From Novipirellula artificiosorum (GTDB taxonomy: Bacteria > Planctomycetota > Planctomycetia > Pirellulales > Pirellulaceae), in assembly GCF_007860135.1 (NCBI RefSeq), contig NZ_SJPV01000001.1, positions 1,361,299 to 1,425,298 on the forward strand: a DNA stretch of 64,000 bases, written 5' to 3'. The notes under the pieces were generated by a model that had not been told where the DNA came from, ran no database searches, and saw nothing but the letters and a program-made list of their open reading frames with translations. Below are positions 1-64,000 of this stretch, one piece after another. A program made the position numbers and the translations under genes. The stretch's first letter is position 1, and each line of letters starts with the position of its first letter.

Positions 1-1
1 C

Positions 2-430
2 GATCTTTACGCGGTCGATCCGGATGTGGCCCACCGCCGTGCCGAAGAGCTCTCTGGGATGATGGGGATCGAAAAGTTGCTTGATCGGCGTGCCGGCACG
101 CTCAGCACCGGACAGCGGCAGCGAGTGACGCTTGTGCGCGGCTTGATTCATGATCCTCCCGTCATGTTGCTCGATGAACCGACGCGAGGACTGGATGTGG
201 TCGGAGTGCAAACGATTTTCGAGTACATTGATCATTTGAGGGATGTGGGAAAAGCGGTCGTCGTCTGCACTCACCGTCTCGATGAGGCCGAGCGGTTATG
301 TGATCGCTTCGGATTGCTTCACCAAGGACGATTACAATACGAAGGTACCATGGGCGAACTACGAGCGGCGACTCATCGCGAGCACTTGGTGGATATGTTC
401 GTTGATCTGATGAGTACAGCCACGGCATGA
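2..430 (+). CDS. ABC transporter ATP-binding protein, NatA-like (5' end outside the window)
   Basis: The C-terminal 142 residues of an ABC ATPase; the reading frame is open from base 2, so the true start and the Walker A motif lie upstream of the window. Visible parts are the signature motif (LSTGQRQR), Walker B with its glutamate (VMLLDEPT), the D-loop (RGLD) and the switch histidine ([12 protein letters not shown]). It would hydrolyse ATP to drive the membrane partner encoded next. The stop overlaps the start of that permease gene by 4 bases (ATGA), so the two are probably translationally coupled. The sequence type fits the NatA/multidrug-export class of ABC-2 systems. The substrate cannot be read from the sequence. 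Confidence 0.9.
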
Positions 431-2526
431 GCGGAAACACCACCCAAAGTCGAATTCTTCGGCTCTGCCAAAAAGAGCTTCGCGAGACGATTCGTGACCG
501 ACGTACCGTCGCAACGCTGCTGCTGATGCCACTGCTGCTGTATCCGCTATTAAGCATGGCACTGAACCGATTTTTGCTGACATCGGATGTCGGTGCGGCA
601 AATGTCTTTCTTGTTGGTTTGGCGTCGGAGCAGGAAGGTGAGCTGTTAACCGCTTACTTGAATGATCCCAACAGCCAGCCACCCGATTCGATCCTGCAAT
701 CGAGTTCTGGCGATTTAGCTAACTTTGACATGCGGTTGATTGAGAATCAGGATCCCGTCGACGCCTTGAAAGAGAACGTGGTGGACGTTGCGGTCAGCAT
801 CAAGCTTGGCGATACGCCCGAATTCACGATCACGGCTTATCAGGGTGATGGGGCGAGTGAAACGGCCCGTCGGATCCTTGTCGAACGGTTGCAATGGGTG
901 CGCTCGAATATCGCGCAGCGATTCGCCACCGAACACTCAGACAACTACCGCCCCCCCGCCGAAGTTTTCGTTCGCACGGTGGGTGATTCGGAACGCATGC
1001 CGCTGCTGGCGACGATCGTGCCGTTGGTGTTGGTGCTGATGACGATTACCGGAGCGGTTTATCCCGCAATTGACCTGACCGCCGGCGAACGCGAACGGGG
1101 GACGATGGAATCCTTGATGGCGTCTCCGGTACCGAGATTTTACGTTCTGTTTGCCAAGTATGTCGCGGTGGTGATCGTGGCGCTGCTGACCGCGATGATT
1201 AATTTGCTGGCCATGTTCACGACGCTGTGGGCTTCTGGCATGCTTCGTTTTCTGACCGGCAACGATGCCTTTCCCTGGACGACGGTGCTACAGATTCTGG
1301 GGCTGTTGGTTTTGTTCAGCGGATTCTTTTCGGCGTTGCTGCTGTCCTTAACCAGTTTTGCAAAATCCTTCAAAGAGGCCCAGGCGTACTTGATTCCGGT
1401 GATGTTGCTGGCCCTTGCACCGGCGATGTTGTCGTTGATGCCAGGTGTCAAGTTATCGGGTCCGTTGGCGATTGCTCCGTTGATCAGCATTGTGCTGCTT
1501 GCGCGAGATCTGTTAGCCGGCACGTTTCAACCGGTCGGCGCCTTGGCGGCGGTGATCAGCACCGTTGCTTACGCAGCTGCGGCCTTAGCGATCGCGGCTC
1601 GGCTGTTTGGAAACGATGCCGTGATGCGGACAAGCGAGCAATCGATTGGTTCCTTTTTCAAACGCCCACAGAAAATAACCGCGGTACCGAGCGTCCAATC
1701 GGCGGCGCTAATGTTAGCCCTGCTCGTGCCAATCTATTTTGTCGGATCCAACGGTCTGATGCGTTTCTTGCAAGCGGCTCGTGACGAAATCACGATGTCG
1801 ACTCAGTTTGTGCTCAACGCGCTAACGCTCGCTTTGACGTTCGGACTGGTTCCATTGGCTGCCGCCTACCTTGGCCGAAACCGCTTGCGAACCACATTTC
1901 GCTTGAGCATGCCTAGCGTGATCAGTTTGATCGGTGCGTTCCTCGTTGGCCTTGGAGCCTGGGCGATCGCTCACGAATCCTATGTGCTTGCCCAATCGCT
2001 TGGGATTGGGGGGCTGAGCGAACAGCGGATCAAGGATGCACTCGGGCAGCTGGAAGCCTGGAAACAGGTGTCGCCATGGTTGCTGCTCTTTACGTTCGCG
2101 TTCGCCCCGGCGGTGATCGAGGAACTCTGCTTTCGCGGCTTCTTGTTTTCGTCGCTTTCTACCGCGTTATCTCCGCCACGCGTGATTCTGTTGACGGCCG
2201 TTTTGTTCGGATTGTTTCATGTGTTGACCGGCAATGCCTTGTTGATTGAACGGTTCATTCCCACGACGTTGCTGGGAGCCATTCTTGGCTGGGTCGCCTA
2301 TCGAACCGGCAGCGTGATACCGGGGATGTTGATGCATTTTGTTCACAATGGCCTGCTGGAACTGGTCGGTCGCTACCATGAGCGAATTGATTTCTTTGGT
2401 AGCGACCTGAATGACCAAGCCCATTTGCCCACGGCGTGGCTGCTTGGGACCGCAGCCATTGCCATGCTCGGTGCGTGCTTGATTGTATGGAGCACGCGGA
2501 ACCGTTTCGCTGAGCAAGCCGGTTAG
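427..2526 (+). CDS. ABC-2 permease fused to a CPBP intramembrane protease
   Basis: 699 residues. The N-terminal part (about 1-400) is a NatB/ABC-2 type permease: a helix near residues 23-40, a large extracytoplasmic loop, then a bundle of helices beginning around residue 197. The C-terminal third is a CPBP (CAAX protease and bacteriocin-processing) domain with all three of its motifs: EELCFR at 565-570, FGLFH with H598, and HFVHN at 637-641. The fusion of an export permease with a putative intramembrane glutamic protease is a known planctomycete arrangement. It starts inside the ATPase stop codon (4-base overlap) and ends overlapping the convergent xylB by 4 bases. It probably forms the membrane part of an exporter. 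Whether the protease domain processes a substrate or only adds to the membrane bundle is not visible. Confidence 0.9.
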
Positions 2527-4055
2527 TGCGACGAGCTTTGGTAATCGGCCAATGCGCTCATCGAACCTTTCAGCTGTTGGTAAAGATCTCGGTAGATCGG
2601 GAACAGCTGGTTGTAATTGGCAACCGCCTTGCGATCCGGCTTGGTTTCTTCGGCGACCTTGATCGTCGCGGTGCAAGCCGACTCGATCGATTTGTACGCT
2701 CCGTCGCCGACGGCTGCGAGCAGTGCAACGCCAAACGCCGCCCCTTGTTCGACTTCCAAGCGGGTGATCTTCTTTCCGAAAACATCCGCTTGCATCTGTC
2801 GCCAAAAGGGATTCTTGCTGCCACCACCCGATGCTCGGATCTGTTTGACGGGGACCTCGAGTGATTCGATGATGTCCAAGCTGTCGCGCAAGGCCAACGT
2901 GATCCCTTCCATCACGCTGCGAGTCATATGACCACGTGTGTGAGTCAGGTTCATACCGACAAAGCTGCCACGGGCGTTGGGGTCGGCGTGGGGTGTGCGT
3001 TCTCCGTTCAAGTAGGGCAGGAACAACAAGCCATTACTCCCGGCGGCAACCGCTTCGGCTTCCGCTGTCGCCGCTTCGTAGCGTTTGGCCTTATCGATTC
3101 CGGCAAGACCTTGCAGCACGGAATCGACCCACCACTGTAGCGACCCTCCGCTGGTCAAATTCACTCCCATCATGTGCCATTTGCCGTTGACGGCATGACA
3201 AAACGTGTGCAAACGCCCGGCGGCATCGTACTGCGGCTGGTCACTATGAACGAACATCACGCCGCTGGTTCCGATCGACGTGCTCAGGACACCCTTTTTC
3301 ACGACGCCATTGCCGACCGCGCCGGCAGCACAGTCGCCCGCACCGCCGACCACTTTGCAATCGGTGGTCAATCCGAGCAGCTTCGCGGCTTCGGACGTCA
3401 GCGTTCCGGTGACTTGATCGCTTTCGACCACTTCGGGAAGCAAATCCATGTCGAGTTTCAACTTACCCATCAATTTTTTCGACCAGGTCCGTTTCACGAC
3501 ATTTAGCAGCAGCGTCCCGCTGGCGTCGCTGACTTCGCTGACGTAGTTGCCGGTCATCCGCCGCCGGATGTCGTCCTTGGGCAGCAGTACTTTGGCAAGT
3601 TTGTCGAAGTTCCTCTTTTCCTTATTGCGAAGCCAGAGGATTTTGGGAGCCTGAAACCCGGTCAGCGCTGGGTTGGCCACCATTTTGATCAGTGCTTTTC
3701 GTCCCCCTGCTGCTTGGGTGATCTCGTCGCATTCGGCCGTTGTCCGTTGATCGTTCCAGAGCAGCGCAGGGCGAATCACCTTACCGGCTTTGTCGACAAA
3801 GACCGAACCGTGCATTTGGCCGCTGAGTCCGATCGCCTTCACGTCGGCCGGTTTCAGCCCGCTGCTGCGCATCACGTTACCCACGGTTTTGATGGTTGCT
3901 TGCCACCAATCTTCGGGGTCCTGTTCGGTCCATCCTGGCCGCGGTTGATGCATTGGGTATTCGGCGTTGGCTTCGGCGACGACCGTCCCGTCCGCCTTGA
4001 TGAGCAGCGTTTTTGTACCGCTCGTTCCAATGTCAATTCCAAGATAATGGCTCAT
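2523..4055 (-). CDS. xylB: Xylulokinase
   Basis: 510 residues, FGGY carbohydrate kinase family. It phosphorylates D-xylulose with ATP to xylulose 5-phosphate, feeding the pentose phosphate pathway. The N-terminal phosphate loop (GIDIGTSGTKT, residues 6-16), the substrate-binding GQMHG at 79-83, LLWND at 98-102 and the catalytic-base region GGAGDCAAG (D241) line up with E. coli XylB over the whole length. A C-terminal GGGSKNPFW segment also fits. The length is slightly above the usual 480-500. It is convergent with the ABC permease and divergent from a solute-binding lipoprotein 89 bp away. No xylose isomerase or XylR regulator is visible nearby, so the gene stands apart from a classic xyl operon. 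Confidence 0.93.
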   Translation of the reverse strand: MSHYLGIDIGTSGTKTLLIKADGTVVAEANAEYPMHQPRPGWTEQDPEDWWQATIKTVGNVMRSSGLKPADVKAIGLSGQMHGSVFVDKAGKVIRPALLWNDQRTTAECDEITQAAGGRKALIKMVANPALTGFQAPKILWLRNKEKRNFDKLAKVLLPKDDIRRRMTGNYVSEVSDASGTLLLNVVKRTWSKKLMGKLKLDMDLLPEVVESDQVTGTLTSEAAKLLGLTTDCKVVGGAGDCAAGAVGNGVVKKGVLSTSIGTSGVMFVHSDQPQYDAAGRLHTFCHAVNGKWHMMGVNLTSGGSLQWWVDSVLQGLAGIDKAKRYEAATAEAEAVAAGSNGLLFLPYLNGERTPHADPNARGSFVGMNLTHTRGHMTRSVMEGITLALRDSLDIIESLEVPVKQIRASGGGSKNPFWRQMQADVFGKKITRLEVEQGAAFGVALLAAVGDGAYKSIESACTATIKVAEETKPDRKAVANYNQLFPIYRDLYQQLKGSMSALADYQSSSH

Positions 4056-4144
4056 AGGTAGGTTCCAACGTGGGAGGAAATAAAAAGGAGAAAATGGATG
4101 ACGAACAGCTCCACACTATAGTGCGTACAAGGCCGTAGCCAAAC

Positions 4145-5491
4145 ATGCCGTCCCAAAAACCCAAAAGCGAAATCGTGGCCGATTCTCCCAACGCCGTTTT
4201 TCTTAACCGACGAGAGCTCCTCGCCACCGCGGGGGCTGCCTGGTTGGTTTCAGGATGCAGCCGTGACCCCGAACCCCTTTCGTCGCCAACGGTCCCCCGC
4301 AGCGACGTGCCGATTCAAATCACGTGGGTTGGGTCCGAACAGGACGCCGAATCGATCCGTCGAGCTTGGGCGGCGGTGGATCCCCAGCCATTGAAAATCA
4401 AGTCGCTGCCCTTTTCGCGAGCCAACGAGCCCAATTGGATCAGCGATCTCGTTGCCGAGGCACAACGAAGCGACTTGGTGATCTATCCGTTGCTGGCAAC
4501 CGCTGAGTTGGTTGGAGCGGAGGCCTTGGTCCCGATCAGCGACGAACAGTTTGATGAAATGGAGCAGGAGCTTGGGCCATTCCTGTCCGCCCCCCGAAAT
4601 GGAGCGGCCCGCTATGCGGACGAGTATGTTGCAATGCCTCTCGGAGCTCGACTGCCGGCGCTGCTGAGCATACTCGAGGTCCCCGATTTGGTTTCTTGGG
4701 CCGACTATGATTCATGGGTGGCGACGGAGCTCGAGGGTCAAGCGGCCGAGCCACTTGCGGATGGCTGGGCTGCGGTGATGTTTTTGTGGAGAGCGGTGTC
4801 GTCGATTTCAAGTGGTTGGCTGTTTACTCGAGACGACTTCGTGCCGACGATTCAGTCACCGCCCTACGTGGAAGTGCTGACCCAGATGGCCGAAACCGCG
4901 ACTCGCTACAAATCTGGTCGCTTGACACCCGATCAAATCTGGGAGTCGTTGCAGAAGGGTGAGATTGCTGGCGGCATCGGATTTCCAACCACGCCGATGA
5001 CCAGCGAGACCGAAATCACGATCAGCGATCTGCCTGGTGGTGGCGAAAGCATCCGCATGTTGCTGGATCCCTTTTCCCCGGTCGTTTCGGTGTCGAGCCA
5101 TTGCCGCCAAAGTTCCGCCTCGAAGCGTTTGATGAATTGGTTGTCAGGGGGCGAAGGAAGCCAATTGCTTCGCCGGGAGGTACGTATGATCACTCCAACG
5201 CGATCGGCCAAGCCGTCCGTGTTGGCTACCGAGTCGCAAGCCGGCAATCCTTATGAAAAATGGTTGGTGGAGCGATTGACGTTGCCGGTGACGGTACCCT
5301 CGCTGCAATTGCATTCGGCGGACGCGTACTACCGATCGCTCGATGAGGCCGTTGGGCGATGCGTCGACGGTCAAACGTCGGCGGAGGATGCGCTCCGCGA
5401 AGTTGCCGAGCAATGGCAGACGCTGACGCAGCGAATCGGCAAGGAAAAGCAGCTATCGGCATGGCGGCGAGCCCAAGGGTTGCGGGCTTAG
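4145..5491 (+). CDS. Extracellular solute-binding (family 1-like) lipoprotein
   Basis: 448 residues. After about 20 residues there is a twin-arginine-like stretch (NRREL), a hydrophobic segment and a lipobox (LVSGC, Cys about position 38), so it is probably a lipoprotein, possibly exported by Tat. The rest resembles family 1 periplasmic sugar-binding proteins: an early strand with an ITWVGSEQD-type motif, a mid-region with MPLGARLPALL, and a tail with ASKRLMNWLSGGEGS, the usual end of such folds. No permease or ATPase gene follows. It is divergent from xylB, which suggests but does not prove a sugar link. The start at 4145 is an ATG; a later start would remove residues ahead of the RR pair. 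Confidence 0.72.
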   Translation: MPSQKPKSEIVADSPNAVFLNRRELLATAGAAWLVSGCSRDPEPLSSPTVPRSDVPIQITWVGSEQDAESIRRAWAAVDPQPLKIKSLPFSRANEPNWISDLVAEAQRSDLVIYPLLATAELVGAEALVPISDEQFDEMEQELGPFLSAPRNGAARYADEYVAMPLGARLPALLSILEVPDLVSWADYDSWVATELEGQAAEPLADGWAAVMFLWRAVSSISSGWLFTRDDFVPTIQSPPYVEVLTQMAETATRYKSGRLTPDQIWESLQKGEIAGGIGFPTTPMTSETEITISDLPGGGESIRMLLDPFSPVVSVSSHCRQSSASKRLMNWLSGGEGSQLLRREVRMITPTRSAKPSVLATESQAGNPYEKWLVERLTLPVTVPSLQLHSADAYYRSLDEAVGRCVDGQTSAEDALREVAEQWQTLTQRIGKEKQLSAWRRAQGLRA

Positions 5492-5499
5492 CGGAGCGG

Positions 5500-5562
5500 G
5501 TTGGAGTTCAGGCTTCCGCCGTACGAGCGCAACCCGCAGTCGCCTGAAGGCTAAACTCCAGC
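5500..5562. repeat. Imperfect inverted repeat after the solute-binding gene
   Basis: The left arm, starting GTTGGAGTTCAGGCTT, and the right arm, ending GGCTAAACTCCAGC, are imperfect reverse complements (about 15 of 20 positions). It begins 8 bp after a stop codon. The TTGGAGT...AGGCTT core recurs in the longer palindrome at 19657-19727, so this looks like a dispersed intergenic element rather than a terminator; no T-tract follows. Confidence 0.55.
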
Positions 5563-5567
5563 GCACA

Positions 5568-5621
5568 CCCCCTCATCCCCAGCCCTTCTCCCCCAGAAAA
5601 ACGGGGGAGAAGGGAGCCAGG
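5568..5621. repeat. Dispersed palindromic element, copy 1
   Basis: Contains a 12-bp perfect stem, CCCTTCTCCCCC / GGGGGAGAAGGG, around an 8-base loop, flanked by CCCCTCATCCCCAG on the left and AGCCAGG on the right. The same element including its flanks occurs in the opposite orientation at 36262-36318. It is noncoding. Confidence 0.75.
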
Positions 5622-5622
5622 A

Positions 5623-5936
5623 TATCGGGCGAAGTGATCGCTGCACGTTCATCCCAACCTCCCTTGCAGGTGGGATTTTCATCAGGCCTCCCGCATGCAG
5701 GGTGAAGTCCGTAAACGCCTATTGTTCAGGTACTTTAAGACTGCACGACCTTCTCAGTGTAGAATCGGCTTGTACTTTGTCACTGCTTGATTTCTTGGGG
5801 CAGAGGAACTCGCAGCGAGTTCCCTCGGTACACCGGGAATTGCGGAATGTCTCTACGGCGTCACCTACGCCTGCTCTCCGCATTCTTAGCGGTGACAAAG
5901 TATTGGCGGTCTTTTCACTTGTCTCGGAGAACTCAG
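5623..5936. other. Noncoding leader before the macroglobulin gene
   Basis: No convincing gene. It holds a degenerate copy (5732-5750) of the ACTGCACGACC element found as a perfect inverted pair at 36388-36630, and a ribosome-binding site (GGAGA, 5926-5930) seven bases before the ATG at 5937. The frame is open upstream to 5787 but the upstream residues are not signal-peptide-like, so the region is best treated as untranslated leader. Confidence 0.5.
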
Positions 5937-8900
5937 ATGCCCTCTGCTCGTCACTCTCTTTTCGCTTTCGTTGCTATCTGTGGCTTCGTCTCCTTGATTG
6001 GGTATGAGCCCGTGTTGGGCGCAGATGCTTTACCCGCGGGTGGCAACGACGCAGCCAGCACCTGCATTTCTTCGCTACCCCCGACGACGCCTGCGATTCA
6101 GGACGCCATGCAGTCGCGTGCCTTTGACCAAGCCTGTGAGTTGATCGAAGCGGAACTGGCAAAGGAAGCCGTCACCGATGCCGACCACCTGCGCTACCTA
6201 CAAGGGGTCGCATTGACCGAAGCGAAGAAATACGACGAAGCCATCGCGGCATTTGAGCGGCTTGAAAAAGACTTTCCCGAAAGCGATTGGATTAGCCGGT
6301 CGCGGTTCGGACGTGCGAATGTCATGGTACGGCAGCGACAATACATCGACGCGGGTGTGATCTACGAAGCGGAAGCCGAGCGGCTACTTTCCCGCGATCG
6401 AAAAGATGAACTCGCAAAGATCTACTTGGAGTTCGCCGATCGCTACTTCGAGGGTTTGCCTGCCGAGGATCCAAGTCAAGCCAAACAACCAGACTATGCA
6501 CAAGCGCTGACGTATTACTCCGAGGCCGTCAAGCTAGGTCCGACGCTGGCGGTTCGACAACAGATCGAGTTTCGTATTGCGCGTTGCCAAGAAGAATTGA
6601 AGCAAAATGCAGAAGCGGACAAGTCGTATCAGCGGTTTCTTGATCAATACGCTGAGGGCGAATCGGCGGGAACCGAGGAAATGCTGGTCGAAGTGCAATT
6701 CCGACTTGGCAGCGTCCAATTGGGACAAGGGCTGAATGCTGCGGCGAGACGAACCTGGCAGGACTTGTTATTGGAGGGGAAACACAAAACAACGGAATCC
6801 GCGACCGATGCGATCCAAGAGTTCGTGGCCCGAGCCGAGTACGAAATCGCGCATACCTACGGATTGCCCAAAACCCCAACGGTTGGCGATCTCGAATTGG
6901 CAGTCGCGGCAGCTGCGAAATTCTTACAGAACCATCCCACGCATGAACTCGCACCGAAAGCGGAGTACGAAATCGCAGGTGGCTATTTTCATCATGGCCG
7001 CCATCAGCAAGCGATCGAGTGGCTCAAAAAGCTGATTGACAACCCTGCGTACCAATCGTCGGACCAAGTCCCGATCGCTCGGCAAGCGCTCGGGAACCAA
7101 TTCCTGGCTCAAGAAAAGTTCGATCAAGCGATATCGGCCTGGAAAGCGTTTCTCGACAAACATCCGACCGATCCGAAATGGCCAGAGGTGCAGAAGCGGA
7201 TTGTCGATGCCGAGTACGCGAAAGGAGAGTATGCGGCGAAACAAAAGCAATACGACGCCGCGCGAGAAACTTGGCAAACGTTCCTGAACAAATACCCGCT
7301 CGATCCTCGCGCCGCTTCGATCCTGCTTCAATTTGGCAAGATGAAGTACGACGCGGGCGATGCCGAACACACCGAGAAGGTGTCCGCTGCTGTGGAAGCG
7401 GGACAGTCCGCTCAATCGGTCGAACTCAGCGAGGTGTCGGCTTCGTTGTTCGAAACCGCGATCGTCGATTGGCGGCGAGTGGTCAGCAAGTACCCCAAGA
7501 CGTCCGAAGCATCCGAAGCGTCTTGGTTGATTGGCACGACCTTAGAAGACCAACTTGGAAAACTCCCCGAAGCGCTAAAGGCCTACAAAGAGACAGAAGG
7601 TGCCTTTGCCGCCCAAGCCCATTCACGCATTACAAGATTGACCACGCCTCAATTGCAATTGGTCACCGAGCGTAAATTCCGTTCCGATGAAAAGCCTCGC
7701 ATCAAGCTCACGACACGGAACCTCGAGAAGGTGAGCGTTAAGGCCTATCGCGTCGACATGACCGACTACTTTCGGAAAATGCACTTAGCCACTGGTCTCG
7801 AAAAGCTGGACATCGCACTGATCGATCCCGACCAACAATTCGAGCATTCGATTGATGGTTTTGCCGAGTACAAACAAATCGACGGTGATGTCGAGATCGC
7901 GATCGACGGACCTGGCGTGACCGCCGTGACGGTTTCGAGCGAGAAATTGGAAGCGACCACGATGGTGGTCGTCAGCGATATCGACATGATCGTCAAATCG
8001 TCAAGAAATGAATTGTTTCTGTTTGCCGAAAACATGTTGGAAGGCAAACCGGCCGCCGGCGTCAGCGTGTTAATCAGCGACGGATCGAAAGTGTTTGCCG
8101 AGGAAATCACCGGCGACGATGGCGTGCTGCAGAAGAACTACGACGAACTGAAAACGGTCCAGGATTTACGAGTCTTTGCGGTGCATCAAGGTCATGTCGC
8201 CTCGACGGTGAACAATCTGAACGGCCTCGATTTTGCCGTCGGGCTGACGCCACGCGGCTACCTCTACACCGACCGACCTGCCTATCGTGCTGGTCAGTTG
8301 GTGAACATCAAAGGGATCGTACGTTGGGTCGATCAAGATCGGTTCACGTTTGCGGTGGGCGAGACATTTAAATTGGATCTCTACGATTCTCGCGGGTTGC
8401 TGCTGCAAAGCGAAGACGTGGCTCTGAATGCGTTTGGCGCGATCACCAGCAATTTACTGCTGCCCGAGACGACGGCCGAAGGCGATTGCCGCGTTCACCT
8501 ACACCGGGTGTCAGCCGGCGAAGACGATGCGGTTGGCGCGTTGTCGTTTAGCACCTCCTTTAAGGTCACCGAGTACAAGCTGGAACCGATCGAAATATCG
8601 GTTGACCTCGAAAAGAGCGTCTATTTCCGAGGCGAAACGGTCAAGGGCGTGATCGAGCTGAAGTATTACTACGGCACTCCTTTGGTGGGTGAAAGCGTTC
8701 ATTATCGCCTCGGCAATGATGGCGAGTTGTTGACGGCCAAGACCGATTCAAACGGAAAAATAGAGATCGAGTTTGAGACGCAGCGGCTGAGTGAATCGCA
8801 GGTCTTGCCCCTAACGGTCGAATATCGCGACCGCAGCTTGTCAGCCACGCAGATGGTTTACATCGCAACGCGCGGATTCGCCGTGACTGCTTCGTCACGA

Positions 8901-11900
8901 AGAGATGTCTACCTGGTCGGCGAATCGTTTGAGACCCAATTCCAAGTTGCCGATCCTGCGGGAGACCCCGTGGAAACGAAGTTGGAGGTCGAAGTCTTCA
9001 AGCAAACGACCACGCCCACCGGTCAAGGGGAAAAATGGGTCGAATCGCATCAAGTGACAACCGATTCTGCGGAGGGCTTTGCGAGACAAACCCTTGCGCT
9101 CGATGACAATGGAATCTACAAAATTCGGGCGACGGGAACCGATCAATTCGGAAATCAAGTCAGTGGCGAGCATCAAGTACGCATTTCTGGCGACAAAGAT
9201 GCGATCCGGCTGCGGATTCTCGCCGAGCGTCATTCGTTCAAGGTGGGTGAATTGGCAGAACTGAACTTGCATTGGCGTGAACAACCCGCCCTGGCACTGG
9301 TGACGTTTGAGGGAGCATCGATCCTGTCGCACCAATTGGTGGACTTGGCACAAGGCAACAACACTTTGAAAGTTCCGATGAGCGTGGATTTTGCCCCCAA
9401 TGTTTATTTGAGTGTCGCGGTCATGCAGCGAAATCAATTCCATGCCGCAGAGAGCGAATTTCAAGTTGCCCAGTCGCTGCAGGTCACGCTGACCCCGGAT
9501 CAAAACGAATTGACACCTGGCGGCGAAGTGTCGGTCGAGATCGAAGTTGCCGATCCACAGGGCAAGCCGGTTTCCGCCGAGCTTTCACTGGCGTTGGTGC
9601 AAACGAACTTGTTGCAATCGTTTCAGGAATCGCAAACCGCGATCGATGAGTTCTTCCGTTCGGGCCGGCGAACGCGGGCGGTGCGTCAAGCAACCAGTTG
9701 CACGTTCGATGATCGTCCCACGACAAGGAAGATCAGCCAATTCTTGCTCGCGGAATCGGAGCGGCGCGAAACGCTCGAGCGTGAAACGCAAGAATTGGCA
9801 ATTGTTGGCGACTTTGCCGTCTCGCAGTATTCGCGAGCTCCACAGGCTCAAATGGGCGGCTATGGGATGGGCGGAGGCGGTTTTGGCGGCGGTTTCGGTG
9901 GGATGGCTCCGCCGGTGCCCAATGCACCCGCTTCGATGGAGCCGCAATCGGCTGTCACTTCGGGCCGGATCGTGTACGGTGGCGCCGTCAATGCTGACGC
10001 CGGGCAGGCAGGGCAAATGCAGATGGGGCGGCAGAGCGGCAGCAATCGAGCGATGCCTTCGTCTAGCAAGACGTGGGCCGCCAACCTTTCATCGGAGCTG
10101 AACGAATCGCCCCAAGACCAAACCAGTTTGGTCCTTTCCACGACCTCTTTGGGGCTCCCACAACAAAGCCAGGTATCGATCAACGGGATCACGTCCGCAG
10201 GGAAATTCGTGACCGTGAACGGACGAGGCCAAGCAGAAGCGGAACAATTGGCTCGCAGCCAAGGGTTGCAAGTTTTGCCCGCGACCGCTTATGGCGAAAC
10301 CGCATTTTGGGACCCTGTCGTTGTCACCGACGAGCAAGGCAAAGCGACCGTGACGATCACGCTGCCCGAGCGATCGACCGCGTGGCGACTTCGTGCCAAA
10401 GGCATCAATCATGGCACCTTGGCGGGTGAAGCGAGTGCGGATGTTGTGACCAAGAAGGATTTGTTCGGTGAATTGAAATTGCCGTTGGCCTTCACCGCTG
10501 GTGACTCCGTGCAGGTTCCTGTCGAGATTCATCATTCGCTCGACGATGCGCGAAAGGTAACGGTGAAACTCAAGGCGACGTTGGGTGACAAATCGACCGA
10601 ACAGACCCAAGCAGTCGACGTTGAGGGCCCCGCGATTCAAAAACTGGTTTTTCCTGTCGAAATCGAAGCAGCCGATCAAGCCGTGTTTGAATTGTCGGTC
10701 TCGGCCGACGATGGTCGTTCGGATCAAACGACAGCCGTCGTAGCGATTCGACCGTACGGTTTTCCTGTCTACGCGACCGCCAGTGGGACGTCGAGTCAAA
10801 GTACTTTGGCGATGTTGGCCTTCAACGAAAAACTGAAAGCCGAAGAATCATCCCTAGAGATCTTGATTGGCGCCAACGTCAACCGTTCGCTGGTCCGCAG
10901 TGTGCTCGGCAGCGGCGACGTGGTCTTTCCCTGTGGACTGATTTCGACCAGTCCGATGGAACGAGCTGTATCCGACGTGCTCGGTGGAGTCAGCTTGCAG
11001 AAAATGATGGGTGAGGTGATGCAAGGCAACTCGCCCGATTCACAAACGCTGAGCAACCGAATCACATCGGCCGTGACGGTGTTGATCTCGGCGCAGCGTC
11101 AAGACGGCGGCTGGGCGTGGTCGGGAAAACCGAATCAAGGTGACGCGGATTCCTACCTATCGGCGCGAGTGATGTGGGCGCTCAGCGAAGCGCGTGCGGG
11201 CGGATTTTTGGTTCCCTCCCCTTCGTTCGACAAAGGCAAGTCCTTCCTGCAATCCTCCTTCACCTCCACACCGCAAAGCAACCTCGAACGACAAACGGTC
11301 TTGCTGCATGCGATGGCGGTTTCGGGGTGTGGTGACTTTGCGTTTGCGAATCGTTTGTACCGTGAACGCAATCGGCTTAGTTCCGCAGGGCTAACGCATT
11401 TGGCCCTCACGCTCGCGGCGATGAACCGCAAAGAAATGGCCGCCGGATTGATCGATCTGATCAAGATTCCGTTCGACAGCCAACCGATTGCCCCAGCCGA
11501 TCGTAGCCGCATGTTGCCATGGACGCGAAATCGAGTGGAACTGCAAGCGATGGTGTTGTTGGCGATCGAAGAGATCGTTCCGAATCATCCGCAGGGTGCC
11601 AAAGGGGTCGAGGCCTTGATGGCGGCACGCATCGGTGACCGTTGGCCGGTCGAAAAATCCAATGGTCCAGCGATCGCAGCCTTGGCCCGTTGGTATTCGA
11701 TCAAGCGACCTGGATTGGAAACGTATCGGTTGACGGTTTCGGTGAACGATCAAGAAATCGAAACGCTCGAGATGGATCCGGCACAAGACCCAGGTCGTCG
11801 CATCCGTGTTTCCGGTCGTTTGCTACGCAGTGACAAACCCAATCGGATCGAGTTTTCCTTGCAGGGGCGAGCGACTTTCTGCTACTCAGCCGTTCTGACC

Positions 11901-14234
11901 GGCTTCGTGGCGGCGGGCGAGATCGAGAGCACGACCAAGGAGTGGTCCGTCAGCCGCAGCTACGAACCCGCCAAACGCATGTTCGACGGTCACGAAGTAC
12001 CGCGAGGCTTCGATGTCGTCAACGGAAGTTACAAATCGTTCACGAACCCGTTGACTCAATTGCCCGTCGGGCAGCTTGCCGAAGTGACCTTGAAGCCGCG
12101 TCGTTATGTCGCTTCAAGTCAGCGTGATCAGCCGGCGGATTATCTGGTCTTAACCGAACCGATTCCGGCTGGTTGCGTGGTGCTGAGCGAATCGGTCTCG
12201 GGAACCTTCGAGCGATTTGAGATCGGGCCGGGGCAAATCACGTTTTACCTCGGCGATCGACAATACCCGGGCGACATTCACTACACCGTCGTCGGCTATG
12301 TCCCCGGCCGTTACCGAACACCGCAATCGGTGCTGAGAAGTTTTTATGAGCCAGCTCACTTTGCCGTTTCCACCGAAAAGGAATTGCAGGTTCTCGGTTC
12401 CGAAGGCATCTCAGCCGACGAATACCGCTGGACACCCGACGAATTGTATTCCTTGGGCCAGCAAGCCTTCGAGAAGCAGCACTATGCCTTAGCTCACCAA
12501 CACTTGACGACGCTGTTTTCGAGTTGGCAACTCGATGCCGACAAATACAAACACTGTGTCGAGTGGCTGTTTGCCGCTTCGTTGGCCGAGAACATGCATA
12601 ACGACATCGTGGCGTACTTTGAAGTGTTGAAAGAGAAGTATCCCGAGGTGGAGATCTCGTTTGAAGACATCCTGCGGGTCGCCAAGAGCTACCAAACACT
12701 CGGTGAATATGAACGGAGCTATTTGGTGTACCGGGCGACGATCGAAGGGAGCTTTGAACGCGAATCACAAGTCGCTGGATTCCTGAACGCGCGGGGCGAA
12801 TTCGTTCGCAGTGTTCAGGCCATGGAAAAGCTGCTGCGTGATTATCCCCGCGAATCCTACATTGCGTCCGCTGCCTATGCCTTGGCGCAAGAAACCTTCC
12901 GCCGTGCTGGCTCCGCGAACCAGGATCAGAAAATGAAAGCAACCGGTTTGACTCGGGTGCATTTAATTCGTTCGTCCATCAAGATGCTTGACCATTTTGT
13001 CACCACCTGGCCACTTGACCCTGAGGCAGACCAAGCCAGCTTTGCCTTGGCGACGGCATTGGTCGATTTGGAACAGTTTCCCGCAGTGATCCAGCGTTGC
13101 AAGGCGTATGCCGATCGCTATCCAAGCAGCCGATTATTGGATTCGTTTTGGTACATGATTGGGTACGCGCACTTCGAACTCGAACAGGCTGAGCAGGCCC
13201 TCGAAATGTGTCGCAAAGTCGCCGCGGCGACCTTCCCGGTTCCCGCGACAGGGGCCACCCGGCGAGCCGACAACCGCTGGGAAGCGATCTACATCATGGG
13301 CCAAATCTACCACAGTCTGGGCGATGCTGCGAAAGCCATTGCGGAGTACACGCAGGTCGAAGAACGGTTTGCGGACGCCGCCGAGGCGATTGACTTCTTT
13401 AATCGAAAACAGGTTGAATTTGATGAAGTCACGACCATCAAAACCGACAATCCGAAAACGGTGGAATTGCGATTTCGCAACATCGACGAAGTCGCATTGA
13501 AAGTGTACCGAATCGACTTGATGAAGTTTGGTTTGATGCAGCGAAACTTGAACCGGATCACAGCCATCAATCTGGCAGGCATCAAACCGCATCATGAAGA
13601 AACGGTGCAACTTGGCGATGGCAAAGACTATCGGGATCGGACGAAAACGCTATCGCTGCCGCTCGAGAAGGAAGGGGCTTACTTGATTGTCGGTCGTGGA
13701 GGCAATTTGTATGCATCCGGCTTGGTGCTCGTCAGTCCCCTGACGCTGATGGTCCAAGAAGATGTGCGATCCGGTAGAGTACGGGTGAGCATCAAGGACG
13801 CAAGTGATGACCGGTTTGTCAGCGACGTGCACGTCAAGGTGATCGGCTCGGCGAATGATCAATTCGTTTCTGGTGATACCGATTTGCGAGGGTTAATGAT
13901 CGCGGACGACATTCAAGGAACCTCGACGGTGATCGCTCAACGAGGTGCGGACCACTATGCGTTTTACCGAGGCAAGTTGCCGATGCAACGGGTCCAGGCC
14001 GAAGACGACCCGCCGATGGGGGAACCGTTCGGTGGGGGAGAGGATCCGTTCGACGATCTATTTGGTGGCGAGCCCGCAGCGCAGCAAGCTGCACCACGTG
14101 GAGCGAAAGGGAAGGGAACGCTGCGAGATAACCTGTTGCGGCAAAACTGGATTTTTCAAAACGAAAAGCAACAGCTCTACGAAGGCTTGCTCAATAACGA
14201 GCGTAGCGGCATCAAGTCGAAAGAGGCCTATTAG
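5937..14234 (+). CDS. Giant TPR plus alpha-2-macroglobulin family exported protein
   Basis: 2765 residues. The chosen ATG at 5937 has a good GGAGA site and opens directly into a signal peptide (MPSARHSLFAFVAICG). Residues about 60-560 are tetratricopeptide-like repeats (tandem EYEIA, YDEAIAAFE and DQAISAWKAFL units). Next come MG-type beta domains, a bait-like region with a glycine-rich patch (GYGMGGGGFGGGFGG, about 1305-1325), the TED-like alpha/alpha domain (about 1650-1900, QDGGWAWSG), and a second TPR block (about 2170-2510) followed by another MG-like domain and an acidic, glycine-rich tail. Bacterial macroglobulins trap proteases at the envelope. Here the usual thioester CxEQ is replaced by FPCGLIST (Cys about 1666), so covalent trapping looks lost. 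No penicillin-binding protein 1C partner gene is adjacent. It is the largest gene in the window. Confidence 0.85.
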   Translation: MPSARHSLFAFVAICGFVSLIGYEPVLGADALPAGGNDAASTCISSLPPTTPAIQDAMQSRAFDQACELIEAELAKEAVTDADHLRYLQGVALTEAKKYDEAIAAFERLEKDFPESDWISRSRFGRANVMVRQRQYIDAGVIYEAEAERLLSRDRKDELAKIYLEFADRYFEGLPAEDPSQAKQPDYAQALTYYSEAVKLGPTLAVRQQIEFRIARCQEELKQNAEADKSYQRFLDQYAEGESAGTEEMLVEVQFRLGSVQLGQGLNAAARRTWQDLLLEGKHKTTESATDAIQEFVARAEYEIAHTYGLPKTPTVGDLELAVAAAAKFLQNHPTHELAPKAEYEIAGGYFHHGRHQQAIEWLKKLIDNPAYQSSDQVPIARQALGNQFLAQEKFDQAISAWKAFLDKHPTDPKWPEVQKRIVDAEYAKGEYAAKQKQYDAARETWQTFLNKYPLDPRAASILLQFGKMKYDAGDAEHTEKVSAAVEAGQSAQSVELSEVSASLFETAIVDWRRVVSKYPKTSEASEASWLIGTTLEDQLGKLPEALKAYKETEGAFAAQAHSRITRLTTPQLQLVTERKFRSDEKPRIKLTTRNLEKVSVKAYRVDMTDYFRKMHLATGLEKLDIALIDPDQQFEHSIDGFAEYKQIDGDVEIAIDGPGVTAVTVSSEKLEATTMVVVSDIDMIVKSSRNELFLFAENMLEGKPAAGVSVLISDGSKVFAEEITGDDGVLQKNYDELKTVQDLRVFAVHQGHVASTVNNLNGLDFAVGLTPRGYLYTDRPAYRAGQLVNIKGIVRWVDQDRFTFAVGETFKLDLYDSRGLLLQSEDVALNAFGAITSNLLLPETTAEGDCRVHLHRVSAGEDDAVGALSFSTSFKVTEYKLEPIEISVDLEKSVYFRGETVKGVIELKYYYGTPLVGESVHYRLGNDGELLTAKTDSNGKIEIEFETQRLSESQVLPLTVEYRDRSLSATQMVYIATRGFAVTASSRRDVYLVGESFETQFQVADPAGDPVETKLEVEVFKQTTTPTGQGEKWVESHQVTTDSAEGFARQTLALDDNGIYKIRATGTDQFGNQVSGEHQVRISGDKDAIRLRILAERHSFKVGELAELNLHWREQPALALVTFEGASILSHQLVDLAQGNNTLKVPMSVDFAPNVYLSVAVMQRNQFHAAESEFQVAQSLQVTLTPDQNELTPGGEVSVEIEVADPQGKPVSAELSLALVQTNLLQSFQESQTAIDEFFRSGRRTRAVRQATSCTFDDRPTTRKISQFLLAESERRETLERETQELAIVGDFAVSQYSRAPQAQMGGYGMGGGGFGGGFGGMAPPVPNAPASMEPQSAVTSGRIVYGGAVNADAGQAGQMQMGRQSGSNRAMPSSSKTWAANLSSELNESPQDQTSLVLSTTSLGLPQQSQVSINGITSAGKFVTVNGRGQAEAEQLARSQGLQVLPATAYGETAFWDPVVVTDEQGKATVTITLPERSTAWRLRAKGINHGTLAGEASADVVTKKDLFGELKLPLAFTAGDSVQVPVEIHHSLDDARKVTVKLKATLGDKSTEQTQAVDVEGPAIQKLVFPVEIEAADQAVFELSVSADDGRSDQTTAVVAIRPYGFPVYATASGTSSQSTLAMLAFNEKLKAEESSLEILIGANVNRSLVRSVLGSGDVVFPCGLISTSPMERAVSDVLGGVSLQKMMGEVMQGNSPDSQTLSNRITSAVTVLISAQRQDGGWAWSGKPNQGDADSYLSARVMWALSEARAGGFLVPSPSFDKGKSFLQSSFTSTPQSNLERQTVLLHAMAVSGCGDFAFANRLYRERNRLSSAGLTHLALTLAAMNRKEMAAGLIDLIKIPFDSQPIAPADRSRMLPWTRNRVELQAMVLLAIEEIVPNHPQGAKGVEALMAARIGDRWPVEKSNGPAIAALARWYSIKRPGLETYRLTVSVNDQEIETLEMDPAQDPGRRIRVSGRLLRSDKPNRIEFSLQGRATFCYSAVLTGFVAAGEIESTTKEWSVSRSYEPAKRMFDGHEVPRGFDVVNGSYKSFTNPLTQLPVGQLAEVTLKPRRYVASSQRDQPADYLVLTEPIPAGCVVLSESVSGTFERFEIGPGQITFYLGDRQYPGDIHYTVVGYVPGRYRTPQSVLRSFYEPAHFAVSTEKELQVLGSEGISADEYRWTPDELYSLGQQAFEKQHYALAHQHLTTLFSSWQLDADKYKHCVEWLFAASLAENMHNDIVAYFEVLKEKYPEVEISFEDILRVAKSYQTLGEYERSYLVYRATIEGSFERESQVAGFLNARGEFVRSVQAMEKLLRDYPRESYIASAAYALAQETFRRAGSANQDQKMKATGLTRVHLIRSSIKMLDHFVTTWPLDPEADQASFALATALVDLEQFPAVIQRCKAYADRYPSSRLLDSFWYMIGYAHFELEQAEQALEMCRKVAAATFPVPATGATRRADNRWEAIYIMGQIYHSLGDAAKAIAEYTQVEERFADAAEAIDFFNRKQVEFDEVTTIKTDNPKTVELRFRNIDEVALKVYRIDLMKFGLMQRNLNRITAINLAGIKPHHEETVQLGDGKDYRDRTKTLSLPLEKEGAYLIVGRGGNLYASGLVLVSPLTLMVQEDVRSGRVRVSIKDASDDRFVSDVHVKVIGSANDQFVSGDTDLRGLMIADDIQGTSTVIAQRGADHYAFYRGKLPMQRVQAEDDPPMGEPFGGGEDPFDDLFGGEPAAQQAAPRGAKGKGTLRDNLLRQNWIFQNEKQQLYEGLLNNERSGIKSKEAY

Positions 14235-14432
14235 CATTGGGAACATCGTGGCGGCTTGGATCGGATGCTTGTTTCGGCTGCGGTTTCTCAGCCCACCTTC
14301 GCAGGGTCTGGATCAAGCGCCGTCGGGAGTGCTTCGGATGGTTCCTCGCGTCAGCACGTTGCCGGAGATGGCGGTCAGGTGGTAAGCTGCGGGAAATCGA
14401 AAACGTCACTTTTTTCCCGTTCGGATCGGTCC

Positions 14433-15056
14433 ATGCCTCGCATTGAATTCGTCTACTTTGACCTCGGCAACGTGTTGCTGTCGTTTGATCCCGAGCGTGC
14501 TTTGACGAACATGGCCAGCGGGTTGGGGACCACCGCGCGGGAAGTGGAACAAAGCCTCTACCTGAGCGGGCTGCAAGATCGCTACGAGCATGGCGAAGTC
14601 ACGGGTGAGCAGGTGGCGACGATCTTGCGGAATCAGTTTGGCCGCAGTGAGGCGGACTTGACGACTGCGGCTTTCCTTGAAGCCGGCAGCGATATGTTCA
14701 CGCCGATCGAGTCGATGATTGAAACCGTGACCCAGGTTCAGCGATCAGGCATTCGCTGTGGCTTGTTATCGAACACCTGCCAGTCTCACTGGGATTGGGT
14801 CAATCGTCCGACCTGGCCCGTCGCAGCCATTTCATGGGCGACTCAGATCTTGAGCTGCGAAGTCGGTGCGATGAAACCCAATCCGGTGATCTACGAAGCC
14901 GCCGAAAAGGCAGCGGGCACACGGCCCGATCAAATTCTATTCCTGGACGACCGAGAGGAGAATGTCATCGCAGCGATGGATCGCGGGTGGAATGCAGTAC
15001 AATGTTTTGGTGGCGAACAAGCCGAAGCCGCATTGAAGGAATTTGCGGTGATTTGA
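14433..15056 (+). CDS. HAD-superfamily phosphatase, YihX/epoxide-hydrolase-like subgroup
   Basis: 207 residues from the ATG at 14433; the frame is open further upstream but those residues are not HAD-like. Motif I is FDLGNVLL (nucleophile D10, with N13 instead of the second Asp, as in YihX). Motif II is LLSNT, motif III the lysine of GAMKPNP, and motif IV FLDDREEN. These four motifs indicate an active haloacid-dehalogenase-fold phosphatase; E. coli YihX removes phosphate from alpha-D-glucose 1-phosphate, but the substrate here is unknown. The gene stands alone, 198 bp after the macroglobulin gene and 123 bp before ppx/gppA. A short direct repeat (GAACGCCACGGAT twice, about 15101-15130) lies between it and the next gene. 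Confidence 0.85.
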   Translation: MPRIEFVYFDLGNVLLSFDPERALTNMASGLGTTAREVEQSLYLSGLQDRYEHGEVTGEQVATILRNQFGRSEADLTTAAFLEAGSDMFTPIESMIETVTQVQRSGIRCGLLSNTCQSHWDWVNRPTWPVAAISWATQILSCEVGAMKPNPVIYEAAEKAAGTRPDQILFLDDREENVIAAMDRGWNAVQCFGGEQAEAALKEFAVI

Positions 15057-15179
15057 TCAACGCTTCATATCAAGGGCCACGCAGCCATCGGCGGTGGTCG
15101 GAACGCCACGGATTCTGAACGCCACGGATGATGTCAACCCGCAGGACGTTGGTCTCCGACTTCTATTAAAAACACAAAC

Positions 15180-16760
15180 ATGACCTCCACCGCTCAAATT
15201 CCATCGACTCCTCTTCTTCCCATTTCGCCTCGACCGGTGGCGGTCATCGATATTGGGGCGACGAGCATTCGGATGGCCATCGCGGAAATTCATCCCGATG
15301 GCGAAGTCCGCACCCTTGACACGCTGGTTCAACCGGTCGATCTCGGCCGCGAAGCGTTCGCAATACGGCGGCTCAGCCGCAAGAGCATCGAACGAGCGGC
15401 AGCGATCCTGAAACAATACCAACGTGTGCTGCGTGAGTACGGCATCACGTCGAATGAGAACGTTCGCGTGGTTGCGACGACAGCCGTTCGGGAAGCACTC
15501 AACCGTTTGGCATTTACCGACCGCGCGTACATCGTCACGGGATTGACGGTCGAGACGATCGATGAAGCCGAGGTGAGCCGTATCACGTACATGGGGATCG
15601 CACCTCAGCTGCGCAGCGATCCCGAACTGGCCGATGGCCGCTCGATCGTCGCGGAGGTCGGTGGTGGCAACACCGAGGTGTTGGTGATCCGCAGCGGCAA
15701 CGTTCTCCACAGTCAATCGTATCGACTTGGATCGCTGCGGCTATTGCAATTGCTTGATCAGGCTCGCGTCCTGCCGTCGCGACGTCGCGGCTTTTTGGAA
15801 AGCCATATTCGGAGGACGCTTGACAATATGGTTGACGACGTCCAACCCGATCCGACCAACCGCATGGTGGCATTTGGCGGCGACATTCGATTCGCCGCGC
15901 ATCGTTTGCTCGACGATTGGGACGGCGTTTCACTGGCTCCCCTGGCGACCGACCGCTTGGCCGAATTCACCGATGAGGTGCTCAAGCTGGATGAAGACAC
16001 CATCGTGAGACGTTACGGCGCGAGTTTCATTGAAGCGGAAACACTCGGCCCGGCACTGTTGGGGTACACCATGTTGGCTCAGGCCTTTCAACAGCCTTCG
16101 CTGTTTGTGTGTGACACCAATTTGCGAGATGGGCTGCTGCATGACATGGCGGTCGGTGGCAGTTGGACCGCCGAATTTCGCAATCAAATTGTCCGTTCGG
16201 CGTTGGGTTTGGGGCGTCGTTTTGATTTTGACGAAGCCCACGCACGGAATGTTGCCGAATTATCGAGAAAACTGTTCGACCAGCTCAAGCCAGAACACAA
16301 GCTTGATTATCGTCATGAGGTGATCCTGCATGTCGCTGCATTGCTGCATGAGATTGGGTTGATGATCAATGTACGGAGCAATCACAAGCACGCCTTGTAT
16401 GTCATCCGCAACAGTGAGATTTTTGGATTGTCGAAGAGCGAGTTGTTGCAAGTCGGTTTGCTCGCCCGCTATCACCGCCGTGCCTACCCCCAACCGTCGC
16501 ACGAAGGTTATGGGGCGCTGGGCCGAGAAGAGCGAGTGGTGGTGGCCAAATTGGCGTCGATTTTGCGTTTAGCCATTGCGCTGGATGATACGCGCAGCGG
16601 CCGTATCCGAGAAATCGAATGCACGCGAGAATCGAGGCAATTGGTCATCAATGTCCCTGGTGTCGATGATGTGTCGCTTGAACAGGTTGCGATGCGACAG
16701 AATGCTGGGCTGTTTCGAGACGTGTTTGGCATGCCGGTCTTGCTACGCGCGGGACGCTGA
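15180..16760 (+). CDS. Ppx/GppA phosphatase family protein with C-terminal HD domain
   Basis: 526 residues. The N-terminal ASKHA ATPase-fold region carries VAVIDIGATSIRMAI (about 20-34), VVATTAVREA (about 97-106), the glutamate-containing DEAEVSR loop and the glycine-rich EVGGGNTEV. This family hydrolyses inorganic polyphosphate or the 5'-phosphate of pppGpp. The C-terminal part has an HD-type signature (HEVILHVAALLHEIG) and an ARYHRR motif, as in long exopolyphosphatases. No clear ribosome-binding site precedes the ATG; the leader is AT-rich. The methyltransferase gene follows after 27 bp, so the two may share a transcript. Which substrate is preferred cannot be decided from sequence; the stringent-response and phosphate-storage roles are both possible. 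Confidence 0.88.
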   Translation: MTSTAQIPSTPLLPISPRPVAVIDIGATSIRMAIAEIHPDGEVRTLDTLVQPVDLGREAFAIRRLSRKSIERAAAILKQYQRVLREYGITSNENVRVVATTAVREALNRLAFTDRAYIVTGLTVETIDEAEVSRITYMGIAPQLRSDPELADGRSIVAEVGGGNTEVLVIRSGNVLHSQSYRLGSLRLLQLLDQARVLPSRRRGFLESHIRRTLDNMVDDVQPDPTNRMVAFGGDIRFAAHRLLDDWDGVSLAPLATDRLAEFTDEVLKLDEDTIVRRYGASFIEAETLGPALLGYTMLAQAFQQPSLFVCDTNLRDGLLHDMAVGGSWTAEFRNQIVRSALGLGRRFDFDEAHARNVAELSRKLFDQLKPEHKLDYRHEVILHVAALLHEIGLMINVRSNHKHALYVIRNSEIFGLSKSELLQVGLLARYHRRAYPQPSHEGYGALGREERVVVAKLASILRLAIALDDTRSGRIREIECTRESRQLVINVPGVDDVSLEQVAMRQNAGLFRDVFGMPVLLRAGR

Positions 16761-16787
16761 TAAGTAAACAGAAAGGATAAGTGATCC

Positions 16788-18056
16788 ATGTCCCATCGCT
16801 GTGTTTTCCGTGTAACGCCAGTGGCTTGTTTCTTGGGGAGTCTTTGTTTGGCATTTTTGATTCGGTCCGAGCAGACTCAAGCGGACGACCTCTATGCGAT
16901 CGCTCGAGAACAGTTGGTGCGAGATCGCATCGCAACCGCTGGGGTGACGGACGAGCGCGTTCTTGACGCGATCCGTGCCACGGAGCGGCATGAGTTTGTG
17001 CCGCGAAGCCAACGGGAACGCGCTTATTTGGACATGTCCCTACCGATTGGCGAGTCGCAAACGATCAGTAGCCCGTTCATCGTTGCGATGATGACGCAAG
17101 CGATTGAGCCGAAATCGACCGACATCGTATTGGAAATTGGGACCGGCAGCGGCTACCAAGCGGCCGTGCTCAGCCCGCTCGTCAAGCAGGTGTACTCGAT
17201 CGAAATCGTCAAAGAGCTTGGCGATCGCGCCGCCGAGACGCTGAAGCGGTTGGATTACAAAAACATTTCGACTCGTGTCGGCGATGGCTTCCTTGGCTGG
17301 GAAGAAGCAGCACCGTTTGACAAGATCATCGTCACCTGTAGCCCCGAATCGGTCCCACTGCCGCTGGTCGAGCAGCTCCGTGAAGGGGGTGTCATGATCA
17401 TTCCGGTTGGCGAACGCTATCAACAAACGCTCTATTTGATGACCAAGCAAGAGGGGAAACTTGTTCGCAAGGCGCTCCGTCCTACCTTGTTCGTTCCGAT
17501 GACCGGCGAAGCAGAGCAAGGAAGGCAAGTCCATCCCGATGCAGCCAATCCCGTCGTCGTGAACGGCGATTTCGAAACCCTGCCAGGCGATGAAGAGGTC
17601 GCGGTCAACGATTTCGTGCCAGGCTGGTATTACGGTCGCCAAGTCAAACACGTCCGCGCGGACAGCAACGATTCGAAGGATACCGCGAGCGGCAAGGCGT
17701 TTGTTCGCTTCGAAAACGAGACCCCTGGACTCAGTTCGCATCTGTTGCAAGGCATCCCGATCGACGGAAAGCAAGTGTCCATGATCCGGTTGAGCGGGCG
17801 CGTGCGAACCGACGGGGTTCAAATCGGCCCCGATCCCGAATCGCTACCGATGATCGCGATCAGCCTTTACGACGAGCAGCGCCGCGACCTCGGGACCTAC
17901 TGGCTCGGGCCCTTCCGAGGTACGCGATCTTGGAAAGAAGTCAGCCGATTGGTGCGAATTCCTGGGCAGACTCGTGAAGCGATCCTCCGGTTGGGCCTGT
18001 TCGGAGCCACTGGGTTGGCGGAATTTGACGAAATTGTGATCAAAAAAGTCGACTGA
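16788..18056 (+). CDS. pcm: Exported protein-L-isoaspartate O-methyltransferase with C-terminal beta domain
   Basis: 422 residues. A signal peptide (VACFLGSLCLAFLI) is followed by a full PIMT domain, about 38-250: the substrate-loop motif SQTISSPFIVAMM (like the family's GQTIS-P), SAM-binding VLEIGTGSGYQAAVL, and the post-motif GGVMIIPVG. PIMT repairs isoaspartyl residues in aged proteins using S-adenosylmethionine and is usually cytosolic; the signal sequence suggests an envelope location. Residues about 262-422 (NPVVVNGDFE ... GATGLAEFDEIVIKKVD) look like a galactose-binding or CBM4/9-type jelly roll, which ordinary Pcm (about 210 residues) lacks. AAAGGA about 11 bases before the ATG serves as ribosome-binding site. 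Periplasmic SAM supply is an open problem for this interpretation. Confidence 0.85.
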   Translation: MSHRCVFRVTPVACFLGSLCLAFLIRSEQTQADDLYAIAREQLVRDRIATAGVTDERVLDAIRATERHEFVPRSQRERAYLDMSLPIGESQTISSPFIVAMMTQAIEPKSTDIVLEIGTGSGYQAAVLSPLVKQVYSIEIVKELGDRAAETLKRLDYKNISTRVGDGFLGWEEAAPFDKIIVTCSPESVPLPLVEQLREGGVMIIPVGERYQQTLYLMTKQEGKLVRKALRPTLFVPMTGEAEQGRQVHPDAANPVVVNGDFETLPGDEEVAVNDFVPGWYYGRQVKHVRADSNDSKDTASGKAFVRFENETPGLSSHLLQGIPIDGKQVSMIRLSGRVRTDGVQIGPDPESLPMIAISLYDEQRRDLGTYWLGPFRGTRSWKEVSRLVRIPGQTREAILRLGLFGATGLAEFDEIVIKKVD

Positions 18057-18130
18057 ATTTGGGTGATTCCGCCTGCCGATTCCCTCGATCACGCCGCAAG
18101 GTTGACGCAGACGCCCTTGTCTTCCTGGGC

Positions 18131-18136
18131 TATAAT
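18131..18136 (+). promoter_or_regulatory. Candidate -10 box (TATAAT) upstream of the TIGR03000 gene
   Basis: A perfect TATAAT lies about 128 bp before the chosen GTG. A TTGACG at 18102-18107 is too far away (23 bp) for a standard -35 element, so the call rests on the -10 only. Confidence 0.25.
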
Positions 18137-18263
18137 TCCTTCCTAAACTGCTTGTTTCTCCGCGAGCAGCCGCTATCCTACCGCTAGCGACGTCTCCACC
18201 TTCTGGAGTGCGAAATCGCTCTTTTCAATCGAATCATCGAGCTTGACGGAGGGTTTTTCTGCA

Positions 18264-19541
18264 GTGATCCATTACTTAAGGGTTCTCACCATTGCCTCAG
18301 CAATGGTCGCAGCGAGCAGCTTGCCGAACATCGTGTCGGCAGCTGGCAGTTACGGTTCTTACGGCGGCAGCTACGGTTCTTCTGGCGGCAGCTACGGTTC
18401 CTCTGGTGGCTACACCTCTCACGGAGGGGGATCCAGCGGCGGCTACGTGGCCTACAACCTTGGCAGCTCGGGCGGTCGCGTTGGACCGCTTGCAAGTCTG
18501 TTTGAAAAACTCCATGCGAAACATGCCGCTCGCAAGGCAGCTCGTTACCAAGGTGGCTGTAGCGGTGGCAGCACGGGATACGCTGTGTATCGCAGTCGTG
18601 GCGGATCGAGCGGTGGATCCTATGGGGGCTACTCGGGTTACAGCGCAGGATGCTGTGGTGGAAGCGTCAGTCCGGTCAGCTTCGTCATCGGCAGCTACGG
18701 CAGCAGCGGAGGAATCAGTCGATACGAAGCTCCGACGGTTCCGGCGGTCGATTTCTACTCGGCCCCGATCGAATCGGAAATGGGCTACGAGTCACCGATG
18801 ATCGAATCGTCCTATGAAACGTATTCGTCGCCGATTGAGGAGACAATTCTTGAGGGCGGTCAAGGCTCGGATGCGATCATGGAAAGCGGTCCGAGCGTGA
18901 TTGCCGATCCAGAACCGCCCCTTGAAGACGGTTCGGTCAGTAACGAAACGATCGAAAATTCGACTCGCTATGAATCAGCCAAACCACGGCTCGACCAAGA
19001 TGCCGCATTGCTAACGGTCGCCGTCCCTGACGATGCCAAGGTAACGGTCAACGGGCACGTTACGACGAGTGAAGGCAACGTTCGTCAATTCATGTCGCGT
19101 GGATTGAAAGAAGGATACGTCTACACGTACGTGGTGCATGTCGACTATACGTCCGATGGCGAGACGATGTCGGATTCACAGTCGATTCAACTTCGCCCTG
19201 GTGACGTCGAACGGGTGATATTTGACGTTCCTGTGAAAGAGCCGCAACCGGAAACGAAAGCCGCGCCAGCAAACAGCGATGTCGTCACGGTTGTGAAGTT
19301 GCATGTGCCCGAAGGCGCTGCCGTCACTTTGGCGGGTAACGTGACCAACGGCAAAGGTAGTTTGCGGACCTTCCGTACCTCGCAGTTGAAGCCGGGCGAG
19401 CAATGGACCGGGTACACCATTCACGTCACCGCAACGGTAAACGGCCAATCGGTTAGCAAGGAACGAACCGTTGATGTGGCCGCCGGCAGCACGACGGAGT
19501 TGACCTTCGATTTCGACAGCAACGCAATCGCTCGACGATAG
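18264..19541 (+). CDS. Glycine/serine/tyrosine-rich exported protein with two TIGR03000 domains
   Basis: 425 residues from the GTG at 18264, which has GGAGGG ten bases upstream; a TTG at 18243 in the same frame is the alternative. A signal peptide (VLTIASAMVAASSLPNIVSAA) leads into a low-complexity repeat region of GSYG and GSSGG units (about 30-160), then an acidic linker. Two copies of the planctomycete-specific TIGR03000 domain follow, at about 245-325 and 338-420; both have the LTV-VP--A-VT--G core, a xxFxSxxLxxG element and a hydrophobic final strand. The repeat-rich first half suggests a surface or cell-wall protein. The function of the domain is not known. A strong terminator follows 45 bp after the stop. 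Confidence 0.82.
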   Translation: MIHYLRVLTIASAMVAASSLPNIVSAAGSYGSYGGSYGSSGGSYGSSGGYTSHGGGSSGGYVAYNLGSSGGRVGPLASLFEKLHAKHAARKAARYQGGCSGGSTGYAVYRSRGGSSGGSYGGYSGYSAGCCGGSVSPVSFVIGSYGSSGGISRYEAPTVPAVDFYSAPIESEMGYESPMIESSYETYSSPIEETILEGGQGSDAIMESGPSVIADPEPPLEDGSVSNETIENSTRYESAKPRLDQDAALLTVAVPDDAKVTVNGHVTTSEGNVRQFMSRGLKEGYVYTYVVHVDYTSDGETMSDSQSIQLRPGDVERVIFDVPVKEPQPETKAAPANSDVVTVVKLHVPEGAAVTLAGNVTNGKGSLRTFRTSQLKPGEQWTGYTIHVTATVNGQSVSKERTVDVAAGSTTELTFDFDSNAIARR

Positions 19542-19585
19542 TCGATGGTTCGTGTTACCGTATGATGGCAACGCCATTTCGAATC

Positions 19586-19622
19586 AGCCGCACTCTTTAC
19601 AGAAGGGTGCGGCTTTTTTTTG
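19586..19622 (+). terminator. Rho-independent terminator
   Basis: An 8-bp stem AGCCGCAC / GTGCGGCT with a 13-base loop, followed directly by a run of eight T. It lies 45 bp after the TIGR03000 gene stop. Confidence 0.9.
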
Positions 19623-19656
19623 GGCCGTTCACGAGATCCGTTAGCCCGGATTATTC

Positions 19657-19727
19657 GTTGGAGTGGTAGGCTTTAGCCGATTGCGTGCTGGATCCTTACT
19701 GAATCGGCTAAAGCCTACGACTCCAAC
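19657..19727. repeat. Large palindrome, 26-bp arms
   Basis: Arms 19657-19682 and 19702-19727 are reverse complements at 25 of 26 positions (core TAGGCTTTAGCCGATT), separated by 19 bp. No T-tract follows and a terminator is already present just upstream, so this is a repeat element rather than a terminator. A related degenerate form is at 5500-5562. Confidence 0.85.
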
Positions 19728-19768
19728 ATACGCGTCTGTTTTGATCCTGTAAGGATCTCAGAAGGTAG

Positions 19769-19800
19769 CCCAGGGGTCGCTGCGTAGCGGCGCACCCCGG
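19769..19800. repeat. Imperfect GC-rich palindrome in the xerC intergenic region
   Basis: CCCAGGGGTCGC and GCGCACCCCGG form an imperfect stem around TGCGTAGCG. It is followed by a GGGAGAGGGGAGAGGGGAG purine run and, near 19880, a degenerate copy of the GCACGACCTCC element. The rest of 19801-20051 shows no gene. Confidence 0.5.
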
Positions 19801-20051
19801 GAGAGGGGAGAGGGGAGTCAGAATCCATTAGCGCGACTTGTGTCGATCATTTTAGTCTCTCTGGATGGGGGACGCTAAACGGCACAACCTCCAAGCGGGA
19901 GAGTGAAATCCGAAATTTGTTTATAGAAGGTCCCAAGCGGTTCGATACAACGCCAGCGGGCGTAAAGGCACTCCTTCGAGGCAAAGGTGCTTTCGGAATC
20001 ATCCCTTTCGGTGCTAACGCCCCAACCGTGAAGTTGAATAGGGCCAGCACA

Positions 20052-20954
20052 CTAACTTGCCCGAGGGTGAGCCTTTTCATAAACCGACAACAGGTTTGCG
20101 GCGCTGACGTGAGTGTAGATTTGGGTTGTCGCCAAACTCTTGTGCCCCAGCAATTCTTGCACACTACGAATGTCGGCCCCGCGATCGAGCAAATGCGTCG
20201 CAAAACTGTGACGAAGCGTATGTGGGCTGGTGCGGGTATCAAGCCCCACCACTGCAATGTACTTGTCTAACATCCGGCCCACGCTGCGGGTCGTCAGGAT
20301 ACGACCGAAACGGTTGACAAACACCGGAGCATCGCGTCCGAGACTTTCCGCCTTCGGATCTCGAACGCGGCGTTTTGCATAGGCACGAATTGCCTTGATG
20401 GCGTACGATCCCAACGGGCTGATCCGTTCTTTGCGTCCCTTTCCGCGAACGCGAAGGATCTGTTCTTCGAAATCCATGTCACCGTCGCGAAGCGCAACCA
20501 ATTCGCTGACCCGCAGACCGGCCGAGTACATGGTTTCCAAAATCGCCCGATCTCGCAGCCCTGCGGTTTCACCCGCAGGCGGAGCCAACAACAATTGGCC
20601 GACCTCTTCGTTGTTGAGCACATGCGGCAGTTTCCGTTGACGCCTTGGGTTGCGCAACGGTTTGGCGGGATTACTTGTCGCGATCCCTTGTCGCATTGCG
20701 AATCGATAGAAGCTTCTTAGGGACGCCAGTTTTCGGGCGATCGTGGTGCGTGCATATCCGGCCGCTTGCAGTGCGGCCTGAAATGCGCGGAGATCTTGCG
20801 GCGTCAATACATGGGGCGCCGGCGTTTTACCACGCGTTGCATTCAACCATTCCACTAAACCAAAAAGATCTTCCCGGTACGCTTTGACCGTCAATTCGGA
20901 GGCGTTGCGCTCGGTCGCGAGGTATTGTAGAAATTGGGCGATTGAACGATGCAT
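20052..20954 (-). CDS. xerC: Tyrosine recombinase XerC
   Basis: 300 residues, the normal length for XerC/XerD. An N-terminal SAM-like core-binding domain (about 1-90) precedes the catalytic domain. All catalytic residues are visible: R148 (GLRVSEL), K172 (GKGRKER), H245 and R248 (HTLRHSFATHLL), H271 (LGHKSLATTQIYTHV) and the nucleophile Y280. It resolves chromosome dimers at dif together with a partner, acting at the septum in most bacteria. Assignment to XerC rather than XerD is by overall resemblance. There are no cargo genes, attachment-site repeats or tRNA next to it, so it is a housekeeping copy and not an element integrase. It lies 57 bp downstream of a small conserved-looking gene on the same strand. 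Confidence 0.9.
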   Translation of the reverse strand: MHRSIAQFLQYLATERNASELTVKAYREDLFGLVEWLNATRGKTPAPHVLTPQDLRAFQAALQAAGYARTTIARKLASLRSFYRFAMRQGIATSNPAKPLRNPRRQRKLPHVLNNEEVGQLLLAPPAGETAGLRDRAILETMYSAGLRVSELVALRDGDMDFEEQILRVRGKGRKERISPLGSYAIKAIRAYAKRRVRDPKAESLGRDAPVFVNRFGRILTTRSVGRMLDKYIAVVGLDTRTSPHTLRHSFATHLLDRGADIRSVQELLGHKSLATTQIYTHVSAANLLSVYEKAHPRAS

Positions 20955-21011
20955 GAACCGCAGCCATCGATGGGAAAACCGGAATGAGCCTTGGCGAACG
21001 GGCGCAGCAGA

Positions 21012-21257
21012 TCAATAGAAATCATCAATCGACAAACTATCAAACTCTTCGCTGGCGATCATGTCGTCATCCGTCGGCACAGCATCGCGGATCTTTCGGC
21101 TCAGCATCGCGGCGTCATACCATGAAAAATCGAGCTCCGGGTCGGCTGCAAAGCGAGCCAATTGGCGAAGCGTGCTGTCGCGGTTCTCGTCGTCAAACAA
21201 AAAGATAAACCGCTCTTCACCTTTTACGAGCGCAAGAACGTTGATTTCCTTATCCAT
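21012..21257 (-). CDS. Small acidic hypothetical protein
   Basis: 81 residues and not recognised. It starts with two strand-like segments (INVLALVKGEERFIFLFDD), then a helix (STLRQLARFAA), then a highly acidic C-terminus rich in Asp and Ser. The hydrophobic pattern and codon use resemble the neighbours, which supports a real gene. It sits 71 bp after the lipoprotein gene and 57 bp before xerC, all on the minus strand, so a common transcript is possible. No membrane segment or signal peptide. The function is unknown. Confidence 0.6.
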   Translation of the reverse strand: MDKEINVLALVKGEERFIFLFDDENRDSTLRQLARFAADPELDFSWYDAAMLSRKIRDAVPTDDDMIASEEFDSLSIDDFY

Positions 21258-21328
21258 GGATGCGACTATCCGTTTGCTGTCTTATCGATACTTGCCATTC
21301 AGCCGAGACCACCCGGCCTGCCCGGCTT

Positions 21329-22426
21329 TCAGTATCGGCTAAGGGGCCAGCGGAGGATGAGGTCGGTCTGCTCACTTCCCCCCCTGGATTCCAGCATTTC
21401 GGCAATGTGCAAGTGACAACAGAAACGAACGAAATCTTCGCTACGTTTCAAATAACCCTGCCATCCTCCCGGGCGTGCATCATCCCCCAACTCGACGTAG
21501 TCGGACAGCCGGTCGGTAAAGTAGGAATCGTCACCCCGATAGATCCGAGTGTGTGACAAAACCGGTTCGTGATTGACAAGCGGTACCGGTCGCACCGGTG
21601 AGGGAGGGTCGGGGATCAGATCGGTTGGGTCTGGCCAATCTTGAGGCAGGGGCGCTTCGGGCGCCGGATTGCCACCGAGTCCGAAAAACACTTCGGTGGA
21701 CGCAGGGTCGTCTGTACTAGCAAATGCGTCCCCCCCTTGTGACGAATAGGCTTCATCGGGGCTGCCCAAATCGAAGGAAGCGTCGGTTGAGGGGGAAACC
21801 GGCAATTCGGCTGAGACGCGGTGCAGTTCCCGCTGGGCGATCTCTTGCCCATCGTTGGATGCCAGGGGTGTTTGTGTGGCCAATTGGCTGCGCGCCAGTT
21901 CGAATTCGGCCTCGCGAGTGATCCTACGAGGGATCTGCTTCTCGTTTTCGGTACCCCACGGCAAACCGTAACCAGCGGGAATGGGATGGAAGCCTTCGTT
22001 CGCGGCGTACCAATGAACGGTCATCGCCATGCGTGGTGGATAGTAGGCTTGGTAATCCGTGACCGATCCAACAACCAGCGCCTCGACGCCCATCTGCTTG
22101 GCGAGTCGCTGAAAATCTTCTCCGGTGGTCGGCTCACCGTACGTGGCAGCGTATTGCATCCACTGAGCTTTGGTGACACCAATCGGCAGGACTTCAAATC
22201 CAGCAATCGATTGCAGTGCCGCGTAGTAGCCTTCGGCGACCATTTCGGTGTCGAGCGTCGGTTCGCTGCTCTGATTGAAGAATGGCAGCACGGCGACCCG
22301 TTTCATCTGCGGAAACGGGTTGTGAAGCGTCTCGCGATGACGCGTTTCGGGCACCAAGGAGCAGCCCGTCGCGAAAAGCGAAGTTGCGATCAGGAACAGC
22401 GGTGCAAATGATGGACGGAGTTTCAC
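21329..22426 (-). CDS. Predicted lipoprotein with LpoB/CsgG-like N-terminal region
   Basis: 365 residues from a GTG at 22426 with GAGG eight bases upstream. The frame is open further upstream, but those residues are arginine-rich and do not look like protein. A signal peptide ends in the lipobox LFATGC. Residues about 35-110 (MKRVAVLPFFNQSSEP, an amphipathic helix, then EALVVGSVTDYQAYYPPR) follow the beta-alpha-beta pattern of LpoB, CsgG and related outer-membrane lipoproteins. The middle is proline- and acid-rich and of low complexity. The last 70 residues (ILSHTRIYRG-like) have no clear match. Probably anchored in the outer or inner membrane facing the periplasm. The family assignment is tentative. 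Confidence 0.65.
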   Translation of the reverse strand: MKLRPSFAPLFLIATSLFATGCSLVPETRHRETLHNPFPQMKRVAVLPFFNQSSEPTLDTEMVAEGYYAALQSIAGFEVLPIGVTKAQWMQYAATYGEPTTGEDFQRLAKQMGVEALVVGSVTDYQAYYPPRMAMTVHWYAANEGFHPIPAGYGLPWGTENEKQIPRRITREAEFELARSQLATQTPLASNDGQEIAQRELHRVSAELPVSPSTDASFDLGSPDEAYSSQGGDAFASTDDPASTEVFFGLGGNPAPEAPLPQDWPDPTDLIPDPPSPVRPVPLVNHEPVLSHTRIYRGDDSYFTDRLSDYVELGDDARPGGWQGYLKRSEDFVRFCCHLHIAEMLESRGGSEQTDLILRWPLSRY

Positions 22427-22603
22427 GACATGCCTCGGCGCAGCGAACCGCGCAATGTCTCTCCACCCCCGCTGATAAGAATCGACGCTCTCCGACCGCA
22501 AGCTGAACAGAATCCGAGTATTTTTACAAAGAACGACGACTCGCTGCGGTCGTAGGGGCTGCTGACGGGGCACTCGTGTTCCGCCGCAGCTCAATTTTCG
22601 GGA

Positions 22604-22660
22604 AGGGCCGTTTCCTACCGGCCACACTCTCAGATGATTTGGCCGGTGGGAACCGGCCCT
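22604..22660. repeat. Palindrome with 21-bp arms
   Basis: Arms 22604-22624 and 22640-22660 (AGGGCCG.TTCC.ACCGGCCA against its reverse complement, about 19 of 21 positions) surround a 15-base loop. It lies between two minus-strand genes in the 274-bp spacer and has no T-run on either side. Confidence 0.7.
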
Positions 22661-22700
22661 ACTTCGAACGCCGACTCGCAATGCAAGCTGATTCGGAATA

Positions 22701-23075
22701 CTAGTTACGAATGTAAACAGGAATGTAAATCGTCCGATGGGATCGATAGCGGCTGCTTGTCATCGGGGTCGCGGTCCAGGTTGGCCGTAACGGCTCATAT
22801 CCCATCCATAGATTCCGCTCAAGGCGTGCGATGCGCTGTTGCGTTCGGTACATTGCCCGTGCTTGGAGCAGTTCTGCCGTTGTCCGCGCCGAGCTGTGCA
22901 GATCGGCTGAAGGACTTGGCTCCGCTGCCAGAGTCGGCGGGGCAATCGAGTCGAACAGGTTGGCTCGCTCCTCGGGCCCGATAGGTTGCGAATCCTGTGC
23001 AAAAGAACGCCCGACACAAGCAAGCGAGATGAAGGCGAATGCAATCGCGATCGCAAATGGAAAACGGACGTTCAT
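22701..23075 (-). CDS. Small exported hypothetical protein
   Basis: 124 residues and not recognised. It begins with a clear signal peptide (FPFAIAIAFAFISLACVG, predicted cleavage after SFA). The mature part has a helix-like stretch rich in Arg and Gln (ELLQARAMYRTQQRIARLERNLW), then a tail of aromatic and arginine residues (RYRSHRTIYIPVYIRN). That end pattern is seen in small planctomycete envelope proteins of unknown role. It is upstream of the lipoprotein gene on the same strand, 274 bp away across a palindrome. It is divergent from the small threonine-rich lipoprotein gene. Confidence 0.6.
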   Translation of the reverse strand: MNVRFPFAIAIAFAFISLACVGRSFAQDSQPIGPEERANLFDSIAPPTLAAEPSPSADLHSSARTTAELLQARAMYRTQQRIARLERNLWMGYEPLRPTWTATPMTSSRYRSHRTIYIPVYIRN

Positions 23076-23390
23076 AGTGGCTCACTAAAAAAACAGAGGG
23101 TGCGTCGGTAGGTCGCAGCCACAGGGGATGCTTGGTCAAAAGATCGGTGGAACGCGTCGAACCACATCACGGAACCGTCAAAAGCGCGACCACTTCCTTT
23201 GATTTCGGTGGCGAAACTGAGGATTATTTGGATCCTCCCCTTCAAATTTTGCGAAAACCGATTCCACTGTTAGAGTGAAGTCGCGGTCGAAAGTCATGCG
23301 GTTTCTGCCTAAAATGGTTAAGAGTGGACTTCCGCATCATCTGGTCCACGCTCATTTCTACACAACTCTCCGAAACAGAGGTTTTTGACT
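23076..23390. other. Divergent promoter region without genes
   Basis: 315 bp between two outward-facing genes for exported proteins. No reading frame, palindrome or strong -10/-35 pair stands out. The only clear signal is an AGAGG ribosome-binding site at 23377-23381. Confidence 0.4.
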
Positions 23391-23606
23391 GTGAAAAACA
23401 TGAAAACGGTTTTGACGACCCTCACGGCTGCTGGCATGCTCGTCGTAGCGGCTGGCTGTCAGCCACCAGCAAAGCCCGATGTCTCTACTGACATCACGGT
23501 TGAAGAAACCACCACCACCAGCGACTCGAACACGACGATGGCCGTCGAAACTCCGAGCAGCAACACGACCGCTGCTGCCGAAACCCCAGCCGGCGAAACC
23601 CCGTAG
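23391..23606 (+). CDS. Small threonine-rich lipoprotein
   Basis: 71 residues from the GTG at 23391 (AGAGG nine bases upstream); an ATG at 23400 is a near alternative. A short positive start (KNMK), a hydrophobic core (VLTTLTAAGMLVV) and a lipobox (VAAGC) mark a lipoprotein. The mature protein is only about 50 residues, almost entirely Thr, Glu, Ala, Ser and Pro, with no predicted fold. It has its own terminator 45 bp downstream. Lipoproteins of this type occur widely in planctomycetes without a known role. It may be a surface spacer or a secreted decoration. Confidence 0.65.
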   Translation: MKNMKTVLTTLTAAGMLVVAAGCQPPAKPDVSTDITVEETTTTSDSNTTMAVETPSSNTTAAAETPAGETP

Positions 23607-23650
23607 GCTTTTGGCCAAATCGTTGGAACCGGATCGGTTCGAGCTTCAGC

Positions 23651-23695
23651 AGCGTAGGCGTATCGGTGTTGCCGAAAGACGTCTACGCTTTTTTT
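23651..23695 (+). terminator. Terminator of the small lipoprotein gene, overlapping the end of lpxK
   Basis: AGCGTAGGCG and its partner CGTCTACGCT form a 10-bp stem with one mismatch, followed by seven T. The last 13 bases of the structure are the final codons of the convergent lpxK gene. Confidence 0.8.
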
Positions 23696-24741
23696 GTGGC
23701 GAACGGCTTCAATCGGCTCTCCCACGGCGCGGGATCCGACAGCAAACGCAACTCGATCAGCAGGGCGGCGACGGGGACGCCACCGAGATTGTCCGTGCAC
23801 AGTTTCACCAAATCCTTGTGCGTGCAAACGATCATCGACACCGCGTCGCCGAGGGAACGCGCCCACTGGCGAATCGCTTGGACCGTGTCGGGCGAGTAAG
23901 CGTCATGATCAGGCAGGGTTCTCGAATCGACAAGGTTGGCGCCGCAGCCGCGAAGCGTTTCGGCAAATGCGGCAGGGTTGCCGATGGCCGAAACGACGGC
24001 AATGTTGCGACCGCGGAGCGAGTCGATCGGCATTTCACGGTTGGGATACTCGAGCAACCTCGTCGGGGTGTGGCTCGAATGAACGATGGGAACCCGAGCG
24101 TTTGCCTGTTGGACTCGTTGCTCGATGCGCTGAATGGCTTGATCGCTGACCGAGTCACAGCGTGAGAGGATCACGATGTCCGCTCGACGGAGACTCACGA
24201 TCGGTTCGCGCAACAGTCCGCGCGGCAGCAGGTGCCCAAACCCAAACGGCTCGGTCGCATCGATGACAACGACGTCGAGATCGCGATGCAAACGCCGATG
24301 TTGGAACCCATCATCCATCAAGATCAGTTCCGTTTCCAATTCTTCGACCGCGATTCGGGCAGCCTCCACACGATCTGCATCTTGCACGTGGGGCACGTCG
24401 GGCAACCGCGCATGCAGTTCGAGTGCTTCGTCGTTCGCATCGTTTTCGCCGCGACCGTAACCACGGCTCACGATCGCGACGCGAATGCCTTGGGCGCGAA
24501 ACCATTTCGCCAAGAAGCACACCACAGGCGTTTTGCCAGTGCCGCCGGTCGTGAGATTCCCGACGCTGATCACTGGGACGCCACAACGATGAATTTCACT
24601 TCGCCCGGTATCGTAACTTCGGTTGCGTCTCGCGATGGCGATGCGGTACGGAACACTGCCGATCGACAACCCGGTTCGCATCAACGAGGCGAGCAATCCT
24701 TTTCGTTCTCCGCTCATGATCGCTCGAAAATCGATCGACAT
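23683..24741 (-). CDS. lpxK: Tetraacyldisaccharide 4'-kinase
   Basis: 352 residues. LpxK phosphorylates the 4' position of the lipid A disaccharide at the inner membrane, using ATP. The N-terminal helix (LLASLMRTGLSIGSVPYRIA) is the membrane-associating part. The P-loop reads VGNLTTGGTGKTPVV (K70), followed by the family's SRGYGR and the catalytic DDGFQHRRLHRDLDVVVID. The length fits. Its presence indicates that the cell makes lipid A. The last codons form one side of the neighbouring terminator. The helicase gene ends 2 bp before its start, so the two are almost certainly co-transcribed, although no functional link is known. Confidence 0.93.
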   Translation of the reverse strand: MSIDFRAIMSGERKGLLASLMRTGLSIGSVPYRIAIARRNRSYDTGRSEIHRCGVPVISVGNLTTGGTGKTPVVCFLAKWFRAQGIRVAIVSRGYGRGENDANDEALELHARLPDVPHVQDADRVEAARIAVEELETELILMDDGFQHRRLHRDLDVVVIDATEPFGFGHLLPRGLLREPIVSLRRADIVILSRCDSVSDQAIQRIEQRVQQANARVPIVHSSHTPTRLLEYPNREMPIDSLRGRNIAVVSAIGNPAAFAETLRGCGANLVDSRTLPDHDAYSPDTVQAIRQWARSLGDAVSMIVCTHKDLVKLCTDNLGGVPVAALLIELRLLSDPAPWESRLKPFATKKA

Positions 24742-24743
24742 TG

Positions 24744-27197
24744 CTAGGGGTTCCTTCGGCCGAGGCCTACCAAATCATCCACCGGCCCTTTCGGATCGGC
24801 CAGAATCTCGTCAGTGCTTTGCGGATCAATTTTACGACACGTTTCGGTCAGCAGATCCGCCAACTCATCGAGCGGATCTTCCCACGTTTCCACCGTCGAT
24901 TCGATGGGTGGCACATTGGCCATCTCGTCGAGCAGCAGGATCATCCGCAAGCAATGACGAAACAAGATCCCTTCTTCCTTCTGCAGCTTTCTGGCTGTCA
25001 CATACTTGTTGAAGTCGCCACCGAACTCCAACAGCTCACCGACAATCCAGACCGGCCGCACGTTCACGTTGTGCACGCGAGGAAACGCATCACGGAAGAG
25101 TCGGAGGATCTTTTCACCGATCGTCAGCGGCCACACCTTCGGTTCCTCAAACATCACGCGACCGAACCCACGATCGCGAATCTCTTCCTCCTCTTCATCG
25201 CTCTTGCCGCCAAGTTCTTCGGCCGTTGCGAGACCGAGCTTCAATAGTTGTGGATCGAGTCTTGTCGTGGCTAAGGTTCCCGCCGGCATGTCTTCATACG
25301 AGGGCATCCGCGTAAAGCGAGCCACCGTTCCGGGGACTTCCAAAACGCTTTCAAGTGCTGCAATCCGTTCGTTTGGATCGGCAATCGCCAATTGGTCCGC
25401 CAAGTAGACACCAAACAGCGGGTTGATGCTGCGGAGGTGAACAAGCCTTTCCAATCGCTCGGTGGGAAGCGCGTGATCGGGCCGATATTCGTCGACTTCG
25501 TAACCACGGCTTTCGATCAAGTTCGGGTCTTGATTCGCCTCGGCTTCCTTCTCTTTTTTCTTGGGATCCTCCTCTCGCATTTGGTCCAAAATCTCGCCGA
25601 ACAAGCCTTCCGTTTTCGGAACCCCCGTCGCATCCTCTTTCGGCTTCACCGGTTTTGGCTGGGCTGCACGCGGTTTTGGATCGAGTTCGATGTAGCCGGC
25701 GGTCCACAGCGTGATCAGCATCCGATTCAAATCTCGCTGTGCCTCTTCGATCCCTTTGGGCGGCAGCAAACGGCGATTGACCAGATCGCGTATCGGCTGG
25801 ACCGCCGAGTCTTGCCCGAGCAAGTAGGCCAATAATCGCCACGGCAACCGTCCCCGGCTCGACAAGTTCGCAGACGTCGCTTGTCGCAACTGCTCGAACT
25901 GACCTGCCGTCCAATAGGATTCGCCAGCCCGTCGCTTTGGCATTTTCTTTTTAAGCTGTTTTCTGGCCTTCAGCAGTCCCGGGTCTTTGGTGTCTTCGGG
26001 AATCTGATCAAACTTTTCACGCCACTTATTGATCTTTACGTCATCTTCATGAGCGAGCGAGAAGACGTACCCGCGATCATCAAATTGTGGACGTCCCGCT
26101 CGACCGAAAATCTGCTGGGCCGATGCCGGATCGACCAGCTTCATCTTGTCTCGCGGCCCTTTCAACAAACTCGGCAACACGACGCTACGTGCTGGCAAGT
26201 TGATTCCGGCCGCCAACGTTTCCGTGCAAACACAAAAGCTGAGCAGCTTCCGCTGGAACAATTCTTCCACCATCCGACGGTACCGAGGCAAGACACCCGC
26301 ATGATGGACACCGACACCACGCATCAAAATCGCCTTCAACTTCGGTCCAGCCCCCTCGCTCATGTCCGCTGCATTCAAATAGTCGGCCAATTCGGCTTGG
26401 CGATGTTTATCGATCAGCTTTTTGCCTTTCAGTAACTCGGCCGTGGTCCAGCACTGTGATCGGCTAAAGCAAAACAACAACGCTGGCGTACGGCGCGACG
26501 CTTCATCACCCGCTGCGATTTTTTCGGAAAAATCCGCCAAAATCTCATCCTCAATCCATTCATATTGCAGCGGTACTTTGCGCTCGGTTCCTACGACCAA
26601 TTGCAAGCGTCGGTTGTGGGCCCGGTACAACCACGATGTGAAATCCATCGCATTCCCCACCGTGGCGCTCAGCAACAACGTACGAATGTGGGCCGGCAGC
26701 ATGCCCAGGGTCAATTCCCAAACAATGCCGCGTTCGGGATCGTTGAAACAATGAAACTCGTCCATGACCACCGATGCGACTTCGGCAAAGTCGAACGATT
26801 CCGGATTCAAGAGTCGATTCAGTAGAATTTCGGCGACGACCACCAACACGGGCGCGTCCGGATTCACGCGGCGATTTCCCGTGACCAAGCCGACTTGATC
26901 CGCCGAAAATCCCCAGCGAACGGCCGATTGGCGAAGTTCGTCGAGTTTCTGGTCGGTCAGCGCGATCAGCGGCGTGGTGTAGTACATCCGCTTGCCGGTT
27001 CGAAGCGCCTCATAGACGGCCGCTTCGGCGATTAACGTCTTGCCGGTTCCGGTCGGCGCACACACCAGCACGCCTTGGTCGTTCGTAAAATACGCCAGCA
27101 GCGATTCTTCTTGGACCGGGTAGGGCTCGAACGGGATCTGCTCAAAATATTCCGAAGCGAGCACGTCGCGATCGGGAATGTCGTTAGTTTGCGTCAT
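24744..27197 (-). CDS. Ski2-like DEAD/DEAH-box helicase
   Basis: 817 residues from the ATG at 27197; an in-frame start at 27260 adds 21 residues that do not look like the family. Motifs: Walker A APTGTGKT (K53), TTPLIAL (Ia), DEFH (146-149, motif II), LLLSATVG (III), a VGVHHAGVLPRYRRMVEELF segment and QIFGRAGRPQF (VI). The HHAG and FGRAGR signatures are typical of the Ski2/Mtr4/Brr2 class of superfamily 2, which unwinds RNA (or DNA) in the 3'-to-5' direction. The C-terminal 400 residues contain a lysine-rich acidic linker (KKKEKEAEANQ) and a helical domain with no clear match. Probably cytosolic and involved in RNA turnover. It ends 2 bp before lpxK. Confidence 0.83.
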   Translation of the reverse strand: MTQTNDIPDRDVLASEYFEQIPFEPYPVQEESLLAYFTNDQGVLVCAPTGTGKTLIAEAAVYEALRTGKRMYYTTPLIALTDQKLDELRQSAVRWGFSADQVGLVTGNRRVNPDAPVLVVVAEILLNRLLNPESFDFAEVASVVMDEFHCFNDPERGIVWELTLGMLPAHIRTLLLSATVGNAMDFTSWLYRAHNRRLQLVVGTERKVPLQYEWIEDEILADFSEKIAAGDEASRRTPALLFCFSRSQCWTTAELLKGKKLIDKHRQAELADYLNAADMSEGAGPKLKAILMRGVGVHHAGVLPRYRRMVEELFQRKLLSFCVCTETLAAGINLPARSVVLPSLLKGPRDKMKLVDPASAQQIFGRAGRPQFDDRGYVFSLAHEDDVKINKWREKFDQIPEDTKDPGLLKARKQLKKKMPKRRAGESYWTAGQFEQLRQATSANLSSRGRLPWRLLAYLLGQDSAVQPIRDLVNRRLLPPKGIEEAQRDLNRMLITLWTAGYIELDPKPRAAQPKPVKPKEDATGVPKTEGLFGEILDQMREEDPKKKEKEAEANQDPNLIESRGYEVDEYRPDHALPTERLERLVHLRSINPLFGVYLADQLAIADPNERIAALESVLEVPGTVARFTRMPSYEDMPAGTLATTRLDPQLLKLGLATAEELGGKSDEEEEEIRDRGFGRVMFEEPKVWPLTIGEKILRLFRDAFPRVHNVNVRPVWIVGELLEFGGDFNKYVTARKLQKEEGILFRHCLRMILLLDEMANVPPIESTVETWEDPLDELADLLTETCRKIDPQSTDEILADPKGPVDDLVGLGRRNP

Positions 27198-27326
27198 AGT
27201 CGCTATGTTGTAACAACCGAGTGCCATTCGGTCGACTTGCGTTATCGGATGCAATGGCATCCTGAGCAGCGACTTCCGATCTTCCCGTTCCGAACGCTCG
27301 GCGCGCTCCGCTAGGATTGGTCAACC

Positions 27327-28673
27327 ATGAAAAACCTCCGCCAAGACGCACTTACCATCTTTAACGCTGGCGTGGCCGCGGTTCGCGGCCGGCAACTCGT
27401 GGACTCTCACGTGACCATCGAAGACGGATCGCTGATCGTTGCCGATCATGCCTTCTCCGCTGCCGATTATGACCGCGTCGTCGTTGTCGGCGCCGGGAAA
27501 GCAACTGCCGCCATGGCAGCGGGATTGGTCGCGACCCTCGGCGGTTGGTTGCCCGTTCACGGTTGGATCAACGTGCCCGCCGGTACCGAGATCGCCATGG
27601 ATGGTGTCCACGTCCATACGGCTCGTCCCGCCGGTGTCAACGAACCTCGCAGCGAAGGCGTCTACGGCACTGAGCAAATCTTGCGGATCGCAGAGCAAGC
27701 GGGGCCACGCGACCTCTGCATCGCGCTGATTTCTGGCGGTGGCAGCGCGCTGCTGCCCGCACCGCGAAAAGGAATGACCCTCGAAGACAAGATCACCGTC
27801 ATCCGTTTTCTCAGCGGATCCGGCGCCGACATTACCGAACTGAACACCGTTCGCAAACACCTCAGTGAAGTCAAAGGGGGGGGACTGCTCCGCGCATGTC
27901 GAGCCGGTCACTTGCTCACGCTCGTGTTGTCCGACGTGCTCGGTGACCCCGTCGACTTGATTGCGTCGGGGCCGACCGTGGAAGATCGATCCAAACAGCA
28001 CGAAGCACTCGAGATTGTTCAACGCTTTGATCCTGACAAGACGTTGCCATCAAGCGTCTACTCGCTACTGCAGAGCCAACCGCCGGCACGACCTGCTGTG
28101 ACGACGCAGACCACCGTGATCGTGTTGGGTAACAACGCATTGGCCGTCGATGAAGCTGGCATTTGCGCCGAACGACTCGGATTCAATCACGTGATGCACT
28201 CGGCAAGTCGGGCCGAAGGCTCGGCGGAAGAGGTCGGACGTCATCACGCCGAAATGATCGTCAACATGTTACGAGACCACACGGGCCATCGATCGAATTG
28301 TTTGATCACCGGGGGGGAACCGGTCGTGACCCTGGCCCCGGAAAACATCCGGGGCCTCGGTGGACGCAATCAGCAGTTGGTCTTAGCGGCTTATCAGCAT
28401 CTACGCGATGGTGATCTGACCGATGCCGAGTGGAGTCGCTTCGCATTTCTCTCCGCAGGAACCGACGGCGAAGACGGCCCGACCGACGCCGCCGGCGCGA
28501 TTCTTGACGGAGCGGTTCACCAAGCTGCGATCGCACGATCCCTCGACCTCGCCGACCAGCTCCGTCGCAACGATGCGTATCGTTTTTTTGAGAAGTGTGG
28601 TGGCTTGATTCGAACCGGCCCCACCGGAACGAACGTCTGCGACCTTCGCGTCGCGGTCGTCGCCTCAGGCTAA
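27327..28673 (+). CDS. Glycerate 2-kinase, type-2 (MOFRL family)
   Basis: 448 residues, DUF4147 plus MOFRL architecture. It phosphorylates D-glycerate, giving 2-phosphoglycerate in most characterised members. Older annotations call the family hydroxypyruvate reductase. Visible are VVVVGAGKATAAMA (about 49-62), the ISGGGSALLPAP loop (about 144), VLSDVLGDPVDLIASGPT, ITGGEPVV and the C-terminal MOFRL block with GLGGRNQQLVLA and SAGTDGEDGPTDAAGA. The length is normal. It is divergent from the helicase gene with 129 bp between them. No glyoxylate or tartrate genes are adjacent, so the pathway is not fixed by context. Confidence 0.87.
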   Translation: MKNLRQDALTIFNAGVAAVRGRQLVDSHVTIEDGSLIVADHAFSAADYDRVVVVGAGKATAAMAAGLVATLGGWLPVHGWINVPAGTEIAMDGVHVHTARPAGVNEPRSEGVYGTEQILRIAEQAGPRDLCIALISGGGSALLPAPRKGMTLEDKITVIRFLSGSGADITELNTVRKHLSEVKGGGLLRACRAGHLLTLVLSDVLGDPVDLIASGPTVEDRSKQHEALEIVQRFDPDKTLPSSVYSLLQSQPPARPAVTTQTTVIVLGNNALAVDEAGICAERLGFNHVMHSASRAEGSAEEVGRHHAEMIVNMLRDHTGHRSNCLITGGEPVVTLAPENIRGLGGRNQQLVLAAYQHLRDGDLTDAEWSRFAFLSAGTDGEDGPTDAAGAILDGAVHQAAIARSLDLADQLRRNDAYRFFEKCGGLIRTGPTGTNVCDLRVAVVASG

Positions 28674-28816
28674 CGCCTGTCGCCAACGGTCGGTTCCACC
28701 GGATCCTTCCTGCTTGGGAGCATAAAATCTGACTATTTTGTGTTGCGCGATGCCTCGCTTCGCATCTTTCTTATCTGAAGCGTTATTTTCCCACCCAAAC
28801 GCCCCGAGGCAAAAGC

Positions 28817-31291
28817 GTGAACCTTTCGAACACCGAAGAGCTTCCTGACCCTGGTGATAAGAACCCAGTGGATCTTGACGAGCGGATAGGGATCGTTTTG
28901 CAGGCTTGGCTCGAACGCCGCGAAGAGCGGGTGGCCGAAGACGCTGAGCAACTCATTATGGATCATCCGGAACTCGCGCCACGACTGCGTGCGTGTGTTG
29001 AATCGATCGATCTGCTCAGCGGTGTCGCCACTTCGATCGATGCGGAACAGCAAGCTTGCTATCCGAAGATTCCCGATTTCGAGATTCTTGGCACGCTCGG
29101 CCGTGGCGGGATGGGCGTGGTTTACGAAGCAAAGCAACTATCGCTCGATCGTGTCGTTGCGCTAAAGGTCTTGCCGCTTGGGACGGTGAATCCGCTGACT
29201 GCGAAACGATTTCAGCGCGAAGCCGAAACCGCGGCGTCCTTGCACCATACGCATATCGTTCCAATCTATGCCGTGGGTCAACACAAGGGTGTTCATTGGT
29301 ACGCGATGCAGCGGATTGTCGGTTTGCCTTTGAACCAAGCGTTTCGAGAGCATACCGATGGCGTTGAAATCGACGAAGTGGTACGGATCGGTGTCGAAGC
29401 GGCCGAAGCATTGGAGCACGCGCATCATCATGGGGTGCTGCATCGCGATATCAAGCCCGGTAATCTGCTGATCGAGCCGGAGGGTCACGTCTGGTTGACG
29501 GATTTCGGACTCGCTCGTCGCGACGCCGATGTGACGGCGACCGTTTCGGGGGCAATCCTCGGGACGCCTCGCTACATGAGTCCCGAGCAGGTATTTGCAC
29601 CTGCGGGTCAGTCGCTTGATTTTCGATCTGATATTTACAGTTTGGGCGCGACGTTGTTTGAATTGGCAACTGGCACACCGCTGTTCGATGGCCCCACACC
29701 GCTGGATGTGCTGCAACAAATTCGCACGTTCCAAGCCCCAAGCCCACGATCGATTCAAGCCAGGATTCCGCGTGATTTGGACGTGGTTCTCAAAAAATGT
29801 CTCGAGAAGGATCCAAACAACCGTTATCAATCGGCTGGCGATTTAGCCGACGATTTGTGCGCCATTCGCGATGGTCGCCCAATCAAAGCTCGCGGCGTGC
29901 CGTTATGGGAAGTCGCCCGACGTAAATTGATCCGTCACCGCGAACGCGTGAAGTTCGCCGTGGGGATGGTGATGGCCACTGCAATCTTGCTGCTTGGTTC
30001 GGCTATCGTGTGGCGCGGCCGACAAGAAGCTCGCAAGGGCATGGTCCGCATTGTCTCACCGGGCGGTCCGTTCATTGCGTCGGTTTATCGAATGGGCGAC
30101 GCGGTCGATCCGATCGCTACCGTTACGGTGCCAATGCAAGATCCCTTGGTGCTCGACGAAGCTTCGTATCAAGTTCGTTTAGCTGGCGAGGATCAGCACA
30201 GCAGTTTGTCACGGTTTGATGTTTCCGCTGGCCAGTTGACGCGAGGGCTGCTGGTCAATCGATCCGAACCGTTCGATGCGTTCGATGCGATTGAAATCGA
30301 GGGCAAAGAACTTTGGCTGCTGCGAGGCGATTCGCCTGGGGAAGAGTTGTTGGCAACGATCGATGCGGCCAACGCCCGTTGGGCGGTTGACCTTGGCGGA
30401 CGCGAGTTGACACACTTGCACGAGTCACCGCACCATCCACCATTGGCAGAACTGCGCAGCGATAAGGATGTTGTTTGCTTGGTGGATCTGTTTGACGGTC
30501 GCGAGGTTTGGCGATCCGTGGCGGAGATCGATCGGCTAAACCAGCGGAGTTTGTTTGAGGAACCGACACCAAGGGTTCAGGGGAATGCGGATGGCTACAG
30601 TATCGTTCATCAAGCTCGCGATGGCATTCGGTCAACAACGATTCGCGATCCGTCCCCAAGTTCGGAGCTTAGGAACGCTCTCGCCCGACTGCCGCCCCAG
30701 GCACGTGACCGCCGTTTCGAAAGACTTTCTCCGATGTCACCGTTTTGGGGTGGCAATACAGTCCGTTCGACATTGTCATCAATCGTGATCGGCATCGCGC
30801 AGACTTGTCTTGCGATTCTATTGCCGCTTGGTTATCTGGTTCATGCAGTGCGCAAGCGCTCTTTCAGTTTGTTGTATCTCCTGCTCGCTCCGGTGGTTGT
30901 CGTCTTTGCAATGTTGACCTGGCAATCGTTGCTTGACCCGTCTAAATCGCTCTCGAGCGACCCAAATGTGCGCCAAGGTTGGCCGATTACACTGATCGCT
31001 GGCTTGTTTCTAACGGCCGCGTTGTATGCGTTGACTCATCTAATTGTTCGAAAAAACTACATCGCACTGGGGGGCATCTTCTTAGTGGCTTGCTGTCTGA
31101 CCTCCGCATCGGCAGTGATTCCGATTCTGTTTCAGCGAATGTCCCGTGAGGGTCAGTGGTATACAATCACCGTGGCAGACATCGCGTTTTTGTTTGTGAT
31201 GATGTTGCTTTATACAACACTTTTCGGTTTTCCGATCGTCAAGCTGGTCCAATGGATTCGCAAGATCACCGGGCGGGTATCGCATGGGTAA
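28817..31291 (+). CDS. Membrane serine/threonine protein kinase
   Basis: 824 residues, GTG start. The first 80 residues are a helical, acidic leader common in planctomycete kinases. The PknB-type kinase domain (about 88-355) is complete: glycine loop GRGGMGVVYEA (96-106), VALKVL (K117), HRDIKPGN (209-216), DFGLAR (D229) and the SPEQ activation-segment end. A transmembrane helix (about 384-402) follows, then an extracytoplasmic region of roughly 260 residues, then five more helices (about 650-815). It phosphorylates proteins on Ser/Thr in the cytosol; the outside part may sense a signal. The ECF sigma gene starts inside its last codons (8-bp overlap), so the two are translationally coupled. 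Confidence 0.9.
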   Translation: MNLSNTEELPDPGDKNPVDLDERIGIVLQAWLERREERVAEDAEQLIMDHPELAPRLRACVESIDLLSGVATSIDAEQQACYPKIPDFEILGTLGRGGMGVVYEAKQLSLDRVVALKVLPLGTVNPLTAKRFQREAETAASLHHTHIVPIYAVGQHKGVHWYAMQRIVGLPLNQAFREHTDGVEIDEVVRIGVEAAEALEHAHHHGVLHRDIKPGNLLIEPEGHVWLTDFGLARRDADVTATVSGAILGTPRYMSPEQVFAPAGQSLDFRSDIYSLGATLFELATGTPLFDGPTPLDVLQQIRTFQAPSPRSIQARIPRDLDVVLKKCLEKDPNNRYQSAGDLADDLCAIRDGRPIKARGVPLWEVARRKLIRHRERVKFAVGMVMATAILLLGSAIVWRGRQEARKGMVRIVSPGGPFIASVYRMGDAVDPIATVTVPMQDPLVLDEASYQVRLAGEDQHSSLSRFDVSAGQLTRGLLVNRSEPFDAFDAIEIEGKELWLLRGDSPGEELLATIDAANARWAVDLGGRELTHLHESPHHPPLAELRSDKDVVCLVDLFDGREVWRSVAEIDRLNQRSLFEEPTPRVQGNADGYSIVHQARDGIRSTTIRDPSPSSELRNALARLPPQARDRRFERLSPMSPFWGGNTVRSTLSSIVIGIAQTCLAILLPLGYLVHAVRKRSFSLLYLLLAPVVVVFAMLTWQSLLDPSKSLSSDPNVRQGWPITLIAGLFLTAALYALTHLIVRKNYIALGGIFLVACCLTSASAVIPILFQRMSREGQWYTITVADIAFLFVMMLLYTTLFGFPIVKLVQWIRKITGRVSHG

Positions 31292-31877
31292 TTTCGACGC
31301 TACAAACGGCGATCCCGAGAGCAGTTTGCGTCACAGTTGGTCGATTGGCCCGCTGCGCCCGTGGTTGTTACGAATTGCAGTGAAGGAGATTCCGGATCAT
31401 TTGCGAGGCAAGATTGATCCGTCGGACGTTGTCCAGCAAACGCTGCTTGATGCCTGGCGAGGCGACGCTGGTTTTCGTGGATCGTCTCACGCCCAGCGAT
31501 TGGCATGGTTACGAGTCATTCTGCGTCGCGTGGTTTTGCAAAACCAGCGAGGGTTGCGGGCCGCCAAGCGAGGCGACGGTATCGAGCGAGTAATCAACGA
31601 CGCGATCAACCGAACAAGTGTTCGCATCGAGGATATCGCAGTTGGCAAGGAGCCCAAGCCGGATGAAGCGGTAGAGGACGCCGAGCAAAATCTGCTCGTT
31701 TCCTCTGCAATCGAACGCTTACCCGAAGAGTACCAACGCGTGATCGAACTGCGACATTTCGAGCATTTCACTCACGCTGAGATCGCGTCGAAAATGGAGC
31801 GTTCACCTGCCGCAATTCGCATGCTGTGGATCCGCGCATTGATTGCGCTTCGGCAAATGGTTGACAAGGCTGAGTGA
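31284..31877 (+). CDS. ECF-type RNA polymerase sigma factor (planctomycete subfamily)
   Basis: 197 residues. The region-2 part has DPSDVVQQTLLDAWRG and a helix of the kind that binds the -10 element; the region-4 part has LPEEYQRVIELRHFEHFTHAEIASKMERSPAAIRMLWIRAL, a helix-turn-helix for the -35 element. The sequence follows the Planctomycetes-specific sigma-70 groups rather than classic RpoE. Such sigmas often sit beside a Ser/Thr kinase, which replaces the anti-sigma in controlling them, and none of the adjacent genes looks like an anti-sigma. It overlaps the kinase by 8 bp. The target promoters are unknown. Confidence 0.87.
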   Translation: MGNFDATNGDPESSLRHSWSIGPLRPWLLRIAVKEIPDHLRGKIDPSDVVQQTLLDAWRGDAGFRGSSHAQRLAWLRVILRRVVLQNQRGLRAAKRGDGIERVINDAINRTSVRIEDIAVGKEPKPDEAVEDAEQNLLVSSAIERLPEEYQRVIELRHFEHFTHAEIASKMERSPAAIRMLWIRALIALRQMVDKAE

Positions 31878-31947
31878 TCGATCAGCCCATCCGGCCAACG
31901 GATGCTGGAATGGGTTCGGTCGATTCCCGCCCATTTCTGCGTTTTTG

Positions 31948-32256
31948 TTACCGCAAGTTGCTGTCACAAACGGTGACCGTTTCCCAGTTGTCCTTTTGCT
32001 CGGCGATGAATTGCAGATGCGGCTCGACTGTTTGGTAGGCGTCGTGCGACGGGCGGTCTCTGAAAATCACGTGCAGGGAAACGTCAAAGTCGAGGTTGAC
32101 GGGCCGATTGAGTTCCGCTTCGCGTGTGCCGACCGAAAAGTCGACGACACCCTCGTGACCGTCGAGATACTTCTCACAAGCACTGGCGAGCGACTCGATC
32201 GATTCGGGGCTGCGGTCCTTGAGAACGAAGAAAACGTGGTGGGCCAAGCGAGCCAT
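31948..32256 (-). CDS. Dabb (stress-responsive alpha/beta barrel) domain protein
   Basis: 102 residues from the ATG at 32256 (CGGAAG eight bases upstream); a GTG at 32265 adds three. The pattern LAHHVFFVLKD, a helix, VVDFSVGT and SLHVIFRDRPSHDAYQTVEPH is that of the dimeric ferredoxin-like Dabb fold. The histidine pair near the start and the HDAYQTVEPH motif are characteristic. These small proteins are often linked to stress or aromatic metabolism, but no substrate is known here. It is the downstream member of a pair with the FHA gene, 71 bp after it, and is convergent with the sigma factor gene. Confidence 0.82.
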   Translation of the reverse strand: MARLAHHVFFVLKDRSPESIESLASACEKYLDGHEGVVDFSVGTREAELNRPVNLDFDVSLHVIFRDRPSHDAYQTVEPHLQFIAEQKDNWETVTVCDSNLR

Positions 32257-32327
32257 GGATTGCACTTCCGAGCGGTAAAAGAGGATAGGGTGTGGGCAAG
32301 CGAACGTTTCTCGCCCTCCACCAAACC

Positions 32328-32813
32328 TTACTCGTTCAAATCGCGATTGGAATAGGGGCTCTTTGGGTCCCGTTTCTTCAGGCCCGCTCGGTCCATCAGC
32401 GAGCTCTTCATCAAGTCTTCTAGGTAATCATCGTCTGCGGGCGGTGGTCCGTAGGCCCCGAGGAGCTGCGGCTCATATTCAATCGTGAAATGGTGTTTGG
32501 CGATGGACACTTTGCAATGGGGATCGAGCCGTTTGCGGATCACTGGCCGGCCGTCGACCTTGATCCCGTTGCGACTGTTCAAGTCACGAATGAACCAATA
32601 CCCGTGCTCTAACGTCAAGCGGCAATGCTGCCCCGACACGTTGGCGAATTTCAACTGGATGTCACACTCCCCACGACGGCCGATCAACAAGCGATCCTTC
32701 ACCAGAGGGATAATGTCCCCGCCGCCGGTGGGGGTTAGCTGGCCATAGGGACCGGCGAAGTCAGGTTTTGATTCAGTATCCACGTTGCGCTCTCGATCGA
32801 CTTGCTTGTTCAC
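32328..32813 (-). CDS. FHA domain protein
   Basis: 161 residues. A forkhead-associated domain spans about 30-115 with the conserved residues in order: GRRGECDI, VSGQHCRL (Ser and His), and NSRNGIKVDG. This domain binds phosphothreonine peptides. The C-terminal tail (DDDYLEDLMKSSLMDRAGLKK) is acidic then basic. A Ser/Thr kinase gene lies 1 kb away on the other strand, so it is a reasonable but unproven partner. No membrane segment; probably cytosolic. It is divergent from the radical SAM gene across a 49-bp spacer. Confidence 0.88.
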   Translation of the reverse strand: MNKQVDRERNVDTESKPDFAGPYGQLTPTGGGDIIPLVKDRLLIGRRGECDIQLKFANVSGQHCRLTLEHGYWFIRDLNSRNGIKVDGRPVIRKRLDPHCKVSIAKHHFTIEYEPQLLGAYGPPPADDDYLEDLMKSSLMDRAGLKKRDPKSPYSNRDLNE

Positions 32814-32862
32814 AGACTAGAACCTATTTTGACCGGTTTCCTTGAAATGGCAACGGTTCGAC

Positions 32863-33936
32863 ATGGCATCTGAGCAACGATTCGATCAGCGATTGGCCTG
32901 GCGATCCGAAAATTTGCGTTTTAACGCCTTTGGGGCTGCATTGAAGCGAAAGTTTGGCGGTCGAATTCAGCGGGTCAGTATCGACGCCGGTTTTACCTGT
33001 CCAAATGTTGATGGCGCCGTCGCTCGCGGAGGGTGCAACTTTTGTGACAACCGTTCGTTCAGCCCCTCTCGCCGGGTGCGGCTGAAACAGGTGAACGAGC
33101 AGTTGACGCGGGGGATTGCCTCGGTGACAGAGCGATACTCGAAAGTTGCCGGGTTTATCGCCTATTTTCAACCTGCCACCAACACTTACGCTCCGGTTGA
33201 TCAGTTGGAGGAGCTTTTCGAATTAGCCCTTTCGCTCGACGACCGAGTCGTTGGGTTGGCGGTCGGGACACGGCCTGATTGTGTTCCCGATTCCGTGCTC
33301 GATCTGCTCGAGCATTTTGCGAAGACCGCCAACGTCTCGCTCGAATTTGGCATGCAAACGATCCACCAGGCGGGGCTCGATTGGATGAATCGGGCTCATG
33401 ATCACGCCAGCATGGTCAACGCGATCGACCGCAGCCGAGGTCGTGGATTCGAGTGCTGCGGGCATGTGATTTTGGGCATTCCGGGGGAGACGCACACGAT
33501 GATGATGCAGACGGCCCAGGAGGTCGGACGGTTAGGATTGGACGCAATCAAGTTGCACAACTTGTATGCGGTTGAGGGCACGCCGCTTGGGGATCAAGTG
33601 ATCGCAGGGGAAATCGAATGGATGGGAAAAGACGAGTACATTCACACCGTCGTCGATTTTCTCGAGCGGATTCCCCCCGAAACGATTGTCGAGCGGATCA
33701 GCGGGGAGGCGCCACCGAGTTACTTGATCGAGCCACGGTGGTGCCTGGAGAAATCATCGATTCGATTAGGGATTGAGCAAGAATTCGCTGCTCGCGGTAC
33801 ACGGCAAGGGGACCGTTTCGTTCCGCCCGAGGTTGCCCCCGCCGATCGGCCTCGCCCCAGCGACACGACGCCCGAGTCGATTCGTCACCAAATCGATCAG
33901 CGTCGCCGATTGCCCGTGCTCAAAATGGAAGGCTAG
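32863..33936 (+). CDS. Radical SAM protein, YhcC/TIGR01212 family
   Basis: 357 residues from the ATG at 32863 (a TTG at 32842 adds 7). The cluster cysteines C46, C58 and C61 (CX11CX2C; GCNFCDNRSF) are the unusual spacing that defines TIGR01212. Also visible are the SAM-binding region GLAVGTRPDCVPD, EFGMQTIHQAGLDWMNRAHD and HVILGIPGET. Close relatives include the YtqA/YhcC group, whose proposed link is to tRNA modification or cofactor metabolism. The C-terminus has a proline- and arginine-rich tail beyond the catalytic domain. It stands alone, with 212 bp before the MoxR gene. The reaction itself is not known with certainty. Confidence 0.88.
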   Translation: MASEQRFDQRLAWRSENLRFNAFGAALKRKFGGRIQRVSIDAGFTCPNVDGAVARGGCNFCDNRSFSPSRRVRLKQVNEQLTRGIASVTERYSKVAGFIAYFQPATNTYAPVDQLEELFELALSLDDRVVGLAVGTRPDCVPDSVLDLLEHFAKTANVSLEFGMQTIHQAGLDWMNRAHDHASMVNAIDRSRGRGFECCGHVILGIPGETHTMMMQTAQEVGRLGLDAIKLHNLYAVEGTPLGDQVIAGEIEWMGKDEYIHTVVDFLERIPPETIVERISGEAPPSYLIEPRWCLEKSSIRLGIEQEFAARGTRQGDRFVPPEVAPADRPRPSDTTPESIRHQIDQRRRLPVLKMEG

Positions 33937-34148
33937 TTGCGGGACTACATGCGGGTTGATTTGTTGCTATTCTACTTGCGTAGCGCGGTGCGACCGCAAA
34001 CGAAGCGAGCAAACGCTCGGATCCCGTTGGCCCGCATCCGTGGGTCGCTGGAATCGTGTCACGAGGACATCCATTTCGGCGACAACTGATTTCGAGGGAT
34101 TTCTTTGCTTTTCCCTCCATGATTGACTCTTCTACCGAAGGAAGTTGC

Positions 34149-35228
34149 ATGTCCGCAGACCCCGCGGCGAACCCAGACGCCATCAGCTCCGATGCCCTTA
34201 GCGAGGCAGATACGGGCCGGCTGCATGAAGCGCGCAGACGCATCATCGAACAACTTGGCAAAATCATTGTTGGCCAAGAACGGGTCATCGATGAAATCAT
34301 GATCTGTCTGTTCAGTCGCGGTCACTGCATGCTCGAGGGGGTCCCGGGGCTAGCCAAAACCCTGATGATCAGCACGCTCGCTCAAACCTTGGACCTGTCG
34401 TTTAGCCGAATCCAGTTCACGCCCGACTTGATGCCGGCCGACGTCACGGGAACGGAAATCATGGAAGAAGACCGGGCGACCGGTCACCGTGATTTCCGCT
34501 TCATGCAGGGACCCTTGTTTGCCAATGTCGTGTTGGCCGACGAAATCAACCGCACTCCGCCGAAGACCCAGGCCGCACTGCTCGAAGCGATGCAGGAACG
34601 ACAGGTCACGGTGGGCCGTAATCGCCACCCGCTTGCCGATCCGTTTTTCGTCTTGGCCACGCAAAACCCGATCGAACAGGAGGGCACTTATCCGTTGCCC
34701 GAAGCCCAGCAAGACCGCTTCATGTTCAAGGTCTATGTGAAGTATCCGAGCTTTGATGAGGAGTTCGAGGTGGCGCGGCGTACAACCGGCACGGCCATCG
34801 AAAAAGTCGAAGCGGTGCTTGGAGCCGAAGAGATTTTGCGATTGCAGCACTTGGTGCGGCAAGTGCCCGTCAGCGACCATGTCGTTCGCTATGCCTTGTC
34901 GCTGGTTCGGCAAACGCGCGTCGGCGGTGATGGCGTGCCCGATTTTGTCGATGAGCTTGTCGGTTGGGGGGCCGGTCCCCGGGCGGTCCAGTTCATGATT
35001 CTCGGTGGCAAGGCTCGGGCTCTGTTGCAAGGGCGTTTCCATGTGCAAATCGAGGATATTCAATACTTAGCCAAACCGGTCCTTCGTCACCGCATGGTGG
35101 TTAACTTTGCCGCGGAAAGTGACGGGGTGACCAGCGACGATGTGATCGACCGCATTATCGCGGCAACGCCAACGACCGAGGATGAACTTTCACGCGATGC
35201 CCGATTCCAAAAGATATTTGCGTCCTGA
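34149..35228 (+). CDS. MoxR family AAA+ ATPase
   Basis: 359 residues from the ATG at 34149, with AGGAAG about six bases upstream; the frame is open to 34056 but without a site. Walker A is GVPGLAKT (K70), Walker [11 protein letters not shown], and sensor 1 lies in [25 protein letters not shown]. MoxR ATPases act as chaperones that install or activate partner VWA proteins. Downstream, in the same direction, are a DUF58 protein and two von Willebrand factor A membrane proteins, the standard partners. The DUF58 gene starts inside this one. Cytosolic and probably hexameric. The process served by the cluster is unknown; related operons are linked to stress tolerance. Confidence 0.93.
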
Positions 35229-36099
35229 GGTCACCGCGCGAATCCGTCGGTTGGAGTTGACGGCGCGACGTGTGGTCGAAGGGTTCCTGTCAGGAATGCA
35301 CCGAAGTCCTTACTTTGGACAGTCGATCGAGTTCCTGCAGCACCGCCAATACACTCGAGGTGACGAGATCCGTCATATCGATTGGAAGGTCTACGCGCGT
35401 CAAGATCGATTGCACATCAAGCAGTACGAAGAAGAAACCAACATGCGGTTGACCTTGTTGGTCGACCGCTCGGCCAGCATGGCGTACGGCGACGGGGAAT
35501 CGAATAAGTTCGACTATTCGTCTTCGATTGCCGCTTCGTTGGCCTACCTTGCACTTCGTCAAAAAGATGCCACGGGGCTATTCACCTTTGACACTCAAGT
35601 CCGAGCGACCGTTCCGGCCAAAAGCAACCAACAGCAACTGACGCGTATCCTATCGATGCTCGACTCGGTGGGTGCCGACGGCCGAACTGATTTGGTGGCC
35701 GTCGCGAAGGAAATTGCTCAAGGCATTCCACGCCGCGGTTTAGTGGTGATCCTTTCCGATCTGCTCGGAGTGGATTCGCTGGTCGAAGGGTTGAGGTTCC
35801 TGAGAAGTCGAGGCCACGATGTCGCAATGTTTCACGTCTTGCACGGCGATGAATTGGATTTCGAGTTCAATGGAGCGACTCGCTTCGAAGGTTTGGAAAC
35901 CGATGACATGCTCAATTGCAATCCAAGAGCCTTGCGGGAAGGATACCTTGAGGCCTTGAATGAGTTTTTGACCAAGACCAAGCAAGCGTGCGGCCGATTA
36001 TCGATCGATTACCTACAAGTCCGGACGAACGAGCCGCTGGACGCGGTGTTAGCCAAGTTTTTAGCGGCACGGCAATCGTTGCCGAAGTTGAAGAAATGA
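35197..36099 (+). CDS. DUF58 / VWA-type domain protein
   Basis: 300 residues from the ATG at 35197, which matches the family start; an ATG at 35182 adds five residues. It overlaps moxR by 32 bp. The DUF58 hallmark [15 protein letters not shown] is at about 54-68, and a metal-ion-dependent adhesion motif of the DxSxS type (D90-R-S-A-S) follows, so it is a VWA-fold protein. There is no membrane segment, so it should sit in the cytosol with MoxR. Interaction with the membrane VWA proteins encoded downstream is expected from known MoxR-DUF58 operons. After it the cluster is interrupted by a 718-bp repeat-rich spacer. Confidence 0.88.
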
Positions 36100-36261
36100 G
36101 AGACAGCGTGGGCTGGGGATGAGGGGGCCTCGTGGACGCAACTCAGGGCCAACGGATGGCCAGGAGGCAGCAAGACAGATGACAGCAAGAATACACCTTA
36201 CACCGGGACCCTGGACTGATGAAAAGATTGTGGACACGTTCTCGCAGTTAACCGAACTAGA

Positions 36262-36318
36262 CCTGGCTCCCTTCTCCCCCGATTTTTCGGGGGAGAAGGG
36301 CTGGGGATGAGGGGGGAT
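36262..36318. repeat. Dispersed palindromic element, copy 2 (inverted)
   Basis: A 14-bp perfect stem CCCTTCTCCCCCGA / TCGGGGGAGAAGGG around a TTTT loop, flanked by CCTGGCT and CTGGGGATGAGGGG. It is the reverse-complement version of the element at 5568-5621. A truncated copy (CTGGGGATGAGGGG only) is at 36113-36126. All lie in the same noncoding 718-bp gap between the DUF58 and BatA genes. Confidence 0.8.
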
Positions 36319-36377
36319 CAGCACACGCAAATGGCCAGTAACTCTGGCTCGGCGAAAGCCCCTCACCTCCAGCCCCT

Positions 36378-36640
36378 CTCCCCACAAGGAGGTCGTGCAG
36401 TTTTTAAGTTGTTGATTGAAAAAGACTTACAAGATTTACCTCTCCCTCTGGGAGAGGTCGAGCCTAAGCGAGGGAGAGGGAAAACGGGCTGCGATTACAA
36501 CATGAAATTCCAGCACTGTTTCTATACCGGCCCTCCCCCTCGCTGCGCTCGACCCCTCCCGCTGCGCGGGCAGGGGTGGTTGGATACCTAAACACTTCAG
36601 CAGTCACAACTTAAAAACTGCACGACCTCCAAGTGGGGCG
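36378..36640. repeat. Inverted element pair with 24-bp perfect arms
   Basis: GGAGGTCGTGCAG...AAGTTG at 36388-36411 is the exact reverse complement of 36607-36630; flanking CCCCAC / GTGGGG continues the match beyond two mismatches. The arms are 195 bp apart. The region between contains GC-rich hairpin-like stretches (CCTCTCCCTCTGGGAGAGG at about 36439-36457) but no gene. Degenerate single copies of the arm occur at 5732-5750 and near 19880. Confidence 0.8.
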
Positions 36641-36723
36641 AGGGGAGCCAAAATGGATCGGGTCGGTGTGAACGTGAAAAATGGCTTCGTTTGTCTAGTC
36701 GAATTCCTTTCATCAGGCCACCC

Positions 36724-36800
36724 TGACCCCTGACCGCTGACCGCTGACCGCTGACATCTGACATCTGACATCTGACATCTGACATCTGACATCTGACCCT
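36724..36800. repeat. Heptanucleotide tandem array (11 units)
   Basis: Units in order: TGACCCC, three TGACCGC, six TGACATC, TGACCCT. The array ends 17 bp before the TTG start of the BatA-type gene. Because the unit is 7 bp, changes in copy number would alter spacing and frame upstream of that gene. It carries in-frame TGA stops, so no upstream translation of the BatA frame is possible. Confidence 0.95.
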
Positions 36801-36817
36801 CAACTCCCCACTCGACC

Positions 36818-39223
36818 TTGTTCCTTTACCCTGCTTTAACGATTGGCTTTCTTTTCGTCGCGGTGCCGTTGTTGGTCCATTTGATCAACATGCTTCGGCA
36901 TCGGCGGCAGAAATGGGCCGCCATGGATTTTCTGCTGGCCAGTTATCGGAAGCAGAAGAAATGGATTCGTTTACGGCAGATTTTGCTGCTGCTTTCTCGG
37001 TTAGCGGTCGCTGCGGTCCTGATTGCGATGCTTTGTGGTTGGACGGGCGGTGGACCGATCTTGGGGGTCCTGGGGGGCAGTACGACGCACCATGTCGTGG
37101 TTTTGGACGACAGCTATTCGATGGGAGACAGCAGCGGCGGCGTGTCGGCCTATGTTCGTTCGCTACAGACGCTCCAGGATCTGACGCGTCGTTTGGCCAG
37201 TGACGATGGCATTCATGAGTTAACGGTGATGCGATCGAGCCGCGCGGCGATGACCGTGCGTGGTGGTAGCGACTCGGGTGACTCCGCTGCTGATTTGTCT
37301 GCCCAAACGATCACTTCCGACGCTCGGTTGATTAACCGCGTGATGTCAACCGAAGTTTCGCCGATTCAAACCGACTTGGTTGCCGCGCTCGATCTTGCAG
37401 GAGAGTTGATTCGCACCGCGCCGGCCGACCAGAAGGTCCTGTACATCGCCAGTGATTTTCGGCAGCGTGATTGGGCTTCCCCTCAACGAATCGCGGAATC
37501 GATGCGTGCAATCTCCAGTGATGACGTCTCGATTCGGATGATCGATTGTGCGATCCAGCCCGTATCCAATTTGGCCGTGACGGACATTGCTCCGGTTCGG
37601 GATGTTTGGGTCGCGGGAGTGCCGGTCGTCGTCAATGCGACCCTCCGCAATTATGGGCCCAACAATGTAAGCAACGTTCCGCTTGAAGTGAAGGTCTACC
37701 ATTACTCGGCGGAACTCGGTCAGCCCGACCCGACGTTGGCCGTCAGCGGCCGAGTCGAATCGTTGCCTGCCTTGGTGATCGAATCGCTGGAAGCGGGAGC
37801 CGAAATCACCAAGACGTTTCAGGTATTCATCGCCGAACAGGGGACTCACGCGATCGAAGTCTCGCTTCCCGAGGATTCGCTGGCCATCGACAATTCGCGA
37901 ACGTGTACGTTACCGCTATCGGATGCCGAGAAGGTTCTGATCGTCGATGGCAGCACGGATGGGCGTGGCGCTTATCACGTGGCCTCGGTACTCGATCCCG
38001 GCAGCCAAGTGCGTATCGGTGCGATTCCCGACATCCAGCCGCTCTCGTTCTTGCGATCGGCAACGGCTGAGACTTTGGCCACCTATCGCGCCATCTACCT
38101 TATCGATGTGCCGGAGATCAGCGAGAATGTCGCGGATGCGCTCGATCGGTATGTACGACTTGGGGGCGGATTGGCTTGGTTTCTTGGCAACGAGATCAAC
38201 AAGGATTCTTACAACGAACAGCTTCTTGCCGGTGACCGGCGCCTCTTGCCGCTTCCGCTAGAGACGCAAACCGATGTTCCGCCGCCCTCGGAAGCATCGT
38301 CTGCGGATGTGATCTTTGGTGACGCACCAGAGCTTCTTGCACCTCTGCGAGCCGGTGGTGATGCCGCCCTTTCGTTGATCGGTTTGTCTCGTTCATGGAC
38401 GCTCGAAACGCCAAGCCTTGAGCAACCGGATGATACCGATCGACCGCGAGTCCGCGTCGCGATTCAACGCCGTGACGGTGCGCCGCTCGTCACCCAGCAT
38501 GACGTTGACCGGGGGCGAATCATCACGGTGCTAACCGGATTGGATGGGAGCTGGACGAATTGGCCGGGTGACCCCACGTTTGTTGTCTTCCTGCTGCAAG
38601 CGAATGCAGATTTGTGGAGTGGTGCGGCTCCGCCAACCCAGCGGTTTATCGATGAGGCCGTGAATCGTCAGGTAGCACTTTCTGCCTACGCGCCCGAAGC
38701 GACCTACGTGCCCGCCGCGATGGAACCACCACGCGTGCCGATTGAAGTGGCGGCGAATGTGATCGAAGATGCTGCGGAGCCTTTTGCTTCGATCGCTCAA
38801 TTCGCGTGGGATCCTACCGAATTGGTCATTGACGGCGAAGCGAACCTGAATGATCTGTTGCGGCCTGGCATCGCCGAATGGGTCTTGACCCGTAGCGACG
38901 GACGTGGCCAAGTCATCCCCGTCGCCTCGGTCCTTCGTACCGGCGAAGGGGATTTGCGGCGTGCGGATTCCGCAGCGATTCAGCAGGACTTGTTGCCCAT
39001 CGAGGTCAAGTTTTTGTCCAGCGATGATTGGACCGCGCAGTACCAAACGGCTGGCAGTTCGACGTTGGCCTTGCTGTTGCTCGGTTTGCTCGGCACACTG
39101 CTTGCCGCCGAGCAGACGCTTGCGTACTGGGCAAGTTATCACGCGCCTGCAAGCGGAACACAAAAATCAAAACGGTCCTTTTTAAATCACCAAGGACCGT
39201 TTTCTGTCCGAGGTGGACGATGA
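36818..39223 (+). CDS. BatA-domain / VWA membrane protein
   Basis: 801 residues. The start is a TTG at 36818, which places the N-terminal BatA helix (FLYPALTIGFLFVAVPLLVHLIN) exactly where the family begins; an in-frame TGA at 36794 excludes an upstream start. There is no Shine-Dalgarno sequence, only C-rich spacer after the heptamer array. Second helix about 54-72. A VWA motif of the DxSxS type (D97-D-S-Y-S) follows, then a beta-rich large domain, and a last helix near 740-760. The C-terminal tail is basic. The gene overlaps the next VWA gene by 4 bp (ATGA), and a 12-bp hairpin lies within its last codons. Role: membrane partner of MoxR. Confidence 0.85.
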   Translation: MFLYPALTIGFLFVAVPLLVHLINMLRHRRQKWAAMDFLLASYRKQKKWIRLRQILLLLSRLAVAAVLIAMLCGWTGGGPILGVLGGSTTHHVVVLDDSYSMGDSSGGVSAYVRSLQTLQDLTRRLASDDGIHELTVMRSSRAAMTVRGGSDSGDSAADLSAQTITSDARLINRVMSTEVSPIQTDLVAALDLAGELIRTAPADQKVLYIASDFRQRDWASPQRIAESMRAISSDDVSIRMIDCAIQPVSNLAVTDIAPVRDVWVAGVPVVVNATLRNYGPNNVSNVPLEVKVYHYSAELGQPDPTLAVSGRVESLPALVIESLEAGAEITKTFQVFIAEQGTHAIEVSLPEDSLAIDNSRTCTLPLSDAEKVLIVDGSTDGRGAYHVASVLDPGSQVRIGAIPDIQPLSFLRSATAETLATYRAIYLIDVPEISENVADALDRYVRLGGGLAWFLGNEINKDSYNEQLLAGDRRLLPLPLETQTDVPPPSEASSADVIFGDAPELLAPLRAGGDAALSLIGLSRSWTLETPSLEQPDDTDRPRVRVAIQRRDGAPLVTQHDVDRGRIITVLTGLDGSWTNWPGDPTFVVFLLQANADLWSGAAPPTQRFIDEAVNRQVALSAYAPEATYVPAAMEPPRVPIEVAANVIEDAAEPFASIAQFAWDPTELVIDGEANLNDLLRPGIAEWVLTRSDGRGQVIPVASVLRTGEGDLRRADSAAIQQDLLPIEVKFLSSDDWTAQYQTAGSSTLALLLLGLLGTLLAAEQTLAYWASYHAPASGTQKSKRSFLNHQGPFSVRGGR
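39169..39203 (+). promoter_or_regulatory. 12-bp perfect hairpin at the BatA/VWA gene junction
   Basis: AAAACGGTCCTT (39169-39180) and AAGGACCGTTTT (39192-39203) pair perfectly with an 11-base loop, ending 16 bp before the next start codon. The right arm ends in TTTT. It is inside the coding sequence of the BatA gene. It could be an intra-operon attenuator or could control access to the next ribosome-binding site (AGGTGG at 39211-39216). Confidence 0.55.
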
Positions 39224-41988
39224 ATGAAATGATCAACGAATCGATTGGCCACGGCACGCAACAAGTGGTCTACGAATTCGCGCGGGCGTCGACGCTTGAA
39301 GGTTGGTGGTCTTGGGCCCTGCTGATCGGTTCGCTGGCTGCGCTGTTGTTCGTTTCCGTACGGCTCTATCGTCGCGATGTCGCCGAATTGCCAAAGCTGA
39401 CACGGTGGACCTTGATCTGGCTCAGACTACTGACGATCGCCTCGCTGATCTTTTTCTTCTTCGATTTGCATCGGCGAACCGAGCGGCGGGTAACGCGACC
39501 GAGTGAGGTGGTGATCCTGGTCGACACCAGCCAGAGTATGTCGCTGCCCGTTGGCGCGATCGCCAGTACCGAGACGCGAGCGGAACGAGCGGCTCGGGTC
39601 TTAGCCGAATCGGATCTCTTGTCGCGGCTTGAGCAGGAGCACCGGGTCAGCGTCTATGCGTTTGACCAAGCCAGCGCCCCCCAATTGCTTGAAACCCGTG
39701 GCGGATTTTTTGAGACCCGCGAGGATGACGAGGCCGATTCCTCGTCGTCATCGTTTTCGACCTTGGCGGTCGTCGGCTCGTTGCTTGTGGCCCTCGGGGT
39801 GTTGCTGTCCGCGCTGTCGTTGTTGGTCGGAGCGGCGGGTCGGACTCAGGCGGTGCCTTGGCTGCTGGCCGCGACAGCCACCTCGTTGGTGCTCGGTGTG
39901 ATCGTGCTCGGCAGTGTCTACGCGGTGCATACGGACCAATCGCTGACGCAAATTCTCGGGGTCAGCGAAGAAGCTGCTGCGACACAACAGGAAAAGGCTC
40001 CAGCGGAACCGAGCACGACTCCGGCGCCTGTTCGCGTTGCCGATTGGTCTCAAGCCATCGCGGCCACCGGCTCGCAAAGCCGAATCGGTGATGCGTTGCG
40101 AAGTATCTTGTCGGATTTTGACCCCTCGACGCTATCCGGCATCGTCGTCATGACCGACGGCCAAAATAACGGAGGCGTTGGGACCGGAGCCGCGATCGCA
40201 GCCGCACGACGAAGCGAAGTTGCCATCTTCCCGGTTGGCCTAGGCAGCAGCAGTGCCCCAGTGAACGTACGGGTCGTCGATCTTGACGCTCCGCGACGCG
40301 TCTACCCCGGTGATAAATTCGCGGTTACTGCGATGCTACAAGCCAGCGGGCCAAACAACCTGGAAGTCGATGTTCAATTGCTGGACCAACTTGATCCTTC
40401 GGCTACCAGTGGCATGAATGCAGCGGACGAATCCTCAACGAGTTTTGGGGAAGTGGTGGATAGTCAAAAAGTGAAAGTCGCCAGCGACGGAACGTTGACC
40501 TCCGTCCGCTTCGAGATCGAACCCGAGACCGTGGGCCGTCGCCGCTTGGCGATTCGTGTTGTTGCACCCGAGGAAGACCAGAACCAACGTGACGATGCCC
40601 GATCCGCTCGATACGAAGTGGTGGCGAAGAAGTTGCGCGTCCTCGCCATCGCCGGGGGGCCAACTCGCGAATACCGTTTCGTGCGAAACTTGTTGTTTCG
40701 TGATAAGTCGATCGAGCTTCATGTTTGGTTGCAAACGGGAAGACCCGGCATGAGTCAAGATGCCGATCGCGTGCTCGATCAGTTCCCCGCGAAGCCAGAG
40801 GAATTGTTCGAGTACGATACGATCATCGCGTTCGATCCCGATTGGACAGCGATCAATGCCGATTCGCTTGACCTGCTCGATCGATGGCTTAGCCAGCAAG
40901 CCGGTGGACTGATCCTGATCGCGGGGCCGGTCTACCATCCCCAATGGACAAGGCTGAGGACCGATCCGCGGGTGAGCCGCATTTCGGGGTTCTTCCCGGT
41001 CAATTTGTCGACGCGTGGAGCTCTACTCGCAGGCGGTCGGCAAGGTGGCGAGAATTCGTGGCCTTTCCAATTTACCCCCGAAGCGCGGCGAGCTGAGTTT
41101 TTATGGATTGCGGAAGATCCGGCCGACAGTTTTGATGCTTGGGAACAATTTGGCGGTGTCTACGATTTCGTTGGCGTGAAAACGGCAAAACCCGGTGCCA
41201 AGGTTTATGCCTACTTTTCCGATCCCACCACCGAGGTTGGCGGATCGCTGCCTGTTTATTTGGCATCGCATTTCTACGGTGCGGGTCGCGTCTACTTTCA
41301 GGGCAGCGGTGAGATCTGGCGACTGCGCGGGGAAAGTGATGCTTATTTCGATAGCTACTACACCAAGTTGGTCCGCTGGGTGAGTGAAGGCCGTTTGATG
41401 CGTGACAGTACCCGAGGTGTGTTGCTGGTCGATACATCGCGAGCGATGGTCGGGGAAACGGTCACGGTGCGTGCCATTCTGAGCGACGACCAATTCGAAC
41501 CCCTCGACGTCCCCCAAGTCGCAGCCAAGTTGTTGTCCCCGAGTGGCCGTATCGAAGATATCTCGCTGTTGCCGCTGAAAGGCGAGCCCCGACCGGGTAC
41601 CTACGGCGGTCGTTTTGTCGTTCGCGAAGCGGGAAGCTATGAATTGTTGCTAACGCTCGGTGATGCATTAGAGGAACAAGTCCTTCGTCAAAGCGTGCAG
41701 GTGCGGCTGCCGACCGTAGAACTCGAGCGACCGCGACGGAACGATGGGGAACTCAAACAACTCGCCGAGATGACCGCGGGTGTTTACACCGCCGTCGATC
41801 CCGATACGACCAACGATCAGGTCAGAAAAACATTGACGGCAGAGCTAAAACCGCAACCGCAAACCACGATCTTGCCTGGCACCCCTGACATCGATTTCAA
41901 TCGTCGCCGCAACGTCGTGCTGATGTGGCTGATTGCGATGATGCTGACCATGGAATGGGTGACAAGGCGACTCCACCGGTTGGCATAG
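39220..41988 (+). CDS. VWA domain membrane protein with a glutamine-amidotransferase-like domain
   Basis: 922 residues from the ATG at 39220, overlapping the BatA stop (ATGA) with AGGTGG four bases upstream. Two helices (about 28-46 and 67-84) precede the VWA motif of the DxSxS type (D102-T-S-Q-S). Unusually the VWA domain appears split: two hydrophobic helices at about 182-206 and 211-236 come before its second half (SGIVVMTDGQNNGG, about 307-320). Residues about 480-600 (VLAIAGGPTREYRFV, and AGPVYHPQW) resemble a class I glutamine-amidotransferase-like fold without an obvious catalytic Cys. A beta-rich section and a last helix follow. This architecture is typical of large planctomycete MoxR-cluster proteins. 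Confidence 0.83.
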   Translation: MNEMINESIGHGTQQVVYEFARASTLEGWWSWALLIGSLAALLFVSVRLYRRDVAELPKLTRWTLIWLRLLTIASLIFFFFDLHRRTERRVTRPSEVVILVDTSQSMSLPVGAIASTETRAERAARVLAESDLLSRLEQEHRVSVYAFDQASAPQLLETRGGFFETREDDEADSSSSSFSTLAVVGSLLVALGVLLSALSLLVGAAGRTQAVPWLLAATATSLVLGVIVLGSVYAVHTDQSLTQILGVSEEAAATQQEKAPAEPSTTPAPVRVADWSQAIAATGSQSRIGDALRSILSDFDPSTLSGIVVMTDGQNNGGVGTGAAIAAARRSEVAIFPVGLGSSSAPVNVRVVDLDAPRRVYPGDKFAVTAMLQASGPNNLEVDVQLLDQLDPSATSGMNAADESSTSFGEVVDSQKVKVASDGTLTSVRFEIEPETVGRRRLAIRVVAPEEDQNQRDDARSARYEVVAKKLRVLAIAGGPTREYRFVRNLLFRDKSIELHVWLQTGRPGMSQDADRVLDQFPAKPEELFEYDTIIAFDPDWTAINADSLDLLDRWLSQQAGGLILIAGPVYHPQWTRLRTDPRVSRISGFFPVNLSTRGALLAGGRQGGENSWPFQFTPEARRAEFLWIAEDPADSFDAWEQFGGVYDFVGVKTAKPGAKVYAYFSDPTTEVGGSLPVYLASHFYGAGRVYFQGSGEIWRLRGESDAYFDSYYTKLVRWVSEGRLMRDSTRGVLLVDTSRAMVGETVTVRAILSDDQFEPLDVPQVAAKLLSPSGRIEDISLLPLKGEPRPGTYGGRFVVREAGSYELLLTLGDALEEQVLRQSVQVRLPTVELERPRRNDGELKQLAEMTAGVYTAVDPDTTNDQVRKTLTAELKPQPQTTILPGTPDIDFNRRRNVVLMWLIAMMLTMEWVTRRLHRLA

Positions 41989-42140
41989 GGCTTTCGTCGT
42001 TGGTGAGCACGCCGCGGCTGCTTTGCTATAGCTAAGAAGGTGGGTTCACGATGGTGAGCCGTGTTCGCAATTCGACACTATGCTAAACTACGTTATCTTG
42101 GCGCCCTTTTCATTGCCTTTCCTTTCGATTGTTTTTCTCG

Positions 42141-44525
42141 ATGGCCAAACCGTCTTCGCTTGATCCGAAACTTCGCGAATTGATCGATTTGCTGCGGCAA
42201 CAGATTCGCCGCTATGTCGTCATTGATTCTTTGTTAGCAATCGCCGCGGTCATTTTGACCGCATTTTGGATTGGATTGGCGTTGGATTATGGCCCCGTGT
42301 TACTTGGCGGGACAGAGATGCCGCCGCTGGCGAGAGCCATTTTGTTGATGTTGGTTGCGGGCACGGTCATCGCGATCACCGCTCGAATGTTGATGGGTCG
42401 GTTACGTCGGCCGCTTCCGGACGACAGTTTGGCGCTGTTGGTCGAACGTCAACATCCTAACCTTGGCGGCCGGCTGATCACGACGGTCCAGTTAAGTGAA
42501 GCGACACGGGAAGGGGATTCGCATTCGCCCGAGTTGCTTCAACGCGTCCACCGACAGACAGCCGCAGCCATCGACGAAGTCGAGACGCATCGAGTCTTTT
42601 CGTGGCAACCGATCCTGCGCAAATCGATGCTGGTCGCGCCATTGGCGTTGGCAGCAATCGGGCTGCTCTTGATCAGCCCCCAAGCATTCGGCCGAGCGGC
42701 GGGCCGTTTGACGCTGCTTTCGAATGAACCCTGGCCAAGACGCGCTCATCTTGAGATGGTCGGGATCGAGTTACCGGTGATCTCTGCTGCGGAAGAAGAT
42801 GCCTTGCCCCCTGAATTGATTCCGTTCGTGGACAACAAGCTCCGACTGCCTAAGGGTAGCAGCGGAACACTTCGAATTCGTGCCAAGGCCGACGACGCCG
42901 AAGTCCCGGTGGTTTGCACCGTCTATTATCGCAGCGAGGATGGCACGCGGGGACAATCCAACATGCGGCGAATCGGTCGCGTGGTTGACGGTTATCAATC
43001 GTTTGTGCTTGACGGTCCGCCACTGGCGGGGTTAAGCGAATCGCTCTCGATCAGCGTTCGTGGGCTTGATGATCGATTAGCGGAATACCAGATCGACGCG
43101 GTCACCCCACCTGCTATCACGAACATGGAGGTCTCGGTCCGCTATCCCGATTACCTGCGCAGTGAGGGTTCCTCTTCCTATGACTTGCAAACCCGTTATC
43201 AAGCAGGACTTCGGCTTCGCGAAGGTAGCGACGTTGTCCTGACGGCCACAAGCAATGTTCCGCTGAGTGAGTCCGATGTTGTGCTGCGGACCGATTCCGG
43301 CGCGACCGAAGCGATTGAGTTGACACCCAACAAGGATCACCGTCAAAACCAAGTTATGATCGAGAATTTTAGCCGTGCGACGGCGATTCGGATCGTGCCA
43401 CGAGATTGGGAGGGCATTTCGGCTCAGGCCCCTTATCGCTACTACCTTGGCGTGATCACCGACGAGGCCCCCGAAGTACGATTGCGGCTGAAGGGGATCG
43501 GGACTGCGGTGACTCCGATCGCCAAGATCCCGTTTGAGGTTGTGGCAACCGACGACTACGGGGTCGAGTCGTTGCAAGTGACCGCTGCGACGATGGTCAA
43601 GGCAGAGCCAGGGAAGAGCGACGCCGCCCCCACCGAGTCTGCCGACGCAGCGTGGACGAACGAGTCCGCCTCGGTCAGCGTGCCATTGAGGTGGGATCGC
43701 GCAGGAAATGCGAATTCCGAAATCGACTTGCGAGACGATGCTGCATCGGGGCGTTTGCCTGAGCTCCGTCCGGACGAAGCCATCAGCGTGTTTGCCGAAG
43801 CTGACGATGCTTACGACCTCGGACAGCCGCATTTGACGCGTAGCGAGCTCTTCCGTTTGCAGATCGTCACACCTGAGAAGTTGCTGGCACTTTTGGAGCG
43901 GCGCGAACTCGGCCTACGAACGCGGTTGGAACAAACCATCGATGAGACCCGTCATTTACGAGACACGCTCGATCTATTGCGTTCGCAAGGATTCGAAGAC
44001 GTCGTGGAGGGTGAATTGGGCGAGGATGCTGCGGGGGCTCTCGGCGACCAAAACGACGCGACGCATGCCAAGCAAGTGAGACGGCTTCGGGTGCAACAAT
44101 CAGGGCTTCAGGCGAACAAGACGTCCGAGGAACTCACTGGGATCGCTGCATCGCTTGACGATTTGCTTGAAGAAATGATCAACAATCGTGTGGATTCGGC
44201 GGATCGCCGGGAACGGATCGGATCCGGCGTGCGTGATCCGCTGAAGAACATCGTTGGAGGACCGCTGGAAACGCTGAAACGCCAAATTCGGGAACTCGAA
44301 ACGCTGCGAGATCAGCCCGTTGAAGCGAGCGCGAAAGCGACGGATTCGGTTCAAACCGCGGAAGAGGTCCTGCTGCAATTGACCGCGGTGTTGGAAAAGA
44401 TGCTTGACCTGGAAAGCTACAACGAAATCCTTGATATGGTTCGTCAGTTGATCGAGGACGAAACGACGCTGCTTGAGGAAACGAAAAAAGAGCAGAAGAA
44501 GCGAGTCATGGATTTGTTTAAATAG
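42141..44525 (+). CDS. Large membrane protein of the MoxR/VWA cluster (DUF4175-like)
   Basis: 794 residues from the ATG at 42141; a TTG at 42129 is in frame. Two transmembrane helices near the start (about 27-51 and 63-84) and a third at about 160-185 are followed by an extracytoplasmic beta-rich region with repeated domain-like stretches (about 200-560). The last 200 residues are helical and highly charged, with coiled-coil character (LRTRLEQTIDETRHLRDTL, LEEMINNRVDSADRRE). This plan is reminiscent of DUF4175-type proteins, but I do not recognise it for certain. It is 152 bp after the VWA gene and 20 bp before the next gene. Probably part of the same membrane complex. Confidence 0.75.
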   Translation: MAKPSSLDPKLRELIDLLRQQIRRYVVIDSLLAIAAVILTAFWIGLALDYGPVLLGGTEMPPLARAILLMLVAGTVIAITARMLMGRLRRPLPDDSLALLVERQHPNLGGRLITTVQLSEATREGDSHSPELLQRVHRQTAAAIDEVETHRVFSWQPILRKSMLVAPLALAAIGLLLISPQAFGRAAGRLTLLSNEPWPRRAHLEMVGIELPVISAAEEDALPPELIPFVDNKLRLPKGSSGTLRIRAKADDAEVPVVCTVYYRSEDGTRGQSNMRRIGRVVDGYQSFVLDGPPLAGLSESLSISVRGLDDRLAEYQIDAVTPPAITNMEVSVRYPDYLRSEGSSSYDLQTRYQAGLRLREGSDVVLTATSNVPLSESDVVLRTDSGATEAIELTPNKDHRQNQVMIENFSRATAIRIVPRDWEGISAQAPYRYYLGVITDEAPEVRLRLKGIGTAVTPIAKIPFEVVATDDYGVESLQVTAATMVKAEPGKSDAAPTESADAAWTNESASVSVPLRWDRAGNANSEIDLRDDAASGRLPELRPDEAISVFAEADDAYDLGQPHLTRSELFRLQIVTPEKLLALLERRELGLRTRLEQTIDETRHLRDTLDLLRSQGFEDVVEGELGEDAAGALGDQNDATHAKQVRRLRVQQSGLQANKTSEELTGIAASLDDLLEEMINNRVDSADRRERIGSGVRDPLKNIVGGPLETLKRQIRELETLRDQPVEASAKATDSVQTAEEVLLQLTAVLEKMLDLESYNEILDMVRQLIEDETTLLEETKKEQKKRVMDLFK

Positions 44526-44545
44526 TCTTCGGATCCCCTAAAAGA

Positions 44546-46234
44546 ATGCTCATGAAACTGCCCAAGCACTTGCCGCGAATCGCCATTGTGGTCGTTACCC
44601 TGTTGGTTTCGATGGCTAACACGCTGGCCCAAGAAACGAATTTACCGCAACGTCAATCGGGAGTCGCCGGTCGCTACGAACGACTCGAAGAGTTGCTGCT
44701 GCGATTGGCGGAAATGGAATCCACCGAGAATCCCGAACGCGCGGCGCTGCTGCGCCGTGCAGCGCGTCAATCACGCGACCAGTTTGTGCTGAATAAACTT
44801 CAAACCGCCTCTGCGGCTTTGCTGAACCAGCGGTTCCAAGAAGCGGTCGATAACCAAACCGATGCGAAAGAGGGGCTGGAAAGCTTGTTGCAGTTGTTGA
44901 TGAGTGAAGATCGTTCAAAGCGCATTCGTGATGAAAAAGAACGTATCGCAAACTTGATCAAGAACTTGAAACGGGTCGAGCGTGCCGAGCGTAGCACGCG
45001 TTCGAGGACGGAGAACGGCGCCGACATGAAAGAGGTCGAAGCCGAACAGAAATCCATCACCGAGCGGAGCGAAGCACTCAAAGCCGAGCTGTCGCAAAAT
45101 GACGACGCCGAACAGGAACCGAAGGAGTCCTCCGAAGACGAGAGTTCCGACCAAGCCACTCCCGACGAAAAGGAAACCAACCCAGACAAGCCATCCGATC
45201 CGGCTGGCGAAAAGCCGGAATCCGATTCCGCTCAAAAGCCGAACGATTCGAAGCCAAACAAACCCTCTTCCTCGAAGCCGTCACCACCGCAATCGAAGCC
45301 GTCGGACCAGCAGGCTGATCCCGAGAGCGAATCCGAGCCAAATCCAGATCAGCCAAGGGAAACGCCGCAGGCCAATCCCTCGGAACCATCACCCCCCCAG
45401 CAAGCTCAATCGCCCGAACAACTCGCCCAACAGCAGCTGCAAAAGGCGATTGAGAAAATGCAGGAAGCGGAAAAGGAGCTCGAAACCAGCCAGCGCGACA
45501 AAGCGTCGGAGCGTCAGCGGGAAGCGGAAGAAAATTTGCGGGCGGCCATCGACCGATTGGAACGCATTTTGCGTCAGCTTCGTGAGGAAGAAATGCAGCG
45601 AGAGCTGGCGAAGTTGGAAGCTCGACTGCGCCGAATGGCGGCGATGCAGTCCAAGGTGCTTGACGATACCGTGGCGCTGGCTGCGACTCCAAAAGCACAA
45701 CGAAACCGGCAAACCGACCTGAAAGCGGGCGATTTGGCCTTTGAAGAAAAAAAAATCACCCTCGAAGCGGATCGGGCGATGCTACTATTGCGAGAAGAAG
45801 GATCCAGTGTCGCGTTTCCGGAGGTCGTTTCGCAAATTCGCTTGGACACCACGCATGTAGCCGAGCGATTGGGCGAAACCAAGATTGATGCGGTCACGCA
45901 GGGGATCCAGACGGATATTTTGGCCGCTCTCGAAGAAATGATTGAGGCCTTGCAAAAGGCGCAGCGGGATTTAGAGAAGAAACGACAGGAGCAGCAGGGC
46001 GAACCCCAACAGGGGGGGCAGGAGGAACAGCCGCTGGTCGAAGCGTTGGCGGAATTGAAGTTGCTGCGTACGATGGAAAAGCGAGTGAAAACGACGACCT
46101 CACGCTACTCGGCACTTCTCGAAACGGGCGAATCGTCGATCGCCGAAACGCTGCCGCTGCTACAAGACTTGTCGCTGCGGCAAAATCGTCTGTACCAGAT
46201 CGCTCGAGATTTGGTATTGAAGCGAAACCAGTAA
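44546..46234 (+). CDS. Exported coiled-coil protein with an acidic proline-rich low-complexity region
   Basis: 562 residues, not recognised. A signal peptide (LPRIAIVVVTLLVSMANTLAQ) starts it. Residues about 40-180 are helical. About 185-300 is a low-complexity stretch of Ser, Pro, Lys, Glu and Asp (many KPSD, EPS and PPQ repeats). From about 290 to 365 a long coiled coil rich in Glu, Arg and Gln (QKAIEKMQEAEKELE) follows, then another helical domain and a short Gln-rich stretch. Start alternatives are ATG 44546 and 44552. It lies 20 bp after the preceding gene and 12 bp before the next, so it is part of the same operon and presumably acts in the envelope. Confidence 0.7.
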   Translation: MLMKLPKHLPRIAIVVVTLLVSMANTLAQETNLPQRQSGVAGRYERLEELLLRLAEMESTENPERAALLRRAARQSRDQFVLNKLQTASAALLNQRFQEAVDNQTDAKEGLESLLQLLMSEDRSKRIRDEKERIANLIKNLKRVERAERSTRSRTENGADMKEVEAEQKSITERSEALKAELSQNDDAEQEPKESSEDESSDQATPDEKETNPDKPSDPAGEKPESDSAQKPNDSKPNKPSSSKPSPPQSKPSDQQADPESESEPNPDQPRETPQANPSEPSPPQQAQSPEQLAQQQLQKAIEKMQEAEKELETSQRDKASERQREAEENLRAAIDRLERILRQLREEEMQRELAKLEARLRRMAAMQSKVLDDTVALAATPKAQRNRQTDLKAGDLAFEEKKITLEADRAMLLLREEGSSVAFPEVVSQIRLDTTHVAERLGETKIDAVTQGIQTDILAALEEMIEALQKAQRDLEKKRQEQQGEPQQGGQEEQPLVEALAELKLLRTMEKRVKTTTSRYSALLETGESSIAETLPLLQDLSLRQNRLYQIARDLVLKRNQ

Positions 46235-46246
46235 CAAAACCCGAGG

Positions 46247-47410
46247 ATGCCCGTGGCTGTTTTTAACGCATCTCGATCGACGGATCTGCCCAAAACTTGG
46301 GCAGCCGCTCAGCCCTCGGCCACCGTTTGGGTCTGTCCGACCCCCTGTTCAATCAAGTTTTCGGTTGCCGCATGCGTCTACTTCGCGGCGGCCATTGTTG
46401 CGACTTCGGTAGCGTTTGGCGACGATGCCTTCGAGCGACGATCGAGCTGGCAGCGGTACGATGTTGCCCAAATGTCTCAGATGCTGCGGTCGTCACTTGA
46501 TGAAATTGGCGTTTTGCCCCTTGCCATGGATCAAGCGTCCGAACAGTTCATCGCGGCGATTGAAAAGCGGGATATGGATCCACTCGATGCGTATGTCGCC
46601 AGCGTGCGACGGATCGTGCCGTCGGTCGACGCCTTGGTGATCTCAACCGAGATGAGTTTGGCGCAGGCGGGGGCCAGCATCGACCCCAATGCTCCCACCT
46701 ATGGCGAGATTGAATCTTTATCCAAAACGCTTCGGATGACCCTACGAACGTGGCTTGGCCGCGAGCTCGTCCGCAGTCGTTTGTATGACGAAGCGCTTCC
46801 AGTGATTGCGGAAGTCGATGCAACCGAATCGATTGACCCCGCTGCGGTGTTGTTCTATCGCGGTGCGTGTTATCACGCCTTGTTGATGAAGACGGAAGCC
46901 TTGGCGGATCTCCGGCGCCTTCTTGAAAACGAGGACGAATCTCCCATTCGCTTTACTCGAACCGCTCAGATGATGATTGCGGACATCAAACCACTCAAAG
47001 AGGATTCGCTTGACGAAATCTCGCGGATCATGACCGATGTTTCGCGGCGTTTGGATCTGGGACGCACCGATGAAGAGGTGGAAAAGCGGGAGCAACAGAT
47101 CATCGACAAGCTGACGAAACTGATTGACAAGATCGAGCAGCAACAGCAACAACAGCAACAGAACCAATCCGCGGGCGGTCAGAACGGCCAAGGCCAGCAA
47201 CAGGGAACGCCGATGGAAGACAGTCGAATCGCGGGAGCCAATGGCAACGGCGACGTTGACCCCAAGCAAAGAAAAGATGGCGAGGGATGGGGCAATTTGC
47301 CTCCCGCACAGCGACAAGAAGCACTGCAACAGATCAGCCGCGATTTGCCAACCCACTACCGCGAAGCCATCGAAGCCTATTTCCGAAAGCTGGCAACCGA
47401 AGGGAAATAG
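46247..47410 (+). CDS. Exported helical protein with polyglutamine stretch
   Basis: 387 residues, not recognised. The ATG at 46247 is directly preceded by GAGG, which is very close; a GTG at 46253 with better spacing is an alternative. A hydrophobic segment at about 38-55 (FSVAACVYFAAAIVATSVA) could be an internal signal anchor, preceded by 35 residues of low complexity. The mature part is helical and may contain TPR-like pairs (ALPVIAEVDATES, FYRGACYHALLMKTEALADL). A Gln-rich stretch (QQQQQQQQNQ) and a helical C-terminus follow. It is the last gene of the MoxR/VWA operon, just ahead of the phosphate-transport promoter region. Function unknown. Confidence 0.68.
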   Translation: MPVAVFNASRSTDLPKTWAAAQPSATVWVCPTPCSIKFSVAACVYFAAAIVATSVAFGDDAFERRSSWQRYDVAQMSQMLRSSLDEIGVLPLAMDQASEQFIAAIEKRDMDPLDAYVASVRRIVPSVDALVISTEMSLAQAGASIDPNAPTYGEIESLSKTLRMTLRTWLGRELVRSRLYDEALPVIAEVDATESIDPAAVLFYRGACYHALLMKTEALADLRRLLENEDESPIRFTRTAQMMIADIKPLKEDSLDEISRIMTDVSRRLDLGRTDEEVEKREQQIIDKLTKLIDKIEQQQQQQQQNQSAGGQNGQGQQQGTPMEDSRIAGANGNGDVDPKQRKDGEGWGNLPPAQRQEALQQISRDLPTHYREAIEAYFRKLATEGK

Positions 47411-47436
47411 AGCGAGGGAGCGTCGCCACCCCCGTC

Positions 47437-47476
47437 TTTCGCATTTCTTAACACAATCTTCACGGATTCATAACAC
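47437..47476 (+). promoter_or_regulatory. Pho-box-like direct repeats upstream of pstS
   Basis: Four 7-mers spaced exactly 11 bp apart: TTTCGCA (47437), TTAACAC (47448), TTCACGG (47459) and ATAACAC (47470). An 11-bp period of TTAACA-type 7-mers is the pattern of PhoB/PhoP binding sites in several phyla. The intervening 4-mers (TTTC, AATC, ATTC, AACT) also share a T/A-C pattern. The repeats end 105 bp before the chosen pstS start, consistent with activation of the pst operon under phosphate limitation. No response regulator gene lies in the window. Confidence 0.65.
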
Positions 47477-47580
47477 AACTCTGCCTCGTGTGTTGGGACG
47501 TCGACTGCTAGCCTACATGGCAAGTGTCAAGTCGAAGTCGCTCGAGTGACCTTTCCCAACTCAAAATGCAGAGTACTCAG

Positions 47581-48597
47581 ATGAAACGTGAGTCTATTTT
47601 TCACTTGATGATCGCCCTGGTGGCAATCACCCTCGGATCCCGGTCGGTTTCGGCCCAAAATTCCGGCCTGCTGGGCAGGGTGGAGATCGATGGTAGTAGT
47701 ACCGTCTATCCGATCAGCGAAGCAGCAGCAAGCGGATTCACGAGAGCTTTCCCAAAGGTGAAAGTTAATGTCGGTGTTTCTGGAACTGGGGGCGGTTTCA
47801 AGCGGTTTACGGTTGGCCAAACCGACATCTCCGACGCATCTCGCCCGATTAAGGCCACGGAATTCGAAGCAGCGAAGGACGCAGGAGTTGACTTCTTTGA
47901 ACTTCCCGTAGCCTATGACGGTTTGACGCTGGTGGTTCACAAAGGCAACAACTGGGTGGATCATCTAACGATTGACGAGATCAAGAAAATCTTCACGAGT
48001 TCTGGGGCCGCAAAGACATGGGCCGAAGTTCGTCAAGGTTGGCCCAATAATCCCATACAAATTTTTGCACCGGGGACAGATTCGGGAACGTTTGATTACT
48101 TCAAAGAGGTCGTTGCAGGCGATGACGGTTCATTGCGCTCGGACATGAGCACCAGTGAAGACGACAACGTTCTGGTCACGGGCGTTTCCGGTTCACCAAA
48201 TGCCATCGGTTTCTTTGGCGTCGCCTATTACGAAGAAAACAAGGACAAGTTGAAATCGGTCGCCATCGTGAATCCTGAATTGAAGGAACCCGTATTGCCG
48301 ACTGCTGCCACGATCGAGAAGGGAACTTACGCACCATTCAGCCGTCCGCTTTTCATCTACATCAACGCTCGCTCGTTTCGGCGTCCCGAAGTCAGACAGT
48401 TTGTTGCCTACTACTTGAAGAACGCCGCTGACTTGGCGACCCAAACGGGCTATGTTCCCCTACCCAAATCCGTGTACGCCGAAGCCATGAATCATTGCCG
48501 GCAAGGGAAAACAGGGACGCATTACTTGACCAAGGACATGGAAAAACGATCGGGTGCGGTGACCGAGATTTACACGACTGAAACGCTTGTCAATTAG
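47581..48597 (+). CDS. pstS: Phosphate-binding protein of the Pst transporter
   Basis: 338 residues from the ATG at 47581, which begins a normal signal peptide (MKRESIFHLMIALVAIT, cleavage after VSA); a GTG at 47524 and an ATG at 47566 in the same frame would lengthen the N-terminus. The mature start IDGSSTVYPISEAAA and GVSGTGGGFKRFTVGQTDISDASRPI are the phosphate-binding loops of the PstS/SphX family. DSGTFDYF gives further phosphate contacts. It binds inorganic phosphate in the periplasm and hands it to PstCA. It is the first gene of the operon and directly abuts pstC. Regulation is likely through the Pho-box-like repeats just upstream. Confidence 0.93.
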   Translation: MKRESIFHLMIALVAITLGSRSVSAQNSGLLGRVEIDGSSTVYPISEAAASGFTRAFPKVKVNVGVSGTGGGFKRFTVGQTDISDASRPIKATEFEAAKDAGVDFFELPVAYDGLTLVVHKGNNWVDHLTIDEIKKIFTSSGAAKTWAEVRQGWPNNPIQIFAPGTDSGTFDYFKEVVAGDDGSLRSDMSTSEDDNVLVTGVSGSPNAIGFFGVAYYEENKDKLKSVAIVNPELKEPVLPTAATIEKGTYAPFSRPLFIYINARSFRRPEVRQFVAYYLKNAADLATQTGYVPLPKSVYAEAMNHCRQGKTGTHYLTKDMEKRSGAVTEIYTTETLVN

Positions 48598-49566
48598 ATG
48601 TCCACCGTCATGGAAACGCACGTGCCGGCCGAGGAGCGGATTCGCAGCTTCTTTGTTCGCCCTCGCCGAAGTCTGGCGACGGTCCGTTTGAAAGAGAAGG
48701 CGATCTTCTTTGTGCTGATTTGTTGTGGCATCTTCTCGGTGCTCATTACCATCGCAATCATTGGCGTGTTGCTGAGCGAAACGATCACGTTCTTTGGATT
48801 TGAAGAAGTCAGCCTAAAGAACTTCCTTGGATCGGCTCAATGGACGCCGCTGCTGGGTGCGACCAAGAGTTTCGGGATTTGGGGGCTGATCAGTGGCACG
48901 TTGTTGATCACTGCGATCGCAATGTGTTTTGCATTGCCGCTCGGTTTGATCACCGCGGTGTATTTAAGCGAGTATGCTCCGCGTCGCGTACGAAGCGTCC
49001 TCAAACCAGTGCTCGAGGTGTTGGCGGGGATCCCAACGGTCGTGTATGGCTTTTTCGCTTTGACCACGATCACACCGATTTTGCAGTGGCTGCATGGTGG
49101 CTTCAACGTTTACAACGCGATGAGTGCCGGGATCGCGGTTGGGATTCTCTGTTTCCCGACGGTCTGCTCTCTCGCCGAAGACGCGCTACAAGCGGTGCCT
49201 AGCTCGCTCCGAGACGCCGCCTATGGTTTGGGGGGGACTCGCTTCGATACGTCGGTGAAGGTCATTGTGCCAGCGGCGCTGAGCGGGATTATCAGTGCGT
49301 TCTTGCTGGCGATCGCTCGAGCGATTGGTGAAACGATGATTGTCGCCCTCGCCGCTGGAAGTCGCCCACAAATGACCCTTGATCCGCGCGACGAAATTCA
49401 AACGATGACCGGCTTCATGGTCCAAATGGCAGGTGGTGATGTGTCGAATTTTGGCACCGAATACTATTCCATGTATGCGGTCGCCTTCACACTCTTCGTC
49501 ATGACGCTTTCGTTGACGCTGATTGGAAATGTAATCCGCAAACGTTTCCGGGAGACATACGAATGA
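48598..49566 (+). CDS. pstC: Phosphate ABC transporter permease PstC
   Basis: 322 residues; the ATG begins the base after the pstS stop. Six transmembrane helices are visible, including the first, AIFFVLICCGIFSVLITIAI, and the last, AVAFTLFVMTLSLTLIGNVI. The EAA-type cytoplasmic loop that contacts PstB is DALQAVPSSLRDAAYGLGGTRF, and ARAIGETMIVALAAG is the PstC-typical segment. A basic N-terminal tail of about 30 residues precedes the first helix, longer than in E. coli. It forms the channel with PstA. It overlaps pstA by 4 bp (ATGA). Confidence 0.94.
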   Translation: MSTVMETHVPAEERIRSFFVRPRRSLATVRLKEKAIFFVLICCGIFSVLITIAIIGVLLSETITFFGFEEVSLKNFLGSAQWTPLLGATKSFGIWGLISGTLLITAIAMCFALPLGLITAVYLSEYAPRRVRSVLKPVLEVLAGIPTVVYGFFALTTITPILQWLHGGFNVYNAMSAGIAVGILCFPTVCSLAEDALQAVPSSLRDAAYGLGGTRFDTSVKVIVPAALSGIISAFLLAIARAIGETMIVALAAGSRPQMTLDPRDEIQTMTGFMVQMAGGDVSNFGTEYYSMYAVAFTLFVMTLSLTLIGNVIRKRFRETYE

Positions 49567-50837
49567 GCCGCTCACCAACAACGAACGAAGAGGACATTGA
49601 AGCGAGACTGAAGAATGCCGAACCGGCCAGCAATCGATCGAGGATGCAAAAGGATCGTGCGTTTCGTTGGCTCTGTATCGCCATCGCAACCGTTTCGGTT
49701 CTTGTCTTGGTCGCCTTGTTGACTTCGATTGTGGTGCAAGGCGTCCCGGTGATTTCATGGACCTTGCTCTCGGGCACTCCGGAGCCTGAACCAAGCGAAG
49801 CCGGTATGTTTCCTGCGTTGATGGGGACGATTTGGATTTGCAGCTTGTGTGCACTGATCACGTTGCCGATTGGTGTTGCAACCGCGGTATTGCTTGAAGA
49901 ATTCAAGCCGCGAACCAAAGTCGCTGCATGGTCCTATAGCCTCATTCAGCTGAACATCAGCAACCTTGCAGGGGTACCGAGCGTGGTCTATGGCATCTTG
50001 GGCTTGACTGCGTTCGTGTCGATGTTCTCGCTTTTCGGGAATGCAACGCAACCGGGCGCAGCCGTTTGGGAGTGGGGAGCAACCTATTATGACCAATTCT
50101 CGAACCTGGGCAGCGATCCTTTTTTGATGATGAGTGATGAGGTGGATGAACGGTACTTTCTTGTGCCGGTTGAAAACCGTACCAATCCACCGACCGTGCC
50201 GACCGAAGGGATGATGGCGTACGAAAACAGCGTGGCGGGTTTGGTTCCCGTCGAGGTGCATGTGGCCGATGCCATGGGAGATTTGCCGACCGATCCCGAA
50301 GTGTTGGCAACCAGCATCGATTCGGCGGCGGTCCCGGGACGCATTAGCGAAAAGGCATGGTACTATTTCCAATTACCGCTTGGGCGTGGCGTGTTGGCCG
50401 GAGCACTGACGCTGATGCTGGTGATCCTGCCCGTGATCATCATCAGCACTCAGGAAGCGCTCCGCGCGGTTCCGTCGTCGTTGCGAGATGGGGCGCTCGG
50501 GATCGGAGCGACGCCTTGGCAGGTCGTTTGGAATGTGACCTTGCCCTCGGCGATTCCGGGGATCATGACCGGTTCGATCTTGGCCATGAGTCGTGCGATT
50601 GGTGAAACGGCACCGATTTTGATCATTGCGGGGATCGTGTACATTCGAACCTCGCCTCAACATCTGATGGACAGTTATACGGTCATGCCGCTTCAAATCT
50701 ACAACTGGACCAGCCGACCTCAAGATGAGTTCCACTCGCTTGCAGCCGGCGGGATTGTTATCTTGCTGGGCATTCTGCTTTCGTTCAACGCTGTGGCGGT
50801 ACTGATTCGTCACCGAATGCAAAAGCCATTGAGCTGA
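49563..50837 (+). CDS. pstA: Phosphate ABC transporter permease PstA with a large insertion
   Basis: 424 residues, longer than the usual 280-300. The helices, the EAA loop (EALRAVPSSLRDGALGIGATPW, about 298-319) and ARAIGETAPILI-like segments are standard. The extra length is a block at about 160-270, between the helix with VVYGILGLTAFVSMFSLF and the next one at GRGVLAGALTLML. That block is hydrophilic, rich in Glu, Asp and Pro (for example DEVDERYFLVPVENR), and by topology should face the periplasm. It may be a docking domain for PstS or another periplasmic protein. The start overlaps pstC. Together with PstC and PstB it forms the phosphate importer. Confidence 0.9.
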   Translation: MSRSPTTNEEDIEARLKNAEPASNRSRMQKDRAFRWLCIAIATVSVLVLVALLTSIVVQGVPVISWTLLSGTPEPEPSEAGMFPALMGTIWICSLCALITLPIGVATAVLLEEFKPRTKVAAWSYSLIQLNISNLAGVPSVVYGILGLTAFVSMFSLFGNATQPGAAVWEWGATYYDQFSNLGSDPFLMMSDEVDERYFLVPVENRTNPPTVPTEGMMAYENSVAGLVPVEVHVADAMGDLPTDPEVLATSIDSAAVPGRISEKAWYYFQLPLGRGVLAGALTLMLVILPVIIISTQEALRAVPSSLRDGALGIGATPWQVVWNVTLPSAIPGIMTGSILAMSRAIGETAPILIIAGIVYIRTSPQHLMDSYTVMPLQIYNWTSRPQDEFHSLAAGGIVILLGILLSFNAVAVLIRHRMQKPLS

Positions 50838-50954
50838 GTACTTATTCACAACGGGCGGCAAGGCCGCAAGAAACGAGTTACCGCTCGCGGATCCTTTTGT
50901 CGCACCAAGACAAGCATTCACCTGTTCAACGAAAGAGGAGTGAATTGACCCGTC

Positions 50955-51806
50955 ATGTTATCGCCAGACACTGAATCGATCGGTTTGATGAACGAAATTC
51001 CTGCGACCAAGCCAACGGCAAAACCAACCGCCCCGACGGCTTCCGAACCACTTGAAGCGGCTATTTGCACCCAAGACTTGTCGGCCTGGTACGGCGACTT
51101 TCAGGCCCTGCATTCGATCACGATCGACATTCCCAAGAACCATGTCACCGCGTTCATTGGCCCCAGTGGTTGTGGAAAGAGCACGCTGCTGCGGTGGTTC
51201 AACCGTATGAACGATACTGTGCTGTCGGCGCGGGCGACCGGAACCGTGCGGCTTGGCGATTTGGATTTGCTCAGCCAAGAAACGGACACCGTGGATCTGC
51301 GCAGACGCGTGGGGATCGTTTTTCAAAAAGCGAATCCGTTTCCCAAGAGCATCTATGACAACGTCGCTTTTGGTCCACGCTTGCATATGAAATTGAGCAA
51401 GAGTGAGTTGGATGAATTGGTGGAATGGTCCTTGCGAAAAGCGGCCGTCTGGGAAGAAGTGAAGGACCGTTTGCATGGTTCCGCACTGGGTTTATCGGGC
51501 GGTCAACAACAACGACTTTGCATCGCGCGTGCGATTGCGGTTGGCCCCGAAGTGTTGTTGATGGATGAACCCTGCAGCGCGCTTGACCCCGCCAGCACCT
51601 TGGCGATCGAAAACTTGATCTTCGAACTGCGCAAACAATACTCCATCATCATCGTGACTCACAACATGCAACAAGCGTCGCGATCGAGTGATAAGACCGC
51701 TTTTTTCTTTGAAGGTCGTTTGATTGAGTTTGCCGATACCGAACGTATTTTTACTCAGCCCGCGGACAAACAAACGGAAGACTACGTGAGCGGTAAGTTT
51801 GGCTAG
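50955..51806 (+). CDS. pstB: Phosphate ABC transporter ATP-binding protein
   Basis: 283 residues. Walker [10 protein letters not shown] (69-77, K75), Q-loop [15 protein letters not shown] (about 122-136), signature LSGGQQQR (180-187), Walker B LLMDEP (201-206) and H-loop IVTHNMQQA. The Q-loop sequence and the MxxxR-type helix are characteristic of PstB. The N-terminus is about 30 residues longer than in E. coli and rich in Pro, Thr and Ala. AGAGGAG at 50934-50940 is 14 bases from the ATG at 50955, somewhat far; an ATG at 50988 is an alternative. The gene is separated from pstA by 117 bp. It energises phosphate uptake. Confidence 0.93.
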
Positions 51807-51841
51807 TGGTGCGTCACAACGAAGAATTAGGGTTGCTGGTA

Positions 51842-51891
51842 GTGGATCTTGTCAAAGATCCCCGTGTCATAGGATCTTTAACAAGATCCAC
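51842..51891. repeat. Palindrome with 20-bp arms between pstB and phoU
   Basis: GTGGATCTTG...AAGATCC at 51842-51861 and its reverse complement at 51872-51891 match at 19 of 20 positions, with a 10-base loop. It lies in the 193-bp spacer between pstB and phoU. There is no T-tract, so it is more likely a dispersed element or an mRNA-processing hairpin than a terminator. Confidence 0.8.
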
Positions 51892-51999
51892 GACCCTGAA
51901 ATTTGATGCTGACGGTCCGCTAGGAACGTATTTCAAAGTCGAAGCTTGAACCTCCCCTACCCATCGCGCTGAAGCGCAAACTCCAACACTTCCTCTGCA

Positions 52000-52686
52000 A
52001 TGTCAAAACACCTTCAACGTGGCCTCGATGCGTTACGGCAATCACTGGTCGATCAATTCGGAAAAGTCGAGCAAATGATCCAATTGGCGGTTCGTGCGCT
52101 GGTGGAACGTCGTACGGACTTGGCTGATCGCGTGATCGCCAGCGACGAGGAGGTCGACCATACGGAAATCCTTATTGAAGAAGAATGCCTCAAGCTGCTG
52201 GCTCTCTACCAACCGGTCGCCAGCGATCTGAGGCGTGTGATCACGGTGATTAAAGTTAACAGCGACTTGGAACGGATGGCCGATTTGGCGTGCAATATTG
52301 CGGAACGCGCACGAGCCATCGATCTGCATCCGTTGTTTAAGGCACCCGAAGAGTTGACCGAGATGGTCGCGATTGCCAACGAGATGGTCCGAAATGCACT
52401 TGACGCCTTTGTGGAAGACGATCCGGCGAAGGCAGCCGACGTCATTCGTACCGATGCCATGGTGGACACACTTAACCGAATCGTCATTGACCAACTGCAC
52501 GAGACGATGGTTCATGATCCTGAGAGCATTGAACCCGCGGTGAATTGTTTTAGTGCTTCACGGCATATTGAACGGATTGCCGATTTAGCCGAGAGCATTT
52601 CCGAGGATGTCATCTATCTGGTCGAAGGCGAAATCATCCGCCACAAGCACGGCGTCTTTTTCGATTCCCATCAACGTCGTTCTTGA
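52000..52686 (+). CDS. phoU: Phosphate transport system regulator PhoU
   Basis: 228 residues, made of two PhoU helical repeats. Each carries a metal-binding E/D-rich motif: DLERMADLACNIAERA in the first and SRHIERIADLAESISEDVIY in the second. PhoU connects the Pst transporter to the PhoR/PhoB two-component system, signalling phosphate excess. The start at 52000 lacks a clear ribosome-binding site. It is separated from pstB by a palindrome but lies in the same direction and is probably in the same regulon. No phoR or phoB is in the window. The last residues are basic and polar. It is convergent with the DUF790 gene, 35 bp apart. Confidence 0.93.
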   Translation: MSKHLQRGLDALRQSLVDQFGKVEQMIQLAVRALVERRTDLADRVIASDEEVDHTEILIEEECLKLLALYQPVASDLRRVITVIKVNSDLERMADLACNIAERARAIDLHPLFKAPEELTEMVAIANEMVRNALDAFVEDDPAKAADVIRTDAMVDTLNRIVIDQLHETMVHDPESIEPAVNCFSASRHIERIADLAESISEDVIYLVEGEIIRHKHGVFFDSHQRRS

Positions 52687-52721
52687 TGCTCTCGCCGACG
52701 TCCCCTGCGACGGCTTGGCTG

Positions 52722-53927
52722 TCAGAGGGTCTTCAAGTACTTCAACACCCTTGCGGGTGACAGTTTCGTGTTGTACTCGATTCGTGGCATCCCCAGCTCG
52801 GGAATCGATTCTGCTACCGAATGGGAAATCGCCAGCAGGATGCGACCGGAATCACGAAACCGATTCAGCGTCCTGCCCTTCTCCTGCAAATATTCAGGAG
52901 TCCAAAACCCCACGATTTCCAACAAGACATCGCCATGAATCGGATGGCGCAGCGTAAAGTCGGGCATAAAGACGGATTGGCCCTGATGCAGAATCGTTGC
53001 CTCACGCAGCAGCACCCATCCAGCGGTCTCAGCCTGCTGCCATGCTTCGTAGAACGACTTTTCTAAATCGCTGTCGAAATCGTCGTTTCGGACCTCGCTT
53101 CGCAACCCATCGCGAGGGGATAAACGCAGGGCATAGCGTTGCTGCATCGGCCCCAGCACGGTCGCTTGCATTCTCCAACCTTCGGCTGACAACAAGCCAG
53201 GCAGGAATTTGGCCAATGCAACTCCATAGCGACGCGTGCTTCGTACCACCGATGCAGGTCCATCGAAACGGAGTCGATAGCCGGTGCCATGCGGTTCGAT
53301 GCTGTGCATCAAACGAGCAAGTTTGGCGTATCGCATGATTTGCTTGAAGTCTCGCTCAGCCCAAACGGTCATGGACAACGCTCCGTACAACGCTGCCTGC
53401 GTCTGTGCGACGTTGTAGCAGCGAAGGAGTCCGCCGGCGTCCAATTCCTTTGGCGGTTGGATCAGCGGGTGGAATTCGATCACATCGTTGAACAACACCG
53501 ATTCGATCTCGTCCCATTCCCTATTGAGTTCTTTGGCAATTTGTTGCTTGACTTCCGATTCGGCATGATCGAAAAGCTGATCCGTCGCTTGCACCAATGG
53601 ATGCTTTGTAGCGGCCAGCAAGAAGACTCGTTCCCTTAACTTGGCTGCTTTGGATGCCGTGTCCTTGCGGTACTCGCTTGCGTCGTCAAGCAGTTTGCAG
53701 AACGCCGCAATACGACGAGTTGAACAATCGTCGGTGTTTTGCAAAATCAGCCGAATACTTTTGTGCAATGTTCTACGTGGCTGCCCAACGCCTTGGCGAT
53801 AGGCTGCCAACATCTGTTGAGCGAGCGGCAGGTAATGTGCGTGCGTCTTTCGAGTCAGCCGATCGGGATGGACTCGTTGGTTTTGAAAGTCGAAATGGAG
53901 AATCGATTGTTCTTTCGTCAACATCAT
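52722..53927 (-). CDS. DUF790 (Bax1-like) predicted nuclease
   Basis: 401 residues. DUF790 is the family of archaeal Bax1, a partner of the XPB helicase that acts as a structure-specific nuclease. An N-terminal helical region leads to a conserved core (about 140-280, FNDVIEFHPL and AQTQAALYGALSM) and a C-terminal PD-(D/E)XK-like domain: SFYEAWQQAE (291-300), MPDF with D323, LLEIVGFWTPEYL with E337. These are the acidic residues expected of the nuclease fold. It starts in the stop codon of the XPB-like helicase gene (4-bp overlap), so the two are surely translated together. They would act on DNA, probably in repair. The pair is mainly archaeal; here it is in a bacterium. Confidence 0.82.
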   Translation of the reverse strand: MMLTKEQSILHFDFQNQRVHPDRLTRKTHAHYLPLAQQMLAAYRQGVGQPRRTLHKSIRLILQNTDDCSTRRIAAFCKLLDDASEYRKDTASKAAKLRERVFLLAATKHPLVQATDQLFDHAESEVKQQIAKELNREWDEIESVLFNDVIEFHPLIQPPKELDAGGLLRCYNVAQTQAALYGALSMTVWAERDFKQIMRYAKLARLMHSIEPHGTGYRLRFDGPASVVRSTRRYGVALAKFLPGLLSAEGWRMQATVLGPMQQRYALRLSPRDGLRSEVRNDDFDSDLEKSFYEAWQQAETAGWVLLREATILHQGQSVFMPDFTLRHPIHGDVLLEIVGFWTPEYLQEKGRTLNRFRDSGRILLAISHSVAESIPELGMPRIEYNTKLSPARVLKYLKTL

Positions 53928-55324
53928 TTTTTCCGGAAAGCGTCACTGCGTCGTCGGTCCCGCGAACGGATTTCGTCGCGAGTCCCCGAGGTGACGATCT
54001 CGTAGAAACAGGCACGGCCGAAACGATTCTTCCTCAGGACACGACCGAGTCGTTGCAAAGCTTGTCGTGTTCCGCTTCCCCCGCCCACGACGATGGCTAC
54101 ATTCACTTCGGGCAAGTCGACGCCTTCATCGAGCACACGGTTCGCTACGATCACAGGGTAACGACCTTCACGAAAACCCGCCAGGATTTCTTTCCGTTCG
54201 CGTTTGCGACAATGGCTTAGCAGGCAGGGAACCAAGAACCGTAGCGAAACATCACGCGCCATGGCGTTGGAACCGCAAAACACGATCACCGGTTCTCCGG
54301 CATGTAGCCGAAACAAATCTTCAATCAGACGAAGCTTGTCGGTTGCCCGGTCTTCGATCGATCGCTTGGCATGGAACGCCAACATGGCCGCCCGAGCCTT
54401 GGGGTCACTGCCGCTGTCACGGCACAGCGTTTGCCAATCGTAGCCAGGGTCGTCGACCCGCCGTTCAGCGATAAAGTTTGCTACCGTTCTCCCAAGCATC
54501 TTGTAACGCTCGCGTTCTTCCTCCGACAGGTGCACCGACATTCGCACGATGTCGTAGTGAGCCAATGTCTTGCCCCGCGCCGACTCGATCGCTTGAGTGT
54601 AAACTCGCGGTCCGATCAATTCGTCCAAAAGCACTTCCATTCCGTCACGTCGCTGTGGTGTCGCCGTCAATCCAAGCCGAAAGGGGGCGGCACTCATTCG
54701 GGCAGCATCTTGCCGGACCGAACCGGGCAAATGGTGGCATTCGTCAAACACAACAAGTTGGAATCGGTTGCCGATTCTCGGCATATGGATCGACGCGCTG
54801 TCGTACGTGGTCACGCTGATCGGGCTGACGCGATGAACTCCGTCGCCAATGATTCCGGCGTCAATCCCGGTGGCGGCCAAAATCCGATCATGCCATTGGT
54901 ACATCAAATCACGCACGGGCGACACCACCAAGACACTGCCGCCGAGTCGAGCGATCACGTGGAGTGCAACCTCGGTTTTCCCCGTCCCCGTGGGCATCAC
55001 GACGACGCCGCGACGAGTGGCGAACCAAGCGTTGACGGCGTCGGCTTGATCGCGACGAAGCGAGTGCAGGTTCTGCCTCGGAAATACGACCGGCTTCCAA
55101 TCTGCAACGTCGTCGATCCAAGATGCCGCTAAATGCAAAGAAAACCGCTTGGCGACCTCACCGTAGTGAATCGCGTCGGTCCGCCAACCCTTTGACCGTG
55201 GGTCGCTCACCCAGATATTCGGTTCCCACAATCGCTTGAGTAACGACTCGGAAACGCCGGAAAGGGTCAGCGTTCCCTGATCAAATGCCAATCGCACCGA
55301 GTTGGCGAAAGCAGAATGGGACAT
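53924..55324 (-). CDS. XPB-like DEAD/DEAH helicase
   Basis: 466 residues. After an N-terminal domain of about 85 residues come the helicase motifs: Walker A VVVMPTGTGKTEVAL (K116), DECHH (motif II, about 194-198), LGLTATPQRRDG (III), VIVANRVLDEGVDLPEVNVAI (V) and QALQRLGRVLRKNRFG (VI). The LTATPxRxDG and VLDEGVDxP signatures are those of the XPB/Rad25 group of superfamily 2. In eukaryotes and archaea XPB opens DNA for excision repair or transcription. A DUF790 nuclease gene follows with a 4-bp overlap. AAGG five bases before the ATG is a plausible ribosome-binding site. Cytosolic. Confidence 0.85.
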   Translation of the reverse strand: MSHSAFANSVRLAFDQGTLTLSGVSESLLKRLWEPNIWVSDPRSKGWRTDAIHYGEVAKRFSLHLAASWIDDVADWKPVVFPRQNLHSLRRDQADAVNAWFATRRGVVVMPTGTGKTEVALHVIARLGGSVLVVSPVRDLMYQWHDRILAATGIDAGIIGDGVHRVSPISVTTYDSASIHMPRIGNRFQLVVFDECHHLPGSVRQDAARMSAAPFRLGLTATPQRRDGMEVLLDELIGPRVYTQAIESARGKTLAHYDIVRMSVHLSEEERERYKMLGRTVANFIAERRVDDPGYDWQTLCRDSGSDPKARAAMLAFHAKRSIEDRATDKLRLIEDLFRLHAGEPVIVFCGSNAMARDVSLRFLVPCLLSHCRKRERKEILAGFREGRYPVIVANRVLDEGVDLPEVNVAIVVGGGSGTRQALQRLGRVLRKNRFGRACFYEIVTSGTRDEIRSRDRRRSDAFRKK

Positions 55325-55454
55325 CGTGCCTTGGCGACGAGCCTAAATGGAGGGGATTGGTGTACCGGAGCGATGCCGTATCATAGACGGCACGCTCACG
55401 CGATCCAAGCTTTGTCACAAATACAGAAGTCCACTTTTTACGGAAATAGAAGAG

Positions 55455-56555
55455 ATGTCACACCTTACCAACACCGAATCGGTAGTCGCCTCGCGGTATT
55501 CGGCGGCCGCCGAGGCGGTGGAACCGGCGCTTTGCTGTCCGGTCGATTATGATGCCCAGTACTTGAAAGTGATCCCGCAAGAAGTCATCGACCGAGATTA
55601 CGGTTGTGGCGACCCGTCGAAGTACGTTCGTAAGGGTGAAACTGTCTTGGATTTGGGGAGTGGCGGGGGCAAAATCTGCTTCATTGCGGCTCAAGTCGTT
55701 GGCGAATCTGGGCGTGTGATCGGCGTGGACATGAACGACAACATGCTCGCACTCGCTCGCGCTAGCCAAGGGTCCGTTGCCAAGCAGATTGGCTATGACA
55801 ATGTCACGTTCCTTAAAGGCCGTATTCAGGACATGACGATTGACCGCGACCGAGTCGATGCCTACCTCAAGCAGCATCCGGTCAGCGATGAAGCCTCGCT
55901 TCGAACCCTCGAAGCGTTCCTCGCAAGCTTGCGCCACGAAGCACCGATGATTCCAGAGGAATCGGTCGATGTGGTTGTCAGCAACTGCGTTCTAAACTTG
56001 GTCGATCCGGCTGAAAAAGCAGTGCTATTTGAAGAGATTCACCGCGTCCTGCGGGTCGGAGGGCGAGCCGTGATCAGTGACATCGTTTGCGACCAAGAAG
56101 TTCCAATGCATTTGCAACAAGACCCACAGATGTGGAGCGGCTGTATTTCAGGCGCGTTCCGTGATACCGATTTCGTCAACGCGTTTGTCGAAGCCGGTTT
56201 CTATGGTGTGGAAATGGTGGCGTTGCAACAAGAGCCCTGGCAAGTTGTCGAAGAGATCGAGTTCCGTTCGGCAACCGTGATTGCCTACAAGGGGGAAGTG
56301 CCCTTGGAAACGGACGAAGCTAAGAATCACACGGTGATCTATCGTGGCCCGTTCGCGGCGGTGCGAGATGAGTTTGGTGAAGAATTCTGGCGAGCGGATC
56401 CAACGGCGGTCAACGAAGCGACTTTTCGCAGGATCAACGAAGATCCTTACCGCGATCAATTCATTCGGATCGAAGCCGATGGTAAGAAACGCATCACGCG
56501 GACGCCGGTACTGCCCGTCGCCGATGCGTGCTGTTCCTCCGGTGAATGCTGCTGA
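55455..56555 (+). CDS. arsM: ArsM-like SAM-dependent methyltransferase
   Basis: 366 residues from the ATG at 55455 (AGAAGAG just upstream); the open frame starts at 55347 but its first residues are not family-like. The SAM motif VLDLGSGGGKICFIAA is at about 64-79. The arsenite-binding cysteine pattern of ArsM is present: C27-C28 (LCCPVDYD), C51 (DYGCGDP), C178 (SNCVLNL) and C230 (SGCISGAF). A block of about 45 residues (RVDAYLKQHPVSDEASLR) sits before C178, longer than in most ArsM. The tail ends DACCSSGECC, a likely metal-binding end. It would methylate arsenite to mono- and dimethyl species. No arsR or efflux gene is adjacent, so another thiol-metal substrate is possible. Confidence 0.72.
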   Translation: MSHLTNTESVVASRYSAAAEAVEPALCCPVDYDAQYLKVIPQEVIDRDYGCGDPSKYVRKGETVLDLGSGGGKICFIAAQVVGESGRVIGVDMNDNMLALARASQGSVAKQIGYDNVTFLKGRIQDMTIDRDRVDAYLKQHPVSDEASLRTLEAFLASLRHEAPMIPEESVDVVVSNCVLNLVDPAEKAVLFEEIHRVLRVGGRAVISDIVCDQEVPMHLQQDPQMWSGCISGAFRDTDFVNAFVEAGFYGVEMVALQQEPWQVVEEIEFRSATVIAYKGEVPLETDEAKNHTVIYRGPFAAVRDEFGEEFWRADPTAVNEATFRRINEDPYRDQFIRIEADGKKRITRTPVLPVADACCSSGECC

Positions 56556-56556
56556 A

Positions 56557-56586
56557 AAAACGGACTTGCCGAAGGGGCACCGTTTT
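56557..56586. terminator. Bidirectional terminator between converging genes
   Basis: AAAACGG (56557-56563) pairs with CCGTTTT (56580-56586); inside it TGCC (56567-56570) pairs with GGCA (56576-56579). A-rich on the left and T-rich on the right, so it can stop transcription from both sides. It spans the stop codons of the ArsM gene and the convergent P-loop gene. Confidence 0.7.
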
Positions 56587-58009
56587 AGGCAAAGTTTTCT
56601 ATGACGCCAACGCCTTGAATGCCGGATTGCATCAAGCGGGTCGCCAAGCGTTTGACTTCGTCCGCGTCGGTGTGTTCCACATCGCGGACAATCATTGCGC
56701 TTTCAACCGACGTTGCATACGATGTCGCGTCGTCGGATTCACCGATGGGGCCATCCACAATCACTAAGTCGAAGTGCTGTTTAAGCGTTTTGAGGAGTTG
56801 CTGGATTTCATAGGGCTTTGCTTGATCCGCCATGTCGGTTCCGAACAATGGCAAGAAGGTCACGCCGTCTTCGAGCCCCGCAACGGCAACGCTGCTGAGG
56901 GGTTGTCCATCGCGAATCGCATCCAACCACCCCGCTTCCACATCAAGACATAGATCATCCACGAGCGTCGGCGCAATCGTATCCCCATCGACTAACGCGA
57001 CTCGAATTCCGGCTGCGGCCGCCGCCATCGCGACGCCCATCGCAACGGTGCTTCGCCCCTCTTCCCCATGGACACTGGTGATCAAAACGCTGCTCAAGCC
57101 GGTGTCGACAGCCTCCAACATCTGTTCCGCAATCTGCTGAAAAATTTCACCGTTGAAGAACAGTTTCGCCACATTGGCAGGCAAGTCGAATTGGTCCACT
57201 TCCCAGGCTGGCCGAAACACGGTGGTGGCTGCCGCAGATGCCATCGCATCTTCGATCGCCTGCTGTGCGTCGGCGTGAGTCAGCGCGGCAGGCTGTTGGA
57301 TCAGGGTGGGGCTTGGCTGCGACGACTCGACCGTCACATCGGTTTGCGATGGCGGATCGGATGGCTCCGCTGCAAAGTTTTGCTTTTTCGTTCTCGGCTT
57401 CAGCTGTTTGATCGAGAAACGAACATGTGCTTGATCTGCACGCGTCGCTTGATTGCTTTGTGAAATCGACGCATCGCTCCCCGCCGGAGACGCCGATTCG
57501 GTGGGGGGCAATCCGGTCTGTTTCGATTCGCTCGGCAACGTCTCGAGTGGCAATGTCTCCCGCGGCAACGTCTCGAGTGGCAACGTCTCGAGTGGCAACG
57601 TCTGATCCGGCGATGTCTCAAGCGGCGACGTCTCAAGTGGCTGGGGCATCGTGATGGTTTCAGAGTGGCCGTAGAGCGATGCCAACTGGTCACTTTCGGC
57701 TGTCCCGATCGTGAAAGACTCGGTGATCATCTGATCGTTCTCATCCGCCAGTTGAATGTCGTCATCCAAGTGCGGTTTCGGAACGACCTGCTGAGGGTCG
57801 CTATCTGCGCGATACTGATTGTCATCCGCTTCATCGATCCACCACGTCGCTGCCGCTTCGGCGGAAACCTGTTTGGTGGTTTGCTCGCGAACAGGCGTTT
57901 CCGACATCGAAACCCCCGAGTCAGGTTCCTGGGATGCAACGTTGGTGGTGGCCGCTTGACGATTTCGTCGGGAAAATGCCTTGACGAATCCTTGGTTGTT
58001 TGAATTCAT
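56585..58009 (-). CDS. BY-kinase/ParA-like P-loop protein with degenerate Walker A
   Basis: 474 residues from the ATG at 58009. The first 260 residues are of low complexity, with seven 15-bp repeats giving LETLP-type units at about 125-160. The C-terminal 175 residues are a CpsD/Wzc-type or MinD-like domain: VLITSVHGEEGRSTVAMG (Walker A region, Lys replaced by Arg at residue 319), VALVDGDTIAP (Walker A') and FDLVIVDGPIGES (Walker B). Tyrosine clusters at the end, typical of bacterial tyrosine kinases, are missing (it ends VIENFA). It may therefore bind nucleotide weakly or act as a scaffold. It is the downstream gene of a pair with the one-helix membrane protein, and is convergent with arsM. 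Confidence 0.72.
   Translation of the reverse strand: MNSNNQGFVKAFSRRNRQAATTNVASQEPDSGVSMSETPVREQTTKQVSAEAAATWWIDEADDNQYRADSDPQQVVPKPHLDDDIQLADENDQMITESFTIGTAESDQLASLYGHSETITMPQPLETSPLETSPDQTLPLETLPLETLPRETLPLETLPSESKQTGLPPTESASPAGSDASISQSNQATRADQAHVRFSIKQLKPRTKKQNFAAEPSDPPSQTDVTVESSQPSPTLIQQPAALTHADAQQAIEDAMASAAATTVFRPAWEVDQFDLPANVAKLFFNGEIFQQIAEQMLEAVDTGLSSVLITSVHGEEGRSTVAMGVAMAAAAAGIRVALVDGDTIAPTLVDDLCLDVEAGWLDAIRDGQPLSSVAVAGLEDGVTFLPLFGTDMADQAKPYEIQQLLKTLKQHFDLVIVDGPIGESDDATSYATSVESAMIVRDVEHTDADEVKRLATRLMQSGIQGVGVIENFA
57534..57638. repeat. 15-bp minisatellite (7 units) within the P-loop gene
   Basis: Units of the form GGCAACGTCTCGAGT, seven in tandem with a few substitutions. Read on the minus strand they give LETLP-type pentapeptides. 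Fifteen bp keeps the frame, so length variation would be tolerated. Confidence 0.9.
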
Positions 58010-58105
58010 GGTCGCTACCAAGCTGTGAACGGTTGATCGAAGGGAGGAGTAAATGTCATGCGGTCGGGGGCGAGTCGAGCTTGGGCACGCAGTTGGTGCC
58101 CAGAC

Positions 58106-59155
58106 TTATTGTCCGGGGAAACCGGTTGGGAAATAGTTTTCCCAATTGGAAATGCCGTCCGGAGTGGCGGTCGCCGGGTAATCATCATCCTGGGGATTCG
58201 AGCTCTGAATCGCTGCGGGCTGAGCAGTCACCTCGGGGGCCACGATCTCGTCCGTTGCCGTTGGATACCGATTGCTGAAGTGCGCCGTTGTCGCAAGTTC
58301 ACTGACTTGAGCTTCGCGGGCGTCCGGGGTCATCTCGCTGACCGTCGTTGCCATTGCGGAACCCGATCGATTCGCGGCTCGCGACGTAGGCAACGGCGAG
58401 TCGGTAGCACTCGGCGTCGAACCTGCGGTGGCTTCAGGGATTGGCGCCGACAGTGTGGCGACCAAGGGAACCTCATCGGACATCTCACTCGGCGTCGTTT
58501 CTGCGGTGGCAAACGAAATCAAATCGGTGGGAGGCACCAATTCAAAGGACTCACCTTCCGATGAATTAGCTTGATTCGCTCGGTTTTGAGACCGTCGACC
58601 CACCACCAAGGCGGCGACCACAACCGCGAACAGCAGCACCAAGACCAAGCTGTGTGAACCCATCGACTCGACCCAGCCGCGGCCCGATGGCGCGTCGGGG
58701 GCAGCCGCCCTTTCGCCCACTGACGCCTCTTGGATCGGCCCAGAACTGTGAGGATTCGAACCGTGAGGATTCGAACCGTGAGGACTCGAACCGTGAGGAC
58801 TCGAAGCGTGGGGAATCGAAGCAATCGGATCCACGATTAACGGGGCCGACGGATGCCGATTTGGCTCGGCCGGTGCCTGAACCTTGGCTTGTCGATCTTG
58901 GTCTAGGGAAACAGCCGGTTCTGGCTGCTTGGTGCTCGCTGATTGTGGAACGTTGTCGGTTTGCGAACAAATGGGCTCGTGGGCCATCCCACACCCTTGT
59001 GCCGTAGGCGCGGTGGAGGACCGATACAGATTCTGCAGCTGGAATAGTGTCGGCGGCAAGGAGGCGTCCGATTCGGGGCCACCGGTCGCAGGGGCTGCTG
59101 GATGCGGTAGCTGCCCGCGTCTGCCGTCTTGGGCTGGATTGGGCGAGACGGTCAT
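58106..59155 (-). CDS. Single-helix membrane protein with SNPHG repeats
   Basis: 349 residues from the ATG at 59155 (AGGAAG six bases upstream). The N-terminal half is polar and of low complexity, with a run of SPHGS/NPHGS repeats at about 115-135. One hydrophobic helix (HSLVLVLLFAVVVAALVVG, about 168-186), followed by arginines, anchors it, probably with the N-terminus outside. The C-terminal half is rich in Thr, Ser, Glu and Pro and has no fold I recognise. It lies 96 bp upstream of the P-loop gene on the same strand; a Wzc-like membrane activator with its cytoplasmic kinase partner is a conceivable comparison, but no such domain is visible. Confidence 0.6.
   Translation of the reverse strand: MTVSPNPAQDGRRGQLPHPAAPATGGPESDASLPPTLFQLQNLYRSSTAPTAQGCGMAHEPICSQTDNVPQSASTKQPEPAVSLDQDRQAKVQAPAEPNRHPSAPLIVDPIASIPHASSPHGSSPHGSNPHGSNPHSSGPIQEASVGERAAAPDAPSGRGWVESMGSHSLVLVLLFAVVVAALVVGRRSQNRANQANSSEGESFELVPPTDLISFATAETTPSEMSDEVPLVATLSAPIPEATAGSTPSATDSPLPTSRAANRSGSAMATTVSEMTPDAREAQVSELATTAHFSNRYPTATDEIVAPEVTAQPAAIQSSNPQDDDYPATATPDGISNWENYFPTGFPGQ
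58747..58821. repeat. 15-bp minisatellite (5 units) within the one-helix protein gene
   Basis: Five tandem units close to CGTGAGGATTCGAAC, encoding SNPHG or SSPHG pentapeptides on the minus strand. Unit length again equals five codons. Confidence 0.9.
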
Positions 59156-59460
59156 GTGATCTTCCTGAAACACGAGTGCGAGGCGCCCCGATGGGAGCGT
59201 TCTATTGCTTTCGAACCGATATTCACCACAAGGGGACCCATACCGGACTCCGGGTAATTAGATCGGCCTGCAACGGTCTTGATCTTTAGGATGCCATTAC
59301 CGATCCTTCGGAATGTGCGGAATAGTCAAAGTTGGCCGACTGAGCAATATTGAATGCCCCGTTTCTTGGCAGTTCACCTTGTTAATCTGCGAACAGACGA
59401 AGAAGATACTGGGGTTAGAGCCCACGTTTTTGCATTCAAACGACGAAATCACACGGAAAT
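59156..59460. other. Divergent leader region of metH, no gene or riboswitch found
   Basis: 305 bp between two outward-facing genes. I looked for a cobalamin riboswitch (B12 box GCCACTG) and a SAM-type leader and found neither. No convincing -10/-35 pair. Confidence 0.4.
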
Positions 59461-62400
59461 ATGCTTCAATCGACGCCAACTGATACGCTGATCGCTGAAC
59501 TGGTTCGCCAACGAATCCTGCTGCTCGATGGTGCAATGGGGACCATGATCCAGCGGCTGAAGTACGACGAAACGGCTGTGCGTGGTGAGCGTTTCGCGAA
59601 TCATCACAAGGATTTGAAGAATTTCTCCGATATCCTCTGCCTGACCCACCCTGCGGAAATCACCAAGATCCACCACGCCTATTTAAAGGCGGGTAGTGAT
59701 ATCATTGAAACCAATTCCTTCGGGGCCTCGCCCGTTGGAATGGTTGAATTTGACCTACCGCTCGAATTGGTCGACGAAATCAACCACGCCGCGGTGGCTT
59801 GTGCTCGCAGCGCTGTTGATTTCTGGAACCAGCAGACCCCTGAAAAGCCACGTTTTGTCGCCGGATCGATTGGACCGACCACCAAGCAGACCGCGATCAG
59901 CACCAACGTCGAAGACCCCGCTCACCGCGACACGACTTTCAACGAGATGAAAGACAGTTACCGGGCTCAGGTCGATTCGCTGGTCGAAGCGGGCGTAGAC
60001 CTGCTGATGCCGGAAACGGCGATTGACACGCTGAATCTCAAAGCGTGTCTGTTCGCGATCGAGGAGTTCTTCGCCTCGGGCGGTCGGCGTGTACCGGTCA
60101 TGGTCAGCGGTACGTTTGACAAAGGGGGCCGAACGTTTGTCAGCGGCCAAAGTGTCGAGGCCTTCGTCACGTCGTTGGCTCACTTTCCCCTGCTATCGAT
60201 TGGGATGAATTGCGCTTTGGGACCCGATGTGATGCGCGGCCACATTGAAGAGATGTCACAATCCACGGGGATCCCCATCAGCTGCCACCCCAACGCGGGA
60301 TTGCCCAATGACATGGGCCAATTCGACCTCGGCCCTCGGGCGATGGCGGAAATCGTGGGCGAGTACGCCGACAACGGCTGGGTCAACATCCTTGGCGGTT
60401 GCTGCGGGACCACCCCAGAACACATTCAAGCGATTGCGGAACGTGTCCAGGGCAAGCAACCCAAGCAAGAATCAAGCGGCCCCGTCTACACCCGTTTGTC
60501 GGGCCAATTGCCGATGGTGATGCGACCCGAGATTCCGTTCACCATGATCGGTGAAAGAACGAACGTCGCCGGTAGCCGTAAATTCGCTCGATTGATTCGT
60601 GACGAACAATACGATGAAGCCGTCGAGATTGCTCGCGAGCAGGTCCTCAACGGGGCGATGGTGATCGACATCAACTTTGACGACGCCTTGCTCGATGGCG
60701 TGGAGGCGATGACTCGTTATCTGCGTTTGATCTCGGGGGATGACGTGGTTGCTGCGGTGCCCGTGATGATTGATAGCAGCAAATGGGAGGTTCTCGAGGC
60801 CGGTTTGCAAAACGTTCAGGGCAAAGCGATTGTCAACTCGATCTCATTGAAAGATGGCGAACCAGAGTTTCTACGACGAGCACGCTTGGTGCGCCAATAT
60901 GGTGCGGCTGCGGTCGTGATGGCCTTTGACGAACAAGGGCAAGCCGCGGACGAAGAGAATAAGGTGCGAATCTGCAAGCGAGCCTATGATCTGCTGGTCA
61001 ACGAAATCGGCTTCCCGCCGGAAGACATCATCTTTGATCCGAACATTTTGACGGTCGCAACGGGGATTGAGGAACACGACAACTATGCGGTCGATTTCAT
61101 CAATGCCGTTCGTCGCATCAAAAAGGTATGTCCAGGTGCAAAGACAAGCGGCGGAGTGAGCAACATCAGCTTCAGCTTTCGTGGTAACGATCCGGTCCGC
61201 GAAGCGATGCACAGTGCGTTCTTGTATCATGCCGTGCGCGCGGGATTGGATATGGGGATTGTCAACGCCGGCCAATTGGAAGTCTATGAAGAGATCCCCA
61301 AGGACTTGCTCGAACGTGTCGAGGATGTGCTACTAAACCGTCGCAGCGACGCGACCGACCGGATGCTCGAGTTTGCCGAGTCGGTGAAAAGCAAGGGCAA
61401 GAGAAAGTCCGGCGAAGACTTGGCTTGGCGAGACGCGGCGGTAGCCGATCGCATGAAGCATGCCCTGATTAAAGGGATCGACAAGTACATTGTTGAAGAT
61501 GCCGAAGAAGCTCGCCAGCACTACGACCGCTGTTTGCAAGTGATCGAAGGTCCGCTGATGGACGGCATGAGCGTCGTGGGCGATCTGTTCGGCGCCGGGA
61601 AAATGTTCCTGCCACAAGTCGTGAAGTCGGCGCGGGTCATGAAAAAGGCAGTCGCCTACCTCGAACCGTTCATGGAACAAGAGAAGATCGAGGCAGGGGT
61701 TGAAAACGATGATGCGCGAGGAAAATTCCTGATTGCAACCGTCAAAGGCGACGTGCATGATATCGGCAAGAATATCGTCGGTGTGGTGCTGCAGTGCAAC
61801 AACTACGAAGTCATCGATCTGGGCGTGATGGTCTCGAGCGATACGATTCTCGAAGAGGCAGAGAAACATAATGTCGATGTCATCGGGCTCAGCGGGTTGA
61901 TTACCCCCAGTTTGGACGAAATGGTGCATGTCGCTCGCGAGATGAAACGCAAGAAGATGGATATCCCGCTACTGATTGGTGGCGCGACTACCAGCGCGAA
62001 ACACACCGCAGTCAAAATTGCCCCTGCTTACGACGGTGGCGTGGTGCATGTGTTGGACGCCAGCCGTAGTGTGAATGTCGTCGAAAAGCTGATCAGTCAA
62101 GAAAACAAGAAAACCTTCATGGCCGAAAACGAGAAGCTGCAGCAGCAGTTGGCGGCCAGCTATCGAGATCGCAAGCAGACGCTTGTCACCTATGCCGAAG
62201 CATTGGAAGAGCGGTTTGCAACCGATTGGGACACCGTGCAAATCGAGAAACCCTCATTTACCGGTGTGAAGGTATTGAGCGACTTCCCCCTTGAAGAGAT
62301 TCGTCCTTACATCGATTGGTCTCCCTTTTTTATGACCTGGGAATTGAAAGGAAAGTACCCAAAGATCTTTGATGACAAGGTGGTGGGAACCCAGGCAAAA

Positions 62401-63162
62401 GAGCTTTTCGATGATGCAAATCAGCTGCTGGATCAAATCATTGCCGACAAGACGCTTCAAGCCAATGCCGTTTATGGATTCTGGCCAGCCGCCAGTGATG
62501 ATGATGACATTGTGCTTTACAGCGACGCGGCCCATTCGCATGAATTGACGAGGCTTTACTGTCTTCGTCAGCAATGGGAGCGCAAGGGGCAAAAGGATTA
62601 TCGTTCCCTTGCCGATTATGTCGCTCCGGTCGATAGTGGACGCAGCGACTACCTTGGTGGATTCGTTGTCACTGCGGGCATCGGTGCAGAGGCCTTGGCC
62701 ACAAAGTTCAAAGCGGAGCTGGACGACTACAAAGCGATCATGGTGCAAGCCGTGGCGGATCGGTTAGCGGAAGCCTTTGCAGAGTTGATGCACGAACGAG
62801 CACGAAAAGACTGGGGCTTTGGAACGGCGGAAGGCTTAACCAAGGAAGAAATGATCGCCGAGAAGTATCGCGGAATTCGGCCGGCGGCCGGTTATCCCGC
62901 CTGCCCCGATCATACCGAAAAGAAAACGCTGTTCGAACTGCTCGATGCCGAAAAGAACACGGGGGTTGAATTGACGAGCAGCTATGCGATGACACCTGGT
63001 GCAAGCGTCAGCGGTCTGTACTTTGGTCATCCCGAATCTCGTTACTTTGCCGTGGACCGAGTCACCAAAGACCAGATCGAATCCTACGCCAAACGGAAAG
63101 GCCAATCGATCAAAGAAGTCGAACGATGGCTCAGCCCCAACTTGGCTTACGACCCTGAATGA
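59461..63162 (+). CDS. metH: Cobalamin-dependent methionine synthase
   Basis: 1233 residues, matching E. coli MetH (1227). It transfers a methyl group from 5-methyltetrahydrofolate to homocysteine through cobalamin. Domains in order: homocysteine-binding barrel with zinc cysteines C251, C314 and C315 (GMNC and GGCCGTTP); folate barrel (about 355-620, [22 protein letters not shown]); cobalamin cap; cobalamin-binding domain with DVHDIGKN (H766, the lower axial ligand) and [11 protein letters not shown]; and the C-terminal SAM-activation domain with [12 protein letters not shown]. All key residues appear intact. The ribosome-binding site is weak. The stop codon overlaps the start of the next gene (ATGA). 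Confidence 0.96.
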
Positions 63163-64000
63163 CCGTGCCGCTGCGGGTCAGCAGAAGCTACAATTCGGTG
63201 ATGCGACGCATCATCTACCTATCGCTGGCAAGCTGGGTCTGCTTTGCTTTTTGGGCCTTGCTTTTCTATTGTTTTTGGCGACTCCAATGGTTGCGGCCTC
63301 ATGGCGTGTGGGCCGTTGCGAGTTTGTCGACGATGTTCGGGCTGTCGCTGTGGTTGGACCTTATCGGGCTTCGGTCTTTGTGGCGAGGCAACAGACGCGT
63401 TGCGGTCGTGGGTTGGATGCTGATCGGAATCGTCCCGCTTGCCTCGTTTGGCGTACATCGCTTGAGCAGCGTCGAGACGTTCCAAAATCGATTGCCAAAT
63501 CGCGTAACGACCCTCGACCGAGTGTCGGCGTGTTGGCTTTCTTCGTTTTTCCACGCTGCTTCGTTGGCTAAGCTTGATCGATCGGTCACGGGACGCCACG
63601 TGGTCCTGCTTGATCAGGGGCAATCAAAGAATCCGAGGGATCTCGTCGCTCAAATGGACGCGCATCTCGAGCAGATGGCAGCTCGGATTGGGCAAGCTCC
63701 GCCCCAACAAATGATTTATTGGGTACGAGGATCGATCCTGGGCATTGATGGCTTTGCCGTGGGGCCATGGGCCTTTTGCAGCCGCAACGAAGATGCTGCG
63801 ACGTTGACCCCCCTCGATCGTCACGAGGTCGCACACTCGCTGGTCTTTACCCTCAGCGGTCCGGATCAAAATCCGCCGCATTTGTTGGTCGAAGGTTGGG
63901 CGGAATCGCAGAGCAATGATGACAAGGCGATGATCGAATCGCTACAGCGAGATCGCAGCGTTCATCGCCATCACCGGATCGATGATTTGGTCCAGCATCC
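63159..64000 (+). CDS. Membrane-anchored HExxH protein, possible zinc metallopeptidase (3' end outside the window)
   Basis: At least 280 residues, open to the end of the window. The ATG at 63159 overlaps the metH stop by 4 bases. Three hydrophobic segments are seen (about 18-40, 50-70 and 81-98), then a soluble region. At 222-226 it has HEVAH, the zinc-binding HExxH motif, and about 18 residues later EGWAE (E245), the spacing and context of a gluzincin third ligand. The first part would anchor it in the membrane, with the peptidase domain probably outside. The coupling to metH is unexplained, and no substrate can be inferred. The 3' end beyond 64000 is needed to classify it. Confidence 0.75.

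Follow-up and report, generated by a model that had tools for sequence, protein, structure and literature searches.

The pairing of COG3372 and COG1061 genes was described in 2005, reportedly by Kosinski and colleagues. The available part of that paper (PMC1189080) reports this DUF790–SSL2 association, describes the DUF790 family as coming almost only from archaea and cyanobacteria, and treats its function as only predicted. Structurally, archaeal XPB–Bax1 is a well-characterized complex; the reported archaeal deletions, however, have little or no effect. According to the accessible parts of the respective papers, no phenotype was observed after deletion of xpb1, xpb2 or bax1 in Sulfolobus islandicus (PMC4471258), and only marginal damage sensitivity is linked to xpb in Thermococcus (PMC7690668). 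In the archaeal complex, the N-terminal domain of Bax1 is the XPB-binding domain. The portion of the Archaeoglobus Bax1 literature available to us calls residue E275 catalytic, proposes a second, N-terminal nuclease site (D133, E135), and reports that, in both Archaeoglobus and Thermoplasma, the N-terminal activity of Bax1 is inhibited by XPB (PMC7293015, PMC7672443). A bacterial XPB–Bax1 complex was said to be unidentified so far in the accessible text of a 2012 paper (PMC3353954), and a 2026 review (PMC13024598), likewise available in part, calls XPB function in archaea and bacteria elusive. Our literature search found no experiment on a bacterial XPB–Bax1 copy; an enterobacterial phage paper containing the word “Bax1” (PMC8590004) was discarded because the word occurs only in its reference list.

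We analyzed a 64,000-nucleotide stretch of the genome of the planctomycete Novipirellula artificiosorum (hereafter, the window). Its list of open reading frames includes a gene for an XPB2-type SF2 helicase of 466 aa (53924-55324, minus strand) and, downstream of it, a gene for a Bax1/DUF790 nuclease of 401 aa (52722-53927, minus strand). The 3' end of the former and the 5' end of the latter share positions 53924-53927, which agrees with the 4-bp overlap, helicase then nuclease, described in the initial annotation. This planctomycete pair is a new bacterial instance of the already known XPB–Bax1 association. All features of the two genes given below lie on the minus strand.

Judging from its sequence and predicted fold, the helicase is an XPB of the archaeal, Bax1-binding type, and the initial description of it as archaeal-style was apt. 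Its closest solved relative by sequence is Sulfurisphaera XPBII (6p4f_A, E 2.8e-90, 306 bits). A comparison of both predicted folds with archaeal XPB2 and Bax1, which had been proposed as a check, gave for the helicase a Z of 40.2 against 6p4f_C (428 residues, 2.5 A, alignment starting at residue 8) and for its partner a Z of 25.5 against 6p4w_B (360 residues, 5.0 A, the first non-Bax1 row having Z 8.4). The motifs DECHH, LTATPQRRDG and VLDEGVDLP, earlier assigned to the XPB group, are all present in the translation, and the SF2 helicase motifs are intact according to the profile search and the alignment. Over 28 aligned rows the segment MPTGTGKT (residues 110-117, 54974-54997), which we take to be the Walker A motif, has M110, P111, T112, G113, G115, K116 and T117 invariant and T114 nearly so; D194, E195 and H197 of the DECH box (residues 194-197, 54734-54745) are also invariant. 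The RED-type motif (54644-54652) reads R225-R226-D227 and is aligned to R205-D206-D207 of Sulfurisphaera XPB, so the outer residues are kept and the middle one is R. The second helicase domain includes a thumb (ThM, residues approximately 266-325, 54350-54529), recognized by the full-length alignment over the Sulfurisphaera ThM and by an aromatic wedge. It consists of three helices (268-291, 297-303 and 308-325), and its W297 (54434-54436) aligns with the Sulfurisphaera wedge F278 and is kept in 32 of the 32 clade rows. For the damage-recognition domain (DRD), the profile PF18458 gave 24.3 bits where 26 are required, and the fold alignment begins at residue 8. Ordinary restriction-type helicases, type III included, and RecQ-like helicases, the alternative placement named in the initial annotation, are ruled out by the scores, archaeal XPB being nearer. 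Helicases of phosphorothioate restriction were rejected as well: the models PbeA and dnd_restrict_1 scored 160.6 and 125.2 bits, respectively (the cut-off of dnd_restrict_1 being 600), versus 306 bits for archaeal XPB, and the partner genes of such a system are absent beside the pair, where the neighbors are phoU and an ArsM-like gene.

The partner is a full-length DUF790/Bax1 protein with a nuclease activity predicted from its sequence and modeled fold. The profile PF05626 (DUF790) covers the whole of it (1-387 of 387, 281.3 bits versus a cut-off of 28.8, E 1.4e-83), which places it inside DUF790, and a profile search matches Bax1 chains of solved structures, down to E 1.7e-70. One predicted fold holds the N-terminal domain (residues approximately 1-162, 53442-53927), the central domain (approximately 184-276, 53100-53378) and the PD-(D/E)XK nuclease domain (approximately 285-394, 52746-53075), with limits mapped from Archaeoglobus Bax1. 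The residues D323 (52959-52961) and E337 (52917-52919), already pointed out in the initial annotation, correspond to D305 and E318 in the Archaeoglobus protein, and every one of the 69 aligned rows has them. A third acidic residue that had gone unnamed, E289 (53061-53063), is invariant in all 35 rows of the clade that includes the window copy; Archaeoglobus E275 itself aligns with K290, and E289 is its invariant neighbor. The N-terminal nuclease site is half kept: D148 corresponds to Archaeoglobus D133, while E135 aligns with I150. This site is absent from most other rows and thus is not taken as family-defining. The NCBIfam Bax1 equivalog models scored 151 and 136.6 bits versus a cut-off of 500; as they appear to be named for the Bax1 proteins of Archaeoglobus and Sulfurisphaera, we read them as narrow models.

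XPB and Bax1 are evolutionarily coupled, as the initial annotation supposed. Among 343 Planctomycetota genomes, 50 have both genes, 290 have neither, and three have a single gene (the genome sets for XPB and Bax1 are taken as the same 343, being of equal size and having equal handles among the genomes listed). In the two XPB-only genomes the locus is cut off at a contig edge, and the only Bax1-only genome has a completeness of 59%. Both genes are present without adjacency in six genomes (G011, G085, G148, G110, G130 and G166), lying 0.85 Mb apart in G166 and on different contigs in the other five; in G025 both genes are broken. We collected 131 loci, removed four duplicates, and set aside 11 of the remaining 127 because Bax1 was broken or too little sequence preceded it; the 116 loci kept have a Bax1 longer than 340 aa with 1350 bp or more of upstream sequence. 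In 98 of them an XPB frame immediately precedes Bax1 on its strand, so the pairing is no accident; in five of the other 18 it is 398-1205 bp upstream, and in 13 there is none in the upstream sequence examined. Where the two genes are immediate neighbors (98 loci), they overlap by exactly 35 bp in 42 cases. The overlapping arrangement probably keeps the subunits in balance. The trees of the two proteins are congruent (r 0.87, with none of 2000 permutations as high); the Bax1 tree was built for 65 chosen loci, the window and three solved proteins, and the XPB tree for the window, one solved protein and those 58 of the 65 loci that also encode an XPB longer than 400 aa. Selection in close relatives is purifying: dN/dS is 0.05-0.15 in each of the three nearest pairs, and the window copy belongs to none of them. 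Their almost complete co-occurrence supplies genetic evidence, separate from any biochemistry, that planctomycetes do not keep this XPB without Bax1. Since the genes are almost always together in related bacteria, they probably make one repair machine.

We consider it probable that the pair encodes an XPB–Bax1 helicase–nuclease complex whose substrates are branched or bubbled DNA and which supplements the host Uvr proteins as an accessory enzyme of repair. By analogy with the archaeal complex, we infer that the window proteins associate, open DNA and incise it. Near a junction, XPB2 would hydrolyze ATP on the duplex, and its thumb, with W297 as the wedge, would separate the strands; Bax1 would dock through its N-terminal domain on the XPB thumb and the second helicase domain, and its PD-(D/E)XK site (E289, D323, E337) would cut one strand near the junction. 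The genomic context suggests a role in the repair of bulky lesions or stalled forks. As support for the repair complex we counted that the closest solved relatives of the two proteins are the two partners of one crystallized complex, along with the invariant residues, the co-occurrence, the genomes that keep both genes apart or have both broken, the congruent trees, the purifying selection in relatives, and the RecQ/SNF2 and photoproduct lyase neighbors described below. Counted against it were the weak role in vivo in archaea, the inhibition of Bax1 by XPB, the patchy presence, the half-kept N-terminal site, K290 at the position of E275, the R in the middle of the RED motif, and the mostly non-repair neighbors.

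The genes pstS, pstC, pstA, pstB and phoU lie beside the pair on the plus strand, phoU being convergent with it; on the other side is a divergent gene of an ArsM-like methyltransferase. The pst neighbors mentioned in the initial annotation are indeed there; they look incidental, as the genes on either side of the pair vary even between members of the genus. Membership in a Pst or arsenic operon was rejected, as the neighbors are convergent or divergent and the flanks are not common to relatives. In the congener G002, phoU and the arsM-like gene adjoin without the pair, with approximately 300 bp of other sequence between them; the stretch of the window without a match there has approximate limits 52687-55453. 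A transposon-style insertion was also considered and set aside, as neither direct repeats at the flanks nor terminal inverted repeats were conspicuous. Scans for promoters and terminators yielded as many matches in shuffled sequences as in the real one, or more. Presence is patchy, in 11 of 60 relatives (the own genome counted) and in 51 of 343 genomes. The host has UvrB and UvrC, and both are found in eight of eight genomes tested; together with the congener's site lacking the pair, this makes the pair accessory in its host. The host Uvr proteins and the patchy presence mean that ordinary excision repair can do without the pair. Most of the recurrent neighbors have no link to repair. A spore photoproduct lyase gene lies 54 bp upstream of the pair on a Deinococcus gobiensis plasmid, and close to one Deinococcus copy are genes for type I restriction specificity and for a DNA methylase. 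Plasmids carry the pair in Deinococcus and in haloarchaea.

Among 88 loci, whose flanks differ in length, only eight have a RecQ gene: seven carry it downstream of the pair in the same orientation (one a fragment; gaps of 19 to 1772 bp), and one has a partial gene on the other strand. RecQ is followed by SNF2 in three loci of Phycisphaerae. It is possible, though not what we would expect, that the pair serves replication forks or recombination, remodeling and cutting stalled forks, and is not an enzyme of excision repair. The adjoining RecQ and SNF2 genes, the crystallization of the archaeal complex on forked DNA, and the general presence of UvrB and UvrC are consistent with this; however, RecQ accompanies few loci, and the archaeal enzyme binds and cuts small bubbles too. 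Bacterial copies in Uvr-bearing hosts are valuable here because double mutants can tell a second excision pathway from fork repair. We regard as doubtful a broader proposal, in which planctomycete XPB–Bax1 would be a stand-alone, UvrABC-independent machine for processing lesions and forks, inherited, moved and lost as a unit. In that case its Bax1 would lack the self-dimerizing tail and could not cover its nuclease site ahead of XPB docking, and in Phycisphaerae a four-gene XPB–Bax1–RecQ–SNF2 repair operon would be the bacterial counterpart of a multi-helicase repair complex.

The patchiness and the movement between sites would also be explained by an anti-phage or selfish module, a helicase–nuclease attacking foreign DNA. 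We find this unlikely. The different sites within one genus, the empty site in the congener, the plasmid copies, the restriction and methylase genes in Deinococcus, and the related SF2 helicases of phosphorothioate restriction are in line with it; neighbors also match the MADS-type defense genes mad2, mad3 and mad6 strongly (to 5.5e-67), each in one or two of 94 proteins, and the available part of the 2005 paper (PMC1189080) left a “selfish character” open. However, Bax1 matches no defense model at E 0.01, no PADLOC family occurs in more than two of the 94 neighbor proteins among the matches listed (25 of 130 families), and several PADLOC matches, from a scan made with no background set, reflect plain helicases. 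One scan with a single protein found no viral relatives, and the RecQ and SNF2 neighbors suit repair better.

In the Bax1 tree, the window copy lies deep in a mostly planctomycete clade of 35 rows (support 100/100, stem of 1.52 changes per column), and the rows nearest to it are a congener and Rhodopirellula. The relatives sampled are the best 80 of 387, and distant bacteria, cyanobacteria included, lie outside this sample. On these sequences the clade appears as one of several planctomycete lineages of the pair. A single planctomycete clade was not supported, with 0% of 200 bootstrap trees and a modest AU p of 0.028; the AU-tested group, named before the careful tree and after a quick one, has 56 rows, including five metagenome-assembled rows that bear labels of other phyla and all group in the clade of the window copy. 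Such labels (Nealsonbacteria, Acidobacteria, Verrucomicrobia and others) may be binning errors. The closest solved relatives of both proteins are archaeal crystal structures, which could speak for a recent horizontal gain from an archaeon, the transfer suggested in the initial annotation; nevertheless, the clade has a long stem and is not nested within archaea, and therefore we hold this origin to be highly improbable. The archaeal type of the pair stands, and its occurrence in a bacterium is less unusual than the initial annotation implied, given 11 Deinococcus plasmids with such a pair and cyanobacterial DUF790 proteins in print since 2005. A decaying relic would fit the broken genes of G025, yet it is hardly credible here, with both frames of the window open and full-length, catalytic residues kept, and purifying selection in relatives.

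Archaeal XPB2–Bax1 (Sulfurisphaera tokodaii 6p4f, 6p4w and 6p4o; Archaeoglobus fulgidus 6p66) comprises the same two families and resembles the window pair in fold over nearly the full length, in the catalytic D and E, and in the thumb with an aromatic wedge. The window pair differs in the half-lost N-terminal Bax1 site, in the RED motif reading RRD, and in its bacterial host with UvrB and UvrC. Window Bax1 has 64 residues after E337, whereas Archaeoglobus Bax1 has 150 after E318, so its C-terminal domain seems to be missing; the Pyrococcus Bax1 chain of 375 aa is also short, although that chain may be incomplete. The mycobacterial-type bacterial XPB (NF045503) has the XPB helicase core in common with the window protein, which was not assigned to it at 162.5 bits versus a cut-off of 610. 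The COG3372–COG1061 section of PMC1189080 deals with the same gene association and, in its available part, does not mention planctomycetes. In Deinococcus plasmids, a DEAD/DEAH helicase gene lies directly upstream of the DUF790 gene on the same strand in 11 of 11 records, with an overlap of 1-14 bp in ten and a distance of 50 bp, as annotated, in one; at approximately 30% Bax1 identity to the window protein, these pairs form a separate lineage.

The helicase gene (53924-55324, minus strand, 466 aa) and its partner (52722-53927, minus strand, 401 aa) are open reading frames that share 4 bp, in the order helicase then nuclease, as the initial annotation described. They are a real bacterial XPB–Bax1 pair and look functional. 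The DUF790 profile covers the partner over its entire length (281.3 bits). All five solved sequences that match the partner profile (to 1.7e-70) are archaeal Bax1; the depositors of one of them call it a translation factor, although its title gives Bax1 of Pyrococcus furiosus. Two NCBIfam Bax1 equivalog models gave 151 and 136.6 bits, below the cut-off of 500. The predicted model of the partner (mean pLDDT 89.2) matches Sulfurisphaera Bax1 with Z 25.5, and the first non-Bax1 protein falls to Z 8.4. The full-length match and the structural score bear out the earlier assignment of the partner to DUF790 (Bax1-like).

The assignment of the helicase to the XPB group also holds: among solved proteins Sulfurisphaera XPBII is the closest to it (E 2.8e-90), and 428 residues of its predicted model (mean pLDDT 86.7) superpose, with Z 40.2 and 2.5 A, on XPB from the structure of XPB–Bax1 with forked DNA. 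The profile search found ResIII, Helicase_C and ERCC3_RAD25_C; the XPB damage-recognition profile scored 24.3 bits, slightly below its cut-off of 26, and the mycobacterial-type XPB model 162.5 bits, far below its cut-off of 610. The RED motif reads R225-R226-D227. W297 aligns with F278, described as the thumb wedge of Sulfurisphaera XPB (PMC7672443), and all 32 clade rows have tryptophan here.

The two genes are strongly coupled. Of 116 distinct loci that could be used, 98 have XPB directly upstream of Bax1 in the same orientation, the relatives from the contig database being the best 80 of 387; the overlap is exactly 35 bp in 42 of the 98 adjacent loci and 14 bp in 18. Among 343 sampled Planctomycetota genomes (the window's own included), DUF790 occurs in 51 and window-type XPB in 52: 50 genomes have both, 290 neither, one Bax1 only and two XPB only (Fisher's exact p 1.5e-56, a guide only, as the genomes are related). 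In both XPB-only genomes (G248 and G309) the match lies at the edge of a contig, so that Bax1 would fall beyond it, the contig of G309 being 3209 bp long; G181, with Bax1 only, has a completeness of 59%. Among 30 selected genomes, some of them also in the 343, XPB was found in 14 of 15 genomes with Bax1 (the miss is G181) and in 0 of 15 without it. Six genomes (G011, G085, G148, G110, G130 and G166) keep both genes apart, on different contigs or, in G166, at 0.85 Mb, which suggests that XPB and Bax1 are tied by function rather than by linkage alone. The XPB and Bax1 trees correlate with r 0.87 over 59 shared rows and r 0.91 over 29 rows within the clade; in either case none of 2000 permutations reached that value. 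Among relatives, the three closest pairs give dN/dS of 0.05-0.15 for both genes; between the window and G015 the values are 0.12 and 0.15, and synonymous sites are nearly saturated. Stop codons break both XPB and Bax1 in one relative (G025:C1:593991-596432, L051), and two genomes (G207 and G235) have two pairs each on different contigs.

D323 and E337, claimed as a PD-(D/E)XK-like site, align with D305 and E318 of Archaeoglobus Bax1 and do not vary across the 69 alignment rows, in agreement with that claim. The third catalytic residue named for Archaeoglobus Bax1, E275 (PMC7293015), aligns with K290 in a variable column. E289, directly before it, stands in all 35 rows of the window's clade and is missing from 17 of the 34 rows outside it. 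A planctomycete lineage of 17 rows (L013, L014, L017-L020, L022-L024, L026-L028, L036-L040) has no glutamate in the E289 column; many of its rows have one just ahead of that column, and it retains the D and the E in the remaining motifs. A second site of Archaeoglobus Bax1, in its N-terminal part (D133 and E135; PMC7293015), is half retained: D148 is invariant, and E135 faces I150.

The initial annotation raised two matters of history, a single planctomycete DUF790 clade and transfer. The first is not supported by the tree, on which planctomycete rows require three changes (no root inferred), are united in 0% of 200 bootstrap trees and give a modest AU value of 0.028 when forced into one clade. 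The window Bax1 and that of a congener are sisters (99/95), with Rhodopirellula maiorica and R. solitaria nearby. Its clade of 35 rows (support 100/100, stem 1.52) includes 30 Planctomycetota and five rows with other MAG labels; outside it are 17 further planctomycete rows and four more, with Deinococcus and archaea in between. This split, together with the bootstrap and AU results, argues for several old planctomycete Bax1 lineages. Recent gain from archaea is unsupported, the window copy being inside a mostly planctomycete clade, and we see no sign of it.

The pair is patchy among relatives (11 of 60, own genome counted). Congener G002 shares the pst context of the window but has the arsM-like gene next to phoU, about 300 bp away, without the pair; this fits gain in the window lineage as well as loss in G002. 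In another congener, G001, three separate contigs carry the pair, phoU and the best match to arsM. No conspicuous target-site or terminal repeats flank the pair.

In the window, a plus-strand run pstS-pstC-pstA-pstB-phoU extends to 52686, so that phoU and the pair converge. The opposite flank holds an ArsM-like methyltransferase frame that diverges from the pair (55347-56555; NF040538, 338.8 bits, cut-off 500). This frame was probably called too early, with the real start near 55454, because the congener match begins only at residue 36. A 26-bp palindrome (52726-52751, arms 88% complementary) within the final bax1 codons, at the boundary with phoU, is possibly a terminator common to both genes. 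A hairpin between pstB and phoU (51842-51892, DNA fold z -6.4) is a REP-like palindromic element; its arm has 14 matches dispersed in the genome, two of them here (backward control 0), and is also present in G001.

UvrB and UvrC are present in the host and in all eight genomes tested, and the pair is therefore accessory. The host UvrC match crosses one TAG near the profile end; its open frame of 484 aa resembles those of the other genomes. Few genes recur beside the pair, and most of those have no connection with DNA repair (88 loci; scan of 94 of 218 neighbour ORFs). The exception is Phycisphaerae-type loci, seven of which have RecQ downstream on the same strand, at 19-66 bp from the pair in L118, L120 and L131, 611-1772 bp in L139, L110 and L107, and 117 bp in L106, where the called RecQ is just a fragment. 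SNF2 follows RecQ in L110, L118 and L139. In these three loci of Phycisphaerae/Sedimentisphaerales type, XPB–Bax1–RecQ–SNF2 on one strand is a possible four-gene repair operon; the gaps in L118 (1762-9106) are 66 and 39 bp. On plasmid P1 of Deinococcus gobiensis (L142:1501-5260) the gene directly upstream of XPB, 54 bp away, codes for a spore photoproduct lyase. Defence-type models are few among the 94 neighbour proteins, but at least one locus has strong MADS-type matches nearby (raw counts, no background set). DNA repair is therefore the most likely role; sequence does not tell excision repair and fork repair apart.

According to a 2005 paper (PMC1189080), DUF790 is a PD-(D/E)XK family nearly confined to archaea and cyanobacteria, and SSL2 helicases usually adjoin it. 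Archaeal deletions are described as having little or no effect (PMC4471258, PMC7690668). In a 2026 review (PMC13024598), Bax1 is mentioned for archaea, and XPB function in archaea and bacteria is termed elusive. No work on an XPB–Bax1 pair from a planctomycete or from Deinococcus turned up in the open-licence papers searched. The window Bax1 appears to have no C-terminal dimerisation domain, because only 64 residues follow E337 versus 150 after E318 in Archaeoglobus (468 aa); clade rows have 61-100 residues from the catalytic E onward (median 69). The short tail is not unique to the window: Deinococcus copies have 71-87, most haloarchaeal copies are also shorter than that of Archaeoglobus, and the Pyrococcus chain is 375 aa. 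The type of system is already known; this member has a short Bax1 and unusually clear genetic evidence of XPB–Bax1 coupling.
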